Assembly: GCA_944320765.1 (NCBI GenBank)
Contig: CALUIS010000002.1
Span: forward strand, 62,001-126,000
Source of the DNA: an uncultured Paraprevotella sp.
Lineage (GTDB): Bacteria > Bacteroidota > Bacteroidia > Bacteroidales > Bacteroidaceae
Length of the DNA stretch: 64,000 nucleotides
Direction: 5' to 3'
A program made the translations under genes and the position numbers. Every line of letters starts with the position of its first letter. Position 1 is the first letter of the stretch. Of this stretch, positions 1 through 64,000 are shown piece by piece. Below the pieces are notes generated by a model. The model saw only the letters and a program-made list of their open reading frames with translations, was not told where the DNA came from and made no database searches.

Positions 1-2
1 CC

Positions 3-161
3 TTGCAAGCCGGGACACGGATTGAACACGAACGTTTCGGGCGTGGCGTGGTGACGGCCATAGAAGGTACCGGAGAGAACATGAAGGCCACCGTGGAGTT
101 CCAGAATACCGGGACCAAGCAGCTGCTCCTCCGTTTTGCCCGGTTCAGGGTGGTGGAGTGA
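3..161 (+). CDS. ATP-dependent DNA helicase, PcrA/UvrD type (C-terminal end only)
   Basis: The gene enters from the left edge and only its last 52 codons are visible, ending at TGA 159-161. The readable tail includes the stretches ERFGRGVV, NMKATVEF and KQLLLRFARF. In my recollection of the family, this is the small Tudor-like domain that closes Bacteroidota PcrA/UvrD superfamily 1 helicases, which binds RNA polymerase or nucleic acid. The helicase motifs lie outside the window, so the assignment depends on the tail alone. A ribosomal or other nucleic-acid protein with a similar beta-barrel is possible but less likely. Confidence 0.6.
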   Translation: MQAGTRIEHERFGRGVVTAIEGTGENMKATVEFQNTGTKQLLLRFARFRVVE

Positions 162-314
162 GAAGATGGCGGCGGGCCTACGGTGAACCCTTTTGAGATG
201 AAAGGTCGTCGTAACCGGCCATGTGTATAGGCAAGTCTTGATGGCGCGAACCTTTTTTGTTTGGATGGCGGACCCCAGGGCCATTTGGAGTGCGGCATTA
301 TAAAAAGAAGAGAT

Positions 315-1529
315 ATGACCTCCATCAAATTGAAATTCCGCCCTTCCGCCTTGTCCGACGGGGGAGAAGGGACTTTGTTCTTCCAGGTGACCCGCTTTCG
401 GGTGACGAGGACGATATGCACCGACTTCCATATACGGCAGGATGAATGGAATGCCAGGCATTCCATCGTCCGGATAACCGGAGACCCGGAGCGGCAGGAG
501 CGGCTGCGGCTGATATCCTCTCAAGTGGAGTGGAGCCTCAAGCAGCTCATGAGGCTTGCCGTGGAGCTGGAAAAGGCTGAGATGGACTATAGTGCGGACG
601 ACATCGTCATGGCCTATAGGAGGCTTCCGGCACTTCCAACCTGGTTCGGCTTCATCCGCGACATGATTGCGGTGAAATGCAGGGCAGGCCGGTATGGGAC
701 AGCCAAGACTTACCGTGACGCGCTGAATAGCTTCGCGTGCTTCCGCGGAGGGCAGGACATGGCCCTTGACGCGCTGGATGCGGATACGGTAGGCTTGTAT
801 GAGGCATGGATGAAAGGGCGCGGGTTGAAGCGGAACTCCACGTCGTGCTATCTCCGCACCCTCCGCACCCTTTACCGCAGGGCGGTCGAGAAAGGACTGG
901 CGACAGACAAGGATATCTTCCGGCATGTGTTCACGGGTTTTGCCAAGACGCCCAAACGCGCCATCCCGTTGTCTTCTGTCCGTTCCATCCGCCGTCTCGA
1001 CCTGCCCGACGGCTCGCCCCGCGCCTTTGCCCGCGACCTGTTCCTGCTGAGCCTTTACCTGCAGGGCATGTCGTTCGTCGATTTGGCTTATCTGAGAAAA
1101 TCCGACATCCGGAACGGCTGCCTGCGCTATGACCGCAAGAAGACCCGGCAAACCTTGGACATAGCCTGGGGGGCGCCCATGCAGGCCATTGTGGACAAAT
1201 ACGCCCACCGGGCGTCGGGGCCTTACCTGCTGCCCATCATCACCCGCCAGGACGGCACGGAGAGGCACCAGTACGAGCGGGTGGAGCATAACGTCAACCG
1301 CAACCTGAAGAAAATCGGCGAGATGGCGGGCCTGCATGTCCCGCTGACCACTTACGTGGCGCGGCATACGTGGGCCAGCATGATGAGGGACATGGGCTGC
1401 GACCTTTCCACCGTAAGTGCCGGGCTGGGGCATGAGAGCCTGAAGACCACGCAAGTTTACCTGTCCGCCATCGAGACCGCAGCCGTGATGCAAGCCAACA
1501 AGAAGATGATAGGCCGGATCATGAAGTGA
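315..1529 (+). CDS. tyrosine recombinase / phage-type integrase
   Basis: This is a site-specific recombinase of the Bacteroidota integrase family, about 404 residues. The chosen ATG begins MTSIKLKFRPS; the frame is open further upstream but without family-like sequence. The N-terminal arm-type DNA-binding and SAM-like core-binding regions occupy roughly residues 1-210, and the catalytic domain follows. Visible catalytic features are ARHTWASM (Arg II block), GLGHESLKTTQVYL (His and nucleophilic Tyr) and a KKTRQ lysine hairpin. At the position where many relatives have RGMSFVDLAYL, this protein has QGMSFVDLAYL, so the usual Arg I appears to be Gln. No cargo genes, direct repeats or att sites are evident beside it. 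It could be a chromosomal inversion enzyme or a leftover mobile-element integrase. Confidence 0.85.
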   Translation: MTSIKLKFRPSALSDGGEGTLFFQVTRFRVTRTICTDFHIRQDEWNARHSIVRITGDPERQERLRLISSQVEWSLKQLMRLAVELEKAEMDYSADDIVMAYRRLPALPTWFGFIRDMIAVKCRAGRYGTAKTYRDALNSFACFRGGQDMALDALDADTVGLYEAWMKGRGLKRNSTSCYLRTLRTLYRRAVEKGLATDKDIFRHVFTGFAKTPKRAIPLSSVRSIRRLDLPDGSPRAFARDLFLLSLYLQGMSFVDLAYLRKSDIRNGCLRYDRKKTRQTLDIAWGAPMQAIVDKYAHRASGPYLLPIITRQDGTERHQYERVEHNVNRNLKKIGEMAGLHVPLTTYVARHTWASMMRDMGCDLSTVSAGLGHESLKTTQVYLSAIETAAVMQANKKMIGRIMK

Positions 1530-1531
1530 GG

Positions 1532-1879
1532 CTATCCTTTGACGCGGTTGTAGCCTTCCGACCGGAGCAGGGCCGCGACGCGGTCGCGCCATTCGCCTTG
1601 GATGAGGATTTCCCCGTCCTTTACCGCGCCGCCGACGCCGCATTTTGTTTTCAACAGGCGGCCTAAGGCTTTCAGGTCGTCTTCGCGCCCGACGAAACCG
1701 CCGACCACCGTGACGGTTTTTCCGCCCCGTCCCTTGCGTTCGATGGAGACATGCAGCTTCTGCTCTTCCTTGGGGAGCGTGTCCGGTTCTTCCGCACCGC
1801 CCGTGTCGAACGAAAAGTCGGGGTTGGTGGAATACACCATCCCCAACCTTGACTTCCAGTCGTTGTCGCGTGCCGCCAT
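1532..1879 (-). CDS. SUI1/YciH-family translation initiation factor-like protein
   Basis: This is a 115-residue protein of the eIF1/SUI1/YciH family, which bind the small ribosomal subunit and influence start-codon fidelity. The C-terminal half carries the SUI1 fold signature, including RKGRGGKTVTVVGGF, then LKTKCGVGGAVKDGEILIQG, a pattern typical of the family. The N-terminal ~45 residues are a variable extension. It lies 3 bases downstream of the EttA gene on the same strand, so the two are probably cotranscribed, pairing two translation factors. It converges with the recombinase gene with almost no gap, and no terminator hairpin is visible there. Confidence 0.85.
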   Translation of the reverse strand: MAARDNDWKSRLGMVYSTNPDFSFDTGGAEEPDTLPKEEQKLHVSIERKGRGGKTVTVVGGFVGREDDLKALGRLLKTKCGVGGAVKDGEILIQGEWRDRVAALLRSEGYNRVKG

Positions 1880-1882
1880 GCC

Positions 1883-3580
<1,698 letters not shown>

Positions 3581-3615
3581 GTTTGTTATGGTTTTATGGG
3601 GTTAAATAATGAGTT

Positions 3616-4509
3616 TCAGAGGATGAGGCCGAGCGAGAGCAGCAGTCCGAAAAGGAACATGTTACGTGCGGTCTCGCCCAAAGTCCGGTTCAGGGCTTTC
3701 CCATGTTTTAGCCGTACCATGTGCCGCCAGGTCGAGATGTGGGGGGCCAAATAGAGGACCGGGAGCAGGGCGGCCGCCGGTTGCCGGGTGAGCCAAAGAA
3801 TCTGGCACAGCCCCACTGCCGCGATGCCCAGTCCCAGATAGAGGTGTTCTGCCGCTTTTTCGCCGATTCGCACCACCAACGTGATTTTCCCGCCGGCCTT
3901 GTCATTGTCGCGGTCGCGATAGTTGTTGATGATGAGCAGGCAGTCGATGGCCAGTCCGCAAGCCACGGACAGGCCCCACACCGCAGGCGTAAGGGTGCCG
4001 GTTTGCAGGTAATAGGTGGCGCAGACCGGGACAAGTCCGAAGAAGACCAGCACCAGGAGGTCGCCCAGCCCCAGCCGGGCCATGCAGGTGGTGTAGAGGA
4101 AACAGAACACCACGCAGCAGATGCCCACGCCCATCATCGTCCATCCGCCGTAGAAGATGAGCGGCAGGCCGGCGAGGCAGGAGAGAAGCGTGGTCGTGGC
4201 GATTCCCCCTCGCATGGCCCGCAAGGTAATCCAGCCTTCGGCGCAGGCCCGTTTCGGGCCGAGTCGTTTTTCGTCGTCCAGTCCTTTCCGGAAGTCGAAA
4301 TAATCGTTGATGAAATTGGCGTCTATCTGCATCAGGAAGGCAAATAGGAGGCATAATACGGCGGGAAGCCATTGGAAATGCCCGTCAGCGAATGCGGCCG
4401 AGAGACCTGTCATGACCGGCACGGCGGCACCCGTCAAGGTCTTGGGGCGGGCCGCCAGCAGCCAGGCCCGTGGCGAGTTTGTTCGTATGTTCATAGTCTT
4501 CGGGTTCAT
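3616..4509 (-). CDS. menA: 1,4-dihydroxy-2-naphthoate polyprenyltransferase
   Basis: This UbiA-family integral membrane prenyltransferase of about 297 residues attaches the isoprenoid chain to DHNA in menaquinone synthesis. The two Asp-rich motifs are visible as NDYFDF and NNYRDRDND, with about eight hydrophobic segments between and around them. The opening residues SPRAWLLAARPKTL are the usual MenA start. The ATG at 4509 overlaps the stop of the upstream radical SAM gene by ATGA, which supports this start and suggests translational coupling. Farnesyl or geranylgeranyl transferases of the same family are alternatives, but the N-terminal signature favours MenA. Confidence 0.9.
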   Translation of the reverse strand: MNPKTMNIRTNSPRAWLLAARPKTLTGAAVPVMTGLSAAFADGHFQWLPAVLCLLFAFLMQIDANFINDYFDFRKGLDDEKRLGPKRACAEGWITLRAMRGGIATTTLLSCLAGLPLIFYGGWTMMGVGICCVVFCFLYTTCMARLGLGDLLVLVFFGLVPVCATYYLQTGTLTPAVWGLSVACGLAIDCLLIINNYRDRDNDKAGGKITLVVRIGEKAAEHLYLGLGIAAVGLCQILWLTRQPAAALLPVLYLAPHISTWRHMVRLKHGKALNRTLGETARNMFLFGLLLSLGLIL

Positions 4510-6488
4510 GTTCTCCGCCTTTTCGTAGTGTGTGGGGCGGAGGTTTTTGTGGAATGGCCGTGTCGGTTCGTGTCCCTGCCCCATGCGGGGGACGGGCCAA
4601 AAAGTTCGTGAATCAGGTCGGCCCGTCCGATGCGGCGCAGTTCCGCCTTGATGCGTGCCTGCTCTTCCGGCTTGTACCAGAAGAAGAACATCCGCTGGGC
4701 CAGCTTCTCCCGGGGTGAGCGGGCGCTGAATACCGGTTCAAGGGTGTAGGGATGGTATCCCGTGGCCCAGGTCTCGGTGCTGACCGTCATCGGGGTCGGC
4801 GTGAAGTCCTGCACCTGCTCCAGATGGAAGTCCATGTCCTTGGTCAGCACGGCCAGTTCCGCCATGTCCTCCTCCGTGCAGCCGGGATGGCTGCTGATGA
4901 AGTAGGGGATGATTTGCTGCCGCAGGCCGGCCTCGCGGTTGATACGGTCGAATATCCGCTTGAACTCGCCGAACTGGCTGAACGGCGGCTTGCGCATCAG
5001 CTGGAGCACGCGGTCCGAGGTGTGTTCCGGGGCCACTTTCAGGCGTCCGCTGACGTGCCGGGTGATGAGTTCGCGGGTGTATTCGGCGTTTGCCCGGTTG
5101 GCCCGTTCGTCTTTCGTGTCGTGCAGCAACAGGTCGTAGCGCACCCCGCTGCCGATATAGCTCCGCTTGATGCCGGGCAGGTTGTCCACGGTCCGGTAGA
5201 GGTCCAGCAACGCGCTGTGGTCCGTGTCCAGATTCGGGCAGACGGCGGGATGGATGCACGAGGGCCGTTTGCACCTTTCGCAGGCTTTGGGATTCTTTCC
5301 CTTCATGCCGTACATGTTGGCCGACGGGCCGCCCAAGTCGGAAATCACGCCCTTGAAACCGGGCATTTCCTTGATTTGTTCCACTTCGCGGAGGATGCTT
5401 TCCTTGCTCCGGCTCGTGATGAACTTCCCTTGGTGGGCGGAGATGGTGCAGAAGGCGCAGCCGCCGAAGCATCCCCGGTGGAGGTTGACCGAGAACTTGA
5501 TCATCTCGTAGGCGGGAATGCGCTTCCCTTTGTATTTGGGATGGGGCATACGGGTGTAGGGAAGGTCGAACGAACGGTCGATTTCCCCTTGTGTCATAGG
5601 CGGGTATGGCGGGTTGACCACCACGTAATCCTCTCCCGTCTGTTGCAGGATGCGGTCGGCGTGCAGCTTGTTGCTTTCTTCCTCTATGTGGCGGAAGTTC
5701 GCGGCTTGCGCTTTCATGTCTTTCAGGCATTCTTCATGAGGGTGCAGCACGACATCCTCTTCGCGTATGCCGCCGGGGATGCCTGCCTTATGATACAAGG
5801 CCACGGTCTGCGGAATCCGCCCGGGTCGGGTGATGACCTCGCGGAAAGTTCCCGTGTTGATGCGGGCCTTGCCGTCGGCATCGTAATCCAGGCTTTCGTG
5901 GTTGTTTTCGATGGCCGCCTGCAAGGTATGGGATATTTCCGCCACGGCCTTTTCCCCCATGCCGTAGACTATCAGGTCCGCCCCGCTGTCGCATAAGATG
6001 CAGGGGCGGAAGCGTTCCTGCCAGTAATCATAGTGGGTGAGGCGGCGCAAGGAGGCTTCGATGCCGCCCAGGATGACCGGTACGTCGGGGTAGAGTTGCT
6101 TGAGGATGCGGGTGTAGACGATGGTGGGGTATTCCGGGCGCATGTCGTGCCTTCCGTCCGGCGAATAGGCATCCTCGCTCCGCAGGCGGCGGTTGGCCGT
6201 GTATTTGTTCACCATGGAGTCCATGCAGCCCGGCGCCACGCCGAACCATAGCCGCGGGCGTCCCAGTTTCCTGAAGTCCCGGAAGTCGCCATGCCAGTCC
6301 GGCTGCGGGACGATGGCCACGCGGAATCCCTCGGCCTCCAGCACGCGCCCGATGACCGCCGCGCCGAAAGAGGGGTGGTCCACGTAGGCATCCGCGCTGA
6401 ACAGGATGATGTCCACGTCATCCCATCCCCGCAACTCCAGTTCTTTTTTCGTCGTGGGAAGCCAGTCTGTCAGTCGAAATTCGTTCAT
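4506..6488 (-). CDS. YgiQ family radical SAM protein
   Basis: This is a 660-residue radical SAM protein of the YgiQ family (UPF0313). The [4Fe-4S] motif CxxxCxxC is seen as CFGGCAFC around residues 338-345, preceded by a long N-terminal domain that opens RLTDWLPTTKKEL. A second cysteine set follows (CERCKRPSCIHPAVCPN) and could hold another metal site. The start at 6488 is chosen because the N-terminal motif begins there and the upstream reading frame overlaps the neighbouring gene's end. The substrate of this family is not established. It lies between menA and a small unknown gene in one minus-strand run. Confidence 0.9.
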   Translation of the reverse strand: MNEFRLTDWLPTTKKELELRGWDDVDIILFSADAYVDHPSFGAAVIGRVLEAEGFRVAIVPQPDWHGDFRDFRKLGRPRLWFGVAPGCMDSMVNKYTANRRLRSEDAYSPDGRHDMRPEYPTIVYTRILKQLYPDVPVILGGIEASLRRLTHYDYWQERFRPCILCDSGADLIVYGMGEKAVAEISHTLQAAIENNHESLDYDADGKARINTGTFREVITRPGRIPQTVALYHKAGIPGGIREEDVVLHPHEECLKDMKAQAANFRHIEEESNKLHADRILQQTGEDYVVVNPPYPPMTQGEIDRSFDLPYTRMPHPKYKGKRIPAYEMIKFSVNLHRGCFGGCAFCTISAHQGKFITSRSKESILREVEQIKEMPGFKGVISDLGGPSANMYGMKGKNPKACERCKRPSCIHPAVCPNLDTDHSALLDLYRTVDNLPGIKRSYIGSGVRYDLLLHDTKDERANRANAEYTRELITRHVSGRLKVAPEHTSDRVLQLMRKPPFSQFGEFKRIFDRINREAGLRQQIIPYFISSHPGCTEEDMAELAVLTKDMDFHLEQVQDFTPTPMTVSTETWATGYHPYTLEPVFSARSPREKLAQRMFFFWYKPEEQARIKAELRRIGRADLIHELFGPSPAWGRDTNRHGHSTKTSAPHTTKRRRT

Positions 6489-6504
6489 CCGTTTTTCCGG
6501 TTTC

Positions 6505-6834
6505 TTATTCGCCTGCCGCGTTTTCCTTGCCAGGTTCAGGATGGTCCTTCTGCCAGCCTGCATACAATTCCACCAGCTGGTTCAGGCCGTAGGCTTTCAT
6601 GTTGTCGTGGAAGAGCACGTTTTGGCACAAGTCGAGCAGCTCGGCCTGCCCCGGTTGTGCTTCCATCAAGGCCCGCACGTTCAGCCGCAGTTTCTCCACC
6701 ACCGTTTCGTCGATGATGCCGTTGCTGTCCACGAGTCCTTCAAAAAGGGCATGTTTCCGGATGGTCTCAAGTTGCTCGTCGGTGATGTCCATCTGGCGCG
6801 AGCCTTTGGCGTTAGTCGTTATTTCGTATTTCAT
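6505..6834 (-). CDS. conserved hypothetical protein, 109 residues
   Basis: I do not recognise a named family. The product is small, acidic and predicted mostly helical, without signal peptide, membrane segment or cysteine cluster. Its reading frame is clean and its end is 16 bases from the start of the YgiQ-type gene, so it is likely the first gene of that transcript. A possible -10 type A/T-rich stretch lies upstream at 6835-6890, but no good TAnnTTTG box is seen. It is most likely a lineage-specific Bacteroidales protein. Confidence 0.6.
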   Translation of the reverse strand: MKYEITTNAKGSRQMDITDEQLETIRKHALFEGLVDSNGIIDETVVEKLRLNVRALMEAQPGQAELLDLCQNVLFHDNMKAYGLNQLVELYAGWQKDHPEPGKENAAGE

Positions 6835-6911
6835 CTCTTTAAATTTTAGGATGGGTTCGGTTTACAAAGTTAGATAAAAATTGCGGTTTACGTGTCGGCG
6901 GGAGGAGGAAA

Positions 6912-7856
6912 TCACACGCCGATGTCTTGCAGGCGTCCTTGCGCTTTCCTGAATCCAGTCATGAGATGGCGGATGATGTCGCTTGCCGGGAGGATGTCGC
7001 TCACGCTTGAGGCGATTTGCCCTATTTCCAGCTCGCCGCCCTCGATGTCGCCCTCGAAGATGCCGCGTTTCGAGGCGGCCTTCCCAAGTATGGCGCGCAA
7101 CTCTTCTTCTGGCGCGCCGTTGGCTTCGGCCTCGGCTATCTTGTGGTAGAGGGCGTTTTTCACCAGCCGGGTGGGTGCGATTTTCTTGAGGCAAAGCATC
7201 GTGCCACCTTCTTCCAGCGACAGGCATTCCCGTTTGAAGGCGTCGGAGGCCGAACTCTCGGCGGACAAGGCGAAGAGGGTACCCACCTGCACGCCTTCCG
7301 CGCCAAGGACCATTGCCGCCAACATGGCCTCGCCGCTGCCGATGCCTCCGGCTGCCAGCAGGGGCAGCGAGGTGGCGCGGCGCACCTGCGGGATGAGGGT
7401 GAGGGTGGTGGTCTCCTCCCTCCCGTTGTGTCCCCCGGCCTCAAAGCCTTCGGCCACTATGGCATCCACGCCGGCTTCCTCGCATTTGCGGGCGAACTTG
7501 CTGCTCGACACCACGTGGGCCACCTTGATGCCCGCATCGTGCAGCACCGGCGTGAATCTCTTGGGGCTTCCGGCCGAGGTGAATACGATGGACACTTTTT
7601 CCTCCACGAGGATGCCCATCAGCCGTTCGATTTCGGGGTACATCAGCGGCACGTTCACGCCCCATGGCCGGTCTGTGGCGTCTTTCATCTTCCGGATGTG
7701 TTCCGCGAGGGTCTCCGGATGCATCGACCCGGCCCCGAGCAGGCCGAGCCCGCCCGCGTTGCTCACGGCCGACGCCAGCCTCCAGCCGCTGCACCACACC
7801 ATCCCGCCTTGCACGATGGGGTAGCGGATGCCGAAAAGTTCACAGATCCTGTTCAT
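6912..7856 (-). CDS. FMN-dependent nitronate monooxygenase / FabK-type enoyl-ACP reductase
   Basis: This is a 314-residue TIM-barrel flavoprotein of the NPD/2-nitropropane dioxygenase superfamily. It begins NRICELFGIRYPIVQGGM, the standard opening. It shows phosphate-binding glycine segments (LLAAGGIGSGEAMLAAM, then LGAEGVQVGTLF) and the EGFEAGGHNGRE segment that holds the catalytic His-region in FabK-like enzymes. The superfamily includes nitronate monooxygenases and FabK enoyl-ACP reductases, and sequence alone does not separate them here. A FabK role in fatty-acid elongation is plausible. A -7 box TATCTTTG lies 34 bases upstream of the start on the minus strand. Confidence 0.85.
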   Translation of the reverse strand: MNRICELFGIRYPIVQGGMVWCSGWRLASAVSNAGGLGLLGAGSMHPETLAEHIRKMKDATDRPWGVNVPLMYPEIERLMGILVEEKVSIVFTSAGSPKRFTPVLHDAGIKVAHVVSSSKFARKCEEAGVDAIVAEGFEAGGHNGREETTTLTLIPQVRRATSLPLLAAGGIGSGEAMLAAMVLGAEGVQVGTLFALSAESSASDAFKRECLSLEEGGTMLCLKKIAPTRLVKNALYHKIAEAEANGAPEEELRAILGKAASKRGIFEGDIEGGELEIGQIASSVSDILPASDIIRHLMTGFRKAQGRLQDIGV

Positions 7857-7889
7857 CCTATTATATATGCGATGTTTCCTTTCAGGCTT

Positions 7890-7897
7890 CAAAGATA
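7890..7897 (-). promoter_or_regulatory. Bacteroidota -7 box for the FabK/NMO gene
   Basis: On the minus strand this reads TATCTTTG, an exact TAnnTTTG match, 34 bases upstream of the flavoprotein start at 7856. No convincing TTTG -33 element is seen at 19-21 bases spacing. Confidence 0.5.
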
Positions 7898-7994
7898 CGG
7901 AATATTCGCGATGAAGCCGCAATTTGTCCGTGCCAATTCGTATTCTTCCGCTTTTTCTTTGCCTTTCTTGGAAGATACACTTTTGAAAGATGTA

Positions 7995-8225
7995 TTAGAA
8001 GAGAGCCAGTTGCACACAAGATAGAGGGACTGTCGCGGCCTTGCCATCCAATTGCCCTAAAGCGGATTTTACGCATTCGGCTATTTGTTTGGCAAATATT
8101 ACAGGTACGGCATTACCAATTTGTAGCTGCAATTCGCGTTTGTTATTTCCATAAAAAGCCCAATCGTCAGGAAATGTCTGCAACCTTGCGTATTCACGTG
8201 GCGTGAAAGCCCGGAACTATGGTCA
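7995..8225 (-). pseudogene. DNA (cytosine-5) methyltransferase, C-terminal fragment
   Basis: Read on the minus strand, this piece gives RAFTPREYARLQTFPDDW, then FYGNN and LQIGNAVPVIFAKQIA, ending at the stop at 7995. These are conserved motifs IX-X of C5 cytosine methyltransferases (the prEyARLQtFP and QIGNAVP boxes). Motifs I, IV (catalytic PCQ) and VI are absent, so the piece cannot be active. It joins without an intact start to the N-terminal part of a restriction enzyme-like frame immediately upstream, in a different reading frame. A single deletion spanning both genes of a type II restriction-modification pair explains this. Confidence 0.75.
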
Positions 8226-8524
8226 AACTTCTTGAGGCAGCCCCATTGGGTTGTTGAATCAGTTTTTTTTATTTCCAGCCTCACACATAAGCCAGATTTC
8301 CTGTCTCTTATGACCAAATCAGGCGTAGTCAATGCACCGGAATGATAGACATCAAAATTTTTAGGAAGAGAAGATTTTATTTCGTTTTCAACCCGGCAAT
8401 CAAAAGGGTCGTCTTGTACTGTGCCGACAATAGCTTTGGCCCTTAAGTTCACAGGTATGCCTTGAGGGCTTCTTTTGTCAATCAGGTTTCGATAAATGCT
8501 TAATATTATCTCTGTAGGAGTCAT
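8222..8524 (-). pseudogene. type II restriction endonuclease-like protein, truncated
   Basis: The frame begins at the ATG ending at 8524 and reads about 100 residues before crossing into methyltransferase DNA out of frame, after which it encodes unrelated sequence to a stop near 8099. The remaining part has a plausible PD-(D/E)xK nuclease core: TPDLVIRD followed about a dozen residues later by LEIKK. This suggests a restriction enzyme N-terminal half, consistent with the adjacent methyltransferase tail. The specific recognition family is not recognised. Loss of the C-terminus and fusion to out-of-frame DNA argue it is dead. Confidence 0.6.
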
Positions 8525-8823
8525 GGCTTGAAGCTTTATGCCGTATGGGTTGCAAAAATACGGGTTTTTATCGTAATGGGGAATATAAGATGCAATTTAT
8601 CGCGCCCTTCACGCGTCAATGCCATTTGCGTGTAAGGGGCATGGGCCGGAAATGTCGGCGGTCGTGAACTACGGGGTGGCGTTGGCAAAGATTTCATTGA
8701 AAGCTTTCCGCCGCCCCGGTGGCGGAATGTCGCCGAATCGCGGCGTTTTCTGTCAAAAAGATAGTTTTTCGCTCCTGCCAGCGTTTCCGTGGCAGGCCGG
8801 GCGGACGCAGATAATGCCCGAAC
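8525..8823. other. intergenic stretch upstream of repeat copy 1
   Basis: I see no gene here. The last ~110 bases (from about 8715) resemble, with gaps, the DNA to the left of repeat copy 2 (from about 32640). The repeat may therefore have a weaker, more diverged left extension. Confidence 0.35.
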
Positions 8824-9265
8824 TGTTAAAATGTGGGCGGGAGAAATGTCCTATACGAGCATTTCTCCGCTACGGAGGGCGTTTCCGTGCGGCAAAAACG
8901 GGATTTCTTTGCTGAAAGAAATTTCTTTCTTGCCGCAAAGACGGAAATTTCTTGCCGCAAAGAAATTTTCGGGAGTGTGGAAAGCGGGGAAAAACGGGGC
9001 TTCGGGCGGATTTTTTCTTCTGGTTGGAGACTTTTCGCGTGCAAAATCCAATTGTCCTTTTGCAAGCCTTTCCCCTCACGGGCTGACGCGGGGAAGGCGG
9101 CCGTCCGCACGGCGTCCCGTGGCGGACGGCAAAGTGTCGCGGGAATCCGGCTTCCGGCTTTCATCCTGCATTTCCGGAACCGTGCGAGAATCGCGCATTC
9201 CCGTCAGTTCCCGTCCTTGCGCCCGTCCGCGCGATTCTCGCGGGGGCGGTTCTGACGTTTTGACA
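8824..9265 (+). repeat. 442-bp dispersed structured repeat, copy 1
   Basis: This element matches 32749-33190 over exactly 442 bases with no gap at a constant offset of 23,925. By eye identity is about 82-84% overall, and 58 of 60 bases match at 8941-9000. It is bounded by TGTTAAAA (8824-8831) and TTTTGACA (9258-9265), an imperfect terminal inverted repeat. Internal hairpins include GGAGAAATG/CATTTCTCC (near 8840-8869), TTTCTTT-gctg-AAAGAAA (8904-8921), AAATTTCTT/AAGAAATTT (8945-8968) and a 13-base pair of arms at 9184-9196 and 9229-9241. No recognisable protein is encoded. It may be a MITE-like element or a family of structured RNAs. Confidence 0.85.
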
Positions 9266-9280
9266 GGATTCAAAACGTCA
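9253..9280. terminator. 11-bp inverted repeat at the end of the MBL gene
   Basis: TGACGTTTTGA (9253-9263) and TCAAAACGTCA (9270-9280) form a perfect stem with a 6-base loop. The right arm overlaps the stop codon of the minus-strand MBL gene and the left arm overlaps the end of repeat copy 1. No long T-run follows on either strand, so a terminator role is only tentative. Confidence 0.35.
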
Positions 9281-10022
9281 TGCTTTCCCCGTTCTCCCTG
9301 ATGCTCCAGAAGCGCACGCCGCGCGCGTCGGCGAATTCCTTCATCCGCCAGGCGGACTCGAAGCCACCGGCCACGAAGTGCATGGGGACGAGACAGCCCA
9401 CGTCGAACCGTTCGATGAACTGGCGGGCGCCGAGGGTGTAGCCGTTGCCGATGCGCCCGTCCACGGGGAACATCGCCACGTCGAAGCGGCTTGTGATTTT
9501 CCGGATGTCTTTCAGTTCGCCGAGGAAACGCTTCTCTTCCCGCAGCGGGTCTATGTCGCAGCCGAATTCGGTGCTGTAAACCCGTCCGTCCCCGGCGGGG
9601 GAGGAAAGGAAGCGGGCGTACCAGTTGTTCAGGTCGCCGGCGTGGAAAATCAGCCGCCCGCCTGTTCCGACGACCCACGACACGCCGCTGTCGTTGCTTC
9701 CGGTGACGGTGACGCTGACTTGCCCGTCCTGCCACGCGGCTCCCTTGGCCAGCCAGGCGTCGGCCTCTTCCTTCCGCGCCCTCCGGTGTTTCAGTATGTC
9801 CTTCGAGAGGATGAAGCGGATGTGCCGCGCCTTGGCTTTCCACCCGAATATCTCGCGGTTGAAATGGTCCTCGTGGAAATGGCTGGAGAACACGTACAGG
9901 GGCTTGCCGGACTCCAGCAGCGGCGGGACGGCCCGTGCCGGGTCCTGCCAGTAGTCGAATATCAGGATGCACGAATCCGTCTCGAGGGCGAACCCGCTGT
10001 GGAAGATGTAAGTCAGTTTCAT
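9270..10022 (-). CDS. metallo-beta-lactamase fold hydrolase (UlaG-like)
   Basis: This 250-residue cytosolic protein carries the metallo-beta-lactamase zinc motif HFHEDH near residue 60, preceded by LTYIFHSGFAL and followed by later His/Asp ligands (LIFHAGDLN and VPMHFVAGG). The pattern LTYIFHSG...YVFSSHFHEDH is typical of the UlaG/beta-lactamase_2 group of metal-dependent hydrolases, whose substrates are usually unknown. The start at MKLTYIF is preferred over an upstream in-frame ATG because homology-like sequence begins there. Its 3' end runs into repeat copy 1. Confidence 0.8.
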   Translation of the reverse strand: MKLTYIFHSGFALETDSCILIFDYWQDPARAVPPLLESGKPLYVFSSHFHEDHFNREIFGWKAKARHIRFILSKDILKHRRARKEEADAWLAKGAAWQDGQVSVTVTGSNDSGVSWVVGTGGRLIFHAGDLNNWYARFLSSPAGDGRVYSTEFGCDIDPLREEKRFLGELKDIRKITSRFDVAMFPVDGRIGNGYTLGARQFIERFDVGCLVPMHFVAGGFESAWRMKEFADARGVRFWSIRENGESMTF

Positions 10023-10137
10023 AGGGCTGGTTCCGTTCTTGGTGATTCCGGGGTGCAAAGTAACAAAAAAACGGGCGAAATGGCGGCCTGGGCGGACAAA
10101 AGAACGCCGTTCCGGCGCATAATCGGATAAAAACGGC

Positions 10138-10145
10138 TATCTTTG
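10138..10145 (+). promoter_or_regulatory. Bacteroidota -7 box for nadC
   Basis: TATCTTTG matches TAnnTTTG exactly, 45 bases before the nadC ATG. The -33 region is not a good TTTG. Confidence 0.5.
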
Positions 10146-10190
10146 CGCGGAGAAAAGGAAATAAGTGTAAAGTATAAAGTATAAGTGATT

Positions 10191-11039
10191 ATGTTGTCAG
10201 TAGAAGAATTGAACGATCGGTTGATCGATTTGGCCTTTGCCGAAGACATCGGCGACGGCGACCATACCACGTTGTGTTGCATCCCCCGGGAAGCGATGGG
10301 GAAGTCGAAGCTCCTCATCAAGGAGGAAGGCATCCTGGCGGGCGTGGAGATTGCGAAGGAGGTGTTCCGCCGGTTTGACCCGGAGATGAAGGTGGAAGTG
10401 TTCCTGCAGGACGGCACGCACGTGAAGCCCGGCGACGTGGCCATGGTGGTGACGGGACGGGTGCAGAGCCTCTTGCAGACGGAGCGGCTGATGCTGAACA
10501 TCATGCAGCGCATGAGCGGCATCGCCACCATGACGCACAAGTATGTGGAGCGGCTGGAAGGCACGCGCACCCGGGTGCTGGACACCCGCAAGACCACGCC
10601 GGGAATGCGCATGTTGGAGAAGGCGGCCGTGAAAATCGGCGGCGGGATGAACCACCGCATCGGCCTTTTCGACATGATTCTGCTGAAGGACAACCATGTG
10701 GACTTTGCCGGCGGCATCGCCAACGCCATCAGCCGCTGCCATGCTTACCTGAAGGAAAAGGGCAAGGACTTGAAGATAGAGATAGAGGTGCGCAACCTGG
10801 ACGAGCTGCGGCAGGTGCTGGACATTGGCGGGGTGGACCGCGTCATGTTCGACAACTTCTCCCTGGAAGACACGCGGAAGGGCGTGGAGATGGTGGCCGG
10901 GCGCTTCGAGACGGAGTCGAGCGGCGGCATTACCTTCGACACGATACGCGATTATGCCGAATGCGGCGTGGATTTCATCTCCGTGGGGGCGTTGACCCAT
11001 TCGGTCAAGGGGCTTGACATGAGCTTTAAAGCCTGCTGA
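10191..11039 (+). CDS. nadC: nicotinate-nucleotide diphosphorylase (carboxylating)
   Basis: This is quinolinate phosphoribosyltransferase, which makes NaMN from quinolinate and PRPP in de novo NAD synthesis. The 282-residue length fits the family. Diagnostic segments are EDIGDGDHTT near the N-terminus, DTRKTTPGMR, NHRIGLFDMILLKDNH, EIEVRNLDEL and MFDNFS in the type II PRTase barrel. ATG 10191 is chosen; a GTG six bases upstream is also in frame. It is followed after 5 bases by the M23 peptidase gene, so the two probably share a transcript. NadE in this window (40.5-42.5 kb) is the last step of the same pathway. Confidence 0.95.
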   Translation: MLSVEELNDRLIDLAFAEDIGDGDHTTLCCIPREAMGKSKLLIKEEGILAGVEIAKEVFRRFDPEMKVEVFLQDGTHVKPGDVAMVVTGRVQSLLQTERLMLNIMQRMSGIATMTHKYVERLEGTRTRVLDTRKTTPGMRMLEKAAVKIGGGMNHRIGLFDMILLKDNHVDFAGGIANAISRCHAYLKEKGKDLKIEIEVRNLDELRQVLDIGGVDRVMFDNFSLEDTRKGVEMVAGRFETESSGGITFDTIRDYAECGVDFISVGALTHSVKGLDMSFKAC

Positions 11040-11044
11040 CGCGC

Positions 11045-12730
11045 ATGAAGAGGCATTGGCTGGGAGTGTGCGTGGCCTTCGGGCTGGCCCTCCCGTCCGG
11101 GGCGCAGGAGGCGCGTTTCCATTCCCCCGTGGACATCCCGTTCCTGATGTCGGGGAACTTCGGCGAGCCGCGCCCGAACCATTTCCATTGCGGCATCGAC
11201 GTGAAGACGCAAGGCGTGACGGGCAAACGGATCCTGTCCGTGTGCGACGGCTACGTGTCGCGCCTCACGGTGGGCTACGACGGTTTCGGCAACGCCGCTT
11301 ATGTGACGCATCCCAACGGGCTGGTCTCGGTGTACTGCCACTTGGACCGGTTCATACCCGCGTTGCAGGAACGGGTTCGGCGGCGGCAGTATGAGGAGGA
11401 GTCGGAACGGGTGGACGTGAGGTTCTCGCCGGAGGAGTTTCCCGTGAAGGCGGGCGACTTGATTGCCTACAGCGGCAACACGGGGGCTTCGCAGGCGCCC
11501 CATCTGCACCTGGAGCTGCACCGCGCGTCGGACGGGGCTTTGGTCGACCCGTTGCCCTATTTCCGGCATCTGGCTGAAGACACGATGAACCCCGTGGTCC
11601 ACGGGGTGAAGCTGTATCCCTGCCCGGGTGAAGGATTGGTGGACGGGGCGGGCCGCGCCACGACCTTCACCGTCACGGCGGACGCTTCCGCCCGTGTGGT
11701 GAAGGCTTGGGGCAAGGTCGGCGCCGGCGTATGGACGGACGACCGCATGGACCACACGTACAACAAGTTCGGCATTTGGCGCATCACGCTGAATGTGGAC
11801 GGGCGGCAGGTGTTCCAAAGCGTGATGGACGAGTTCCTGCCGGGCGAGAACCCTTGGGTGAACTTCTGGGGGGATTACGCGCATTTCCGGAAGACGAGGC
11901 ATTGGTACCTGAAATCTTTCGTCGAACCGGGGAACACCCTGCAGATCCTCTCGGCGGACGAGAACCGCGGATGGGTGGACATCAACGAAGAGCGCGATTA
12001 CCGTTTTGAATACACGTTGGAAGACCTGAAAGGCAACAAACGTGTCTCCCGCTTCACGGTGCGCGGCGTGCGGGACGATGCCGGACTGGCACGGGAGGCT
12101 GAGCGGGAAAGGCAGCGTATGGCCTCCGGCTCGCGGCTGCTGTACGACCGCCCGAACGTGGTGCAGGGGCCGGGCATGGAACTGCGCATCCCCGTCGGGG
12201 CCTTGGATGGCAACAAGGCGGTGAACGTAAAGATAGAAGTGCAGGAAGACGGCCTTTCCAACCGCTACACCCTGCACGACGATTTCTTCCCGCTGGCCAA
12301 GCGGGCCACGCTGATGCTGGCCCCGCGCGTCCCGTTGGAGCGTCCGGAAAAGGGATACATCGAGTCTTCCCGGGGATACGTGGGAGGCGAGTACCGGGAC
12401 GGGTGGTACATGGCGCAGATCCGCGATCTGGGCGAGTCGTATGCCTTGGCCGTGGACACCGTAGCCCCGCGGTGCAAGTGGATGACGGCGGTGAACGGGC
12501 AGAAACTGAGCGTCCTGCGCTGCTCGCCGTCGGACAAGGAGTCCGGGCTGGAGAGCTTCAAGGCATACGTGGACGGCCAGTTCGTGCTTTTCACCTCATA
12601 TCGCGGTGTCTGGACTTGCCGGCTGAAGGACACGCCCTTGGAAAAGGAAGGCAAGCGCCGCCAGCTGGTGGTGAAGCTGACCGACCGTTGCGGCAACGAG
12701 AAGACAGAAACGAAGGAATTCATTTATTAA
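11045..12730 (+). CDS. secreted M23 family metallopeptidase
   Basis: This 561-residue exported protein has an N-terminal signal peptide (residues 1 to about 20, ending SGAQE). The M23/LytM domain follows at about residues 30-170: zinc ligands HFHCGID (HxxxD) and the APHLHLELH block (HxH) are present, so the site looks intact. M23 enzymes cut peptidoglycan cross-links. The remaining ~390 residues are beta-rich and probably form carbohydrate-binding or Ig-like domains, common in Bacteroidales members. It is transcribed behind nadC. Confidence 0.88.
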   Translation: MKRHWLGVCVAFGLALPSGAQEARFHSPVDIPFLMSGNFGEPRPNHFHCGIDVKTQGVTGKRILSVCDGYVSRLTVGYDGFGNAAYVTHPNGLVSVYCHLDRFIPALQERVRRRQYEEESERVDVRFSPEEFPVKAGDLIAYSGNTGASQAPHLHLELHRASDGALVDPLPYFRHLAEDTMNPVVHGVKLYPCPGEGLVDGAGRATTFTVTADASARVVKAWGKVGAGVWTDDRMDHTYNKFGIWRITLNVDGRQVFQSVMDEFLPGENPWVNFWGDYAHFRKTRHWYLKSFVEPGNTLQILSADENRGWVDINEERDYRFEYTLEDLKGNKRVSRFTVRGVRDDAGLAREAERERQRMASGSRLLYDRPNVVQGPGMELRIPVGALDGNKAVNVKIEVQEDGLSNRYTLHDDFFPLAKRATLMLAPRVPLERPEKGYIESSRGYVGGEYRDGWYMAQIRDLGESYALAVDTVAPRCKWMTAVNGQKLSVLRCSPSDKESGLESFKAYVDGQFVLFTSYRGVWTCRLKDTPLEKEGKRRQLVVKLTDRCGNEKTETKEFIY

Positions 12731-12746
12731 TAAGGAATATAGAAGC

Positions 12747-14393
12747 ATGAGAATGAGGTGGGGGATGGCATTGGCGGCGGCTTTGTGCTGCCTGCATGGA
12801 GAGGCTTGCACCAATCTGATTGTGGGAAAGAAAGCATCGGCCGACGGGTCGGTCATCGTGTCTTACAGCGCGGACGACTTCGGAAGTTTCGGCTATCTGC
12901 GCCATTTCGCGGCGGGAAGGCACGCTGCGGGCGACACGCGCTCCGTGTACGATTGGGAGACGAACAACTATGCCGGGGAGATTGAGGAGGCCGCCGAGAC
13001 TTACAATGTCATCGGCAACATGAACGAACACCAGCTTACGATTACGGAGACCACCTTCGGCGGGCGTCACGAGCTGGTGGACTCTACGGGCTTGCTGGAC
13101 TACGGCAGCTTGATTTACATCACCTTGCAGCGCGCCAAGACGGCCCGGGAGGCCATCAAGGTCATGACGGGGCTGGTGGAGCGGTACGGCTATAACAGCG
13201 AGGGGGAAAGCTTCACGATTGCCGACCCGGACGAGGCTTGGGTGATGGACATGATAGGCAAGGGGCCGGGACGCAAGGGCGCCGTGTGGGTGGCCGTGCG
13301 CGTACCGGACGACTGCATCTGCGCCCATGCCAACCAAAGCCGCATCCGGCAGTTCCCTTTGGACGACCCGGAGAATTGCCTCTACGCGGAGGATGTCATC
13401 AGTCTGGCCCGTGAGAAAGGATATTACAAGGGGGAAGACAGCGGGTTCTCTTTCTGCGAGGCGTATGCCCCGGCGGATTTCAGCGCCTTGCGCTTCTGCG
13501 AGGCCCGGGTTTGGAGCTTCTTCAACCGTTATGCGGAAGGGATGGACCGTTATCTGCCGTATGCGTCGGGGACAGACTTGCAAGGCGAACCGATGCCGTT
13601 GTTCGTGAAGCCCGTAAGCAAGATTTCCGTGCAGGACGTGAAGGACATGATGCGCGACCATTATGAAGGCACTCCGTTGGCCCTGGACAACGACCCCGGC
13701 ATGGGGCCGTTCGAGGCCCCTTACCGTCCCACGCCGCTGACATGGAGCGTGGACGGCAAGACTTATTTCAACGAGCGGCCCATCTCCACCCAGCAGTCGG
13801 CTTTCGTCATGGTGGCCCAGATGCGCTCCTGGCTGCCTGATTATGTAGGCGGTGTCTTGTGGTTCGGCTGCGACGATGCCAACATGATGGCCTTCACCCC
13901 CGTGTATTGCTGCACGGACATCGTGCCGGAATGCTACAGCGACAAGGTGGCGGACGGGCTGAACTTCTCCTTCAAGAGCGCTTTCTGGGTCTGCAACTGG
14001 GTGAGCAGCATCGTTTATCCTCGTTACAGCCAGCTGTTCGGCGAACTGAAGGCCGTGCGCGACCGTCTGGAAAAGGACTACAATGCCCTGCAGGGCCAGA
14101 CGGAGAAAGAGGCTTTGGCCCTGGCCGGAGCGGACGGGAAAAATGAAGATGCGGCCTGCGACTACCTGACAGACTATACCAACCGCGTGGCCTCCGGTAT
14201 GCTCTATGAGTGGATGGAGCTGGGCAAGAGGCTGATGGTGAAATACATTGACGGGACGGTACGTCCGGAGCGGGACGGGCAGTTCGTGCGTACGCCCGGC
14301 GGGTTGGGCGTGCCGGTGGAACGCCCCGGCTATCCGGAGCGTTACCGCCGTGAAATCGTGAAAGCCACAGGAAGCCGGTTTGAGGTGAAATAA
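12747..14393 (+). CDS. C69 family dipeptidase, exported
   Basis: This is a 548-residue peptidase family C69 (PepD-type, Ntn-hydrolase) dipeptidase. A short signal peptide is followed directly by CTNLIVGKKAS, where the Cys (about residue 21) becomes the N-terminal nucleophile after processing. The segments ADGSVI, YNSEGESFTIADPDEAWVM and CICAHANQSRI are family hallmarks. Such enzymes hydrolyse dipeptides in the periplasm. It follows the M23 gene by 16 bases, consistent with a peptide- and wall-processing operon nadC-M23-C69. Confidence 0.9.
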   Translation: MRMRWGMALAAALCCLHGEACTNLIVGKKASADGSVIVSYSADDFGSFGYLRHFAAGRHAAGDTRSVYDWETNNYAGEIEEAAETYNVIGNMNEHQLTITETTFGGRHELVDSTGLLDYGSLIYITLQRAKTAREAIKVMTGLVERYGYNSEGESFTIADPDEAWVMDMIGKGPGRKGAVWVAVRVPDDCICAHANQSRIRQFPLDDPENCLYAEDVISLAREKGYYKGEDSGFSFCEAYAPADFSALRFCEARVWSFFNRYAEGMDRYLPYASGTDLQGEPMPLFVKPVSKISVQDVKDMMRDHYEGTPLALDNDPGMGPFEAPYRPTPLTWSVDGKTYFNERPISTQQSAFVMVAQMRSWLPDYVGGVLWFGCDDANMMAFTPVYCCTDIVPECYSDKVADGLNFSFKSAFWVCNWVSSIVYPRYSQLFGELKAVRDRLEKDYNALQGQTEKEALALAGADGKNEDAACDYLTDYTNRVASGMLYEWMELGKRLMVKYIDGTVRPERDGQFVRTPGGLGVPVERPGYPERYRREIVKATGSRFEVK

Positions 14394-14448
14394 TCGTATA
14401 ATTTGCGTATTTTCAGATTTCATCGTAGGCGGTATGCCGCGAATTGAT

Positions 14449-14456
14449 TATATTTG
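14449..14456 (+). promoter_or_regulatory. Bacteroidota -7 box for the phosphosugar mutase
   Basis: TATATTTG matches TAnnTTTG, 45 bases ahead of the ATG at 14502. The -33 element is poor. Confidence 0.5.
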
Positions 14457-14501
14457 CAAGCGTTTGCGAGAACGATAATTCATAATAAAATATTGAACGA
14501 C

Positions 14502-16259
14502 ATGGATAGTGAATTGATTAAGGCATGTGAGGCGAAAGCACGGGAATGGCTTTCGTCATCGGTTTATGACGCGGACACTCAGGCTGAGGTGCGCAGAATG
14601 CTTGAGAATTCCGACAAGACGGACCTGGTGGAGTCTTTCTACCAAAGCCTGGAGTTCGGGACGGGTGGCTTGCGCGGCATCATGGGTGTCGGCACGAACC
14701 GCATGAACATTTATACGGTGGGCGCGGCCACACAGGGCTTGTCCAATTACCTGAACAAGAATTTCAAGGACCTGAAGCAGATTGCCGTGGTCATCGGGCA
14801 TGACTGCCGCAACAACAGCCGCCTTTTTGCCGAAGTGTCGGCCAACATATTTGCCGCCAACGGCATCAAGGTGTACTTGTTCGACGACATGCGGCCCACG
14901 CCGGAGATGTCTTTCGCCATCCGCCAGCTGGGATGCCAGAGCGGCATCATCCTGACGGCTTCCCACAACCCGAAGGAATATAACGGCTACAAGGCGTATT
15001 GGGACGACGGCGCACAGGTGCTGGCCCCGCATGACACGGGCATCATCGAGGAAGTGAACAAGGTGAAGGCCGAGGACATCAAGGGGCTGGCCACCGTGCT
15101 GGACGCATCCAACCCGTTGATTGAAATCATCGGAGAGGAAATCGACAAGCTGTATCTGGACCAAATCAAGACCATCTCCATCGACCCCGAGGTGATTCAG
15201 CGTCAGAAAGACATGAAGATTGTCTACACCCCGATTCATGGCACAGGCATGAAGCTGATTCCGCGTTCGCTGAAGCTGTGGGGCTTTGAGAATGTCAATA
15301 CCGTGCCGGAACAGATGGTGAAGGACGGCAATTTCCCCACGGTGCAGTCGCCGAACCCGGAGAATGCCGAGGCACTTTCGATGGCCATCGCGCTGGCCAA
15401 GAAAATCGACGCCGACATCGTGATGGCTTCCGACCCGGACGCCGACCGTGTGGGCATGGCCTGCAAGGACAGCAATGGCGAATGGGTGCTGGTGAACGGC
15501 AACCAGACGTGCATGATTTTCTTGTACTACATCATCAAGAACCGCATCGCGATGGGCAAGATGAAGGGCAACGAGTTCATCGTGAAGACCATCGTGACCA
15601 CGGAGCTGATCAAGTCCATCGCCGACAAGAACCATGTGGAGATGTACGACTGCTACACCGGTTTCAAGTGGATTGCCCGCCAGATTCGCCTGAACGAAGG
15701 CAAGAAGCAGTATATCGGCGGCGGTGAGGAGTCATACGGTTTCCTGGCCGAGGACTTCGTGCGCGACAAGGATGCCGTTTCAGCTTGTTCCCTGTTGGCC
15801 GAGATTTGCGCCTGGGCCAAGGACCAGGGCAAGACGCTGTTCGACGTGCTGATGGACATCTATGTGGAGTATGGCTTCTCGCTGAACCAGACCATCAATG
15901 TGGTGAAACCGGGCAAGACGGGTGCTGACGAAATCAAGCAGATGATGGTGGACTTCCGAGCCAACCCGCCGAAGGAACTGGGCGGTTCGGAGGTGGTCAT
16001 GGTGAAGGACTACCAGACGTTGAAGGCTACGGACAACCAGGGCCGTGTGACGGACATCGACCAGCCGACAACTTCCAACGTGCTGCAATGGTACAGCGCG
16101 GACGGCACGAAAGTGAGTGTGCGTCCTTCCGGAACGGAACCTAAGATTAAGTTCTATATCGAGGTGAAGGGCGAGATGAAGTGTCCGAAGTGTTATCCGG
16201 AAGCCGAGAAGAAGGCCATGCAGACTGTGGAGGCCGTGAAGAAGTCTTTAGGGTTGTAA
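14502..16259 (+). CDS. phospho-sugar mutase (phosphoglucomutase/phosphomannomutase)
   Basis: This 585-residue alpha-D-phosphohexomutase interconverts hexose 1- and 6-phosphates. The catalytic serine loop TASHNPKEYNGYK lies around residues 149-161. The metal loop DPDADRVG and sugar-binding GGGEESYG follow, and the phosphate-binding RPSGTEPKIKFY is near the end. The early GTGGLRGIMGVG segment is the usual N-terminal signature of the long ~580-residue bacterial form. ATG 14502 fits the family start; upstream in-frame sequence does not. Whether glucose, mannose or pentose is preferred cannot be told. Confidence 0.93.
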   Translation: MDSELIKACEAKAREWLSSSVYDADTQAEVRRMLENSDKTDLVESFYQSLEFGTGGLRGIMGVGTNRMNIYTVGAATQGLSNYLNKNFKDLKQIAVVIGHDCRNNSRLFAEVSANIFAANGIKVYLFDDMRPTPEMSFAIRQLGCQSGIILTASHNPKEYNGYKAYWDDGAQVLAPHDTGIIEEVNKVKAEDIKGLATVLDASNPLIEIIGEEIDKLYLDQIKTISIDPEVIQRQKDMKIVYTPIHGTGMKLIPRSLKLWGFENVNTVPEQMVKDGNFPTVQSPNPENAEALSMAIALAKKIDADIVMASDPDADRVGMACKDSNGEWVLVNGNQTCMIFLYYIIKNRIAMGKMKGNEFIVKTIVTTELIKSIADKNHVEMYDCYTGFKWIARQIRLNEGKKQYIGGGEESYGFLAEDFVRDKDAVSACSLLAEICAWAKDQGKTLFDVLMDIYVEYGFSLNQTINVVKPGKTGADEIKQMMVDFRANPPKELGGSEVVMVKDYQTLKATDNQGRVTDIDQPTTSNVLQWYSADGTKVSVRPSGTEPKIKFYIEVKGEMKCPKCYPEAEKKAMQTVEAVKKSLGL

Positions 16260-16281
16260 TTGCTTATTTCTATTATTACGG

Positions 16282-16318
16282 GAAGCCTCTCCCCCTTAAG
16301 GGATGGGGCTTCCTTTTT
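16282..16318 (+). terminator. rho-independent terminator after the phosphosugar mutase
   Basis: Arms GAAGCC...CCCC and GGGG...GGCTTC enclose TTAA and are followed by a TTTTT run. It ends only 8 bases before the nudC start, so nudC translation initiation may also be affected by this fold. Confidence 0.65.
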
Positions 16319-16326
16319 ATAATGTG

Positions 16327-17127
16327 ATGGAACAGATAAGACAAGACGAGCCGGCTTATTGGTTCGTGTTTTGCAAGGATGGGTTGCTGTTGCAACGGTC
16401 GGAGGATGGAGGTGTGACGGTTCCGTTTGGAAAAGAGCCGCCAGTGGCCTTGGCCGAATGGAATACGGTTCACAGGCTGACACCTTTGGACGGGAAGGCA
16501 TGTCGGGCGGTTTCGACAGACCACCCGGTGGCTGAAGGAAGGCGTTATCTTATGATGGGATTGCGTGCCTCTTTTGATGTGCTGCCGCGCGAACTGTATA
16601 TAAAGGCGGGTAAAGGGGCGGAGATTCTCTATTGGGACCAAAACACCAAATACTGCGGGGTTTGCGGGGGGCCTATGAAGTTGCATACCGACATCAGCAA
16701 GCGTTGCACGAACTGCGGAAAGGAAGTGTGGCCGCAACTGGCCATTGCCATCATCGTGCTGGTACGCCGGGGCGACAGCATCTTGATGGTGCATGCCCAC
16801 AATCTGAGAGGAAAGTATTACGGTCTGGTGGCCGGTTTTGTGGAGACAGGGGAGACGCTGGAGGAATGTGTCCGTCGGGAATTGATGGAAGAGACCGGAG
16901 TGAAGGTGCGGAATATCCGCTATTTCGGAAGCCAGCCGTGGCCCTATCCTTGCGGGTTGATGGTGGGTTTTTATGCGGACTATGCAGAAGGTGAGCTGCA
17001 TCTGCAGCGGAGTGAGATTGCTTATGGCGGATGGTTCAGCCGTGACCGTCTGCCGGACATTCCCGGGAAGGTCTCCATGGCACGTATGCTGATTGACGCC
17101 TGGCTGGAAGGGCGGCTTCCGGAGTAG
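16327..17127 (+). CDS. nudC: NAD(+) diphosphatase, Nudix family
   Basis: This 266-residue enzyme hydrolyses NAD(H) to NMN(H) and AMP and can remove NAD caps from RNA. A zinc ribbon CGVCGG...CTNCGKE (near residues 112-134) precedes the Nudix box GFVETGETLEECVRREL with MEETGV. The SQPWPYP motif, specific to NudC among Nudix proteins, is present. The gene starts 8 bases past the terminator-like hairpin of the upstream gene, and I see no clear promoter of its own. It converges on the flavodiiron gene with a strong shared terminator. Confidence 0.93.
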   Translation: MEQIRQDEPAYWFVFCKDGLLLQRSEDGGVTVPFGKEPPVALAEWNTVHRLTPLDGKACRAVSTDHPVAEGRRYLMMGLRASFDVLPRELYIKAGKGAEILYWDQNTKYCGVCGGPMKLHTDISKRCTNCGKEVWPQLAIAIIVLVRRGDSILMVHAHNLRGKYYGLVAGFVETGETLEECVRRELMEETGVKVRNIRYFGSQPWPYPCGLMVGFYADYAEGELHLQRSEIAYGGWFSRDRLPDIPGKVSMARMLIDAWLEGRLPE

Positions 17128-17140
17128 GTCGTATACGGCG

Positions 17141-17189
17141 GGAGGGTGTGCCGGAATGAGCTTTTCCGCTTTATTCCGGCACACCCTCC
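17141..17189. terminator. bidirectional terminator between nudC and the flavodiiron gene
   Basis: Perfect 17-base arms, starting GGAGGGTGTG (17141-17157) and ending ACACCCTCC (17173-17189), enclose a 15-base loop between two convergent genes. Confidence 0.75.
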
Positions 17190-17207
17190 GCCATGATGTC
17201 TTTGCAA

Positions 17208-18371
17208 TTATTCCGCCAACAGCTCGTCCGCCAGTTCTTCCATGGGGGCGATGTCTGCCTTTTTCATGCTGCTCTTGATGGTGACGACATGTTCCATGAC
17301 TTGCATGTTCTTCATCTCGCCCAACATGCACGACATGACCCTGCCGGCCGTCGGCGCCCATGAGCCGTTCTCCATGATGCCCACCCGGCGTTTCTGGAAA
17401 TTCTTGATTTGCAGGTGGTGCAGGAAGTCGAACATCGGCGGGAACACTCCGGCATCGTAGGAAGAGGCGGCCACAATCATCTTGCTGAAACGGAATGCAC
17501 TTTCCACAGCCTTGGCCATGTCATCCCGTGTCAGGTCGATGAGGGCGACCGTGGCTCCCTTTGCCTGCAGGATTTCTCCCATTTTCCGGGCTGCCGCCGC
17601 CGTGTTTCCATGGATGGAAGCATAGGCCACCAGCACCCCTTCCGTTTCGGGTTCGTATTTGCTCCACGTGTCGTACAGTCCGATGTGGCGGCCCAGGTCC
17701 TCTTTTAGTACCGGCCCGTGCAACGGGCAAATCATGGCGATGTCCAGCCCGGCGGCCTTCTTCAGCAGGGCCTGCACCTGTGCGCCATACTTGCCGACAA
17801 TATTGAAATAGTACCGGCGTGCCTCGTCTGTCCATTCGTCTTCGTAACAGAGTGCGCCGAATTTGCCGAAAGCATCCGCCGCGAACAGAATCTTTTCGCT
17901 CTCCTCATACGTCAGCATCACTTCCGGCCAATGCACCATCGGTGCCATGATGAACTTCAGCGTGTGTTGCCCGAGGCTGAGCGTGTCGCCTTCTTTCACG
18001 GCTTGTGTACGTCCTGTGAAGTTCGTCTCCTCAAAAAACTGGGGCATCATCTGGATGGCTTTCGCGCTGGCAACGATGGCCGCTTGCGGATATTTTTCGG
18101 CAAACCATCCGATATTGGCCGCGTGGTCTGGTTCCATATGCTGTATGACAAGGTAGTCCGGTGTTCTCCCTTCGAGAGCCTTTTCCAGATTGGCCTGCCA
18201 TTCCGTTGACTTGCGGCGGTCGATGGTGTCCATGACGGCCACTTTGTCGTCCAAAATGACGTATGAGTTGTACGAGATGCCGCGCGGCACGAGATATTGG
18301 CTTTCAAACAAGTCCAAGTCCGTGTCGTCGGCACCGATGTATTTCACGTAAGGAGTGATGTTTAAGTCCAT
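17208..18371 (-). CDS. flavodiiron protein (FprA-type A flavoprotein)
   Basis: This 387-residue protein reduces O2 or NO to protect anaerobes. An N-terminal metallo-beta-lactamase-like diiron domain carries HMEPDHAAN (HxExDH) near residue 80, then APMVHWPEVM and FAADAFGKFG with further iron ligands. A C-terminal flavodoxin domain starts about residue 250 with VLVAYASIHGNTAAAARKM (FMN phosphate loop). There is no rubredoxin extension. It lies 71 bases downstream of a dnaJ-type gene on the same strand and may be cotranscribed. Confidence 0.93.
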   Translation of the reverse strand: MDLNITPYVKYIGADDTDLDLFESQYLVPRGISYNSYVILDDKVAVMDTIDRRKSTEWQANLEKALEGRTPDYLVIQHMEPDHAANIGWFAEKYPQAAIVASAKAIQMMPQFFEETNFTGRTQAVKEGDTLSLGQHTLKFIMAPMVHWPEVMLTYEESEKILFAADAFGKFGALCYEDEWTDEARRYYFNIVGKYGAQVQALLKKAAGLDIAMICPLHGPVLKEDLGRHIGLYDTWSKYEPETEGVLVAYASIHGNTAAAARKMGEILQAKGATVALIDLTRDDMAKAVESAFRFSKMIVAASSYDAGVFPPMFDFLHHLQIKNFQKRRVGIMENGSWAPTAGRVMSCMLGEMKNMQVMEHVVTIKSSMKKADIAPMEELADELLAE

Positions 18372-18442
18372 AGGTGTGTAATTTTAAAACTGGTGCAAAT
18401 ATCGCACTTTTCTTCGGATTGCGCAAGAACTTTTCCTCATCT

Positions 18443-19138
18443 TCATCCCATTCTCATCTGTTGCAGCAGGTCTTTCTGCCGTTCGCTCAGATTGGTGGGG
18501 AGCTGCACGTTGTACGTCAGGATAAGGTTGCCGCGCGTACCGTCGGGATACACGTCGCCTTTCCCTTTCAGGCGGACTTTGGTGCCCGGCTGTGTCCCCG
18601 GCTTGATTTTCAGTTTCAGCTTGTCGCCGTCAGGGGTCTGCACAATGATGGAGCCTCCCAGCAATGCCGTGTACATGTCGATGCTGACAGTGCATTCCCG
18701 GTCGGAATAGCTTACAGTACCTCCTTCGTCGCCGAACGGGTTGAAGCCGCGCTTGAAGCTCGTGCGGTAGCTGCGCGTGCGTCCGCCTCCACCTCCGCCG
18801 AACATTTGGGTGAAGAAATCCGAGAAACCGCCTCCGCCGAACTGGCTGAAGTCGAAGCCTTCGAAGCCTCCGTCTCCGCTGCCTCCGCCCGTGGTGCCTC
18901 CGCCCATGTCCACGTTCTTCCAATGCTCGCCGTACTGGTCATACTTGGCCCGCTTTTCGGGGTCGTTCAGCACGTCGTAGGCTTCGTTCAGGGCCTGGAA
19001 CTTGGCTTTGGCTTTCGGGTCGTCGGGGTGCAGGTCGGGATGGAACTGCTTGGCCCTTTTCTTGTAGGCGGCCTTGATGTCCTTCTGCGGGGTATCCTTG
19101 CTGATGCCCATTATTTTGTAGTAATCAATAAACGCCAT
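18443..19138 (-). CDS. DnaJ-class chaperone (CbpA-like)
   Basis: This 231-residue J-domain protein has the J domain at residues 1-70, with the HPDLHPDD segment providing the HPD motif that stimulates DnaK. A Gly/Phe-rich linker follows (about 75-125), then a single C-terminal substrate-binding region. The cysteine-rich zinc domain of full DnaJ is absent, so it resembles CbpA/class II J proteins but is shorter than the usual ~300 residues. It is divergent from the 5'-nucleotidase gene. Confidence 0.88.
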   Translation of the reverse strand: MAFIDYYKIMGISKDTPQKDIKAAYKKRAKQFHPDLHPDDPKAKAKFQALNEAYDVLNDPEKRAKYDQYGEHWKNVDMGGGTTGGGSGDGGFEGFDFSQFGGGGFSDFFTQMFGGGGGGRTRSYRTSFKRGFNPFGDEGGTVSYSDRECTVSIDMYTALLGGSIIVQTPDGDKLKLKIKPGTQPGTKVRLKGKGDVYPDGTRGNLILTYNVQLPTNLSERQKDLLQQMRMG

Positions 19139-19188
19139 GGTAAAAATCTCCTTTCTGCTGGATTCGCAACAAATAAGATGCCAATCTG

Positions 19189-19219
19189 TTTGAAGAAGAC
19201 ACCTTTATTATTATTTTTG
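19189..19219 (+). promoter_or_regulatory. complete Bacteroidota promoter for the 5'-nucleotidase gene
   Basis: TTTG (19189-19192), 19 bases, then TATTTTTG (19212-19219) match the -33/-7 consensus. The start codon is 28 bases downstream. This sets the start at 19247 and excludes the longer upstream frame. Confidence 0.7.
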
Positions 19220-19246
19220 CATGAAAGATTCAATCTGGAGACAAAT

Positions 19247-20974
19247 ATGGCAGGAAAGGCAGCTGACAAAAGGATAGTAAGCTTGAAGATTGTGCATACG
19301 AGCGATGTGCATGGCAGTTTTTTCATGCACGATTATGTGAACAACCATCCCGTCAAGGGGAGCTTGTCGCGGGTCTATGCCTATGTGCAGTCTTTGAGAC
19401 GGATTTACGGAGAACGCTTGTTGCTGTTGGACGGCGGGGACATCCTGCAGGGGACCCCGGTGGTGTATTGCAGCAATTTTGTGGTCCCGACCGGAAAGAA
19501 CCTGGCTGCGGAGATAATGAACTATATGGCTTACGATACGGGGGTGATGGGTAACCATGACCTGGAGACCGGGCATGAAGTGTATGACCGTTGGACGAAA
19601 GCCTGCCGTTTTCCGATATTAGGTGCGAATATCATTCGGAAGTCTACCGGCAGATGCTATCTGCCTCCTTATTGCGTTTTGGTGCGTGGGGGTGTCAAAG
19701 TGGCAGTGCTGGGAATGACGACACCGGCTGTCCCGAATTGGCTTCCGTCGGCTTTGTGGAGTGGACTGGAGTTCGAGGATATGGTTTCCTGCGCACGCCG
19801 CTGGGTGCCTGTCATTCTGGAAAATGATAAGCCCGATGTGCTGGTCGGCCTGTTCCATTCGGGCAAAGAGGGCGGCATCGTCACGTCCGGTTACGCCGAG
19901 AATGCGGCTTTGGACGTCGCCCGCGAGGTGGCGGGCTTCGATGTGGTGTGTTATGGGCATGACCATATAAGGAATTGCGAGACGGTGAAAGGTCCCGATG
20001 GCAGGAATGTCTTGTGCTGCGCCCCCTCAAGCATGGCTGTATCTGTGGGGGAAATAGACTTGCAGGTCGAGATGGGTGAAGATGGTACGAAGGCGGTGAA
20101 GGCGGATGGCAGGGTCACGGACCTGTCTTTTTACCAAAGCGAGTCGGCCAAATATATGCAGCGGTATTTCAACCGTTATATCCACAATACGGAATATTAC
20201 GTGGGACAGAAAATCGGACGTTTCGCCCATACCATAGAAAGTCAGGACGCTTATTTCGGGCCTTCGGCATTCGTGGACCTGGTGCATCAGGTTCAACTGG
20301 AGACTACGGGGGCGCAGATTTCGTTTGCCGCGCCGGTCTCGTTCGCGGCCAAAATCCGTCAGGGGGATGTGTGTGTGCGGGATGTGTTCAATCTTTACCG
20401 TTACGATGATGTGCTGTACACCATGCGGCTCACGGGACAAGAAATCAAGGGCATTCTGGAGATGAGCTACGGGCTGTGGACGAACCGGATGGAGACACCG
20501 GAAGACCATGTGATGCTGCTGGATTATGTGCTAGACGAGGGGAAACGATTGGGGTTCAAGCATCTGGCCTATAATTTCGATTCCGCCGCCGGAATCCGGT
20601 ATACGGTGGACGTGACAAAGCCCTACGGCGAGAAGATAGAGGTGGAAGGCATGGCGGACGGAAGTGCCTTTCATCCGGAGGCATGGTACACGGTGGTGGT
20701 CAACTCTTATCGCGGCAACGGAGGAGGGGAGCTGTTCACCAAGGGGGCGGGCATTCCCCATGGGCAGCTGAACTCACGTCTGGTGGCCAGCACGGACAAG
20801 GACTTGCGTTCCTGCATTATCCAATATCTGAAGGAGCATGGCGAAATAGATGCCCGTCCCTTGTGGCAATGGAAGTTCGTGCCGGAGGAATGGGCGGTTC
20901 CGGCCTGCCGGCGCGACCGTGCCTTACTCTTTGGGAGGGGCGCGAAAGAGACGGCTGCCCCCGCACCGAAGTAG
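19247..20974 (+). CDS. bifunctional metallophosphatase/5'-nucleotidase
   Basis: This UshA/5'-nucleotidase family enzyme has about 575 residues. The calcineurin-like metal domain shows HTSDVHGSF, LLDGGDILQGTP, GNHDLETG and GHDHIRN in order within residues 15-245. The C-terminal substrate domain covers about 300-560 and includes NSYRGNGGGE. No signal peptide is visible after the ATG at 19247, although many relatives are exported. The frame is open farther upstream across the dnaJ gene, but a full promoter at 19189-19219 supports the later start. It probably hydrolyses nucleotides or sugar nucleotides for phosphate or nucleoside salvage. Confidence 0.88.
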   Translation: MAGKAADKRIVSLKIVHTSDVHGSFFMHDYVNNHPVKGSLSRVYAYVQSLRRIYGERLLLLDGGDILQGTPVVYCSNFVVPTGKNLAAEIMNYMAYDTGVMGNHDLETGHEVYDRWTKACRFPILGANIIRKSTGRCYLPPYCVLVRGGVKVAVLGMTTPAVPNWLPSALWSGLEFEDMVSCARRWVPVILENDKPDVLVGLFHSGKEGGIVTSGYAENAALDVAREVAGFDVVCYGHDHIRNCETVKGPDGRNVLCCAPSSMAVSVGEIDLQVEMGEDGTKAVKADGRVTDLSFYQSESAKYMQRYFNRYIHNTEYYVGQKIGRFAHTIESQDAYFGPSAFVDLVHQVQLETTGAQISFAAPVSFAAKIRQGDVCVRDVFNLYRYDDVLYTMRLTGQEIKGILEMSYGLWTNRMETPEDHVMLLDYVLDEGKRLGFKHLAYNFDSAAGIRYTVDVTKPYGEKIEVEGMADGSAFHPEAWYTVVVNSYRGNGGGELFTKGAGIPHGQLNSRLVASTDKDLRSCIIQYLKEHGEIDARPLWQWKFVPEEWAVPACRRDRALLFGRGAKETAAPAPK

Positions 20975-21012
20975 CGGGGGGGCATACCTTATCTTATAAG
21001 AACATCTTTCTT

Positions 21013-23019
21013 TTAATATTTGAACTTGTCCTTTGTGCTTTCCTTGATGTAGCCGTGGCGGTAGGCGTAGAGCAGCTCTTTGAGTTCCTCTATCTGGCTT
21101 GCGATTTCTTTCCCCTTGTCCGTGTCGCGGACCATCATGCGTTGGGTGCTCATTTCCACAATCTGCGTGGTGCTCACGATGTCGGTCCCGTTCTTGATGG
21201 CTTCCTCGGCAGAGGTGAACGGTTCGTGCTGCACGAGCTGGAAGCCTCGGCTGTGGAACACCAGCGTGTACCCCGCGATGCCTGTGGTGTTGTGGTAGGC
21301 CTTGGCGAATCCGCCGTCGATGACCATAAGCTTGCCGTTGGCCTTGATGGGGGTCTCACCCCGTCCGACGCGTACGGGGACATGCCCGTTGATGATGTGG
21401 CGGTGTTCCCCTTTCACGCCGAAGGCATCCAGTATCATGTCGCATATCTTCTCGTCGTCCCGCAGCTTGTAGTAAAACCCTTTTTCTTCCGTGTGCGTGT
21501 CCTTGTCCTCCAGGAAGTAGCGTTCGAATGTGGTCATCTTGTCTTTGTCGAACAGCGGCGAGTCCTTCCCGCACCACAGGTACCAGAAGTAGTCGACGGC
21601 GAATTGCCGTTCGTCGGCCTCCGTGTCGGTGTTGAAGGCGGAGCGCATCACCATGCCAATCTTGTCGAGCAGGGCGCGTCCCTTGAACTTCTCGCCGCGG
21701 ATGTCCACCTCCTTCAGCGTGCCGTCCTCGTTCAGGGGGACGGAGGCGTGGAATAGCAGGTTGGAGTTGAAGATGCCGTACATGCAGCCATGGGAGAACA
21801 AGCACTGGATGTGCTTGTTCAGCTTGTCGCTCACGCTGAACGAGTGGTGCAGCTTTCCCACCAGGTCTTGCTCTTCCGGTGTGAGCTGGTAAGGTGCGTC
21901 AGGATTCACTGTGGGGAAGAAGTCGTCCCGCAGGGCATATTCCTTCCCGTCCCGGACGAAGACCTTGCGTTTGAAGTCGATGTGTTCCAGCTGTTTCCTT
22001 TCTTCCATGTGCCATTCCGGACGGTGGTCTATCATCGCGGCCTCCAGCTTGAACTGGATGATGCTGATGGCTTTGTGCATCTGTGCGATGAGCCGCCGGG
22101 CTTTCGGGGTATGCCGGGTGTCGTCTTTTTCCAATTGCGGTCCGAAATAGTGGCACGGGTCATTGGCGTAGGTCTCCATGGCGAAGGTGGCGAGCGGGAC
22201 AAGGTTGATGCCGTAACCATCCTCCAACGTAGACAGGTTGCCGTAGCGCAGCGTCAGGCGCAGCACGTTGGCGATGCAGCAGTCGTTGCCGGCAGCCGCT
22301 CCCATCCAGAGGGCATCATGGTTGCCCCATTGGATGTCGAAATTGTGGTAGCCGCAGAGGGTATCCATGATGATGTGCGCTCCGGGTCCGCGGTCGAAGA
22401 TGTCGCCCAGGATGTGCAGCTGGTCGATGCTCAGCCGCTGTATCAGGTTGCAAATGGCGCAGATGAACTCGTCCGCCCGTCCGGTGGAGACGATGGTCTC
22501 GATGATGCGGTTGAAATAGGCCTGTTTGTTGTTGTCCAGCGGCGACTCGTGGAGCAGTTCCTCGATGATGTAGGCAAATTCCTTGGGCAGGGCCTTGCGC
22601 ACCTTGGAGCGGGTGTATTTGGAGGATACCGACTGGCAGACGCTGACCAGCTGGTGGAGCGTGATGTTGTAGAAGTCGTTCAGGTTGGTTTCCGATGTCT
22701 TGATGTATTGCAGCTTCCTTTCGGGGTAGTAGATCAGCGAGCAGAGCTGCCGGATTTCGGCTTCCCGCATGGTGGTGCCGAAGATTTCGTTCACCTTGCG
22801 CTTGATGTTGCCCGAAGCGTTCTTCAAGATGTGCTGGAAGGCCTCGTATTCGCCGTGGATGTCTGCCAGGAAGTGTTCCGTGCCTTTTGGCAGGTTGAGG
22901 ATGGCTTCCAGGTTGATGATTTCCGAGCAGGCGGCCCCGATGTTGGGGACGCTCTGTGAAAGAAGCTCCAGCAGCCGCATGTCGCCCTGGATTTTCTCAT
23001 AAGTATAGGACTGCGTCAT
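21013..23019 (-). CDS. fbp: class III fructose-1,6-bisphosphatase
   Basis: This 668-residue enzyme of gluconeogenesis belongs to class III, built on a calcineurin-like metallophosphatase fold and unrelated to class I/II enzymes. Metal motifs are visible as LADIHGEY, ILGDIFDRGPG and GNHDALWMGA, and later INGHVPVRVGRGE. The length and FYNITLHQLV/SRKLQYIK-type N-terminal layout match the Bacillus-type Fbp. A minus-strand TAATTTTG box lies 23 bases upstream. It is convergent with the 5'-nucleotidase gene. Confidence 0.93.
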   Translation of the reverse strand: MTQSYTYEKIQGDMRLLELLSQSVPNIGAACSEIINLEAILNLPKGTEHFLADIHGEYEAFQHILKNASGNIKRKVNEIFGTTMREAEIRQLCSLIYYPERKLQYIKTSETNLNDFYNITLHQLVSVCQSVSSKYTRSKVRKALPKEFAYIIEELLHESPLDNNKQAYFNRIIETIVSTGRADEFICAICNLIQRLSIDQLHILGDIFDRGPGAHIIMDTLCGYHNFDIQWGNHDALWMGAAAGNDCCIANVLRLTLRYGNLSTLEDGYGINLVPLATFAMETYANDPCHYFGPQLEKDDTRHTPKARRLIAQMHKAISIIQFKLEAAMIDHRPEWHMEERKQLEHIDFKRKVFVRDGKEYALRDDFFPTVNPDAPYQLTPEEQDLVGKLHHSFSVSDKLNKHIQCLFSHGCMYGIFNSNLLFHASVPLNEDGTLKEVDIRGEKFKGRALLDKIGMVMRSAFNTDTEADERQFAVDYFWYLWCGKDSPLFDKDKMTTFERYFLEDKDTHTEEKGFYYKLRDDEKICDMILDAFGVKGEHRHIINGHVPVRVGRGETPIKANGKLMVIDGGFAKAYHNTTGIAGYTLVFHSRGFQLVQHEPFTSAEEAIKNGTDIVSTTQIVEMSTQRMMVRDTDKGKEIASQIEELKELLYAYRHGYIKESTKDKFKY

Positions 23020-23041
23020 GAGATTGGATTTTTCGCTGTCA

Positions 23042-23049
23042 CAAAATTA
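23042..23049 (-). promoter_or_regulatory. possible -7 box for fbp
   Basis: The minus strand reads TAATTTTG (TAnnTTTG), 23 bases upstream of the fbp start. A TTTG exists at 24 bases spacing, longer than usual. Confidence 0.4.
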
Positions 23050-23142
23050 GGGATTTTCCGTGGAACGGGCGAACAAATGGAGGCAAAATGTGGAGTGTCC
23101 CTTTTAAAAGCAAGGCCATGGAGGGCTGTTTTTTCAATTTCG

Positions 23143-26034
23143 CTATCTTGCCAGCAGGAAGTTCAGGAAGGCGGCCATGATTTTGTCGCGGTCGGCGGCG
23201 TACTTGATGCATTCGAACGGGAAGCCCATCGTCACGGCGCGATAGTCCGTGCCTTGGTAGGCGATGGCGGCGGAATAGTTCGTGGGAGTATATAATAAGG
23301 TAGTGAAGGCTTCGGGCAGTGGAATGAGGCAGTCGGCATGGGTGACGGCATAATGTTCGGCGTTGAACCCGCTGAACAGATGAAGGGCGGTGTTCATGCC
23401 CACGGCTTGGGAATAGGCATCGAGTGCCACGGGGGCGTAAGCGTCCACTTTCAGCGTGTTGCGCAGGAAGTCCACGTTTTCTTTCTTCCTCTGGTCGCGG
23501 GCCACGTAGGCCCCGCTTACGAGCAGGTTGCCTCCCATGCGGGTGAACTCGCGCAAGGTGTTGCACAAGGCGGGCGTAAGGGTAGGGTAAGGCCGTGTGC
23601 TGTATCCGTCATCTTTCTGTAGCCCCAGAATAAGGTCCACTGCATTGTAGTCGTGCAGGTTGACAGCCTGCGACTCCACGGCGAAACGGGAAGCCGAGGC
23701 GAAGGAATAGATGCCGGCCGTGGCGATAGCGTCGCCATGCAGCCGGGTATGGTCGAAGGTGTTTCCGGCAATCATCTTGCCGTCCAGTTCGTTCCCGCTG
23801 GCCCCCCATGAGTTCTTAGGATTCGACCGTGTGTTGAATACCAACTGGTTGCCGCTGAAACCGGGAGAACGCAAATAGGGGACGCCGGGGTCGGCTGACA
23901 TGTCGAATCCGCATGTGGAATCCGTCTGGATGACCTGAGGCCCGGCGACTCTTTGGAATCCGTCGATAATCAGGATGTTGGCCAAAGCGTTTTTAGCCAG
24001 CATGGCGGATAATTCTTCAGAAGGGAAGCTCTCGCCGCCTTCGTTGACGGCGGTCACCTTGAAGGTATAGAGCACATTCTCTTCGGCGGGAAGTGTGAAG
24101 TGCGGGTGTTCCACGAAAGTCCCGTTGTCAAAGTCCTGATGGTCACGCCGGGTATAGACGATATAGCCTTTTGGGGAGGCCGACGGCTCCAGTTTGTCTT
24201 GCCGGGGAGTCCAGCTCAGGGTGATTTCCTGGTCTTCCGCGTTCAGGCGGGTCTGGAAACACGTGACGGGGAGCGGTTGCACCACGTAGCCCGTCTCGTG
24301 TTGCAGGGAGGTGTATTTCAGGATGCCTTTGTATACGGCCCGGGCCAGGCTGAACTTGAAAGCTGGGTCATGCCCCAAGACCATGTCGCGGAAGTTCTGG
24401 TGCGACAGCATCTCCAAAATCATGGACGGGACCCGAGGCTCGCGTGTCTCGCTGTAGTTGCGGTCGAACATCTGCCTCCTTCTCCATGGGCCGTAAAGCC
24501 GGTCCAGGTCGCTGTGTACCTGTGACATGACCAGGTCGCAAAGGTCGCGTGAAGTGAAGCGGGTGAGTCCGGCCGGCAGCATTCCTTCGTTGAAGTCCGT
24601 GGTATAGATGCCTAATGTGCCGATATATCCTCCGTCCTTGGCGATGCCGGCGTCGCTGTGCAGGGCGATGCTCATCTCGATGGGGACATGCAGCCCGCTG
24701 TCTCCGGGCAGGTAGGACGAGCCGCCTGCCAGATAGTTGGTCATGAACGAGCGGACATTGATGTCATCCCCGTAGTCGTTTGTTCCCCGCTTGGGGCTGT
24801 ATACCCCATAAGGCATGCCGCTCCATTGGGCGTTGTAGCGCGCCCCCTCCAGGTATCTCGGAAGCCCGCTGACGGTTTCCCGCATCAGGTCGCCCCGCGC
24901 GATGTTGCCCATCCCGCCGCCGAAACGGACCGCGTCCGCCGTCACGGCCCCCCGGCTGTCGCTCAGGTTGCTCAGGCTGACGTAGTTCGAGTTGGGGTCT
25001 TCTTTCCCGAACTCGAATGTGCCTAAGTACACCCATGTGCCGCCTCCCATCTTCTGGTTCACCTTGAATGTGGTGGACACGCCTTTGTGGCGGACCACAT
25101 ACCGTGCGTCCGGGACGCTGTTCGGCAGGGTGGCATAAGAGACATATACCGCATAGCGTCCCTCCTCCGGTATGTCCGGTGTCCATCGGATTTCAGAGGA
25201 CTGGCTTTTCTTGTTCACGGCATGGGCGTAGCGGGCAGTCCCGTCGTGGAACGGGTTCTCTCCGTCCACATAAGTGGTCTTCAGCCAGGCGAATCCCTCG
25301 CCTGCGTTTTCCCACGGATATTTGTTACCTTTTTCAGCATAAGCGCCTCCCCTTCCGGGCGTGTCGTTGTCCACGATGGTTTCATGGGCCTGCCAGTCAC
25401 GTTCTCGTGGTGAGAACACTACGGCTCCCGCGTTTTCCAGCATTGGAATCAGGAACGGCACCACGATGGTCTGTGTGAACAAGTCTTCTGTGGTGCAGTA
25501 CAGCGAGGGACGTTGCCATTCCCAGGCTTTCTTCTCTTCCTTGTAGTAGCGTCCGTGGCTGGCCCACACGGACAGGTGGCGGCGTTGCAGCCCCTGGGTG
25601 AAAGGGTAAGGACGGTGCATCCGTTCCGTCCAAGGTGCGCCGCGGTACAAGGCGTCGCCCCAGCGTTTGCTGGAATTGGTTCGGATGTCGGTGGCCAGAT
25701 TCTCGATGGGGATTCCGTTGCCATAAAGGATGACCGTGTAACTGTCGTAGGGGGAAGGGAGCAGGCGGCCCACCTCCCCGTAGATTTCCCCGATTTTTTC
25801 CGTATTGAATGATTGTCCGGCAAAAAGCTCGTTCAGGTAGACTTCCACCGTTTGCGTCTCCCCGTCCACGTTCACTTTTTCAATCCGGCAGCGGTCGGTG
25901 GGCGAGGTGTAGGGCGTCTGGTAGTTGAGGAAGTAGGAGTCCAGTCTGGACTTGATTTCCTCTTTCCCGCCTTGCGGATAGGCGGCAAGCCCCCACAGTA
26001 GCAGCCCTATCAGCCCTGTCGCTTTCCTTCTCAT
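23143..26034 (-). CDS. exported N-acetylmuramoyl-L-alanine amidase-like protein with golvesin-type domain
   Basis: This large secreted protein has about 963 residues. A signal peptide occupies residues 1-20 (RRKATGLIGLLLWGLAAY). An Amidase_3-like zinc fold appears split: WASHGRYYK (about residue 150) and ALHSDAG (about 450) supply the two expected His ligands. Between them lies a segment resembling the golvesin/xanthan-lyase C-terminal domain (WTPDIPEEGRYAVYVSYA). A fibronectin type III segment follows near 620-700. Homologues in gut Bacteroidales are often labelled golvesin-domain or xanthan lyase proteins; the amidase site suggests a cell-wall role, which is inference. The start is set at MRRK because of the signal peptide. 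Confidence 0.75.
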   Translation of the reverse strand: MRRKATGLIGLLLWGLAAYPQGGKEEIKSRLDSYFLNYQTPYTSPTDRCRIEKVNVDGETQTVEVYLNELFAGQSFNTEKIGEIYGEVGRLLPSPYDSYTVILYGNGIPIENLATDIRTNSSKRWGDALYRGAPWTERMHRPYPFTQGLQRRHLSVWASHGRYYKEEKKAWEWQRPSLYCTTEDLFTQTIVVPFLIPMLENAGAVVFSPRERDWQAHETIVDNDTPGRGGAYAEKGNKYPWENAGEGFAWLKTTYVDGENPFHDGTARYAHAVNKKSQSSEIRWTPDIPEEGRYAVYVSYATLPNSVPDARYVVRHKGVSTTFKVNQKMGGGTWVYLGTFEFGKEDPNSNYVSLSNLSDSRGAVTADAVRFGGGMGNIARGDLMRETVSGLPRYLEGARYNAQWSGMPYGVYSPKRGTNDYGDDINVRSFMTNYLAGGSSYLPGDSGLHVPIEMSIALHSDAGIAKDGGYIGTLGIYTTDFNEGMLPAGLTRFTSRDLCDLVMSQVHSDLDRLYGPWRRRQMFDRNYSETREPRVPSMILEMLSHQNFRDMVLGHDPAFKFSLARAVYKGILKYTSLQHETGYVVQPLPVTCFQTRLNAEDQEITLSWTPRQDKLEPSASPKGYIVYTRRDHQDFDNGTFVEHPHFTLPAEENVLYTFKVTAVNEGGESFPSEELSAMLAKNALANILIIDGFQRVAGPQVIQTDSTCGFDMSADPGVPYLRSPGFSGNQLVFNTRSNPKNSWGASGNELDGKMIAGNTFDHTRLHGDAIATAGIYSFASASRFAVESQAVNLHDYNAVDLILGLQKDDGYSTRPYPTLTPALCNTLREFTRMGGNLLVSGAYVARDQRKKENVDFLRNTLKVDAYAPVALDAYSQAVGMNTALHLFSGFNAEHYAVTHADCLIPLPEAFTTLLYTPTNYSAAIAYQGTDYRAVTMGFPFECIKYAADRDKIMAAFLNFLLAR

Positions 26035-26044
26035 CTGTCTTTCC

Positions 26045-26599
26045 TTATTCCAGTCCGGTGGCGAATCTCTCGGGATGCCGCCCACTGAAGTCTTTAAAGT
26101 AGGTCTTGATTTCCGTCATCTGCCGGTCGAAGTCTCCGTCCGGCAGGATGCTTTTCGTGCAGCGGATGGTCTTGCTGGGGTAGTCCACGCCATAGAGCAG
26201 GATGGGCAGTCCCGCTTTCAGCGCGATATAGTAGAATCCCTTTTTCCACTCTTCGGTGCGCGAGCGGGTCCCTTCGGGCGTGATGCACAGATGGAACGTG
26301 TCCCGCTGGCGGGCGGTTTCCGCGAGATGGTCGGTCATGCTCATCTTGCGGCTTCGGTAGACCGGGATGCCGCCCAGCTTCCTCATCAGGATTCCCAGCG
26401 GCCAGAAGAACCATTCCTTCTTCATCAGGAAGTCGCTGCGGAATCCCATTGCACGGCTGTAAAGCAGCCCCAGTATGAAATCGAAATTGCTGGTATGGGG
26501 TGCCAGTGCGATGATGTACTTGTCTCCCATCGGCACATTCACCACGGCTTTCCATCCCATTGCCTTGAACAGGAGGAAACGGCACAGTTTCTGAATCAT
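26045..26599 (-). CDS. PlsC-like 1-acylglycerol-3-phosphate acyltransferase family protein
   Basis: This 184-residue membrane-associated acyltransferase has the catalytic HxxxxD motif as HTSNFD near residue 33 and the substrate motif PEGTRSRTEEW near 109. The protein is shorter than typical PlsC (about 240). Such enzymes acylate lysophosphatidate or related acceptors. It sits 10 bases upstream of the amidase-like gene and directly after a small unknown gene, forming a three-gene minus-strand run. Confidence 0.85.
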   Translation of the reverse strand: MIQKLCRFLLFKAMGWKAVVNVPMGDKYIIALAPHTSNFDFILGLLYSRAMGFRSDFLMKKEWFFWPLGILMRKLGGIPVYRSRKMSMTDHLAETARQRDTFHLCITPEGTRSRTEEWKKGFYYIALKAGLPILLYGVDYPSKTIRCTKSILPDGDFDRQMTEIKTYFKDFSGRHPERFATGLE

Positions 26600-26869
26600 T
26601 TAGCAAAGCCGGCTGATGGTGCTGGCGATTTGGTCCGTTTGCGCGTTGAAGTCCGCCTTCAACTTCTTATAAAACAATTCCGTGCTGCCCGGCTCGGTGT
26701 GGCTGATGCGCCGGATGAAGTCGTCGTGCATCTCCAAGATGCGCCTCATGACGTCGTCCAGCTCCTTGGGGTCGGTGTTCACCTTGTAATGCGAGGCCGC
26801 CACGCATTCCGCGAACAGCTCGCTACAGATATAATGGATGTTTTTTTTCAATGTCCTTCTGTTTGCCAT
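26600..26869 (-). CDS. conserved small hypothetical protein, 89 residues
   Basis: This small basic/helical protein begins MANRRTLKKNIHYICSELF and is not assigned to a named family. The frame stays open a further 450 bases upstream, but that part is antisense to the HTCS gene and lacks protein character, so ATG ending at 26869 is used. Its stop abuts the acyltransferase start, indicating cotranscription. Similar short proteins occur across Bacteroidales in my recollection, with unknown role. Confidence 0.6.
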   Translation of the reverse strand: MANRRTLKKNIHYICSELFAECVAASHYKVNTDPKELDDVMRRILEMHDDFIRRISHTEPGSTELFYKKLKADFNAQTDQIASTISRLC

Positions 26870-26993
26870 GATGCTATAATTTATTAATGGTGATAAGCAA
26901 GTATGCAACAAAGGTAAGGAAAGTAGGCGAGAATGTGAAACTTTTTGGCGATAAATGTGTAACTTTACCCTCAAAACGGACAAAACGGACAGG

Positions 26994-29900
26994 ATGAAAG
27001 GAAAGTTGAGATACGTTGCCTTCTTATGCGCGGGCGTGGCTGGTCTGGCGGCGGGCGGGCGCGACGTGGTGTGGACGGAGCTGCCCACGCAGGGACAGTT
27101 GCCGGTGGCCAACATCCACTGCCTGTTGCAGGACAGCGAGGGGTATATGTGGTATGGCACGGAGGGCGGCGGGCTTTGCCGGGATGACGGGTACGACATA
27201 GACGTGTTCCGGTCGGACGCCCTCACCCCCCGTTTGCTGGGGAGCAATTCCGTGACTTGCCTGGCCGAGGACGGGGAACAACATATATATATAGGTACGA
27301 CGGAAGGCTTGTATGTGTTGGACAAGTCGGATTACGTCGTCAGGCCGTTGGTGCGGGATGTTCCCTTGGCGAGTTCCCGCACGGATGCCGTGATGGTGGC
27401 TTCGGACAAGAGCGTATGGGCGGCCGCGCAAGGGCGGATTTACCATATCTCGCCCCAAGGGGAACTCTTGGAGGAGTTCCCGTCCGAGTGGAGAGGGCGG
27501 GCGGTCAATGTCTCCGGGTTTTGTGAGGACCATGTGGGGCGGGTATTTGTGTCGCAATGGGGAGGCGGACTTCTGCGCTATGAGGCGGGCCGCCGCCTGA
27601 TGGCGGAGTGCGACTGGCCCTATGCGGCCTCGCCGGGGCAGATGGTGGAGGAAGGGCGGACCGGACGTTTCTGGGTGGCCACATGGGGCGGGGGAGTCGT
27701 CACCTATATTCCCGGGACCGATGCGCGGCAGGGCGCCACGGTCCTGCCCTATCCGGAGACCGGAAGGGGGGACGACCGTTCCCGCGTCTTGGGGATGGCG
27801 TGGGACAAGGTGCGCCTGCGGCTTTGGGTGTCTTCACTGGACAATCTGTATGCCTATGACTGGCGGGACGGCAGCCTGAAGGCCGTGGACCTGGAGGGCG
27901 TACTGCCGTCGGGCAAGAAAATATTGGACCGCCCGGTGGCAGACCGTTGGGGCAATATCTGGGTGCCGGGGTATTCGCCCCACACGTTCATACTTTCCCG
28001 CCCGGCTGAAGGAATCCGCCGCGACCCCGTGGCGCCGATGACCGGCAAGACGGGTTATCCGGTGATGGTGGACCGCATAGCGAAGGATGCCGGAGGCTAT
28101 TGGATTTGGCAGGGCAGGACCGGGCTGTCGTATTATGATCCGGCCGGCGGGCAATTGTTCATGACCTCGGAGTCTGCTTCAGCCCCTTATCCTTTCTCCA
28201 GCGTGATTGCGGAATGCGGGGCGGCGGGCGGCATTTATGCCTTGCAAGGCGAAAGGATACTGCATGTTTCCTGGGAAAAAGGGCGGTTCGCCGTGCGGAA
28301 TCTTGGGGGCGTGCCGGCCAGGAACGCCATTGTGTGCAAAATGTCGGAGGATGCGCTTGGAAATTTGTGGGTGGCCACGGACGGGGGGATTTACAAGAAG
28401 GAAGACGACCGGTGGCATGAGATGCTGGCCTGCCGGGCAGGGGTGCGGGATTTCCTTTTCCTGCCGGAAGACTCGGTTTGCGTCCTGTCGCGGGACGGGC
28501 GGTTGCATCTCATGGATGCCCAAGGGCGCACGAAGGCGGTAGAGGCCGATGTCGCGGCGACGGCCTTGACGGCGAACCGGGACGGGACGATTTGGGTCGG
28601 TTCGGCGGGAGGGCGCGTCTACGTCTATGTCCCATCCACAGGCAGGCTTACGAAAGAGGAGAACGCGGGCAATGCCGACGGGGATGCCATCAAGGGGCTG
28701 GCTTCCGACCGGTTGGGGCATGTCTGGATCTTGTCCGACCAGTATGTGAAAGAATATAATCCGCGCAACCGTTCCTACCGCCTGCTCCGCAATTCGGACG
28801 AGGACGTGCGGATGGATTATTTCCATACGATAAGGCGCATGGGCGACAGCATCTGCGTGGGGGGAATCGGCGCGTTTTGCATGATAGCCCCTTCTGCGGC
28901 CTTGGACCGTCCGGCCCTTCCGGTGCGTCCGGTGGTGTCGGCATACGAGGTGGAAGGCGTGCGCCATTTCGTGCCTTCGGGCAGGCGGGGGGTGGAGTTC
29001 GAGGCAGGGCAGGACAATGTCTCCTTTTCTTTTTCTTCTTTGGACCATCTTCATGCCGGACGCATCAGCTATGCCTGCCGCTTGAAAGGGCATGGGGCGG
29101 ACTGGATCCACTTGCCTCAAGGGACAAACACGGTGAACTTCTACAACCTTTCCGCCGGAGACTATGCCCTGGAGGTGAAGGCGACCGACATGCACGGTTG
29201 CTGGGGAGAGGCCGTCGAGGTCTTGGCCGTGACGTGTCTTCCGCCTTGGTATGCCACATGGTGGGCGTATCTCATCTATTTCCTGCTGGCGCTGTCGGGG
29301 ATGGCCGGAGGGTTGTTCAGCTACCTGGGCCACATGCGGCGCAGGCAGCAGGAACAGGCGGAGCGGCGGCTGACGGAAATGAAAATCCGCTTTTTCACCA
29401 ACATCAGCCATGATCTCCGCACGCCGCTCACCCTGATAATCACGCCATTGGAAAGCTTGCTGAACGCGATGAAGGACGAAGGGCCGCATCGGCAGCTCTT
29501 GTCTATCCATCGCCATGCGTGTGAATTGTTGGAACTGATGAACCAGCTGCTGGATTTCCGCAAGTTGGAGACGGGGGAGGAGAAAATCCATTACCGCGAG
29601 GGGGATATGGCCGATTTTGTCAGGGTGGCGTGTGAGGGCTTCCGGAACCTGGCCGCAGCCCGGCAGACGGAATTCAAGGTGGACACGCCGGATACGGCTG
29701 TCATGATGCGTTTTGACCCGGACAAGATGCACCGGGTGCTGTACAACCTGCTGGGAAACGCCTTCAAGTTCACCCCCAAGGGCGGGCGCGTGGAGGTGCG
29801 ACTGGAACAAGAGGAGACGGGGCGTACGGTCCTCACGGTGTCCGACACGGGGTGCGGCATAGCGGCGGAAGACTTGCCTCATGTGTTCGACCGCTATTAC

Positions 29901-30887
29901 CAAGGCGACGACGGGGCGGCCCATGCAGGGAGCGGCATCGGCTTGCATCTGGTGAGGACTTACGTGGAGATGCACGGCGGGACGGTGGATGTGGAAAGCC
30001 GGAAAGGGGAGGGGGCGGCTTTCCGCGTGGCGTTGCCCCCCTCGGCGGCCATATCGCCCCCCCGGTTGGAACCGGCGGCGGAGGAAGACGGGCGGCGGGC
30101 CGTGCTGGTTGTGGAGGACAACGAGGAACTCCGGGACTTTCTGGTGCGGAAGCTCTCGGCGGGCTACGTGGTCTGGCAGGCGGCGGACGGGCGCGAAGCC
30201 TTGTCCGTGCTGGAACGCCATGTGGCGGACATCGTAGTCAGCGACGTGATGATGCCGGGCATGGACGGCTATGCCCTTTGCCGGGCGCTCAAGGAAGACG
30301 TGCGCACGTCCCATATCTCCGTCATCCTGCTGACAGCCTATTCCGGCGACGAGAATGCCTTGAAGGGATATGAGTCGGGGGCGGACTGCTATCTGGCCAA
30401 GCCCTTCAACATGGATATCCTGGCCAACCGTATCCGCCATTTCATCGACTTGCAGGACCGGAGGAAGCGGCTGTTCCTCGACCGGGCGGAGGTGCGCGCG
30501 GAGGAAATCGCCCCGACGAAGGTGGACGAGGAGTTCTTGCGGAAGGTGGTGGCGTGCGTGGAACGGCATCTGGACGACACGGGATACGGGGTGGAGCAGC
30601 TCAGCGCGGAGGCTTGCATGAGCCGCATGAACCTTTACCGCAAGCTGCAGTCGCTCACCGGGCAGTCCCCCAGTGGCTTTATCCGTGCCATCCGTCTGAA
30701 AAAGGCCGCCGCCCTGCTGGCCGGGCAAGGCATGACGGTGGCCGAGGTGGCCGACCGTGTCGGATTTTCCACGCCCAGCTACTTCAGCAAATGCTTCAGG
30801 GAAATGTTCGGCGTGTTGCCCACGCAGTATCGCGGGGACGTTTCGGGGAGCGATGGAATGGCGGAAAAGGAGGGGAAAAAGGGCTGA
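26994..30887 (+). CDS. hybrid two-component system regulator (HTCS)
   Basis: This single ~1297-residue protein combines sensor and regulator. Order: signal peptide; two-component propeller repeats (about 30-640); Y_Y_Y domain (about 646-750); one membrane segment (756-778); HisKA with FFTNISHDLRTPL (phospho-His, about 806); HATPase_c with NLLGNAFKFTPKGG, DTGCGIAAEDL and GSGIGLHLV (about 900-1015); receiver with VVEDNEEL and DVMMPGMDG (phospho-Asp near 1082); AraC-type helix-turn-helix (about 1175-1290). All catalytic motifs look intact. HTCS proteins sense glycan pieces in the periplasm and activate nearby glycan-degradation genes. The GH30 gene 118 bases downstream is the likely target. No SusC/SusD pair is present here. 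Confidence 0.95.
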   Translation: MKGKLRYVAFLCAGVAGLAAGGRDVVWTELPTQGQLPVANIHCLLQDSEGYMWYGTEGGGLCRDDGYDIDVFRSDALTPRLLGSNSVTCLAEDGEQHIYIGTTEGLYVLDKSDYVVRPLVRDVPLASSRTDAVMVASDKSVWAAAQGRIYHISPQGELLEEFPSEWRGRAVNVSGFCEDHVGRVFVSQWGGGLLRYEAGRRLMAECDWPYAASPGQMVEEGRTGRFWVATWGGGVVTYIPGTDARQGATVLPYPETGRGDDRSRVLGMAWDKVRLRLWVSSLDNLYAYDWRDGSLKAVDLEGVLPSGKKILDRPVADRWGNIWVPGYSPHTFILSRPAEGIRRDPVAPMTGKTGYPVMVDRIAKDAGGYWIWQGRTGLSYYDPAGGQLFMTSESASAPYPFSSVIAECGAAGGIYALQGERILHVSWEKGRFAVRNLGGVPARNAIVCKMSEDALGNLWVATDGGIYKKEDDRWHEMLACRAGVRDFLFLPEDSVCVLSRDGRLHLMDAQGRTKAVEADVAATALTANRDGTIWVGSAGGRVYVYVPSTGRLTKEENAGNADGDAIKGLASDRLGHVWILSDQYVKEYNPRNRSYRLLRNSDEDVRMDYFHTIRRMGDSICVGGIGAFCMIAPSAALDRPALPVRPVVSAYEVEGVRHFVPSGRRGVEFEAGQDNVSFSFSSLDHLHAGRISYACRLKGHGADWIHLPQGTNTVNFYNLSAGDYALEVKATDMHGCWGEAVEVLAVTCLPPWYATWWAYLIYFLLALSGMAGGLFSYLGHMRRRQQEQAERRLTEMKIRFFTNISHDLRTPLTLIITPLESLLNAMKDEGPHRQLLSIHRHACELLELMNQLLDFRKLETGEEKIHYREGDMADFVRVACEGFRNLAAARQTEFKVDTPDTAVMMRFDPDKMHRVLYNLLGNAFKFTPKGGRVEVRLEQEETGRTVLTVSDTGCGIAAEDLPHVFDRYYQGDDGAAHAGSGIGLHLVRTYVEMHGGTVDVESRKGEGAAFRVALPPSAAISPPRLEPAAEEDGRRAVLVVEDNEELRDFLVRKLSAGYVVWQAADGREALSVLERHVADIVVSDVMMPGMDGYALCRALKEDVRTSHISVILLTAYSGDENALKGYESGADCYLAKPFNMDILANRIRHFIDLQDRRKRLFLDRAEVRAEEIAPTKVDEEFLRKVVACVERHLDDTGYGVEQLSAEACMSRMNLYRKLQSLTGQSPSGFIRAIRLKKAAALLAGQGMTVAEVADRVGFSTPSYFSKCFREMFGVLPTQYRGDVSGSDGMAEKEGKKG

Positions 30888-30905
30888 ATCCGATGAAAAC
30901 GGGCT

Positions 30906-30938
30906 TTTTGTTACATTTGTGGCATCCTTTTGTTACAT
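30906..30938 (+). promoter_or_regulatory. direct repeat, candidate HTCS binding site upstream of GH30
   Basis: TTTTGTTACAT occurs at 30906-30916 and again at 30928-30938, a period of 22 bases (two helical turns). It ends 30 bases before the -7 box TAACTTTG. The layout fits an AraC-type activator dimer. Binding by the adjacent HTCS is inferred. Confidence 0.55.
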
Positions 30939-30967
30939 CGTTGCGGTCTCCCGGACGGTTCGATGCG

Positions 30968-30975
30968 TAACTTTG
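30968..30975 (+). promoter_or_regulatory. -7 box for the GH30 gene
   Basis: TAACTTTG matches TAnnTTTG, 30 bases before the ATG at 31006. The -33 element is not well placed, as expected for an activator-dependent promoter. Confidence 0.5.
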
Positions 30976-31005
30976 CAGCGTCAAGTTAAACGTAAAGGAA
31001 GAGAC

Positions 31006-32517
31006 ATGAAGAACAAATTGAATCTGATTTTGGCTTGCGGCTGCATGGCCGCATGGAGCGCGCAGGGCATGGCGCAGTCTTACACCTGGTACGCCAGCAC
31101 GGAAGGGAACACCTGGCAGGCTTCTACCGTCAAGCTGTCGAAGAAGGCGGGCGAGGCGGTGGTTGCCGTGGACGGGGACACGAAGCCCATCGTGGAGTTC
31201 AAGGACTGGGGGGCCACGTTCAACGAGCTGGACTGGGACGCGCTCGGGGTGCTGACCCGCGACGAGCAGGACGACATCTTGAAAAAGGTGTTCGCGCCGG
31301 ACGGGGACTTGCGCATCACACGCGGGCGAATCTCGATGAACGCGAACGATTACGCGCTTTCCTGGTACAGCTGCGACGAGGTGCCCGGCGACCTGGAACT
31401 CCGTCATTTCAACATCGACCGGGACAAGCGGACCATCATCCCGTTTATCCGCGCGGCACAGAAGTACAACCCCGGCCTGACGTTCTGGACCTCGCCATGG
31501 TGCCCGCCCAGCTGGATGAAAATCACGGGCGACTATCCCGTGCTGAGCAGCAAGTTCAACAAGATGGACCCCGCGTTGGACTACCTGCTGTATGGCAACA
31601 TCGGCGGCAAGGTGGACCCGGACGAGATGAAGCTGACCGGAGAGCGCAAGGGCAAGTTCCCCCGCCAGCTGGCCACCACGGACTACATGATCCAGGACCC
31701 GCGCTACCTGCAGGCATACGCCAACTATTTCTGCAAGTTCATCGACGCTTATAAAGAACAAGGCGTGGACATCGACATGGTGATTTACCAGAACGAGGCC
31801 TACAGCTATACGCCCTATCCCGGTTGCGCATGGACGGCGGAAGGCACCATCCGCTTCAACCGCGACTACCTGGGCCCGACGCTGAAGGAGAAGCACCCGG
31901 ACGTGAAGCTGTATCTGGGCACGTTCAATACCAACCGTGTGGACCATGTGCAGAAAATCGCCTCGGACAAGGGGCTGCAGCAGTTCGTGAGCGGCATGGC
32001 GTTCCAGTGGGAAGGCCGCGAGTCGCTGCCCGTGTTGCGCAAGGAGCATCCCGAATGGAGCTACATGTGTTCGGAGAGCGAATGCGGATGGGGCAGCTTC
32101 GACTGGAAGGCCGGCGAGCATACCTTTGAGCTGATGAACCATTATCTGGGCAACGGTTGCAACGAGTACACCTTCTGGAACTTCATCCTGAAGGACAATG
32201 GCGAAAGCCCGTGGGGCTGGAAGCAGAACGCGCTGATCCGCGTGGACAGCAAGACACGCAAGTTCACTTTCACGCCGGAATATTTCGCCGTGAAGCATTA
32301 CAGCCATTTCATCGCGGAAGGCACGCAGATTGTGGCGTACAAGGCGCAGGGCGAGGACCGGATGCCCGTGCTGGTGGGCAAGACCGCCGAAGGCAAATAT
32401 GTGGTCGTGGCCGGCAATTTCAAGGACGAGGCCGCTCAGCTGGTGGTGGACATCAACGGGAAGACGCTAAGCGCGGAACTGGCGGCGCATTCCTATAACA
32501 CGTTTGTGGCGAAATAA
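31006..32517 (+). CDS. glycoside hydrolase family 30 enzyme, exported
   Basis: This 503-residue secreted glycosidase has a signal peptide (1 to about 23, ending GMAQS). The family 30 (glucosylceramidase-like) signature GATFNELDWDAL lies near residue 70. The likely acid/base is Glu 264 in YQNEAYSY and the likely nucleophile is Glu 357 in CSESECGWG. A C-terminal beta-sandwich covers about 430-503. GH30 members act on beta-1,6-glucan, glucosylceramide or xylan; the exact substrate is not evident. It follows the HTCS gene and a paired direct repeat, so it is probably induced by that regulator. Confidence 0.9.
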   Translation: MKNKLNLILACGCMAAWSAQGMAQSYTWYASTEGNTWQASTVKLSKKAGEAVVAVDGDTKPIVEFKDWGATFNELDWDALGVLTRDEQDDILKKVFAPDGDLRITRGRISMNANDYALSWYSCDEVPGDLELRHFNIDRDKRTIIPFIRAAQKYNPGLTFWTSPWCPPSWMKITGDYPVLSSKFNKMDPALDYLLYGNIGGKVDPDEMKLTGERKGKFPRQLATTDYMIQDPRYLQAYANYFCKFIDAYKEQGVDIDMVIYQNEAYSYTPYPGCAWTAEGTIRFNRDYLGPTLKEKHPDVKLYLGTFNTNRVDHVQKIASDKGLQQFVSGMAFQWEGRESLPVLRKEHPEWSYMCSESECGWGSFDWKAGEHTFELMNHYLGNGCNEYTFWNFILKDNGESPWGWKQNALIRVDSKTRKFTFTPEYFAVKHYSHFIAEGTQIVAYKAQGEDRMPVLVGKTAEGKYVVVAGNFKDEAAQLVVDINGKTLSAELAAHSYNTFVAK

Positions 32518-32553
32518 GCCTTTCGCAAGATTTTTAATAGGTTTTTCAATGAA

Positions 32554-32597
32554 GGAAAGCGGATGAAGCCCCACTGGTGGATTCCGCTTTCCTTTTT
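32554..32597 (+). terminator. rho-independent terminator after GH30
   Basis: GGAAAGCGGA (32554-32563) pairs with TCCGCTTTCC (32583-32592), followed by TTTTT. Confidence 0.8.
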
Positions 32598-32748
32598 ATA
32601 GGGGCGCAGAGCTTCCACGGGGCGGAAGCTCCTGCCGCGCCAGTGCCGGAATGTAGCCAAAGCCCGGGAAATGCTGCCAAAAAGTTAGGAATTCCGCCCT
32701 GTTCCGCTCCGGTATGATGGGCCGGTAGGGAGAAAATAGACCCCGAAG

Positions 32749-33190
32749 TGTTAAAAAGAGGGCGGGAGAACTGCTCGTATGGAGCATTTCTCCGCCGCAG
32801 TATCCGTTTTTGTGCGGTGAAAATGGGATTTCTTTGCTGAAAGAAATTTTTTTCTTGCCGCAAAGACGCGAATTTCTTGCCGCAAAGAAATTTTCGGGAG
32901 TGTGGAAAGCGGGGAAAAACGGGGCTTCGGACGGCTTTTTCCTTCTGGTTGGGGACTTTCCGCGTGCAAAATCCGACTGCTTTTTTGCAAGCCTTTCCCC
33001 TTACGGGCTGACGCGGGGGCGGCATCCGTCCGCACGGCGTCCCGTGGCGGGCGGCAAAGTGTCGCGGAAACCCGTTTTCCGGCTTTCATCCTGCATTCCT
33101 GAATGCCCGCGGGGTTTGCGTATTTTCGTCCGCCCCCGTCCTTGCGTCCTTTTTCGCGCTTCTCGCGGGGCCGGTTTTGACGTTTTGACA
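32749..33190 (+). repeat. 442-bp dispersed structured repeat, copy 2
   Basis: This is the second copy of the 8824-9265 element, same orientation and same length without gaps. Ends are TGTTAAAA (32749-32756) and TTTTGACA (33183-33190). The hairpin TTTCTTT-gctg-AAAGAAA (32829-32846) and its neighbour (32871 onward) are unchanged. The first hairpin has a rewritten loop: here TGCTC and GAGCA extend the stem. It lies between the GH30 terminator and tRNA-Cys. DNA from about 32640 to 32748 shows weaker, gapped likeness to the left flank of copy 1. Nothing else is seen between 32598 and 33292. Confidence 0.85.
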
Positions 33191-33292
33191 AAATGACATT
33201 CCGGATTTTCCGCCGTCCTCCAGGCATTGGGGAGGCCGGAGGACGGCGGGGGATGACGATGTCTCGGGAAGGCGGGCGTGGGGACTGCCTAC

Positions 33293-33325
33293 AAAAAAAG
33301 AGCGGGGACTTATCCTCGCTCTTTT
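33293..33325 (-). terminator. terminator of tRNA-Cys
   Basis: On the minus strand the arms GAGCGAGGA and TCCCCGCTC are followed by seven T, right after the tRNA 3' end. Confidence 0.8.
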
Positions 33326-33326
33326 G

Positions 33327-33400
33327 TGGAGGTTCCCAGCAGATTCGAACTGCTGTAGACGGTTTTGCAGACCGTTACCTAGCCACTCGGTCAGGGAACC
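33327..33400 (-). tRNA. tRNA-Cys (GCA)
   Basis: The minus strand folds as a tRNA: acceptor arms GGTTCCC and GGGAACC, D-arm with CTGACCGAGTGGCTAGG, anticodon loop CTGCAAA giving anticodon GCA, and T-arm with GTTCGAATC. The 3' CCA is encoded (33327-33329). A complete promoter lies upstream at 33418-33448 and a terminator downstream. Confidence 0.95.
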
Positions 33401-33417
33401 ATTTCTGTTTTGCGTTG

Positions 33418-33448
33418 CAAAGGTACGGCTTTTTTTTCAAACGGCAAA
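33418..33448 (-). promoter_or_regulatory. promoter of tRNA-Cys
   Basis: Minus strand TTTG (33445-33448), 19 bases, then TACCTTTG (33418-33425) match the Bacteroidota consensus, 17 bases before the tRNA. Confidence 0.75.
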
Positions 33449-33449
33449 A

Positions 33450-33656
33450 CTATTTGCGCGTTTTTTCCGGTCTTTTTGTGCAGTTTCTCCGTTTTTCTTC
33501 CTTGGTGGGGCGTTTCATCCCTCTCAGTTTGCAGTCCGCCGTGCAGTGAGAGCAGGCAGACGCTTCTTCCGGATGGCGGATTATCCGGAAGAAGCGCCAG
33601 GCTGTCCAGACGAAAGCCGCCGCGATGATGAGATATGCCGCGTATTCGTGCCACAT
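33450..33656 (-). CDS. FeoB-associated Cys-rich membrane protein
   Basis: This 68-residue protein has one N-terminal transmembrane helix (about residues 5-22, YAAYLIIAAAFVWTAW) and then a short cysteine cluster CSHCTADCKL and a very basic tail. The pattern matches the small FeoB-associated Cys-rich family, usually near ferrous-iron transporters; no feoB is in this window. The start at 33656 is chosen because the helix begins just after it and a TATTTTTG box sits 26 bases upstream. Its stop overlaps the tRNA-Cys promoter region within a few bases. Confidence 0.7.
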   Translation of the reverse strand: MWHEYAAYLIIAAAFVWTAWRFFRIIRHPEEASACSHCTADCKLRGMKRPTKEEKRRNCTKRPEKTRK

Positions 33657-33682
33657 GTTTTTTCTTTTTGGGATTTGCAGGG

Positions 33683-33690
33683 CAAAAATA
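33683..33690 (-). promoter_or_regulatory. -7 box for the small Cys-rich membrane protein
   Basis: The minus strand reads TATTTTTG, an exact TAnnTTTG match. No good -33 element is seen. Confidence 0.45.
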
Positions 33691-33742
33691 GCATAAAAAA
33701 CGGCACGTTGGTCGCTATGAAGGCGAAAAACATATGTTTCTT

Positions 33743-33774
33743 TTTGCGGGGGTATAATCTTTTTTATAACTTTC
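33743..33774 (+). promoter_or_regulatory. possible promoter for the glycosyltransferase
   Basis: TTTG (33743-33746), 20 bases, then TAACTTTC (33767-33774), one mismatch to TAnnTTTG, 50 bases before the ATG. Confidence 0.45.
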
Positions 33775-33824
33775 CCTCCGTTTCCAGTCTGGTCCTTGAT
33801 GGGGCTAAAACAGTTTCTGAATAT

Positions 33825-34952
33825 ATGGTGCAATCAATCTGGTTCCGTTGCTTGAAGAAATCGGGGATGCAGGGAGTGGCATTCCGGATGCTATATCCTT
33901 TTTGCCGCTCCCCGAGGGCGGGGGGCGCGGTGGACGCGGAAGCTGCCCGCCGGCGTTTGGAACGCTTGCATCCGGACGGCAGCCATTCTTGCCGGATGGA
34001 AAACAAGTTGGTGCGGCCTTTTGAATATGACCTGCAGATTGTGATTCCGGCTTATAACGCGGAACGGTATATCGCGGAATGCATGGACTCGGTGCTGGGG
34101 CAAAAGACGGGGTTCCGCGTGTGGGTGACGGTGGTGAATGACGGCTCTACCGACCGGACTTCCGATATCCTGCGGCCATACGCCCGAAAAGAGGGCGTGA
34201 AAGTGATTGAACAGGAAAACCGCGGGCATTCCGGCGCCCGGAATGCGGGACTGGCCGTCATCCGGGCGCGTTACGTGATGTTTGTGGACGCGGATGACAA
34301 ATTGCCGGAATATGCGGTGGAGGCGTTGATGCGGGAGGCGGAAGATACGGGCGCGGACATCGTGGAAGGGGGATACAGCCGCTTTTCAGAAGGGGGGGCG
34401 ACTTCCACTTTCAGGCACAAGAGGGCCGTTACGGAAGATTGGGGCGTATTGTATGGTTTCCCGTGGGGGAAGGTGTATAAGTCGGATTTGTTTGCCCGCG
34501 TGGGATTTCCGTTGGGATGCCAGTTTGAGGATACCGTTTGCATCTATATGCTTTATCCGCAGTGCAAGGCCGTGGCCACGGCGGACGAGGTGGTTTACCT
34601 GTATCGCCGGAATGAACAGGGGGCCACCTGTGCTTTAAGGGGGGATGTCCGGACGCTGGATGCCTTGTGGGTGACACTCCGTGTGTTGCAGGACAGCCGT
34701 GAGGCGGGCATCCCGCCTACGCAACGCATGTATGAGGCATTCCTGTTGGACTTGCGGGTGAATTACACCCGTCTGCTCACGCTGCGGGACGAGGTGCACC
34801 GGGATGCCTTCCGGGTCAGCGCGGACCTGATGCGCCGTTTCTTCCCGGGATTCCGCACGGGTGTCGCTTCAAACCGCCCTTTGGAACAATCCCTCCTTCA
34901 AAACGATTACGGTGCATATAAATTGTACGGGCGTTGTTATGTCGGGCGGTAG
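33825..34952 (+). CDS. family 2 glycosyltransferase
   Basis: This 375-residue GT-A glycosyltransferase has the core domain at about residues 68-290: QIVIPAYNAERYIAECMDSV, VVNDGSTDRTSD, SGARNAGL and the metal/nucleotide site FVDADDKLPE. The first ~65 residues are an unusual extension of no known fold. There is no membrane helix. Such enzymes add sugars to surface polysaccharide or glycolipid. It stands alone, without a capsule cluster. The start at ATG 33825 fits the putative promoter; several downstream in-frame ATGs exist. Confidence 0.82.
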   Translation: MVQSIWFRCLKKSGMQGVAFRMLYPFCRSPRAGGAVDAEAARRRLERLHPDGSHSCRMENKLVRPFEYDLQIVIPAYNAERYIAECMDSVLGQKTGFRVWVTVVNDGSTDRTSDILRPYARKEGVKVIEQENRGHSGARNAGLAVIRARYVMFVDADDKLPEYAVEALMREAEDTGADIVEGGYSRFSEGGATSTFRHKRAVTEDWGVLYGFPWGKVYKSDLFARVGFPLGCQFEDTVCIYMLYPQCKAVATADEVVYLYRRNEQGATCALRGDVRTLDALWVTLRVLQDSREAGIPPTQRMYEAFLLDLRVNYTRLLTLRDEVHRDAFRVSADLMRRFFPGFRTGVASNRPLEQSLLQNDYGAYKLYGRCYVGR

Positions 34953-35002
34953 TCTCGTTTTTTTGTGCTAACTTTACGGGCTGAAACCAACAATAGGATT
35001 TT

Positions 35003-36316
35003 ATGAATACGAAGGACATATTGCGCAACTTGCAGATCGGGAGCCTGACGGCCATGCAGCAGACGGCCATCGAGGAATACAGGAAGGGGAAGGACATCGT
35101 GCTCCTTTCGCCTACGGGTTCGGGAAAGACGCTGGCTTATCTGATTCCGTTGGCGCAGTCGCTGGAGGAAGGGGATGATGTGAAAGCGGTGGTGCTGGCG
35201 CCTTCGCGGGAGCTGGCCTTGCAGATAGAGCAGGTGTTCAAGGCCATGGGGACGGGCGTGCCGGTAATGAGCTGTTACGGCGGACGGCCCGCCATGGATG
35301 AACACCGTGTGATGAGGAACTTGCGCCCGCAGGTCATCATCGGTACGCCGGGACGCATGAACGACCATTTGGGAAAGGGCAACATCGATGCCGCTCATAT
35401 CCATACATTGGTCATTGACGAGTTCGACAAATGTCTGGAATTGGGATTCCAGGAGGAAATGGCCCAAGTGACGGCCCAGCTGCCGGGCCTCAGGCGGCGT
35501 TTCCTGTTGTCGGCCACGGACGCCCCGGCCATCCCCCGTTTCGTCTCGGCCGGTAGTTTCCTGAAATTGGATTTTCTGGACGAAGGGGAGCAGATTCCGG
35601 ACCGGATCAAGGTATATACCGTGAAGTCGCCGGAGAAAGACAAGTTGCAGACCCTTTCCAGATTGTTGTGCCATTTGGGGGATAGGCGGTCGCTGGTCTT
35701 CGTCAACTACCGGGAGAGCGTGGAGCGGGTGTTCCGCTATCTGGCGCAGGAAGGCATAGCTTGCGAAATGTTCCATGGCGGTATGGAACAGAAAGACCGT
35801 GAGCGTGCGCTTTACAAGTTCAGCAACGGTTCGTGCAATGTCTTCGTGTCGACGGACCTGGCTTCACGGGGATTGGACATTCCGTGTGTGGATTGCGTGG
35901 TTCATTACCATCTGCCGCTGAACGAGGATGCCTATATCCACCGCAACGGGCGGACGGCACGTTGGGATGCGCAAGGGAGTGCGTTCGTCGTTTTGGGGCC
36001 GGAAGAATATTTGCCGGATTTTGTGCGGCAGGAACCGGAAGAGTATGGATTGGACGGGGAAGCCCCCCGTCCGGCCGAGCCGTTATGGGTCACCCTATAT
36101 ATAGGTAAGGGGAAAAAGGACAAAATCAACAAGGTGGACATCGTCGGATTCCTGTCCAAGGTGGGCGGACTGGCGAAAGAGGATATCGGGCGCATTGACG
36201 TGAAGGAGCATTATGCGTTCGTGGCCGTCCGCCGCGCCTTGCTGAAAAAGACGCTTTCGGCAGTGAAGGGGCAGAAGATAAAAGGCATCAAGACGATAGT
36301 GGAAGTGACGAGGTGA
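35003..36316 (+). CDS. DEAD-box RNA helicase, DbpA-like
   Basis: This 437-residue helicase has motif I SPTGSGKT, motif Ia APSRELALQ, motif II DEFD in place of DEAD, motif III SATDAP and motif VI HRNGRTARW. The C-terminal ~75 residues (LYIGKGKKDKINKVDIVGFLSK onward in two blocks) resemble the DbpA RNA-binding domain that docks on 23S rRNA. Function in 50S subunit assembly is inferred from that domain. The DEFD variant is a known tolerated change. It lies 50 bases after the glycosyltransferase gene. Confidence 0.88.
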   Translation: MNTKDILRNLQIGSLTAMQQTAIEEYRKGKDIVLLSPTGSGKTLAYLIPLAQSLEEGDDVKAVVLAPSRELALQIEQVFKAMGTGVPVMSCYGGRPAMDEHRVMRNLRPQVIIGTPGRMNDHLGKGNIDAAHIHTLVIDEFDKCLELGFQEEMAQVTAQLPGLRRRFLLSATDAPAIPRFVSAGSFLKLDFLDEGEQIPDRIKVYTVKSPEKDKLQTLSRLLCHLGDRRSLVFVNYRESVERVFRYLAQEGIACEMFHGGMEQKDRERALYKFSNGSCNVFVSTDLASRGLDIPCVDCVVHYHLPLNEDAYIHRNGRTARWDAQGSAFVVLGPEEYLPDFVRQEPEEYGLDGEAPRPAEPLWVTLYIGKGKKDKINKVDIVGFLSKVGGLAKEDIGRIDVKEHYAFVAVRRALLKKTLSAVKGQKIKGIKTIVEVTR

Positions 36317-36404
36317 AACTTACGGGTTGTAAGCACGAAAAGCCGTTTTTCATAAGATGTGATAGCAAAAAAACGACTTTGGTGAAAAAATGTGGCTTCG
36401 TTCG

Positions 36405-36435
36405 TTGGTTTTATGGATAAATTTTCCTACTTTCG
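36405..36435 (+). promoter_or_regulatory. probable promoter of the serC operon
   Basis: TTGG (36405-36408), 19 bases, then TACTTTCG (36428-36435), each one change from consensus, 45 bases before serC. Confidence 0.45.
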
Positions 36436-36480
36436 CGGACGTTATGCTTAAACGGACAGTTAATCTTTAGTTTTATAGAA

Positions 36481-37548
36481 ATGAAGAAGTACAATTTTAA
36501 TGCAGGTCCATCCATGTTGCCGCGCGAGGTCATCGAGGCAACGGCTGCCGCATGCTTGGATTTTGAGGGAAGCGGTCTTTCCCTGATGGAAATCAGCCAT
36601 AGGGCGAAGAACTTTCAGCCGGTCGTGGACAAGGCTGTGGAATTGGTGAAGGAATTGCTGGATTTGCCGGAAGGTTATGCCGTGGTGTTCCTGGCGGGAG
36701 GCGCCAGCACGGAATTCTGCCGCGTGCCTTATAATTTCCTGGAGAAGAAGGCGGCTTATCTGAATACAGGAACGTGGGCCAAGAAAGCCATGAAGGAAGC
36801 CAAGCTGTTCGGCGAGGTGGTGGAAGTGGCCTCCTCGGCCGATGCCAACTACACTTATATCCCCAAGGGATTCGACATCCCGGCGGACGCGGACTATCTG
36901 CACGTCACATCGAACAACACCATTTTCGGAACGGAAATGCGCTATGACCTGGACAGCCCCGTTCCTTTGGTGGCGGACATGTCCTCCGACATTTTCTCCC
37001 GTCCGGTGGATGTCAGCAAGTATAATTGCATCTATGCCGGTGCGCAGAAGAACGTGTCGATGGCCGGTGTGAACATCGTGATTTTGAAAGAAGACGCGTT
37101 GGGCAAGATGTCCCGCCAGATTCCTACGATGCTGGATTATACGACACACGTCAAGAGCGGTTCCATGTTCAACACCCCCCCGGTAGTCCCCATCTACTGC
37201 GCCATGAAGAATCTGGAGTGGGTCAAGAAGAACGGCGGAGTGGAAGCCATGGACAAGCGTGCCAAGGAGCGTGCCGACATGCTGTATGCCGAAATCGACC
37301 GCAACAAGCTGTTCCGCGGCACGGTGAAAGAGGAGGACCGCTCGTTGATGAACATCTGCTTCGTGATGAACGACGAGTACAAGGAGCTGGAGGCCGACTT
37401 CCTGCAGTTCGCCACCGACCGTGGCATGGTGGGCATCAAGGGACACCGCAGCGTGGGCGGATTCCGCGCTTCCTGCTACAATGCCCAGACCGTCGAGGGT
37501 GTCCAGGCCTTGATCCAGAGCATGAAGGATTTCGAAGCCCAGCACTAA
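36481..37548 (+). CDS. serC: phosphoserine aminotransferase
   Basis: This 355-residue PLP enzyme makes phosphoserine from phosphohydroxypyruvate. It starts [13 protein letters not shown], the standard SerC N-terminus, has [10 protein letters not shown] near residue 75, the PLP-lysine segment [12 protein letters not shown] near 190 and [15 protein letters not shown] at the C-terminus. It is followed after 77 bases by serA and then DUF1015, an arrangement common in Bacteroidota. Confidence 0.96.
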
Positions 37549-37625
37549 GCGAATCTTTTCATCCAGGTGCATCCGGCAGGGTGCACCTGCTTGATTTATA
37601 AACACTTTTAAAACAGACAAAAACC

Positions 37626-38546
37626 ATGAAGAAGATATTAATCGCGACCGAAAAACCATTCGCCAAGATTGCAGTGGATGGCATCAGAGAAGTAGCCGCC
37701 GAAGCCGGCATTGAAGTGGCCATGTTGGAGAAATACACAGAAAAGTCGCAGCTGTTGGAGGCCGTGGCCGATGCTGATGCCATGATTATCCGCAGCGACA
37801 AGGTGGATAACGAGGTGTTCGACGCGGCCAAGAACCTGAAGATTGTGGTGCGCGCCGGAGCCGGCTATGACAATGTAGACTTGGCCGCCGCCACAGCCCA
37901 TGGCGTGGTGGTGATGAACACGCCGGGGCAGAACTCCAATGCCGTGGCTGAATTGGTATTCGGCATGTTAATCTTTGCCGTACGCAATTTCTATAACGGA
38001 AAGGCCGGAACGGAATTGAAAGGAAAGAAATTGGGCATCTTGGCTTATGGCAATGTGGGCCGTCGCGTGGCGCATATCGCCAAAGGCTTTGATATGGATG
38101 TATATGCCTATGACGCTTACTGCCCGGCTTCGGCCATTGAGGCGGACGGCGTGAAGGCAGTGGCCTCGCAAGACGAGCTTTTCGAGAAGTGTGAAGTGGT
38201 GTCCTTGCACATCCCTGCCACGGCGGAAACCCGTCAGAGCATCAACTATGCCCTCGTGAACAAGATGCCGAAGGGCGGCGTGCTGGTGAATACGGCCCGC
38301 AAGGAAGTCATCAACGAACCGGAATTGCTGAAACTGATGGCGGAACGCCCCGATTTGAAGTACGTGACGGACATCATGCCCGAGGCGGATGCGGATTTCC
38401 GTGCTTTCGAGGGACGCTATTTCTCCACGCCCAAGAAGATGGGGGCACAGACAGCCGAAGCGAACATCAATGCAGGCGTGGCCGCCGCACGGCAGATTGC
38501 CGCGTTCTTCAAGGACGGCTGCACGAAATTCCAAGTTAACAAATAA
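37626..38546 (+). CDS. serA: D-3-phosphoglycerate dehydrogenase, short form
   Basis: This 306-residue D-2-hydroxyacid dehydrogenase starts serine synthesis by oxidising 3-phosphoglycerate. The NAD-binding site is LGILAYGNVGRRVA near residue 138. The catalytic Arg/Glu/His set appears in NTARKEVINEPEL and the region after it. It lacks the ACT domain of longer SerA enzymes, so serine feedback by that route is unlikely. Its placement between serC and DUF1015 supports the role. Confidence 0.9.
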   Translation: MKKILIATEKPFAKIAVDGIREVAAEAGIEVAMLEKYTEKSQLLEAVADADAMIIRSDKVDNEVFDAAKNLKIVVRAGAGYDNVDLAAATAHGVVVMNTPGQNSNAVAELVFGMLIFAVRNFYNGKAGTELKGKKLGILAYGNVGRRVAHIAKGFDMDVYAYDAYCPASAIEADGVKAVASQDELFEKCEVVSLHIPATAETRQSINYALVNKMPKGGVLVNTARKEVINEPELLKLMAERPDLKYVTDIMPEADADFRAFEGRYFSTPKKMGAQTAEANINAGVAAARQIAAFFKDGCTKFQVNK

Positions 38547-38559
38547 ACAGCGGACGAGT

Positions 38560-39807
38560 ATGGCATTGGTCAGACCTTTCAAGGGAATCCGTCCCCCAAA
38601 GGATTTGGTGGAGAAGGTGGAATGCCGCCCTTACGACGTGCTGAATTCGGAGGAAGCGAGGAAAGAGGCGGACGGCAATGAAATGTCACTCTACCACATT
38701 ATCCGTCCAGAAATCGACTTTCCGGAAGGCACGGACGAACATGACCCGCGTGTTTATGAAAAGGCGGCAGAGAACTTCGCCCGTTTCCAAGCCAACGGCT
38801 GGTTGCTGGAAGACGAGAAGCCAATGTATTACTTGTATGCCCAAACCATGAACGGGCGTACCCAACACGGCATTGTGCTGGGCGCTTCGGTGAATGACTA
38901 TCTCTCCGGGGCCATCAAGAAGCATGAGCTGACGCGGCAAGACAAGGAAGAAGACCGCATGAAGCATGTGCGTGTCACGGACGCGAACATAGAGCCGGTT
39001 TTTCTGGCTTACCCGGACAACGACGTGCTGGCGGGCATCATCGGGAAATATGCCGCACAAGAGCCTGTATATGATTTCATCGCGCCGATTGACGGTTTCA
39101 GGCACCGTTTCTGGCTCATCGGAGACGGCGAAGACATTGCCACCATTACAAAAGAGTTTGCCGCGATTCCGTCCTTGTACATAGCCGACGGGCACCACCG
39201 CACGGCAGCTGCGGCTTTGGTGGGGCAGGAGAAGGCCCGCGAGGACGGAAACGCCCATCCCGAGGCGGAATACAATTTCTTCATGGCGGTTTGTTTCCCG
39301 GCCAGCGAACTGACCATCTTGGATTACAACCGCGTGGTGAAGGATTTGGGACGCTATACGCCTACCGATTTTCTCACGGCCTTGGAAGAGGATTTCGAGG
39401 TGACCTGCATGGGACGCGAGGTGTACAAGCCGCAGCAACCGCATGAGTTCTCGCTGTATCTGGAAGAGTGTTGGTATCGCTTGCGGACGCTTCCGGGACG
39501 CTTTGACGGGAATGACCCGGTGGGAGTATTGGATGTGAGCATCAGCAGCAATCTGATATTAAAGAAGTTGCTGGGCATCGTTGATTTGCGGCGTGACAAG
39601 CGGATTGATTTCGTAGGCGGTTTGCGTGGTCTCGGAGAACTGAAACGCAGGTGTGACAGCGGGGAGATGAAAATGGCCCTTGCGCTTTATCCCGTGTCGA
39701 TGCGGCAAATCATGGATATCGCGGACAGCGGGGAAATCATGCCGCCTAAAGCCACATGGTTTGAACCTAAGTTGCGCAGCGGGTTGGTCATCCATAAGCT
39801 TTCATAA
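38560..39807 (+). CDS. DUF1015 family protein
   Basis: This 415-residue cytosolic protein of the DUF1015 family begins LVRPFKGIRPPKDL and has YIADGHHRTAAAA near residue 210, the family hallmark. The biochemical role is unknown to me. It starts 13 bases after serA and is regularly found with serine synthesis genes in Bacteroidota, which suggests a link to serine or phosphoserine metabolism. Confidence 0.9.
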   Translation: MALVRPFKGIRPPKDLVEKVECRPYDVLNSEEARKEADGNEMSLYHIIRPEIDFPEGTDEHDPRVYEKAAENFARFQANGWLLEDEKPMYYLYAQTMNGRTQHGIVLGASVNDYLSGAIKKHELTRQDKEEDRMKHVRVTDANIEPVFLAYPDNDVLAGIIGKYAAQEPVYDFIAPIDGFRHRFWLIGDGEDIATITKEFAAIPSLYIADGHHRTAAAALVGQEKAREDGNAHPEAEYNFFMAVCFPASELTILDYNRVVKDLGRYTPTDFLTALEEDFEVTCMGREVYKPQQPHEFSLYLEECWYRLRTLPGRFDGNDPVGVLDVSISSNLILKKLLGIVDLRRDKRIDFVGGLRGLGELKRRCDSGEMKMALALYPVSMRQIMDIADSGEIMPPKATWFEPKLRSGLVIHKLS

Positions 39808-39819
39808 GGAATAAAATCG

Positions 39820-39827
39820 TAACTTTG
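39820..39827 (+). promoter_or_regulatory. -7 box for the YigZ-family gene
   Basis: TAACTTTG matches TAnnTTTG. It lies immediately upstream of a strong hairpin, 55 bases before the start codon. Confidence 0.45.
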
Positions 39828-39830
39828 CAA

Positions 39831-39869
39831 CTCCGGTTGCCGGACTCTTGTCCGACAGCCGGGGTTTTT
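39831..39869 (+). terminator. hairpin plus T-run between DUF1015 and the YigZ-family gene
   Basis: Arms CTCCGGTTGCCGGAC (39831-39845) and GTCCGACAGCCGGGG (39850-39864) pair with one mismatch and two wobbles around a TCTT loop, then TTTTT. It is either the end of the serC operon or, given the -7 box just before it, a leader attenuator of the next gene. Confidence 0.7.
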
Positions 39870-39882
39870 CAGTACATAAGAG

Positions 39883-40488
39883 ATGGAAGCTACAGATGTG
39901 TATAAGACGATAGACGGCCCGGCCGAAGGGGAATACAGCGAGAAGCGGAGCAAGTTCCTGGCCTTCGCCCGTCCGGTGAGGTCGGTGGAGGATGTGAAAC
40001 AATGGGTGGAGCATTACCAGAAGAAGTATTATGATGCCCGCCACTGTTGCTATGCTTACATGTTGGGAGCGGAGCGGAAGGAATTCCGTGCGAACGACAA
40101 CGGAGAACCTTCCGGAACGGCCGGCAAACCCATCCTCGGACAAATCAATTCCCACGAACTTACGGACATACTAATTGTTGTCGTCCGTTATTTCGGGGGC
40201 ATCAAGCTGGGGACGAGTGGGTTGATACAAGCCTACAAGGCGGCGGCACTGGAGGCAATATCCGCCGCAAAGGTCGTGGAGCGGACGGTGGACGAGGAAG
40301 TCTCTTTCTGGTTTGAATATCCCTTCATGAATGCCGTGATGCGCATCGTGAAAGAGGAGGGTCCGGTCATCGTCAGCCAAGGATATGAGCAAGACTGCGG
40401 CATGACGCTCCGCATACGGAAAGGGAACATGCCGCGCCTCAAGGCTCGCCTTGAAAAGGTGGAGACGTTGCGGTTTGCGGATGATTAG
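39883..40488 (+). CDS. YigZ/IMPACT family protein
   Basis: This 201-residue protein of UPF0029 has an N-terminal IMPACT domain (residues 15-125, with RHCCYAYM, NGEPSGTAGKPIL and VVVRYFGGIKLGTSGL) and a C-terminal DUF1949 ferredoxin-like domain. The bacterial members are of uncertain role; eukaryotic IMPACT regulates GCN2. It ends at a strong terminator shared with nadE. Confidence 0.9.
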   Translation: MEATDVYKTIDGPAEGEYSEKRSKFLAFARPVRSVEDVKQWVEHYQKKYYDARHCCYAYMLGAERKEFRANDNGEPSGTAGKPILGQINSHELTDILIVVVRYFGGIKLGTSGLIQAYKAAALEAISAAKVVERTVDEEVSFWFEYPFMNAVMRIVKEEGPVIVSQGYEQDCGMTLRIRKGNMPRLKARLEKVETLRFADD

Positions 40489-40498
40489 TCCATGTGGA

Positions 40499-40531
40499 AA
40501 TTTCAAGCCCTGAATTTCAGGGCTTGAAATT
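40499..40531. terminator. bidirectional terminator between the YigZ gene and nadE
   Basis: Perfect 16-base arms AATTTCAAGCCCTGAA (40499-40514) and TTCAGGGCTTGAAATT (40516-40531) lie between convergent genes, with T-rich DNA following. Confidence 0.75.
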
Positions 40532-40540
40532 CTTTCTTCT

Positions 40541-42472
40541 TCACGCCATCAGCTTGTTGCATTCCTCAATCCATGCCGTAGCCGATGCGTCGCTGGGCAT
40601 ACGCCAGTCGCCGCGCGGGCTCAGGCTGCAGCTTCCCACCTTCGGCCCGTCGGGCAGGCAGGAACGTTTGAACTGTTGCGAGAAGAAACGGCGGAAAAAG
40701 ATTGTAATCCATTTCTTTATCACGTCAATTGTATACTTCTCTCCAAATGCGTGTTCTGCCAGATAATATATCTTGGACGGGCGGAATCCGAAGCGCAAGG
40801 TATAATATAGGAAGAAATCATGCAGTTCGTAAGGACCAACCAAGTCCTCCGTCTTTTGGGTGATTTCTCCTGTCTCGTCGGCCGGTATCAGCTCGGGGCT
40901 GATGGGAGTGTCCACGATGTCCATCAATGTGTCTTGGGAAGTCTCGTCGATGATGTTCTCAGCCGCCCACTTGACCAGGTGCTTGACCAGAGTCTTGGGA
41001 ATGGAGGCGTTCACCCCATACATGCTCATGTGGTCGCCATTATAGGTGGCCCATCCCAAAGCCAGTTCGGACAAGTCTCCCGTGCCGACGACCAGCCCGT
41101 TCATCTGGTTGGCCACGTCCATCAGGATTTGTGTGCGTTCGCGCGCCTGCCCGTTTTCGTACGTCACATCATGCTTTTCGGGATCTGCACCGATGTCCGC
41201 GAAATGTTGCAGGCAGGATTTTTTGATACTGATTTCCCGTATGGTGATTCCCAGGCTCTCCATCAGCCTCATGGCGTTGGCATAAGTCCGCCCAGTCGTG
41301 CCGAAGCCGGGCATGGTCACGCCGACAATGCCTTTGCGGGGCAGTCCGAGCTTGTCGAATGTCTTGGCGCATACCAGCAGGGCGAGGGTGGAGTCCAGGC
41401 CGCCGGATACTCCGACAACGACATTTTGTGCTTGTGTATGTACGATCCTTTTGGCCAATCCTTCTATCTGGATGGCAAAGATTTCTTCACACCGTTCGCC
41501 CAAGGCGCGTCCGGAGGGAACGAAGGGGGTGGGGGAAATCTTACGTGTGAGGTCGAAGCTTTTTGGCGCGAACAGTTCGGTGTCTATCTGTTGCATGCTG
41601 ATGCCTTTCACTTTCTCTATGGAAGTGGAGAAAGTCGTGTTCATCCGGCGTTCCGCGCGCAGCCGCTCCACGTCGATTTCGCTGATGACCAATTGTTCCT
41701 TGAAAGAGAACCGTTCGTTCTCTTCCAGCAGCAGTCCGTTCTCGTAAACCAGAGCTTTCCCGGCGAACACCAAGTCTTGGGTGCTTTCTCCAAAACCGGC
41801 ACCGGCAAACACATATCCTGCCAGGCAGCGTGCGCTCTGCTGCGCCAAAAGGGATTTCAGATAGTCATGTTTCCCTACGCCTTCATTGTCCGCACTGAGA
41901 TTGAAGATAATCTCCGCCCCTTTCAGCGTCAGTATGGAACTGGGAGGGATGGGCGCCCACACGTCCTCGCAAATCTCGACACCGAAGCTGCAGGACGGGG
42001 TGTTGAAAACAAGGTTCCTGCTCAACGGCACTTGCTGTCCGCAAATCAACACGGTGCAATCGCCGTGTACATCGCTTGACGTGAACCAGCGTTGCTCATA
42101 GAATTCTTTGTAATTGGGTAAGTACGTTTTGGGGATAAGCCCCAAGATTTTTCCTTTTTGGATGACAGCCGCACAATTCAGCAACGTGCCGTGATAGGCG
42201 ACGGGGACGCCGATGATGGAGATGATATCCAGCGAGCGGGTAAAATCCAATATGCTGATCAGGCTCATTTCCGCATCGTCAAGCAAAAGCTGTTGGCTGA
42301 AAAGGTCGCCGCAAGTGTATGCCGTGACGCACAACTCGGGGAAACAAATGATTTCCGCTCCCTTGCCTTCAGCCTGGACGATAAGGCTTTCAATTTGTTG
42401 CGCGTTGTTTTTGCAATCCCCGACTTTCACGCAAGGGATGGCGGCCGCAACTCTGACAAATCCGTAGTTCAT
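40541..42472 (-). CDS. nadE: glutamine-dependent NAD(+) synthetase
   Basis: This 643-residue two-domain enzyme amidates NaAD to NAD. The N-terminal nitrilase-type glutaminase (about residues 1-270) shows the Glu site ICFPELCVTAY, a Lys region near YLPNYKEF and the Cys nucleophile in GVEICEDVWAP. The C-terminal synthetase domain has the ATP P-loop GVSGGLDSTLALLV near 355. The domain pair lets it use glutamine as the ammonia source. It is divergent from the Fur-family gene and has its own TATCTTTG box. Confidence 0.95.
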   Translation of the reverse strand: MNYGFVRVAAAIPCVKVGDCKNNAQQIESLIVQAEGKGAEIICFPELCVTAYTCGDLFSQQLLLDDAEMSLISILDFTRSLDIISIIGVPVAYHGTLLNCAAVIQKGKILGLIPKTYLPNYKEFYEQRWFTSSDVHGDCTVLICGQQVPLSRNLVFNTPSCSFGVEICEDVWAPIPPSSILTLKGAEIIFNLSADNEGVGKHDYLKSLLAQQSARCLAGYVFAGAGFGESTQDLVFAGKALVYENGLLLEENERFSFKEQLVISEIDVERLRAERRMNTTFSTSIEKVKGISMQQIDTELFAPKSFDLTRKISPTPFVPSGRALGERCEEIFAIQIEGLAKRIVHTQAQNVVVGVSGGLDSTLALLVCAKTFDKLGLPRKGIVGVTMPGFGTTGRTYANAMRLMESLGITIREISIKKSCLQHFADIGADPEKHDVTYENGQARERTQILMDVANQMNGLVVGTGDLSELALGWATYNGDHMSMYGVNASIPKTLVKHLVKWAAENIIDETSQDTLMDIVDTPISPELIPADETGEITQKTEDLVGPYELHDFFLYYTLRFGFRPSKIYYLAEHAFGEKYTIDVIKKWITIFFRRFFSQQFKRSCLPDGPKVGSCSLSPRGDWRMPSDASATAWIEECNKLMA

Positions 42473-42499
42473 GTTTCAATGTTTGCAGTTTCACGGAGG

Positions 42500-42507
42500 C
42501 AAAGATA
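42500..42507 (-). promoter_or_regulatory. -7 box for nadE
   Basis: The minus strand reads TATCTTTG, 28 bases upstream of nadE. Confidence 0.5.
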
Positions 42508-42568
42508 ATAATAAAGGTATCAATAAAAGCAAAAAAAGGCTGTTATTTATCAAAAAAGCCCGCAGGCG

Positions 42569-42613
42569 TTTGGCTGGTACGGGAACTTCCGCTACATTTG
42601 CATTGTAAACAAT
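42569..42613 (+). promoter_or_regulatory. promoter and putative operator of the Fur/PerR gene
   Basis: TTTG (42569-42572), 20 bases, TACATTTG (42593-42600) form a full promoter. Directly after it ATTGT-aa-ACAAT (42602-42613) is a perfect inverted repeat at the expected transcription start. Autorepression by the encoded regulator is inferred. Confidence 0.6.
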
Positions 42614-42631
42614 ACAAATTTATAATTGACA

Positions 42632-43054
42632 ATGACCGATAGAAGCGCCTTGGACACTTTGCTGGGTTACGGAATCCATCCTTCCGTACAGCGCATTGCC
42701 ATCATGGATTATTTGCTTACCCATCGTACGCATCCCACGGTGGATGAGGTGTACGTGGCTTTGAATAAGGAAATTCCCACATTGTCCAAGACGACGGTGT
42801 ACAACACATTGAGGCTTTTTGCCGAACATGGCGCAGCCCTGATGCTGACGATAGACGAGAAGAAGATATGCTTTGACGGAGTGGTGAAGCCTCACGCGCA
42901 CTTCATGTGCCGCCGGTGCGGACGCCTGAAGGATGTGGAACTCCCGGAAGGAGCGGGGACGCTTCAGTTGGATGGTGCCGACTTCATGGTGGAGGAGACC
43001 CACGTTTATTATAAGGGATTGTGCAGATCTTGCCAGGAACAGCCTCAGGCTTGA
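42632..43054 (+). CDS. Fur family transcriptional regulator (PerR-like)
   Basis: This 140-residue metal-dependent repressor has an N-terminal winged helix (to about 80) and a C-terminal dimer domain. Two structural zinc pairs are visible, CRRCG and CRSCQ, and the regulatory site segment KPHAHFMC is present. Its placement ahead of rubrerythrin suggests a PerR-type peroxide sensor. Fur or Zur cannot be excluded. ATG 42632 is preferred over a TTG six bases upstream. Confidence 0.88.
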   Translation: MTDRSALDTLLGYGIHPSVQRIAIMDYLLTHRTHPTVDEVYVALNKEIPTLSKTTVYNTLRLFAEHGAALMLTIDEKKICFDGVVKPHAHFMCRRCGRLKDVELPEGAGTLQLDGADFMVEETHVYYKGLCRSCQEQPQA

Positions 43055-43106
43055 GACGGCAAGGGGACAAGAATAAAGGAATGTTTAATTTAAAAAAGAA
43101 ACGAAG

Positions 43107-43658
43107 ATGAAGAAGAAATTTGTTTGTACGGTATGTGGTTACATTCACGAAGGTAGCGAACCCCCAGCCCAGTGCCCGCAGTGCAAGGCCCCGGCTTCCA
43201 AGTTCAAGGAACTGGTGGAGACGGAACTGACTTTCGTTACGGAGCATGTCATCGGCATCGCCAAGGATGTGGATCCGGAAATCAAGAAGGGCTTGCAGGC
43301 TAACTTCGAGGGCGAATGCACCGAGGTGGGCATGTATCTGGCCATGAGCCGCCAGGCTGACCGCGAAGGCTACCCTGAGATTGCTGAGGCCTTCAAGCGT
43401 TACGCCTACGAAGAGGCTGATCATGCTTCCCGCTTCTGCGAACTGCTCGGCGACATGGTTTGGGACACGAAGACCAACCTGAAGAAGAGAATGGAAGCCG
43501 AAAGCGGAGCTTGCTCCGGCAAGATGGATTTGGCCAAGATGGCTAAGCAGCAGGATTTGGATGCCATCCACGACACGGTGCACGAAATGGCGAAAGACGA
43601 GGCCCGTCATGGCCGTGGCTTTGCCGGTCTGTACAACCGTTATTTCGGAGACAAGTAA
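43107..43658 (+). CDS. rubrerythrin with N-terminal rubredoxin domain
   Basis: This 183-residue peroxide-scavenging diiron protein has a rubredoxin-type iron site at the N-terminus ([10 protein letters not shown] then CPQCKAP), followed by the ferritin-like four-helix domain carrying the diiron ExxH ligands (EADHASR and EARHGRG). Rubredoxin first, ferritin second is the reversed order relative to classical rubrerythrin. It is 52 bases downstream of the Fur/PerR gene and is probably cotranscribed and derepressed by peroxide. Confidence 0.93.
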
Positions 43659-43686
43659 GAAACTGTAGATTTAATTTAGGGTTCAG

Positions 43687-43722
43687 GGGATGTGTCAGGC
43701 AGATGCATCCCTTGTTCTTTTT
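43687..43722 (+). terminator. weak hairpin and T-rich run after rubrerythrin
   Basis: GGGATG (43687-43692) pairs with CATCCC (43706-43711), followed by TTGTTCTTTTT. The stem is short. Confidence 0.4.
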
Positions 43723-43733
43723 ACCGTTGGTTG

Positions 43734-44612
43734 ATGATGGAAATAGGGACCTTTTTGCGTTGTATGGGACTGGCGGCGGGAATGCTCATGCCGTCCCAGT
43801 TGTTTGCTTTGACTTATACGTCGGACGATTCTGTCCGGGTCGTGAGGCTTTTGGAGGAAGCGGGGCGGCAACCAGAGGGGACGGACTGGACTTTGTTTTT
43901 CGCCCGGAAGTTTCTTGGAACTCCCTATGTGGCTTCCACATTGGAGGTGAACCGGCAGGAGGATTTGGTCGTGAATTTGCGGGAAGTGGATTGCACGACG
44001 TTGGTGGAGAATGTGGTGGCTTTGACGTTGACCGTCGGGGAGCCGCACCCTGACTTCGCGGCTTTTTGCCGCAATCTGGAACGGATTCGTTACAATGGAG
44101 GCGTGATGGATGGCTACGCCTCGCGAAATCATTACTTTAGCGAATGGATAGAAAGTAATGAGAGACTGGGGCTTGTAGAAGAGGTCCATGGGGATAGTGA
44201 CGAGGGTTACCGTCCCTTCGTAGGGGTGCAGGTGCTGGATTTGAATTATATGAGTACGCATCCGGAGGCTTATCCTATGCTGAAAGGACGGACGGGTGAG
44301 ATGCGGCATATCCGGGACAACGAGCGGCGGATGGAAGGCAAGACAGTGAGATATGTGCCTGCTTCTTGGTTGAACAGGGGGAAAGAGGTATTGGGCGATG
44401 CCATCCATGACGGGGACATTTTGGCAATTGTGACCCGCAAGAAAGGGTTGGACACCTCACATTTGGGCTTCGCCGTGTGGAAAGGCGGGCGGCTTCATTT
44501 GCTCAATGCTTCCAGTATTCATAAGAAAGTCGTGCTGGAGCCGATGACGTTGTGGCAATATATGAAGAAACATCCCTCACAATTGGGCGTGCGGGTGATA
44601 CGGCTCATTTGA
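43734..44612 (+). CDS. DUF1460 family protein, exported N-acetylmuramoyl-L-alanine amidase-like
   Basis: This ~292-residue protein has an N-terminal signal peptide (to about residue 25) and the DUF1460 domain. It shows FLGTPYVASTLE and REVDCTTLVENVVAL, where the Cys is the probable nucleophile, and later TSHLGFAVWKGG with the catalytic His. The fold is NlpC/P60-like and family members are reported amidases acting on muropeptides. Two adjacent ATGs (43734, 43737) are possible starts. Its stop overlaps the convergent mtgA stop by 8 bases. Confidence 0.85.
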   Translation: MMEIGTFLRCMGLAAGMLMPSQLFALTYTSDDSVRVVRLLEEAGRQPEGTDWTLFFARKFLGTPYVASTLEVNRQEDLVVNLREVDCTTLVENVVALTLTVGEPHPDFAAFCRNLERIRYNGGVMDGYASRNHYFSEWIESNERLGLVEEVHGDSDEGYRPFVGVQVLDLNYMSTHPEAYPMLKGRTGEMRHIRDNERRMEGKTVRYVPASWLNRGKEVLGDAIHDGDILAIVTRKKGLDTSHLGFAVWKGGRLHLLNASSIHKKVVLEPMTLWQYMKKHPSQLGVRVIRLI

Positions 44613-45285
44613 GCAAATCGATATGCCGCATTTGCCGCATGATGGCGGTCTGCCGCTTAAGCATGTAGCGGGAGGGATTTTTGGAACTGTATTTAAGCGG
44701 ATTGGGAAGTGTGGCGGCGATGAGGGCGCAGTTGGCGCGGCTGAGCTTCTTGGCCGGGCGGCCGAAATGTTGCTGTGCTACGGCTTCGGCCCCGTAGATG
44801 CCGTCTCCCATCTCGATGGAGTTAAGGTAGACTTCCATGATGCGCTCCTTGCTCCAGCACAGTTCGATCAGGACAGTGAAATAGGTCTCGAATCCTTTGC
44901 GGACCCATGATGACTTGGGCCAGAGAAACACGTTTTTGGCGGTCTGCTGGCTGATGGTGCTGCCTCCGCGCTGCCGTCTGCCTGCCAAACGTTCCTCCAC
45001 CGCATTCTGTATCTCCACCACATCGAATCCATGGTGTTGCAGGAAACGCTGGTCTTCAGAGGCCATGACGGCCACCGGAAGGTATTTCGACATTTCGTCC
45101 AAAGGAATCCAATGGTGTTTCAATCGGATTTTCTCGCCCCGTCCGACTTGCTGGGCGCAACGGATGATCATGAGCGGGGTGAGCGGAACAGGGACGAAAC
45201 GGTAGAGGACTACAAAAAAGATTGTACTCCCGAAGAACAGGAGTACAATCCATTGCAATACCTTTTGGATTTTCTTCATATCCAA
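44605..45285 (-). CDS. mtgA: monofunctional biosynthetic peptidoglycan transglycosylase
   Basis: This 226-residue GT51 glycan polymerase has one N-terminal membrane helix (about residues 10-30). It contains the catalytic block ASEDQRFLQHHGFD (Glu at about 76), then RGGSTISQQTAKN, and KERIMEVYLNSIEMG with the second acidic residue. No transpeptidase domain is present. It polymerises lipid II. It begins next to the OmpA lipoprotein gene stop, so the two are cotranscribed. Confidence 0.93.
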   Translation of the reverse strand: MDMKKIQKVLQWIVLLFFGSTIFFVVLYRFVPVPLTPLMIIRCAQQVGRGEKIRLKHHWIPLDEMSKYLPVAVMASEDQRFLQHHGFDVVEIQNAVEERLAGRRQRGGSTISQQTAKNVFLWPKSSWVRKGFETYFTVLIELCWSKERIMEVYLNSIEMGDGIYGAEAVAQQHFGRPAKKLSRANCALIAATLPNPLKYSSKNPSRYMLKRQTAIMRQMRHIDLLK

Positions 45286-46020
45286 TTAGTTGGTTGTTCC
45301 GGCCTCTGCCTGTGCGGCTTCAATCATGGCCTGGCTGGCAGTCAGGTAGATTTCCACACGACGGTTCTGCTCGCGTCCGGCTTCTGTGCTGTTGTCCGCC
45401 ACCGGGTTCGCCTCGCCCAACCCTTCGATAGAGGCGATTTGAGTAGTGGCCACGCCACATCCTTTCAGGAAATCGGCCACGGAATTGGCACGTTGCATCG
45501 ACAAGTTGATGTTCTTTTGCACGCTTTCTTCAGCCGTGCTGTTCTTCCACCCCGTGTTGTCGGTATAGCCCTTGATGTCGATGTTCATGTCTTTGTTCGG
45601 ATTCAATACTGTGCTGGCGAACTTGGCCAAAGACTGCGTGGCGCTGGTGCTGAGTGTGGAACTGCTGGTGCTGAACAGGATGCCCGAGTCGAAAGTGACT
45701 TTCACGGCCTGCAGGCCGTTGACGTCGGTTACGGTTTCCACCTGTGCGTTCTCCACCTGCTGTGCGGCAGCTTTGGCCTTGTCCATGCGCTTGCCAATCA
45801 ATGCGCCGGCGGTGGTGCCTACGGCTACGCCCACAGCGGCACCGATAGCGGCACCTTTTCCTTTATTGCCGGCGGCAAGTGTGCCAATCAGCGTCCCCAA
45901 GGCGGCACCGCCGCCTGCCCCGATCAGTGAGCCTTTTCCCGTATTGTTCATGCCATTTCCACAACTGCTCAAAACCATGCCTGCACTCAATGCAATTGCA
46001 TAAAACTTCAATCCTTTCAT
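45286..46020 (-). CDS. OmpA family lipoprotein
   Basis: This 244-residue outer-membrane-associated lipoprotein has a signal peptide ending in lipobox LSSC (Cys about 20). A glycine-zipper segment follows (about 28-75, with AAIGAAVGVAVGTTAGALIG), then an OmpA C-terminal peptidoglycan-binding domain (125-235) with DIKGYTDNTG and the NRRVEIYL end. It anchors the envelope to peptidoglycan. It sits upstream of mtgA and diverges from proS. Confidence 0.9.
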   Translation of the reverse strand: MKGLKFYAIALSAGMVLSSCGNGMNNTGKGSLIGAGGGAALGTLIGTLAAGNKGKGAAIGAAVGVAVGTTAGALIGKRMDKAKAAAQQVENAQVETVTDVNGLQAVKVTFDSGILFSTSSSTLSTSATQSLAKFASTVLNPNKDMNIDIKGYTDNTGWKNSTAEESVQKNINLSMQRANSVADFLKGCGVATTQIASIEGLGEANPVADNSTEAGREQNRRVEIYLTASQAMIEAAQAEAGTTN

Positions 46021-46050
46021 AGTTGATACCTTTTTAGTTCAAATTGCAGG

Positions 46051-46058
46051 CAAAATTA
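46051..46058 (-). promoter_or_regulatory. -7 box for the OmpA lipoprotein
   Basis: The minus strand reads TAATTTTG, 31 bases upstream of the start. Confidence 0.45.
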
Positions 46059-46102
46059 AATAAAATCTGCCGAATGACCACAGAAAAAAGGAAACTTTTT
46101 GC

Positions 46103-46110
46103 TAATTTTG
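46103..46110 (+). promoter_or_regulatory. -7 box for proS
   Basis: TAATTTTG matches TAnnTTTG, 25 bases before the proS ATG. It is the divergent partner of the box at 46051. Confidence 0.45.
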
Positions 46111-46134
46111 CATCCGGTTTATTGATATTAAATT

Positions 46135-47616
46135 ATGGCTAAAGAACTTAAAGACTTGACCAAAAGAAGTGAGAACTATTCTCAATGGTATAACGAACTG
46201 GTGGTGAAGGCCGACTTGGCCGAGCAGTCGGACGTGAGAGGTTGTATGGTGATAAAACCTTATGGATATGCCATTTGGGAAAAGATGCAGCGCATTTTGG
46301 ACGACAAGTTCAAGGAAACTGGAGTGCAGAATGCCTATTTCCCGCTTCTGATACCGAAATCTTTCCTGAGCAAGGAGGCCGAGCATGTGGAGGGCTTTGC
46401 CAAGGAATGTGCCGTGGTGACGCACTACCGCCTGAAGACCAACGAGGACAAGACGGGGGTCGTGGTGGATCCGGCCGCCAAGCTGGAAGAGGAGCTGATT
46501 ATCCGTCCCACTTCGGAGACAATCATATGGAACACGTACAAGAACTGGATCCACAGTTACCGCGATCTGCCCATCCTGTGCAACCAATGGTGCAACGTGA
46601 TGCGCTGGGAGATGCGCACCCGCCTGTTCCTCCGCACGGCGGAATTCTTGTGGCAGGAGGGGCATACGGCCCATGCCACGCGGGAAGAGGCGGAGGAGCG
46701 TGCCAAGATGATGCTGAAAGTCTATGCCGATTTTGCCGAGCAGTATATGGCCGTTCCGGTGGTTCAGGGCGTGAAGAGCGAGACGGAGCGTTTCGCCGGT
46801 GCGTTGGACACCTATACCATTGAGGCCATGATGCAGGACGGCAAGGCATTGCAGAGCGGTACGTCGCACTTCCTGGGCCAGAACTTCGGGAAGGCTTTCG
46901 ATGTGCAGTTCATTAATAAGGAGAACAAACTGGAATATGCGTGGGCTACCTCTTGGGGCGTGTCGACCCGCCTGATGGGCGCTCTGATCATGACGCATTC
47001 CGATGACAACGGTCTGGTGTTGCCTCCGCGTCTGGCACCCATTCAGGTGGTCATTATACCTATATATAAGAATGCGGAGCAGCTGAAGGCCATTGACGAG
47101 AAGGTGGCCGGCGTGGCGGCCCGCCTGCGCGAGCTGGGCGTTTCCGTGAAATATGACAATGCCGACAACAAACGTCCGGGCTTCAAGTTCGCTGATTATG
47201 AGCTGAAGGGCGTACCCGTACGTCTGGTGATGGGGGCGCGTGACCTGGAAAACAACACGGTGGAGGTGATGCGCCGTGATACGTTGGAAAAGGAGACCCG
47301 CACCTGTGAGGGTATCGAGGCGTATGTGAAGGAGGTGCTGGAGGACATGCAGCACAATATCTTCGCTAAGGCCAAGGCTTACCGTGACGCGCATATCTAT
47401 GAGTGTGACAACTACGAGGAGTTCAAGGAACGAGTGAAGGACGGAGGCTTCTTCCTCTGCCATTGGGACGGGACACCCGAGACCGAGGCCAAAATCAAGG
47501 AAGACACGCAGGCCACCATCCGTTGCGTGCCTTTCGAGTTCGAGCAGACTCCGGGTACGGATATGGTAAGCGGGAAGCCTTCCAAATATCGCGTCCTGAT
47601 TGCACGGTCCTATTAA
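46135..47616 (+). CDS. proS: prolyl-tRNA synthetase, short (type 3) form
   Basis: This 493-residue class II synthetase charges tRNA-Pro. It has the type-3, archaeal/eukaryote-like layout without the INS editing insertion. It starts [16 protein letters not shown]; motif 2 is [20 protein letters not shown] (in pieces [18 protein letters not shown]), and motif 3 is in the [20 protein letters not shown] region. A C-terminal zinc/ProRS-C domain covers the end with the [10 protein letters not shown] terminus. The coding DNA is GC-rich, unlike the island that follows. Confidence 0.95.
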
Positions 47617-47640
47617 TAGTCAGACGGGAAAGAATAAAGT

Positions 47641-47678
47641 ATGGCCGCGCTGTTCCCAAAGGGGAGTGGCGCGGCCAT
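47641..47678. terminator. hairpin between proS and jetD
   Basis: ATGGCCGCGC (47641-47650) and GCGCGGCCAT (47669-47678) are perfect arms with an 18-base loop, between convergent genes. No T-run follows. Confidence 0.5.
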
Positions 47679-47701
47679 GTCTTGATGTTCGTATAACTAT
47701 T

Positions 47702-48544
47702 CTATCCGATATAACCTTCTTGGTCATAAGCTTTTCGTTCATGCTGAATAAAATCTATTAACTGTTGTAATTCATGCACATCAGACTTGATGTTTTTAAA
47801 GTGACAATACTGTTGGTCATACCTTTTCCTTGAACCTGACTTCAATCGAGACTTAATATCGTCAGGAATTAAAAACGAAGAACGTTCTTTACCCAAATAC
47901 TGTTGGAACTCAAAAAGGAATATGTTGATTCCAGCCAAATCAAAATCGCCGAAGTGGAGGTAGTGATTGGAAATCGTACAGAGCCATCTTCTAAGATCAG
48001 TGGACTGCGGATACCTGGATACAAAGAGTACTCTATTAGAAAGCTTATGCGCTTGAATATATTTCTTAAAGAATGTTCTTTGCTTGCGAATCATCCTAAA
48101 ATTTTCCATATTTTCAATGCCCATCACAAGCACATCTTCCGGAATTGCAAATCTCTTCCAATCTGAGACAAAAAGGAAACTTCCTTCCTGTGGGGCTACC
48201 ATGAAAGGCTTCCCGTCGAGAAGGCACTCAATCGGTTCATAGCTGTTTACGGGGAATCCCGGACAGGAACGGACCATAACAAGTTTGGAGTTCCCTGTTT
48301 CCGCTGCCATTGAAGCACGGGAATTCGAAGCATCTATCTCAAGGATTCTATAACTCTCATTCCTATCTGTGAGAAATCTCTTTAATGCCTCGGTGTCACG
48401 GGCGCGATATGATTTTCTTGAGCCACGGGAGGTAACCAGCAGCATACCTTCAGCCAGCAGTTCGTCACGCAACTTACCGTTTAGTTTTGAATCCGCGACT
48501 TGTTTTCCCGCTATTAACGCCTGTATAGATGCACTTATGGCCAT
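47702..48544 (-). CDS. jetD: JetD/MksG-like TOPRIM nuclease of a Wadjet-type system
   Basis: This 280-residue protein is the predicted nuclease subunit. The N-terminal ~70 residues look like a winged helix. A TOPRIM-like domain follows: the acidic VLVMGIENMENF (Glu, about residue 142) and the DxD of HFGDFDLAGINIF (about 200). Known Wadjet JetD dimers cut circular DNA when the SMC motor stalls. This copy is short compared with the ~350-400 residues of described JetD, lacking an N-terminal arm. It follows jetC by 11 bases as the last gene of the operon. Confidence 0.7.
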   Translation of the reverse strand: MAISASIQALIAGKQVADSKLNGKLRDELLAEGMLLVTSRGSRKSYRARDTEALKRFLTDRNESYRILEIDASNSRASMAAETGNSKLVMVRSCPGFPVNSYEPIECLLDGKPFMVAPQEGSFLFVSDWKRFAIPEDVLVMGIENMENFRMIRKQRTFFKKYIQAHKLSNRVLFVSRYPQSTDLRRWLCTISNHYLHFGDFDLAGINIFLFEFQQYLGKERSSFLIPDDIKSRLKSGSRKRYDQQYCHFKNIKSDVHELQQLIDFIQHERKAYDQEGYIG

Positions 48545-48555
48545 ACAAATTCTAA

Positions 48556-51500
48556 TTATTTTATTCGTTTCAACAATTTTTCTACTCTCGTCTTTACTCC
48601 ATGTTTGCTCAATAGATAGGTATACCGGTAGTCATAAGGGTTGTATGACGTCGGTGAACTGTTGATGAGATAGATATTCCGTGAATTGGCAAATTGCAGA
48701 ATTCCTTTGATATTGTCAGGATGCAAGCGTCCTATCTCATCCATCATGCAGTGTACAATGAAATCACCGCTCTTCCGGGCGGCCTGTTTCTTGAAAACAT
48801 TGATGAGCATGATGTTGACCATTGCTTTTACAAGAATGTCTGTTCCATCCGAACCTACATTGTTGATACGTTCTACCCAGTTCGTATCGTTATCGTTCTC
48901 CTTCACACGGAACTGCAGACGGAAGGCATCGCCTAAGGAAACTGTCGGGCGATTGGGTTCGTTCTGCAACTGATGAGACAGACTCTTCAGGTAATCTACG
49001 ACCTTACGGTTCACCTCATCCCGGTTATCACTGGAGAAAAGATTCAGTTCGCCAATGGAGAGTGCATTGTCTGCAGTATAATCGTGGATGGATATGAGCA
49101 GTTGCATGAGCTTGTCGGATGACTCATTCGCCCTGAGTTCAATACTCTTGATTACTCCCGCAAAATTCTTTTCTACGAAGTCCCGGTTTATATCGAGTAT
49201 CACCCCGTCTACGTCCGACCTGCGCTTCATCAGTGCGCCAATCTCTGTTGAAATGCGTCCCAAGATATCTTTATAATGTTCGCTGGTACGTCTGCGGAAC
49301 TCCTCGATTTTATTGTTGTCCATGAAGTCCTGCAAATCCACGGCAATCTGTAGATAATCATTGTCTGTTACAGGCATTGTATTGAAATGGAACGCATTCT
49401 GAGGCTTGAAATTACGGTTGAAGCTGACGACGATGTCTTTGAGTTCGTCGATAGATTCACGCTTTTGATTGACAGTACCTCTAAGCTGACTCAATAGTTG
49501 CTGGCAGGACAACTCTGTATTCATCGTGTTGCCGTCAGCGAGGAACGCATCAGGCACCAGATGTTCATCCTCTACCATCTGGCGATAAAGTCCCAATCCG
49601 TCTTTCCTATACGTCAGTTCCTTGAGAAGTGTTTTCTGACGTTCTTCCATTTCCTTACACTTTTTCCCGATACGTGTCCGCCTGTCTTCATAACGTTGGC
49701 GCAACATGGATAGCCGCTGCTCAATAGCCTTGATTGCTTTTTTGATTTCCGGTTCCCTGGCGAAAAGATTCTTTTCAGCATTACGGTATTCGATGACAGT
49801 CGGACGCTCCTTGTCAATCCTCGTCAGTAGCGTATTCAAATCGTCCAAAGCCCTGCGATATTGTTCGAGCAGACCGGTATCAACACCTTTACCCGCAAGT
49901 TCCGCTTTTTGCTGTTCATCAAGCTGTGTCTTTAGGGTCGCAAACTCTTTGTTATGCCTCTCCGCTTCTGAATGTTGTGCTTCTTTAAAAAAGCGCAACT
50001 CCTCATCGAGTGCTTTTGAAGCCTTGTTGAATGACGAATCGAGTTCTTTAAGGTCTTTCTTATTCTTTGATTCACTTTTCTCACGGGTATCCTTCTCCGA
50101 TTGCACTTTCAGCAATGCTTCGTTGAAGAGACGTTCACGAATCTCTTTTTCCTGAGCAATCCGTTCCTGCTCTTCCATTTCCAACTTATGCCGATGGTTT
50201 TGCAGATTCTGCCGTTTGACAGGAATCTGTTCTTCTTCGACCTTTAATAATGTCGCTTGCTGACGAAGAGGATTGAGACGAGCTGCATATTTCTTGCCAA
50301 GTTTAGCCATTTCTTCCTGAAGGGTTATGGGCAATTGCATAAGCTGACGGTCAATCTGCCGTACCCGTTCTTCCAAGTCCTTTTTCTCCAATCTATACTC
50401 GTCAGGCGTGCGGTGCACGGATGCGATATTATCCAAGTTCAACTTTACGCCATACAGGCTGCCGGACGCTACGTCCAATTGAGGTTCAATCCCTTGCGCA
50501 TACAGAATCCTCTCCTCGTCAACCACTTTTCCTATCGTGTTTTCCCAACCTTCCTTATTCTCGCAGAGCCATTTGTAAAAAGAACCGTCCAAACGGGCAA
50601 GCAACTCATCAATCTTTGCGATTTGTTCACGAATTTGCCTACGGTCAGCCTCAAGACGTTCCTGTTCATGCTGAGAGGCCTGTTTCATTTCCGACTCTTT
50701 CATTTCATACTCGGCAGTAATCTGAGCTATCTGGCTTTTCACCGCAGTCTGTTGGGCAGCATTCTCTTTCTCGGTCCAATCCAACTGCAAAAGCTGTTCG
50801 TCTACCCGCTTTATTTCATCAGCCAAAGGATGCCACAGGCGGAGTTCTTTCTGGGCATTGTCGGCTCTGTACTGTTCTGCCAACAACATTTGCAGGCGTT
50901 CGTAAGACTCTTGCCGCCAACTGCTGAAAGTCTCCGTAATCTGATATCTGTTCTTTGCGCGTTCCTCTTCCAGCCTGTTGCGTTTTATCTGAAGTTCTGT
51001 CTGTTTCTGATAATATGCCTCCTTTTGACTGTTCTCGAATGCCTGACGTGCATTCTCCAGTTTACCCCTTGCGATGTTGTACTTTTCTTCTATCGGCGCA
51101 TGGGCTTTCAATAAATCATCCAGCAATGTTTGTTTCTCTGCCGCTTCCTGCTTGATGGCCGTTTCCCGATCGGCAAGAGCGAGCATAGCCTCAATACCGC
51201 CTGCATCGAAATCCTTTCTTGCCTGTGCAATTCTTTTAAGTCTATCTTTTTTCGCACCAAGTTCTTGATTGAGCGAGTCTTTTTCTTTATCATATTCTTC
51301 CGTAAGTTCTTTCTCATGTTTACGTTCTTTCTCAATGTCGGCTTTCACTTTCTCCGCTTCAACCTCTAAAAGCGGCAGGTGCTGTTCACTATAGGCTACA
51401 GCATGATTCAGCATACGCCATACATCCAGTAATTGCTGGTCGAGCGCAACAATTTTACGGCCTTGTTCCGCTATATTCAATGCCTGCTGGCGCACCGGAT

Positions 51501-52206
51501 AAATCCCGTCACGCGTCTGACGGAACCAACAGTCTATCTCGTCATATTCCCGTTCGAAGTCCGTGACAAGCCGCCTGTAGGTTTGCAAATCAATCGGCAG
51601 TTCTTCATCCGTCATGGACTGTATAATCGTGTTCTTTACAAAATCTGCGTCTAATTTCGTATTCAGGAAAACATTCTGGATGCTTCGTGGTATATTCTGA
51701 TAATGCGAACTTTGCACCAATGCATAACGTGTATATTTGTGGTCATGCGTATTACCGAAAATAATGTCCTTGAACATCACACCCGATTCCACTCTCGCGG
51801 AAACAGCGATATTCCGGTCTATGCGTTCACGAATCTTCACCCAGTCACTCAATACCAGATTGTCGTCGGCAATAAGCCACTCACGCTGGTAGGGTGCATC
51901 TATGAATCGCCATGAAGCACGTCCCTGATACCTGCTGACCAATATGGTATATGCGCCATTGTCACGCATCACCTCATAAAGGATGTAGGAGTTTGACTGG
52001 CGGAAATAGAATTCATCAAACGGCTTTTGTCCCTGCTGGATACCCAGACGCTGCTTGTCGGCATTGTAGAAAAACAGCAATGCTCTCAATACGGTACTTT
52101 TACCCACACCCTGCGTTCCTGTGAAATGCACATTGCCATCGACGGAAATTTCCGCGTATGGTATGTTGGCGCTATTTATAAAAATAATCTTATTCAGGCA
52201 CTTCAT
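48556..52206 (-). CDS. jetC: JetC/MksB-like SMC ATPase of a Wadjet-type system
   Basis: This 1216-residue MukB-like SMC protein has Walker A GTQGVGKST at about residue 31. Two long coiled-coil arms (about 255-530 and 680-930) flank a hinge near 530-650, seen as GSFYKWLCENKEGW and later GVKLNLDNI. The head resumes with signature-like VGSDGTDILVKAM and Walker B VHCMMDEIGRLH. The ATPase residues are present. By family knowledge it dimerises and extrudes DNA loops with JetA and JetB. Its start overlaps jetB by 17 bases. Base composition is AT-richer than flanking genes. Confidence 0.88.
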   Translation of the reverse strand: MKCLNKIIFINSANIPYAEISVDGNVHFTGTQGVGKSTVLRALLFFYNADKQRLGIQQGQKPFDEFYFRQSNSYILYEVMRDNGAYTILVSRYQGRASWRFIDAPYQREWLIADDNLVLSDWVKIRERIDRNIAVSARVESGVMFKDIIFGNTHDHKYTRYALVQSSHYQNIPRSIQNVFLNTKLDADFVKNTIIQSMTDEELPIDLQTYRRLVTDFEREYDEIDCWFRQTRDGIYPVRQQALNIAEQGRKIVALDQQLLDVWRMLNHAVAYSEQHLPLLEVEAEKVKADIEKERKHEKELTEEYDKEKDSLNQELGAKKDRLKRIAQARKDFDAGGIEAMLALADRETAIKQEAAEKQTLLDDLLKAHAPIEEKYNIARGKLENARQAFENSQKEAYYQKQTELQIKRNRLEEERAKNRYQITETFSSWRQESYERLQMLLAEQYRADNAQKELRLWHPLADEIKRVDEQLLQLDWTEKENAAQQTAVKSQIAQITAEYEMKESEMKQASQHEQERLEADRRQIREQIAKIDELLARLDGSFYKWLCENKEGWENTIGKVVDEERILYAQGIEPQLDVASGSLYGVKLNLDNIASVHRTPDEYRLEKKDLEERVRQIDRQLMQLPITLQEEMAKLGKKYAARLNPLRQQATLLKVEEEQIPVKRQNLQNHRHKLEMEEQERIAQEKEIRERLFNEALLKVQSEKDTREKSESKNKKDLKELDSSFNKASKALDEELRFFKEAQHSEAERHNKEFATLKTQLDEQQKAELAGKGVDTGLLEQYRRALDDLNTLLTRIDKERPTVIEYRNAEKNLFAREPEIKKAIKAIEQRLSMLRQRYEDRRTRIGKKCKEMEERQKTLLKELTYRKDGLGLYRQMVEDEHLVPDAFLADGNTMNTELSCQQLLSQLRGTVNQKRESIDELKDIVVSFNRNFKPQNAFHFNTMPVTDNDYLQIAVDLQDFMDNNKIEEFRRRTSEHYKDILGRISTEIGALMKRRSDVDGVILDINRDFVEKNFAGVIKSIELRANESSDKLMQLLISIHDYTADNALSIGELNLFSSDNRDEVNRKVVDYLKSLSHQLQNEPNRPTVSLGDAFRLQFRVKENDNDTNWVERINNVGSDGTDILVKAMVNIMLINVFKKQAARKSGDFIVHCMMDEIGRLHPDNIKGILQFANSRNIYLINSSPTSYNPYDYRYTYLLSKHGVKTRVEKLLKRIK

Positions 52207-52747
52207 CTTCGTTTGCTATTTGAATGATTTCAACTAATTCCTCGGCATAACGGAATGCCGAAGTAATCTTAAAAGTCTCATCAGGTTCGCTTACACATTC
52301 CGCAAACCCCATATTTTGCATTTCCTGAAGCAGCTTGTTGACAATCTCGATATGAGACCCCGCCCCGTATTTCTTGAACAGGTGGTTCGCCTTTTCCTTC
52401 AGTTCGATATCCAGACTGATCTGTTCTATCAAATGGCTTTTACGAAACTGGTATCCGGCAGTGCATGACTGATTGTAACATTTCAGGAAGTCCAGATAGT
52501 CGAGCCATTTTGAGAAGCTGTCCAATTTCTGTTCTATCGTCTGCTTGCTCTCTCCTATTCGTGAAAAATAGAAATAGCCATCCCCGGATTCCAGTTGTAG
52601 ACCGATTTCCCGGAAATAGTCGGCATAATCTTCCATATTCTCCTCGATATCCTCATACAAATGACGGACAGCGGCATCTGTACTGTCTACCGAAAGGAAT
52701 TCGCCCCGGCTTAAACGCTCGTAAATTCTTTGTGTGTTATTCCGCAT
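52190..52747 (-). CDS. jetB: JetB/MksE-like KITE subunit of a Wadjet-type system
   Basis: This 185-residue subunit matches the MukE/MksE/KITE size and place. It is mostly helical with tandem winged-helix character and no other motif I can name. By analogy it bridges the kleisin and the SMC heads. Overlaps with jetA (11 bases) and jetC (17 bases) imply strict stoichiometric translation. The family call rests mainly on order and size. Confidence 0.75.
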   Translation of the reverse strand: MRNNTQRIYERLSRGEFLSVDSTDAAVRHLYEDIEENMEDYADYFREIGLQLESGDGYFYFSRIGESKQTIEQKLDSFSKWLDYLDFLKCYNQSCTAGYQFRKSHLIEQISLDIELKEKANHLFKKYGAGSHIEIVNKLLQEMQNMGFAECVSEPDETFKITSAFRYAEELVEIIQIANEDEVPE

Positions 52748-53936
52748 AAATTATAGGATATTCAATGTCTTGATAAATAGCATATTCTCCCGTCATCCGG
52801 CATTCATCAGGATGCAAGATGACCAATTGGCAGAAGAGAGCCGCATAATCTTCAATACTACGCTTTTCCTTATAGTCATACCTCAAAATGAATCCAAACA
52901 AATCATAGCTTGATGCCAGAAACGCATTCCATACTTCTGCGGCATCCACCTCCTTCAGCTGTTGAATATGCTCTTGCAAATCTTCCTCTGTCAAAGGGGC
53001 GGCTTCTGTCCTTGTGGTTTTCTGTGTGCCATTGCGCTCGGCAATCCGCTTCAGCAACTTTACGACCTGTTCATTTTCTCTCAGCATTCCTAAAGACAAG
53101 CGAACCTTGTTGTATTGGCGCGATTCCATCCAAAGAGGATTCCTTTCTTCCAGCACCTGCACAAGGTTTGTGTCAGTCTTGATAAGCAGCTGGTCTTGCA
53201 GGTATTTCAATTTCCGGATCTTTTTATAAAGCTGATTTTGCAGGTCAATCTGGTTGATGTAGAAAATAATCTGTCTGTCAATCTCCATTAGCGCATGATA
53301 GGCTTCAACAAAATCATGCTTCACATCGCTACAAGTCTTTGCCATGTGCGGATCGTTAGCCATGATAAAAAATGCATGCTCATTATCCATTAACTTTTCA
53401 CATTCACGTATCATTGCGCGAATGCTATGACTCTTTTCATCCAGGTTCTGCAGCTTCTTCTTCTTAATGATATAATTGGGTTCTTGTTTATAGGCATTAT
53501 CCATATTACGCTTCAAGTCTACCACATTTTTCAAGGTCCTGAATCCGGTCTTTTTTAAAAGTTGCCGAACATTGTCCTGATATCCGGCCTTGCGGTTAGA
53601 GTTCGTCTCTTGCAGGAAATATCCGATATACTCTTTCAAAGTGTTGATGCACTCCTGTACGCTCAATACGCTAATTTCCTCGTTGACATTCAGCACTTCC
53701 TCAAAGAAATTCAAATAATCACTCTCTATTTCAACTGCATTGCCAGACTCTACCAGTACGCCATATTCTACCAACTTCCTTAACCTAACTTCATTTCCTC
53801 CGACAAGGTCAATGGCAAGCCCCAGCGGAAACTTCATAAGTTTCCGTTTCCCAAACATCTCACTCAGCAACTTTTGCTCACGCGAGAGCGTTTTGGTCAG
53901 TTCTTCTATACTCCTAAAATGTGTCAGGACATCCAT
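52737..53936 (-). CDS. jetA: JetA/MksF-like kleisin subunit of a Wadjet-type system
   Basis: This 399-residue protein is the first Jet gene. An N-terminal winged-helix region (about 1-100) is followed by coiled-coil and helical segments and a C-terminal winged-helix-like part, which is the MukF/MksF kleisin layout. It should clamp the JetC heads and hold JetB. I cannot decide between Wadjet types I-III from sequence alone. Its start lies 4 bases past the stop of a small upstream reading frame. Confidence 0.75.
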   Translation of the reverse strand: MDVLTHFRSIEELTKTLSREQKLLSEMFGKRKLMKFPLGLAIDLVGGNEVRLRKLVEYGVLVESGNAVEIESDYLNFFEEVLNVNEEISVLSVQECINTLKEYIGYFLQETNSNRKAGYQDNVRQLLKKTGFRTLKNVVDLKRNMDNAYKQEPNYIIKKKKLQNLDEKSHSIRAMIRECEKLMDNEHAFFIMANDPHMAKTCSDVKHDFVEAYHALMEIDRQIIFYINQIDLQNQLYKKIRKLKYLQDQLLIKTDTNLVQVLEERNPLWMESRQYNKVRLSLGMLRENEQVVKLLKRIAERNGTQKTTRTEAAPLTEEDLQEHIQQLKEVDAAEVWNAFLASSYDLFGFILRYDYKEKRSIEDYAALFCQLVILHPDECRMTGEYAIYQDIEYPIIYAE

Positions 53937-53940
53937 ATAT

Positions 53941-54177
53941 TTAAAACTCTGTGACGGGTACTACATTTATCGTATAACCGTCTTTCTCTATTGTGCGTTT
54001 GTCATTGTAAGTCACAATAACGAGATTATCACACTTTAATTCTCCGGCACATTCAACAATCTTATCCATATTCAGGATAGACATCATCCAGTATGCGCAT
54101 GGCAAATAAGTCCATCCCGTTCTTTGTGTTGGTTTAGAATGATTGTTTTCATATTCCACACTGTTGTTCGGATGCAA
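53941..54177 (-). pseudogene. C-terminal remnant resembling DUF4143 AAA ATPases, or small leader gene of the jet operon
   Basis: This 78-residue frame ends CDNLVIVTYNDKRTIEKDG then YTINVVPVTEF. I recall this closing pattern (NLLIVTYDEE, then TIxVIPAWKW) from DUF4143-type ATPases, whose P-loop part is absent here. It lies 4 bases upstream of jetA on the same strand, downstream of a TAATTTTG box. It may be a dead tail that now leads the jet transcript, or a functional small protein. The former is more likely. Confidence 0.45.
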
Positions 54178-54216
54178 TATTACTGATTTTTATTCAAAAA
54201 AGCGATATATACTGCA

Positions 54217-54224
54217 CAAAATTA
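54217..54224 (-). promoter_or_regulatory. possible -7 box for the jet operon
   Basis: The minus strand reads TAATTTTG, about 40 bases before the small leader frame. No -33 TTTG is evident. Confidence 0.4.
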
Positions 54225-54379
54225 AGAGTTCTGTTGCGCTTTCATAAGACGTGTGATGGCTGCCGGCTTCTGTATGCGTGTTGGGTCTTGATTACGGGAA
54301 CTCAAGACTGCTGACGGTATTGAGCTTTAAGCAAACATAAATTGAGCCGTAAAACAACATGGCTGAGGAATAATTGCCA

Positions 54380-54387
54380 TAACTTTG
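54380..54387 (+). promoter_or_regulatory. -7 box ahead of the chimeric remnant
   Basis: TAACTTTG, 31 bases before an ATG at 54418 that is out of frame with the downstream chimera. It looks like the intact promoter and first codons of a gene whose body was deleted. Confidence 0.45.
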
Positions 54388-54729
54388 CGGCAGGAAACTT
54401 TTAAAAGAACAGCGTTATGGCAAACCTTGCCCATCATTGGCGTAACCAAACCTCACCATGTGGAAGATGCGGTAAAAACCGCAGCTCTGCAGGCCTTCCT
54501 GTTCCATTATGGCGACGAGATGGCAGGCAAGGGCATCGGGCTTATCGTGTCGAGTGCCAGCAGCGGCATCAGCGGCGTGGAGGCGGATGCGGAGCGGTTG
54601 ATTCCCGGCGGCAAGTTCCTGTCGTCCAGCTTGTGGGTACGCTCATCGCAGGCTCCCAATTGCCACAGCATGATAGCTGAATGGCTGGATGAAATCAATT
54701 ATCCGGGATTGACTGCTCCTGAAGAATAA
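54385..54729 (+). pseudogene. aldo/keto reductase-flavodoxin chimeric remnant
   Basis: One 114-residue frame joins two unrelated ends. The first part, LPIIGVTKPHHVEDAVKTA, is the C-terminal NADPH-binding signature of aldo/keto reductases. The next part, GKGIGLIVSSASSGISGV and onward to MIAEWLDEINY, is the C-terminal half of a flavodoxin-fold protein. Neither has its N-terminus or active-site residues, and the apparent start falls inside a promoter box. Two deletions in a former oxidoreductase cluster explain it. Confidence 0.7.
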
Positions 54730-54756
54730 GAGTATCAACGATAAAAGCATACAATC

Positions 54757-55584
54757 ATGAGAACAATTATTTGCATTGCATTCACACTATTAATGATTAC
54801 ACCTATGGCTAACGCACAGACAAAAATCAAGCAGACTGCCGGAAGAGAGCAGTTGGGCGATTTCGCGCCCAAGTTTGCGGAACTGAACGATGACGTGCTT
54901 TTCGGCGAAGTATGGAGCCGGACAGACAAACTCGGCTTGCGAGACCGGAGCATGGTTACGATTACCGCACTTGTCAGTTCGGGCATTACGGATTCTTCCT
55001 TGACATACCACTTGCAGACCGCCAGGAAGAACGGCATTACCCGTACCGAGATAGCGGAGATACTGACACAAGTCGGCTTCTATGCCGGATGGCCCAAGGC
55101 ATGGGCTGCATTCCGTTTAGCCAAAGACGTATGGACGGAAGAAACGGAGGCAGCGGACGAGAAAGCAAAATTCGAGCGGGAGATGATATTCCCCATCGGC
55201 AAGCCCAATGATGCGTATGCCCGATACTTCATCGGGCAAAGTTACCTGGCTCCGGTATCTTCGGAACAGGTCGGCATCAACAATGTGACGTTTGAGCCGG
55301 GTTGCCGCAACAACTGGCACATACATCACGCCACGAAGGGCGGCGGACAACTGCTGGTCTGCGTGGCAGGCACTGGCTGGTATCAGGAATGGGGAAAGCC
55401 CGCACGCTTGCTCCGTCCCGGCGATGTGGTCAACATCCCTGCCGGGGTAAAACATTGGCATGGCGCCACAGCCGACAGCTGGTTTGCCCACCTTGCCATT
55501 GAAGTGCCCGGAGAAAAGACAAGCAACGAATGGCTTGAACCTGTAACAGATGAGGAATACAACAAACTGCAGGAGGAGGAATAA
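54757..55584 (+). CDS. exported carboxymuconolactone decarboxylase family-cupin fusion
   Basis: This 275-residue protein has a signal peptide (1-21, ending MANAQ). A carboxymuconolactone decarboxylase/AhpD-like domain follows at about 35-125 (RDRSMVTITALVSSG, EIAEILTQVGFYAGWPKA). It lacks the CxxC of AhpD peroxidases. A cupin barrel spans about 165-260 with metal ligands in NWHIHHATKGGGQLL and GVKHWHGA. The fusion is known in Bacteroidota; its substrate is not. It is the only intact gene between remnants and is 27 bases after the chimera. Confidence 0.85.
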   Translation: MRTIICIAFTLLMITPMANAQTKIKQTAGREQLGDFAPKFAELNDDVLFGEVWSRTDKLGLRDRSMVTITALVSSGITDSSLTYHLQTARKNGITRTEIAEILTQVGFYAGWPKAWAAFRLAKDVWTEETEAADEKAKFEREMIFPIGKPNDAYARYFIGQSYLAPVSSEQVGINNVTFEPGCRNNWHIHHATKGGGQLLVCVAGTGWYQEWGKPARLLRPGDVVNIPAGVKHWHGATADSWFAHLAIEVPGEKTSNEWLEPVTDEEYNKLQEEE

Positions 55585-55586
55585 GC

Positions 55587-55722
55587 GATGAAAACGGAAA
55601 AGTGGACTACAACAAGTTGAAGCCCGTCCTGTTTGAAATGCCCACCTGATTCTTACCTGCGCACAGGCGGGATGATTGGCAGATGCACCCGGGCGGGCAA
55701 GGAATATCGGGAAATGGCTTGA
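55587..55722 (+). pseudogene. flavin reductase-like C-terminal remnant with a frameshift
   Basis: From 55587 one frame reads NGKVDYNKLKPVLFEMP and then stops. Shifting by one base it continues DSYLRTGGMIGRC and GKEYREMA to a stop at 55720-55722. The combined text resembles the end of FMN-binding flavin reductase family proteins (KPVLFEMP, YLRTGE, GK). No N-terminal part exists. It is thus a decayed gene tail. Confidence 0.55.
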
Positions 55723-55750
55723 TTGCCCCGGCATTCTGCCGTCCACGCAT

Positions 55751-55816
55751 CAGTACTCTCCGCAAAGTACCGGAGTACTCCCACGAGAGTACTCCGGTAC
55801 TTTGCGGAGAGTACTG
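55751..55816. repeat. 66-base perfect palindrome with 30-base arms
   Basis: Arms 55751-55780 and 55787-55816 are exact reverse complements around the loop CCACGA. Each arm is itself built from AGTACTC near one end and GAGTACT near the other, with GTAC three times per arm. No T-run follows and no gene overlaps it. A hairpin or cruciform is expected. The rest of 55585-55976 holds the flavin-reductase remnant and the TetR promoter. Confidence 0.9.
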
Positions 55817-55870
55817 CCGTAGGATGAGGGGGCGGGAAGACGATACAGCGGAACGCGTTATCCGCGAAGG

Positions 55871-55967
55871 GTTAATGAAAGTTAAACCAAGCGGATTTCC
55901 ATAGGATCCTTTGGCTGTTTACAGCCCATCCTTTATCTTTGCGCCGAAGTTAACACGGAAGTTAAAC
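55871..55967 (+). promoter_or_regulatory. promoter and repeated GTTAA sites upstream of tetR
   Basis: TTTG (55910-55913), 20 bases, TATCTTTG (55934-55941) form a full promoter. GTTAA followed by GTTAAAC occurs on both sides: 55871-55887 and 55949-55967, with starts 10 and 12 bases apart. These could be operators for the encoded TetR protein. Confidence 0.6.
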
Positions 55968-55976
55968 ATTGGAGTT

Positions 55977-56591
55977 ATGAGCAAGGGAGACAACACGGAG
56001 CAAGCTGTCTTGCAGGCGGCGGAGGCGGAATTCCTGGACAAGGGTTTCGCGTTGGCCAAGACGGTGGACATCGCCCGCCGGGCAGGGGTGACCCATGCGA
56101 TGCTGCATTACTATTTCCGTACGAAAGAGAAACTGTTTGAACGGATTTTTCAGGAAAAGGCCAATGCTTTGGCCCAGTCGTTGAGGACCACGTTTGACGA
56201 TGGCAAACCGTTCCTGAAACAGGTGGAGGACCTGGCCGGGGCGCATTTTGATTTTTTGTCCCGTAATCCTACTCTTCCTATGTTCATTTTGAACGAAATC
56301 CATCTGAATGAAGAACGGCGGAAGGTGTATCTGCCCATGCTGGTGGAGGCCTTGCAGGACACGATACGGGATTTAGGTCTGTTGTTGGAGCAGGCGTTGA
56401 AGCGCGGGGAGGTACGTCCGGTCCGCACGGCGGACTTGTTGTTTTCCATGGCTTCGCTGAATGTCATGACTTTTGCGGGATTGCCTATTGCACGGCAGGC
56501 GTTCGATATGGATGATGAGGATGTGCGGCAGTTCGTGACGCAGCGTCGTGCGGAAAATATAGAAACCATTTTAAGCCGTTTAAGGAAATGA
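55977..56591 (+). CDS. TetR/AcrR family transcriptional regulator
   Basis: This 204-residue repressor has an N-terminal helix-turn-helix (about 10-57; TVDIARRAGVTHAMLHYYF with FRTKEKLFERIF). A C-terminal ligand-binding helical domain follows. It heads an operon of efflux genes, overlapping tolC by ATGA, and probably represses it until a drug or bile-like ligand binds. The start ATG 55977 follows GGAGTT, a reasonable ribosome site. Confidence 0.9.
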   Translation: MSKGDNTEQAVLQAAEAEFLDKGFALAKTVDIARRAGVTHAMLHYYFRTKEKLFERIFQEKANALAQSLRTTFDDGKPFLKQVEDLAGAHFDFLSRNPTLPMFILNEIHLNEERRKVYLPMLVEALQDTIRDLGLLLEQALKRGEVRPVRTADLLFSMASLNVMTFAGLPIARQAFDMDDEDVRQFVTQRRAENIETILSRLRK

Positions 56592-57847
56592 GAATGAAAC
56601 GTTTTTGCCTGTTCTTTGCTGTGGCCGGCCTCTTCCAGGGAGGCGTTTCCGCCCAGCTGACCTTGGAGGGATGCCAGCAGGCGGCCCGGGAGAATTACCC
56701 TTTGGTCCGTCAGCTCGACTTGATAGAGCGGACGCGGGATTTCACGTTGGAGAACGCTTCGAAGAGCTGGCTTCCGCAGCTGACGCTTTCCGGAAAGGTT
56801 TCCTATCAGTCCGACGTGACGAAGATGCCTCTGGCCATACCCGGCCTGGAGTTCGGGTTGGACAAGGACCAGTATCAGGCCGTGCTGGAACTGAACCAGA
56901 CGATCTGGGACGGCGGCGCGGCCCGGCAGCGGAAAGAGGAGGCACGTGCCGGAGCCGATGTGCGGAGCGGACAGGTGGAGGTGAACCTTTATACTTTGCG
57001 CGACCGCGTGAACCAGCTCTTTTTCGGCATTTTGCTGATAGACACCAGGCTGGAGCAAAATGCGTTGTTGCAGGGACAACTGGCGCGGAACTATGAACAG
57101 GTGCAGGCTTGTGTGGAGCAAGGGACGGCCACTCCGGCGGATTTGGATGCGGTGAGCGTGGAACAGCTGGATGCCCGACAGGCGGAGGCTGAGTTGCGAA
57201 TGAACCGCAAGGCTTATCTGGAAGTGTTGGGAATGCTGACCGGAATGGAGGGCTTGGAGAACGAAACCTTGGTGCGCCCTGCAGGTCGGACGTCTTCCTC
57301 TGCGGAACTGCTCCGTCCGGAACTGTCGCTTTATGCTTCGATGCGGAAACAGCTGGACGTGAGGGAGAAAGGGCTGGACACGGGAATTATGCCCCGCCTG
57401 AGCCTGTTCGCCCAAGGGGCTTACGGCGATCCGGGGCTGAATATGCTGAAAGGGGGCTTTGAGCCGTATTACATCGCCGGGGTGAGGCTGAGCTGGAACA
57501 TCAGTGGCTTTTACACCCGGAAGAATGACAAACGATTGTTGGACGTGGACCGGAGTGACATCGACGTGCAGGAGGAGGCTTTCCGGCTGGAGAGACGGAT
57601 GGAAACCGCGCAGCATCGGCGGACGGTGGAACGGCTGGACACCCTGATGAAGAATGATGACGAGCTGCTCCGTTTGCGGGCGAACATCCGGAAGGCCGCC
57701 GAAGCCAGGGTGGAGGAGGGCACGCTGACCGTGACGGAAATGTTGCGTGAGGTGCTGGCCGAGGACCAGGCGCGGCAGACCAAAGCCTTGCATGAGATGC
57801 AACGCCTGCAGGCGTTATATGATATGAAGTATGTGTTGAACCATTAA
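56588..57847 (+). CDS. TolC family outer membrane efflux protein
   Basis: This 419-residue outer-membrane channel subunit has a signal peptide (1-23, ending GVSAQ) and two repeats of long helices typical of the outer membrane efflux family (LTLEGCQQAARENYP opening; KASEARVEEG late). It trimerises to form the exit duct for the ABC pump encoded downstream. It shares ATGA with tetR; an alternative ATG lies six bases later. Confidence 0.9.
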   Translation: MRMKRFCLFFAVAGLFQGGVSAQLTLEGCQQAARENYPLVRQLDLIERTRDFTLENASKSWLPQLTLSGKVSYQSDVTKMPLAIPGLEFGLDKDQYQAVLELNQTIWDGGAARQRKEEARAGADVRSGQVEVNLYTLRDRVNQLFFGILLIDTRLEQNALLQGQLARNYEQVQACVEQGTATPADLDAVSVEQLDARQAEAELRMNRKAYLEVLGMLTGMEGLENETLVRPAGRTSSSAELLRPELSLYASMRKQLDVREKGLDTGIMPRLSLFAQGAYGDPGLNMLKGGFEPYYIAGVRLSWNISGFYTRKNDKRLLDVDRSDIDVQEEAFRLERRMETAQHRRTVERLDTLMKNDDELLRLRANIRKAAEARVEEGTLTVTEMLREVLAEDQARQTKALHEMQRLQALYDMKYVLNH

Positions 57848-57857
57848 AACGAAGTAT

Positions 57858-58784
57858 ATGAAGTCTGGAAGAATGGCATATTGGCGGCGGGGATGCCGTC
57901 TGGCGGCAGTCATGATGGGAGGCATCCTGTGGGTCGCCTGTGGCCGTGGAAATGAGGATTTCGACGCATCCGGCATTTTCGAGTCCACGGAGGTCGTCGT
58001 GTCCGCCGAGGCGAACGGCAGGATTGTGGCGTTGGACGTGGAAGAAGGCGACGAGCTGGAAGCCGGGCAGCAGGTGGGGAGCGTGGATTCGGTGCAGCTT
58101 TACCTGAAGAAGGTCCAGCTGGAAGCCAGTGCGCAAGGCATCGGGAGCAAGCGGGCGGACATCGCCAAGCAAGTGGCGGCCACACGCGAACAGATTGCTA
58201 AAGCGGAACGGGAACGGACACGCTGCCGGAACCTGCTGGCACGGGATGCCGGCACGCAGAAACAGCTGGACGACGCTGAGGCGCAACTGGCTGTCTTGAA
58301 GAAACAGCTGGAAGCCCAGCTCTCCACTTTGGAACGGACCAATCAAGGCGTGAGCGACGAGCAGCGGGCGGCGGAAGCGCAAATCATGCAACTGGAGGAC
58401 CAGCTCCGCAAATGCCGCGTCGTGAGTCCGGCGTCCGGGACGGTGCTGGCCAAATACGCCGAGGCCGGGGAGGTGACGGCGGCCGGGAAGCCCTTGTTCA
58501 AGCTGGCAGACCTGCGGCACGTTTTCCTGCGGGCCTACGTGAGCGGCTCACAGCTTTCCGAGGTGAAGGTGGGGCAGTCCGTCAAGGTGTATGCCGACGA
58601 AGGGGAAGACGGGCGGCGGGAGTACGCCGGACGGGTGACCTGGATTTCCGGCCAGGCCGAGTTTACGCCCAAAACCATCCAGACACGGGACGAACGGGCC
58701 AACCTGGTGTATGCCGTGAAAATCGCCGTGGAGAACGACGGGTTGCTGAAACTGGGGATGTACGGAGAAGTGAAATTCCAATAA
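57858..58784 (+). CDS. HlyD family periplasmic adaptor, lipoprotein
   Basis: This 308-residue membrane fusion protein has a signal sequence with lipobox-like LWVACGRG (Cys about 33), a split biotinyl-lipoyl domain (VSAEANGRIVALDVEEGDEL and later VVSPASGTVLAKYAEAGE) and a coiled coil between (about 85-185). It links the inner-membrane ABC pump to the TolC protein. It overlaps the next gene by one base (TAATG). Confidence 0.9.
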   Translation: MKSGRMAYWRRGCRLAAVMMGGILWVACGRGNEDFDASGIFESTEVVVSAEANGRIVALDVEEGDELEAGQQVGSVDSVQLYLKKVQLEASAQGIGSKRADIAKQVAATREQIAKAERERTRCRNLLARDAGTQKQLDDAEAQLAVLKKQLEAQLSTLERTNQGVSDEQRAAEAQIMQLEDQLRKCRVVSPASGTVLAKYAEAGEVTAAGKPLFKLADLRHVFLRAYVSGSQLSEVKVGQSVKVYADEGEDGRREYAGRVTWISGQAEFTPKTIQTRDERANLVYAVKIAVENDGLLKLGMYGEVKFQ

Positions 58785-60250
58785 TGGATATGGAACCGAT
58801 CGTAAGCGTGGAGAATGTGTCGATGCGGTTCGGCCGTGTGCAGGCGTTGGACGGCGTGTCGCTTGAGGTGCGGCGCGGCGAACTGTTCGGGCTTGTCGGG
58901 CCGGACGGGGCGGGGAAAAGCACGCTCTTCCGCCTGATGGCCACCTTGCTTTGTCCGGAGCGGGGGCGCGTCACGGTGGACGGGTTGGACACGGTGAAGG
59001 ACTACCGGGCGCTTCGCCCTCGGTTGGGCTACATGCCGGGACGCTTTTCCCTCTATCCCGACTTGACGGTGGAGGAGAACCTGGACTTCTACGCCACGCT
59101 TTTCGGCACGTCGGTACGTGAGAACTATCATCTGGTGGAAGACATCTACCGCCAGCTCGAGCCTTTCAAGACGCGCCGTGCCGGACATCTCTCCGGCGGG
59201 ATGAAACAGAAACTGGCCTTGTGCTGCGCTTTGATACACAAGCCGGTGGTCTTGTTGCTGGACGAGCCTACCACGGGGGTGGACCCCGTGTCGCGCAAGG
59301 AATTCTGGGAAATGCTCCGCCGCCTGAAGGAGGAAGGCATCACCCTCATTGTCTCCACCCCTTATCCGGATGAAATCCGGTCTACCGACCGCATGGCCTT
59401 CTTTGACTCTGGGAAGGTGAGGGGAACGGACACACCCGCGGTCATGATGGAGCGGTTTGCCGACATCCTGTGTCCGCCCGGCCTGACACGGAAACCGGCT
59501 GACGCGCAGGCGGAACATGTCATCGAGGTGAAGGACCTGACGAAACGATTCGGCACGTTCACGGCTGTGGACCACATTTCTTTCAGTGTGGACCGTGGAG
59601 AGATTTTCGGGTTCCTCGGCGCGAACGGGGCGGGGAAGACCACGGCCATGCGTATGCTCTGCGGCTTGTCGTATCCCACTTCTGGAACGGGGCGCGTGGC
59701 CGGCTTCGACATCAACACGCAGCAGGAGCAAATCAAAAGGCGCATTGGCTACATGAGCCAGAAGTTTTCCCTCTACGACGACTTGAAAGTGTGGGAGAAC
59801 ATCCGCCTTTTCGCCGGCATCTACGGATTGCCGGACAAGGTGATAGCCTCGCGGACGGAGGAGGTGCTCCGTACGTTGGGACTGCAAGCGGAGCGGAATA
59901 CGCCGGTAGGCTCGCTTCCTTTGGGATGGAAGCAGCGGCTGGCTTTTTCGGTGGCCACGTTCCATCGGCCGGATATCGTGTTTCTCGACGAGCCTACCGG
60001 CGGGGTGGACCCGAAGACGCGCCGTCAGTTCTGGGAATTGATTTATCAGGCTGCCGACCAAGGGACGACGGTCTTTGTCACTACGCATTATATGGACGAG
60101 GCTGAGTTTTGCGGGCGGGTGTCCATCATGGTGGACGGGCAAATCCGCGCGCTGGACACGCCGGAGGGGCTGAGACGGACTTTCGGAGAGAAAGACATGG
60201 ACGGGGTGTTTCACCGCCTGGCCCGCGAGGCCACACGTAAATCAGATTGA
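58784..60250 (+). CDS. double ABC-transporter ATPase (YbhF-like)
   Basis: This 488-residue protein contains two fused nucleotide-binding domains. Domain 1 has Walker A GPDGAGKST at about 40, signature LSGGMKQKLAL and Walker B VVLLLDEPTTGVD. Domain 2 has Walker A GANGAGKTT at about 285, an altered signature (LPLGWKQRLAF in place of LSGGQ) and Walker B IVFLDEPTGGVD. The degenerate second signature is typical of this efflux type. It energises the two ABC-2 permeases that follow. Confidence 0.92.
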   Translation: MDMEPIVSVENVSMRFGRVQALDGVSLEVRRGELFGLVGPDGAGKSTLFRLMATLLCPERGRVTVDGLDTVKDYRALRPRLGYMPGRFSLYPDLTVEENLDFYATLFGTSVRENYHLVEDIYRQLEPFKTRRAGHLSGGMKQKLALCCALIHKPVVLLLDEPTTGVDPVSRKEFWEMLRRLKEEGITLIVSTPYPDEIRSTDRMAFFDSGKVRGTDTPAVMMERFADILCPPGLTRKPADAQAEHVIEVKDLTKRFGTFTAVDHISFSVDRGEIFGFLGANGAGKTTAMRMLCGLSYPTSGTGRVAGFDINTQQEQIKRRIGYMSQKFSLYDDLKVWENIRLFAGIYGLPDKVIASRTEEVLRTLGLQAERNTPVGSLPLGWKQRLAFSVATFHRPDIVFLDEPTGGVDPKTRRQFWELIYQAADQGTTVFVTTHYMDEAEFCGRVSIMVDGQIRALDTPEGLRRTFGEKDMDGVFHRLAREATRKSD

Positions 60251-60252
60251 AT

Positions 60253-61341
60253 ATGAAACAATTCTGGGCTTTTGTCAAGATAGAGTTTTTCCATATCTTC
60301 CGCGACCGGCGGACGATGCTGATTCTGCTGGGAATGCCGGTGCTGCAAATCATGCTTTTCGGCTTTGCCATCACCACGGAAATCAACCACAGCCGGGTGG
60401 CGGTACTCGACCCCTCGAAAGACGCGGCCACCACGCGCATCACGGAGCGGATAGAGGGCAACCGCTTTTTCAGCGTGGTGAGGGAGCTGGTGTCCGCCTC
60501 CGAGGTCGAGACCGTGTTCCGCCGCGACGAGGCGGACATCGTGGTGGCCTTCACGCCGCAGTTTGACGAGAACCTGCGTACGGGCGAGGCCGGCGTGCAG
60601 CTGGTGGTGGACGCCACCGACCCCAACACGGGCAACGTGACGGCCGGCTACATGCAGGGCATCATCGGCCAAGCCTTGCAGGACGGGCAGGAAGGGAACC
60701 TCACGGTGCAGACCCACCTGCTGTTCAACCCCCAGATGAAGAGCGCGTACAATTTCGTTCCCGGCGTGATGGGGCTGATACTGATGCTCATCTGCGCCAT
60801 GATGACGGCCATTTCCATCGTGCGGGAGAAGGAGACCGGCACGATGGAGGTGCTGCTGGTGTCGCCCATCCGCCCCATCTTCATCATCCTGGCCAAGGCC
60901 GTGCCTTACCTGCTCCTCTCGTGCGTCAACCTGGTCACAATCCTGTTGCTGTCGGTCTATGTGCTCCATGTGCCGGTGGCGGGAAGCCTCTGGGTGGTCG
61001 GCCTGCTCAGCCTGCTGCTGATTACGGTGGCCTTGTCGTTGGGCCTGCTCATCTCGTGCGTGGTGGGAAACCAGGTGGCGGCCATGTTGGTGTCGGGTAT
61101 GGGACTGATGATGCCGGTGATGTTGCTTTCGGGGATGATATTCCCGGTGGAAAGTATGCCGCTCGTGCTGCAATGGATATCGGACATCATTCCGGCCCGC
61201 TGGTATATCCAGGCCGTCCGGAAGGTGATGATTGAGGGCTTGGGCTTCGGGGCCGTATGGCGGGAGGTGCTGGTATTGTCCGGCATGGCGATGTTGCTGG
61301 TGGCGTTGAGCCTGAAGAAGTTCAAGGTCCGTCTGGAATAA
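60253..61341 (+). CDS. ABC-2 type permease (YbhS/YbhR-like), first
   Basis: This 362-residue inner-membrane permease has one N-terminal helix, a large periplasmic loop (about 50-170) and five C-terminal helices, the ABC-2 layout. EKETGTMEVLLVSPIRP near residue 195 is the family coupling signature. ATG 60253 lies just after the ATPase stop. It pairs with the next gene to form the transmembrane channel. Confidence 0.9.
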   Translation: MKQFWAFVKIEFFHIFRDRRTMLILLGMPVLQIMLFGFAITTEINHSRVAVLDPSKDAATTRITERIEGNRFFSVVRELVSASEVETVFRRDEADIVVAFTPQFDENLRTGEAGVQLVVDATDPNTGNVTAGYMQGIIGQALQDGQEGNLTVQTHLLFNPQMKSAYNFVPGVMGLILMLICAMMTAISIVREKETGTMEVLLVSPIRPIFIILAKAVPYLLLSCVNLVTILLLSVYVLHVPVAGSLWVVGLLSLLLITVALSLGLLISCVVGNQVAAMLVSGMGLMMPVMLLSGMIFPVESMPLVLQWISDIIPARWYIQAVRKVMIEGLGFGAVWREVLVLSGMAMLLVALSLKKFKVRLE

Positions 61342-61357
61342 GAGGAGGAAGAAAGTC

Positions 61358-62449
61358 ATGATGCTGAAATATTTGATAGAAAAGGAGTTCAAGCAGATGC
61401 TGCGGAATCCCGTCATTCCGCGGCTTATCGTGGTGTTTCCCTGCATGATGATGATTCTCATGCCTTGGGCGGCCAACCTGGAAATCAAGCACAACAACGT
61501 GGTCGTGGTGGATGCGGACCATTCGCCTGTGTCGCGCCGTCTGGTGGAGAAAGTGGCGTCCACGGACTATTTCAACCTGGTGGAGAACGCGCCGGACTAC
61601 GGGCAGGCGTTGGACTGTGTGGAGCGGGGAGAGGCCGACATCATCCTGGAGATCCCGGACCATTTCGAGAAAGGGCTGGCCACGGGCCGTCCCGTGCAGG
61701 TGCAAGTCTCGGCCAATGCCGTCAACGGCACCAAGGGCGGGCTGGGCAGCTCGTACCTTACGGCGGTCGTGAACGAATTCGTGGCGCAGGAGACGGGCGG
61801 GGGAAACCCTGTCCGCCTGTCCGTGCTGAACCTCTACAACCCGCACCAGGACTACAAGGTGTTCATGGTGCCGGCCTTGCTGGTGGTGATGCTGACGCTG
61901 GTGTGCGGCTTCCTCCCGGCCCTGAACATCGTGGGCGAGAAGGAGACCGGCACCATCGAGCAGATTAACGTGACCCCGCTCGGCAAGTCCGTGTTCATCC
62001 TGGGCAAACTGGTGCCTTACTGGATCGTGGGGCTGGTGGTGCTGACCATCGCCTTGTTCCTGGCTTTCCTGCTCTACGGCATCGTCCCTTCCGGCAGCGC
62101 GTGGCTGATTTACTTTTTCGCCGGGGTCTTCATCCTCACCATGTCCGGCTTCGGGCTGCTGATTTCCAACTATTCCTCCACGATGCAGCAGGCCATGTTC
62201 GTCATGTTCTTCTTCCTGATTGTGTTCATCCTGATGAGCGGCCTTTTCACCCCGGTGCGGAGTATGCCGGAGTGGGCGCAATGGATTTCGGCCTTCAATC
62301 CGCTGACCTATTTCATCCAAGTGATGCGCATGATTTTCCTGAAGGGGTGCGGCATGGCCGACTTGTGGCCGCAGTTAGGCAAGCTGCTGTCCTTCATGAC
62401 GGTGTTCGCCGTGGCGGCCGTGTGGAGCTACCGCAAGACGAACGGATAG
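61358..62449 (+). CDS. ABC-2 type permease (YbhS/YbhR-like), second
   Basis: This 363-residue permease is homologous in layout to the preceding one, with EKETGTIEQINVTPLGK near residue 195 and about six membrane helices. The two differ enough to be a heterodimer. This is the last gene of the tetR-tolC-hlyD-ATPase-permease operon. No clear terminator follows before the convergent fmt gene. Confidence 0.9.
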   Translation: MMLKYLIEKEFKQMLRNPVIPRLIVVFPCMMMILMPWAANLEIKHNNVVVVDADHSPVSRRLVEKVASTDYFNLVENAPDYGQALDCVERGEADIILEIPDHFEKGLATGRPVQVQVSANAVNGTKGGLGSSYLTAVVNEFVAQETGGGNPVRLSVLNLYNPHQDYKVFMVPALLVVMLTLVCGFLPALNIVGEKETGTIEQINVTPLGKSVFILGKLVPYWIVGLVVLTIALFLAFLLYGIVPSGSAWLIYFFAGVFILTMSGFGLLISNYSSTMQQAMFVMFFFLIVFILMSGLFTPVRSMPEWAQWISAFNPLTYFIQVMRMIFLKGCGMADLWPQLGKLLSFMTVFAVAAVWSYRKTNG

Positions 62450-62539
62450 TCAAAGTGTCAGGCGAGGTGGCGCGAGAATCGGCTGTACCGGGCCTCTGGA
62501 TGTGGGCGGATGAAAAACGGGCGATTCCGTGTCTTTTTG

Positions 62540-63517
62540 TCATTGCATGGCCAGGCCGTCCGCCATGCGGAAGCCGCGGAGGAAGTCGCCCGCGGCCATC
62601 CGCTTCTTGCCCGTGAGCTGGATTTCCTTCAGGTGGAGGTAACCGCCGTCCACGGCCACTTTCAGGTAAGTCTTGCCGTCGCTCACCACCGTGCCTGCGG
62701 GTTCTGCGGGCGTGCAGGCCTCCTTCTCCGTGTCGTAAATCTTAAGCGTGTAGGTCTTTCCCGTGCCGTCCGCCATCTCGGTCCAGGCGGCAGGGTAGGG
62801 CGAGAGGCCGCGCACGAAGTCATGGAGCTGCTTGAGCGTCTTTCCGTGCCAGTCCATCCGGCAGGTGTCCTTGAAGATTTTGGGTGCGGGCCGCAGGGGG
62901 CCGCAATCCGCGAGGCTTTCCTGGGGGACGGGGCGCACGTCGCCGGCGAGAATCCGGTCCACGGTGTCCACCACCAGTTGTCCGCCGAGCGACATCAGCT
63001 TGTCGTGTACGATGCCCACGTTGTCCGTGTCGGCGATGGGGACGCGCACCTGCTGGATGATCTCTCCCGTGTCGATTTCGTGGCGGAGGAAGAAGGTAGT
63101 GATGCCCGTCTCCGTCTCGCCGTTGATGACCGCCCAGTTGATGGGGGCCGCGCCGCGGTATTGCGGGAGGAGCGAGGCGTGGAGGTTGAACGTGCCGAGG
63201 GGCGGCATGGCCCACACTACCTCGGGTAACATGCGGAAGGCCACGACAATCTGCAGGTCGGCCTGTAGCGAGCGGAGTTCCTCCACGAAGGCCGGGTCTT
63301 TCAGCTTCTCCGGCTGCAGGACGCGCAGTCCACGCTCCACGGCGTATTGCTTCACCGGGCTGGCCTGCAGCGTGTCCTGGTGGCGGCCTACGGGCTTGTC
63401 CGGCATGGTGACCACGCCCACTACGTTGTAACCGCCCTCGACGAGGCGTCTCAGGCTCTCCACGGCAAATTCGGGAGTACCCATGTACACGATTCTCAAG
63501 TCTTCTTTCTTTTTCAT
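62540..63517 (-). CDS. fmt: methionyl-tRNA formyltransferase
   Basis: This 325-residue enzyme formylates initiator Met-tRNA. It opens LRIVYMGTPEFAV and carries the formyl-transfer core NLHASLLPQYRGAAPINWA and TGITTFFLRHEIDTGEI. The C-terminal OB-like domain binds tRNA. An ATG at 63541 overlaps the upstream stop as ATGA, but ATG 63517 has a better ribosome-site stretch (AAAGGA) and fits the family start. Both are possible. Confidence 0.93.
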   Translation of the reverse strand: MKKKEDLRIVYMGTPEFAVESLRRLVEGGYNVVGVVTMPDKPVGRHQDTLQASPVKQYAVERGLRVLQPEKLKDPAFVEELRSLQADLQIVVAFRMLPEVVWAMPPLGTFNLHASLLPQYRGAAPINWAVINGETETGITTFFLRHEIDTGEIIQQVRVPIADTDNVGIVHDKLMSLGGQLVVDTVDRILAGDVRPVPQESLADCGPLRPAPKIFKDTCRMDWHGKTLKQLHDFVRGLSPYPAAWTEMADGTGKTYTLKIYDTEKEACTPAEPAGTVVSDGKTYLKVAVDGGYLHLKEIQLTGKKRMAAGDFLRGFRMADGLAMQ

Positions 63518-63537
63518 GTCATTCCTTTCTTTAGTCG

Positions 63538-64000
63538 TCATTCGTCGGACAAGTCCGCCATCATCTTGCGGTAGAGGGTCAGCACGTGTGACTTGCGGAT
63601 GAAGCCCATGAATGTGCCTTCGGTGTCCACCACGGGGAGCGTCCAGGCCCCGGTCTTGTCGAACGTGAGCAGGACCACGTCCATCGGGTCGTCGATGTTC
63701 AGGCGGGCCACAGGCTCGCTCATCAGTTGCCCGATCTTGAAGCGGTGGTAGAGTTCCTGCCGGAACATGATGGGGCGCACGCTGTCCAGGTAGATGATGC
63801 CCACGAGCCGGTGCTGGCGGTCCACCACGGGAAACACGTCCCGCCGCGAGCCGGAGATGCTCTTGACCAGCTCGCTCAAGTCCATGTCGGGGTAGAGGTA
63901 CTCGTCGTATTTCTCGATAACCGAGTCGAGGCTCATCAGTGTCAGCACGGCGCGGTCCTTGTGGTGCGTGAGCAGCTGCCCCTTCTTGGCCAGCCGCATG
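63538..64000 (-). CDS. CBS-domain C-terminus of a probable ClC chloride channel (partial)
   Basis: The gene runs off the right edge. The visible ~153 residues form a CBS pair: ELVKSISGSRRDVFPVV with GIIYLDSVRPIMF, and DVVLLTFDKTGAWTLPVV with GFIRKSHVLTLYRK. The first residues RLAKKGQLLTHHKDRAVLT resemble the linker after the last helix of Bacteroidota ClC channels, often encoded beside fmt. The apparent ATG at 63999 is likely internal. The membrane part is outside the window. Confidence 0.65.
   Translation of the reverse strand, partial: MRLAKKGQLLTHHKDRAVLTLMSLDSVIEKYDEYLYPDMDLSELVKSISGSRRDVFPVVDRQHRLVGIIYLDSVRPIMFRQELYHRFKIGQLMSEPVARLNIDDPMDVVLLTFDKTGAWTLPVVDTEGTFMGFIRKSHVLTLYRKMMADLSDE

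Follow-up and report, generated by a model that had tools for sequence, protein, structure and literature searches.

Bacterial MITEs are usually viewed as sequences that decay freely. ISL3 insertion sequences generate 8-bp target duplications. The repeat family described here is nearest by descent to the MITEs of ISL3 insertion sequences, and nearest by general kind to the BrickBuilt and QMITE elements. ISL3-family MITEs of the ISAon1 group are non-coding, carry the inverted repeats of ISL3/ISAon1 insertion sequences, are flanked by 8-bp duplications and occupy dozens of intergenic sites, and the same is true of our family in one Paraprevotella genome, G011. In contrast, most copies in the genome that yielded the locus under study (G000) lack the transposon ends, yet their 560-bp core is still full length and fixed in spacing at up to 50% divergence.

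The BrickBuilt MITE of Porphyromonas gingivalis, another member of Bacteroidales, contains internal repeats and is always located between genes (PMC4596501). As described, its interior is made of tandem 23-bp repeats (PMC4596501), whereas the Paraprevotella interior is unique, hairpin-rich sequence of fixed length. The conserved QMITE1 and QMITE2 elements of Coxiella burnetii have about 50 copies per genome, QMITE2 carries a REP palindrome, and the authors propose that they are adaptive (PMC5896051). QMITEs span 150-400 bp, have other direct repeats and are in some cases transcribed as sRNAs (PMC5896051), whereas the Paraprevotella unit is about 560 bp long. There is also a likeness to REP and BIME sequences, because the core carries nested hairpins with a TTGCCGCAAAG loop of a type that also forms a separate dispersed family in G011. 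However, this hairpin cassette accounts for just 80 bp or so of the 560-bp unit. Mobilization by a RAYT/REP system was rejected because the RAYT-type transposase domain PF01797 was found in neither G000 nor G011 (G012 has one match).

The window analyzed is a stretch of 64,000 nucleotides from contig C2 of G000 (Paraprevotella; 2.93 Mb, 48 contigs), wherein a window position equals the contig position minus 62000. In line with a preliminary description of this DNA, two 442-bp copies at 8824-9265 (locus L001) and 32749-33190 (locus L008) align without gaps, 23,925 positions apart throughout, and agree at 372 of 442 positions (84.2%). Both copies are indeed intergenic, and their differences are clustered as that description stated, being rarest at 8904-9003 and densest over the right third and within the first hairpin. 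Flanking identity between the pair is only 0.3-0.4 to the right of the 442 bp and 0.5-0.3 to their left. In the alignment of all copies, conservation runs from near -110 to about 10 bp beyond TTTTGACA, which defines a unit of about 560 bp. The two sequences originally taken for the ends, TGTTAAAA and TTTTGACA, are an internal box and the edge of the conserved core, respectively, and neither is an end of the element. An nhmmer profile of 579 positions places the core of copy 1 at 8717-9276 on the plus strand (L001:1394-1953), extending the original segment leftward, and that of copy 2 at 32640-33212, also on the plus strand (L008:1392-1964; BLAST match C2:94749-95190).

The core of copy 1 has a left boundary box whose TGTC, read in the sequence and present in the consensus of copies, occupies 8728-8731 (plus strand). 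In several old copies this box is the palindrome TGACA-NNN-TGTC. A near-invariant internal motif, the TGTTAAAA box, follows at 8824-8831 (plus), and then a left hairpin, GCGGGAGAAATG...CATTTCTCCGC, at 8837-8870 (plus; helix 9 of alignment A1). The REP-like cassette at 8890-8969, to which no strand is assigned, comprises the nested hairpins AATTTCTTTGCTGAAAGAAATT and AATTTCTTGCCGCAAAGAAATT (helices 11 and 12), and the GGGGCTTCGG box lies beyond it at 8996-9005 (plus). A right hairpin, GCGAGAATCGCG...CGCGATTCTCGC, spans 9184-9241 (likewise without strand), and its right arm is more conserved than its left. The right boundary array, which reads TTCTGACGTTTTGACA in copy 1 and TTTTGACGTTTTGACA in the consensus, consists of TGACA boxes with an 8-bp period at 9250-9265 (plus), and conservation among G000 copies ends sharply there. 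The corresponding features of copy 2, both on the plus strand, are the TGTTAAAA box at 32749-32756 and the TTTTGACGTTTTGACA array at 33175-33190. In three other G000 copies (L011, L018 and L034), a palindrome, TAGAGACGCGATTAATCGCGTCTNTACAT, has replaced the stretch that immediately precedes the TGTTAAAA box and extends into it. We also considered TGACA-NNN-TGTCA as a general host site, and rejected this idea because the box is not enriched in the window.

Rather than being present twice, as was initially thought, the element has about 60 copies in G000, of which 40 near ones are found by BLAST, and a 115-bp core profile gives 61 matches. Nearly all full-length BLAST copies have lengths of 442 ± 2 bp and identities of 73-87%. 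Extending the search to related genomes, as the preliminary description had proposed, revealed about 40 copies in G011, an uncultured Paraprevotella MAG that is a congener of G000 (about 38 by BLAST, 41 by profile). Between one and five profile matches each are present in P. clara YIT 11840 (G001), G007, G010, G012, G013 and G017. A larger search of 201 genomes from 30 genera of the family, made with the same 115-bp profile and stricter filters, gave no core match outside Paraprevotella. Spread by plasmids or viruses was rejected, since neither the plasmid collection nor the viral contigs contained a match. A coding gene was rejected as well, because even the most widely shared reading frame is open in at most 31 of 82 copies and one-base indels occur. 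The copies in G000 are mostly or all between genes, and trees of the copies are star-like. One core in G012 (L042) is 93.6% identical to one in G011 (L127) over 1509 bp including the flanks, even though the species are otherwise more distant, and this might reflect horizontal transfer. Further CTTGCCGCAAAG sites in G011 were rejected as extra copies, as they belong mostly to a separate REP-like repeat. This dispersed palindrome family, GTACTYTGCGGMRAGTACTCGAGTACTTGCCGCAAAGTAC, occupies dozens of sites in G011 (L110-L126, L128 and L129) and has its TTGCCGCAAAG loop in common with the cassette.

In G011, the core is embedded in an element of about 749 bp (738-760 bp in most copies), with inverted repeats at fixed offsets. 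These terminal repeats, CAGTAGAAATTCAGTGGGG...CCCCAYTGGATTTCTACTG, are preceded by GGCT and followed by AGCC. Flanking 8-bp target duplications match at 7-8 of 8 bases in 12 of 23 copies, which none of 2000 permutations equaled, and the signal is confined to the 8-bp register. An insertion sequence in the same genome (L131) has the same end as the element and encodes an ISL3 transposase (PF01610, 3e-52; NCBIfam ISAon1, 6e-159). Given the shared inverted repeats and the 8-bp duplications, the G011 element is a MITE of the ISL3/ISAon1 type. Thus, the initial impression that the sequence matches no family holds for Rfam and for the plasmid collection, but not for the ends, which match those of an ISL3/ISAon1-type insertion sequence. 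Three MITEs of about 360-400 bp in G012 (L132, L133 and L134) have the same ends and an unrelated interior, and would make a natural neutral control.

G000 has at least 12 occurrences of the ISL3-type end, most of them where a contig terminates. At the ends of C2 (L032) and C20 (L105), an ISL3-type insertion sequence apparently lies inside the right end of a single core where the assembly breaks, and the two contig ends may join. Among the core copies, the left repeat is recognizable at a fixed offset of about -35 in roughly 13 of 37, with 19 of 19 bases in L017 and 14-17 of 19 in L005, L007, L010, L011, L021 and L023. It is decayed beyond recognition in the window copies, where copy 1 matches at 9 of 19 bases and copy 2 at 11 of 19; the expected left terminal repeat of the latter, at 32604-32622 on the plus strand (offset -35 in L008), is decayed at best. 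The right arm is recognizable in only 2-5 of the 37 copies, being clear in L021 and L039 and weak in L020, L027 and window copy 2, and L021 retains it in full, in decayed form (z 6.1). Pairwise identity among G000 copies drops from 0.84 to 0.33 immediately past TTTTGACGTTTTGACAAAATG, whereas among G011 copies it stays at 0.63-0.80 up to the end of the element. Several G000 copies are directly abutted by the next gene. Because no target duplication exceeds permutation levels at any offset around the G000 core borders, including those of the window copies, we infer the MITE route in this genome from the left-end relics, the structure itself being observed in G011. Copies with left-end relics would once have needed a right end to transpose, which suggests that their right arms were lost after insertion.

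The core behaves quite differently from the arms. Copies in G000 differ by 1.8 indel events per 125 substitutions, and copies that are 45-51% diverged (L042 and L048 versus L005 and L060) differ by 4-6 indel events per 250-285 substitutions, each of one base apart from one 22-bp insert. In an additional set of 18 old G000 copies, 16 are matched over 480 or more bases of the profile, and almost all stop no more than a few bases from the common right boundary. Spacing measured without any alignment is similarly strict, with 172 bp from TGTTAAAA to GGGGCTTCGG in 53 of 59 copies and 19 bp from GCGATTCTCGC to the TGACA array in 55 of 59. Most variable sites in the core are transitions. Linkage between variable sites does not extend past 5 bp, which is the pattern predicted for saturated free sites interspersed with fixed ones. 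These features of the sequence strongly indicate that the core of about 560 bp is under strong constraint, with indel rates gauged within the family rather than against neutral MITEs. We do not take rate heterogeneity among sites by itself (156 invariant columns versus 11) as proof of selection, since a coalescent with gene conversion also yields many. In the one clear orthologous pair (L029/L041), the core is 78% identical, which is no better than the adjoining 130 bp (0.71-0.85). Gene conversion between copies could slow their divergence, but as the main cause it is countered by old copies at 50-65% identity and by variable sites that are unlinked past 5 bp. Of the two possibilities raised in the preliminary description, a precise mobile unit and structural selection, each is borne out in part: mobility is evident in the sister species G011 from the inverted repeats and 8-bp duplications, and the indications that the core is constrained are strong.

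Covariation in the predicted secondary structure was compared with shuffled and slid controls. In the whole fold, 55 pairs have changed on both sides, compared with 35.0 (sd 4.2) after shuffling and 39-57 for slid structures, and 84.5% of cells are paired versus 41-49% in slid structures. The signal is carried mainly by the left hairpin (helix 9), where both partners have changed in 7 of 11 pairs and pairing stands at 88%, with stem variants such as GGCTGAG/CTCAGCC in L037 and GTCCGGAG/CTCCGGAC in L104. Mutual-information covariation was discarded as too noisy. In every subset, folding is somewhat better for the plus strand than for the minus strand. However, when stems are picked without strand preference, G-T and A-C cells are nearly on a par (696 and 668), though they number 487 and 360 in a more diverged set. 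The pairing may therefore serve at the DNA level, and a strand-specific RNA is not clearly supported. The covariation behind the earlier view that stems are kept is real, if modest, but lacks a clear strand asymmetry that would point to their being kept as RNA. Rfam covariance models identified no family near its gathering threshold for the element, and their only match in the window is one tRNA. In a highly diverged copy in G011 (L097, at G011:C20:53100-53600), AGTACT takes the place of AAATTTCTT in the cassette stems, the loop being the same. This copy lies in the opposite orientation downstream of the gene that also precedes window copy 2 (32604-33212), and the two distances from the gene are close (about 121 and 123 bp). 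The two might be independent insertions at one spot, or the spot might be a hot spot.

The surroundings of the copies offer few clues to function. By rough gene calls, neighboring genes are convergent in 24 cases, co-directional in 17 and 17, and divergent in 10, which is a mild convergent excess, and copy strands are mixed within contigs. No neighbor gene, including any recombinase gene, recurs beside the copies. The lack of a shared neighbor and the mildness of the convergent excess mean that no specific cis role is indicated. A riboswitch or promoter element was rejected because orientation relative to genes is mixed and neighbor families do not recur.

Three other explanations deserve consideration. 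In the first, mobility would reside in the core itself: TGACA-type boxes would delimit it, and some recombinase that leaves no target duplication would move it. The ISL3 ends in G011 would then reflect later capture of one core between inverted repeats, and conservation would reflect the needs of mobility rather than a host function. The TGACA/TGTCA boxes at both ends, the right boundary shared within a few bases by nearly all of the 18 additional old copies, and the absence of target duplications at any offset in G000 are all compatible with this proposal. We nevertheless consider it rather unlikely, because about 13 G000 copies carry ISL3-end relics at a fixed offset outside the core and parts of the right arm persist in L021 and L039 (weakly in L020 and L027). 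In addition, conservation at the right end fades across 10-45 bp without a single-base stop, and no recombinase gene accompanies the copies.

The prospect of an ordinary, functionless MITE family, too young to have decayed and homogenized in its interior by gene conversion, is poorer still. The MITE structure in G011 and the star-like trees fit this explanation, and gene conversion is strongest in the interior of repeats. However, full length is retained at up to 50% divergence, variable sites more than 5 bp apart are unlinked, and similarity at the right boundary has the shape of a cliff, marked at its edge by a highly conserved motif, rather than of a dome. We hold a comparably low opinion of a large structured non-coding RNA borne by the MITE, in which every core would be transcribed into an RNA acting in trans or in cis. 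The 55 pairs changed on both sides (versus 35 after shuffling) and the better folding of the plus strand in every subset speak for such an RNA, and Coxiella MITE copies do yield sRNAs (PMC5896051). Against it are the near equality of G-T and A-C cells overall, though less so in the more diverged set, the lack of an Rfam match, a spacing that is unusually strict for RNA loops, and the redundancy of about 60 copies.

We therefore lean toward an origin as a MITE mobilized by ISL3-type machinery, with later loss of the arms and retention by selection of a core that acts as a local DNA site. On this view, the MITE family would have expanded in waves within Paraprevotella, with an ISL3-type transposase (ISAon1 group) supplying mobility in trans, as the shared ends suggest, and the window copies would be old members of it. 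After insertion, the transposon arms would decay or be deleted, and the core of about 560 bp would be retained copy by copy through purifying selection, a step that is strongly indicated. About 60 redundant copies would not each be kept for the sake of a trans-acting product, which favors a local role in DNA, and the core is probably a cis-acting DNA site with hairpins. Our best guess is that it works as a fixed-length nucleoprotein or hairpin site. This putative site, bounded by TGACA-type boxes and equipped with REP-like hairpins, might serve as a boundary, a terminator or a chromosome-organizing site between genes. As judged from sequence features, a unit of this size, its spacing constant almost to the base, that is kept at about 60 copies per genome after end loss might be, on a more tentative reading, either a class of domesticated cis-acting chromosomal sites that a MITE has dispersed or a mobile element in its own right, bounded by TGACA boxes.

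What makes the family unusual is that a long, spacing-locked core survives the loss of its mobile ends, with almost no indels across dozens of copies at up to about 50% divergence. If confirmed, the family would offer a clear example, in bacteria and in a genus of the human gut, of a conserved non-coding site carried across a whole chromosome by a transposon.
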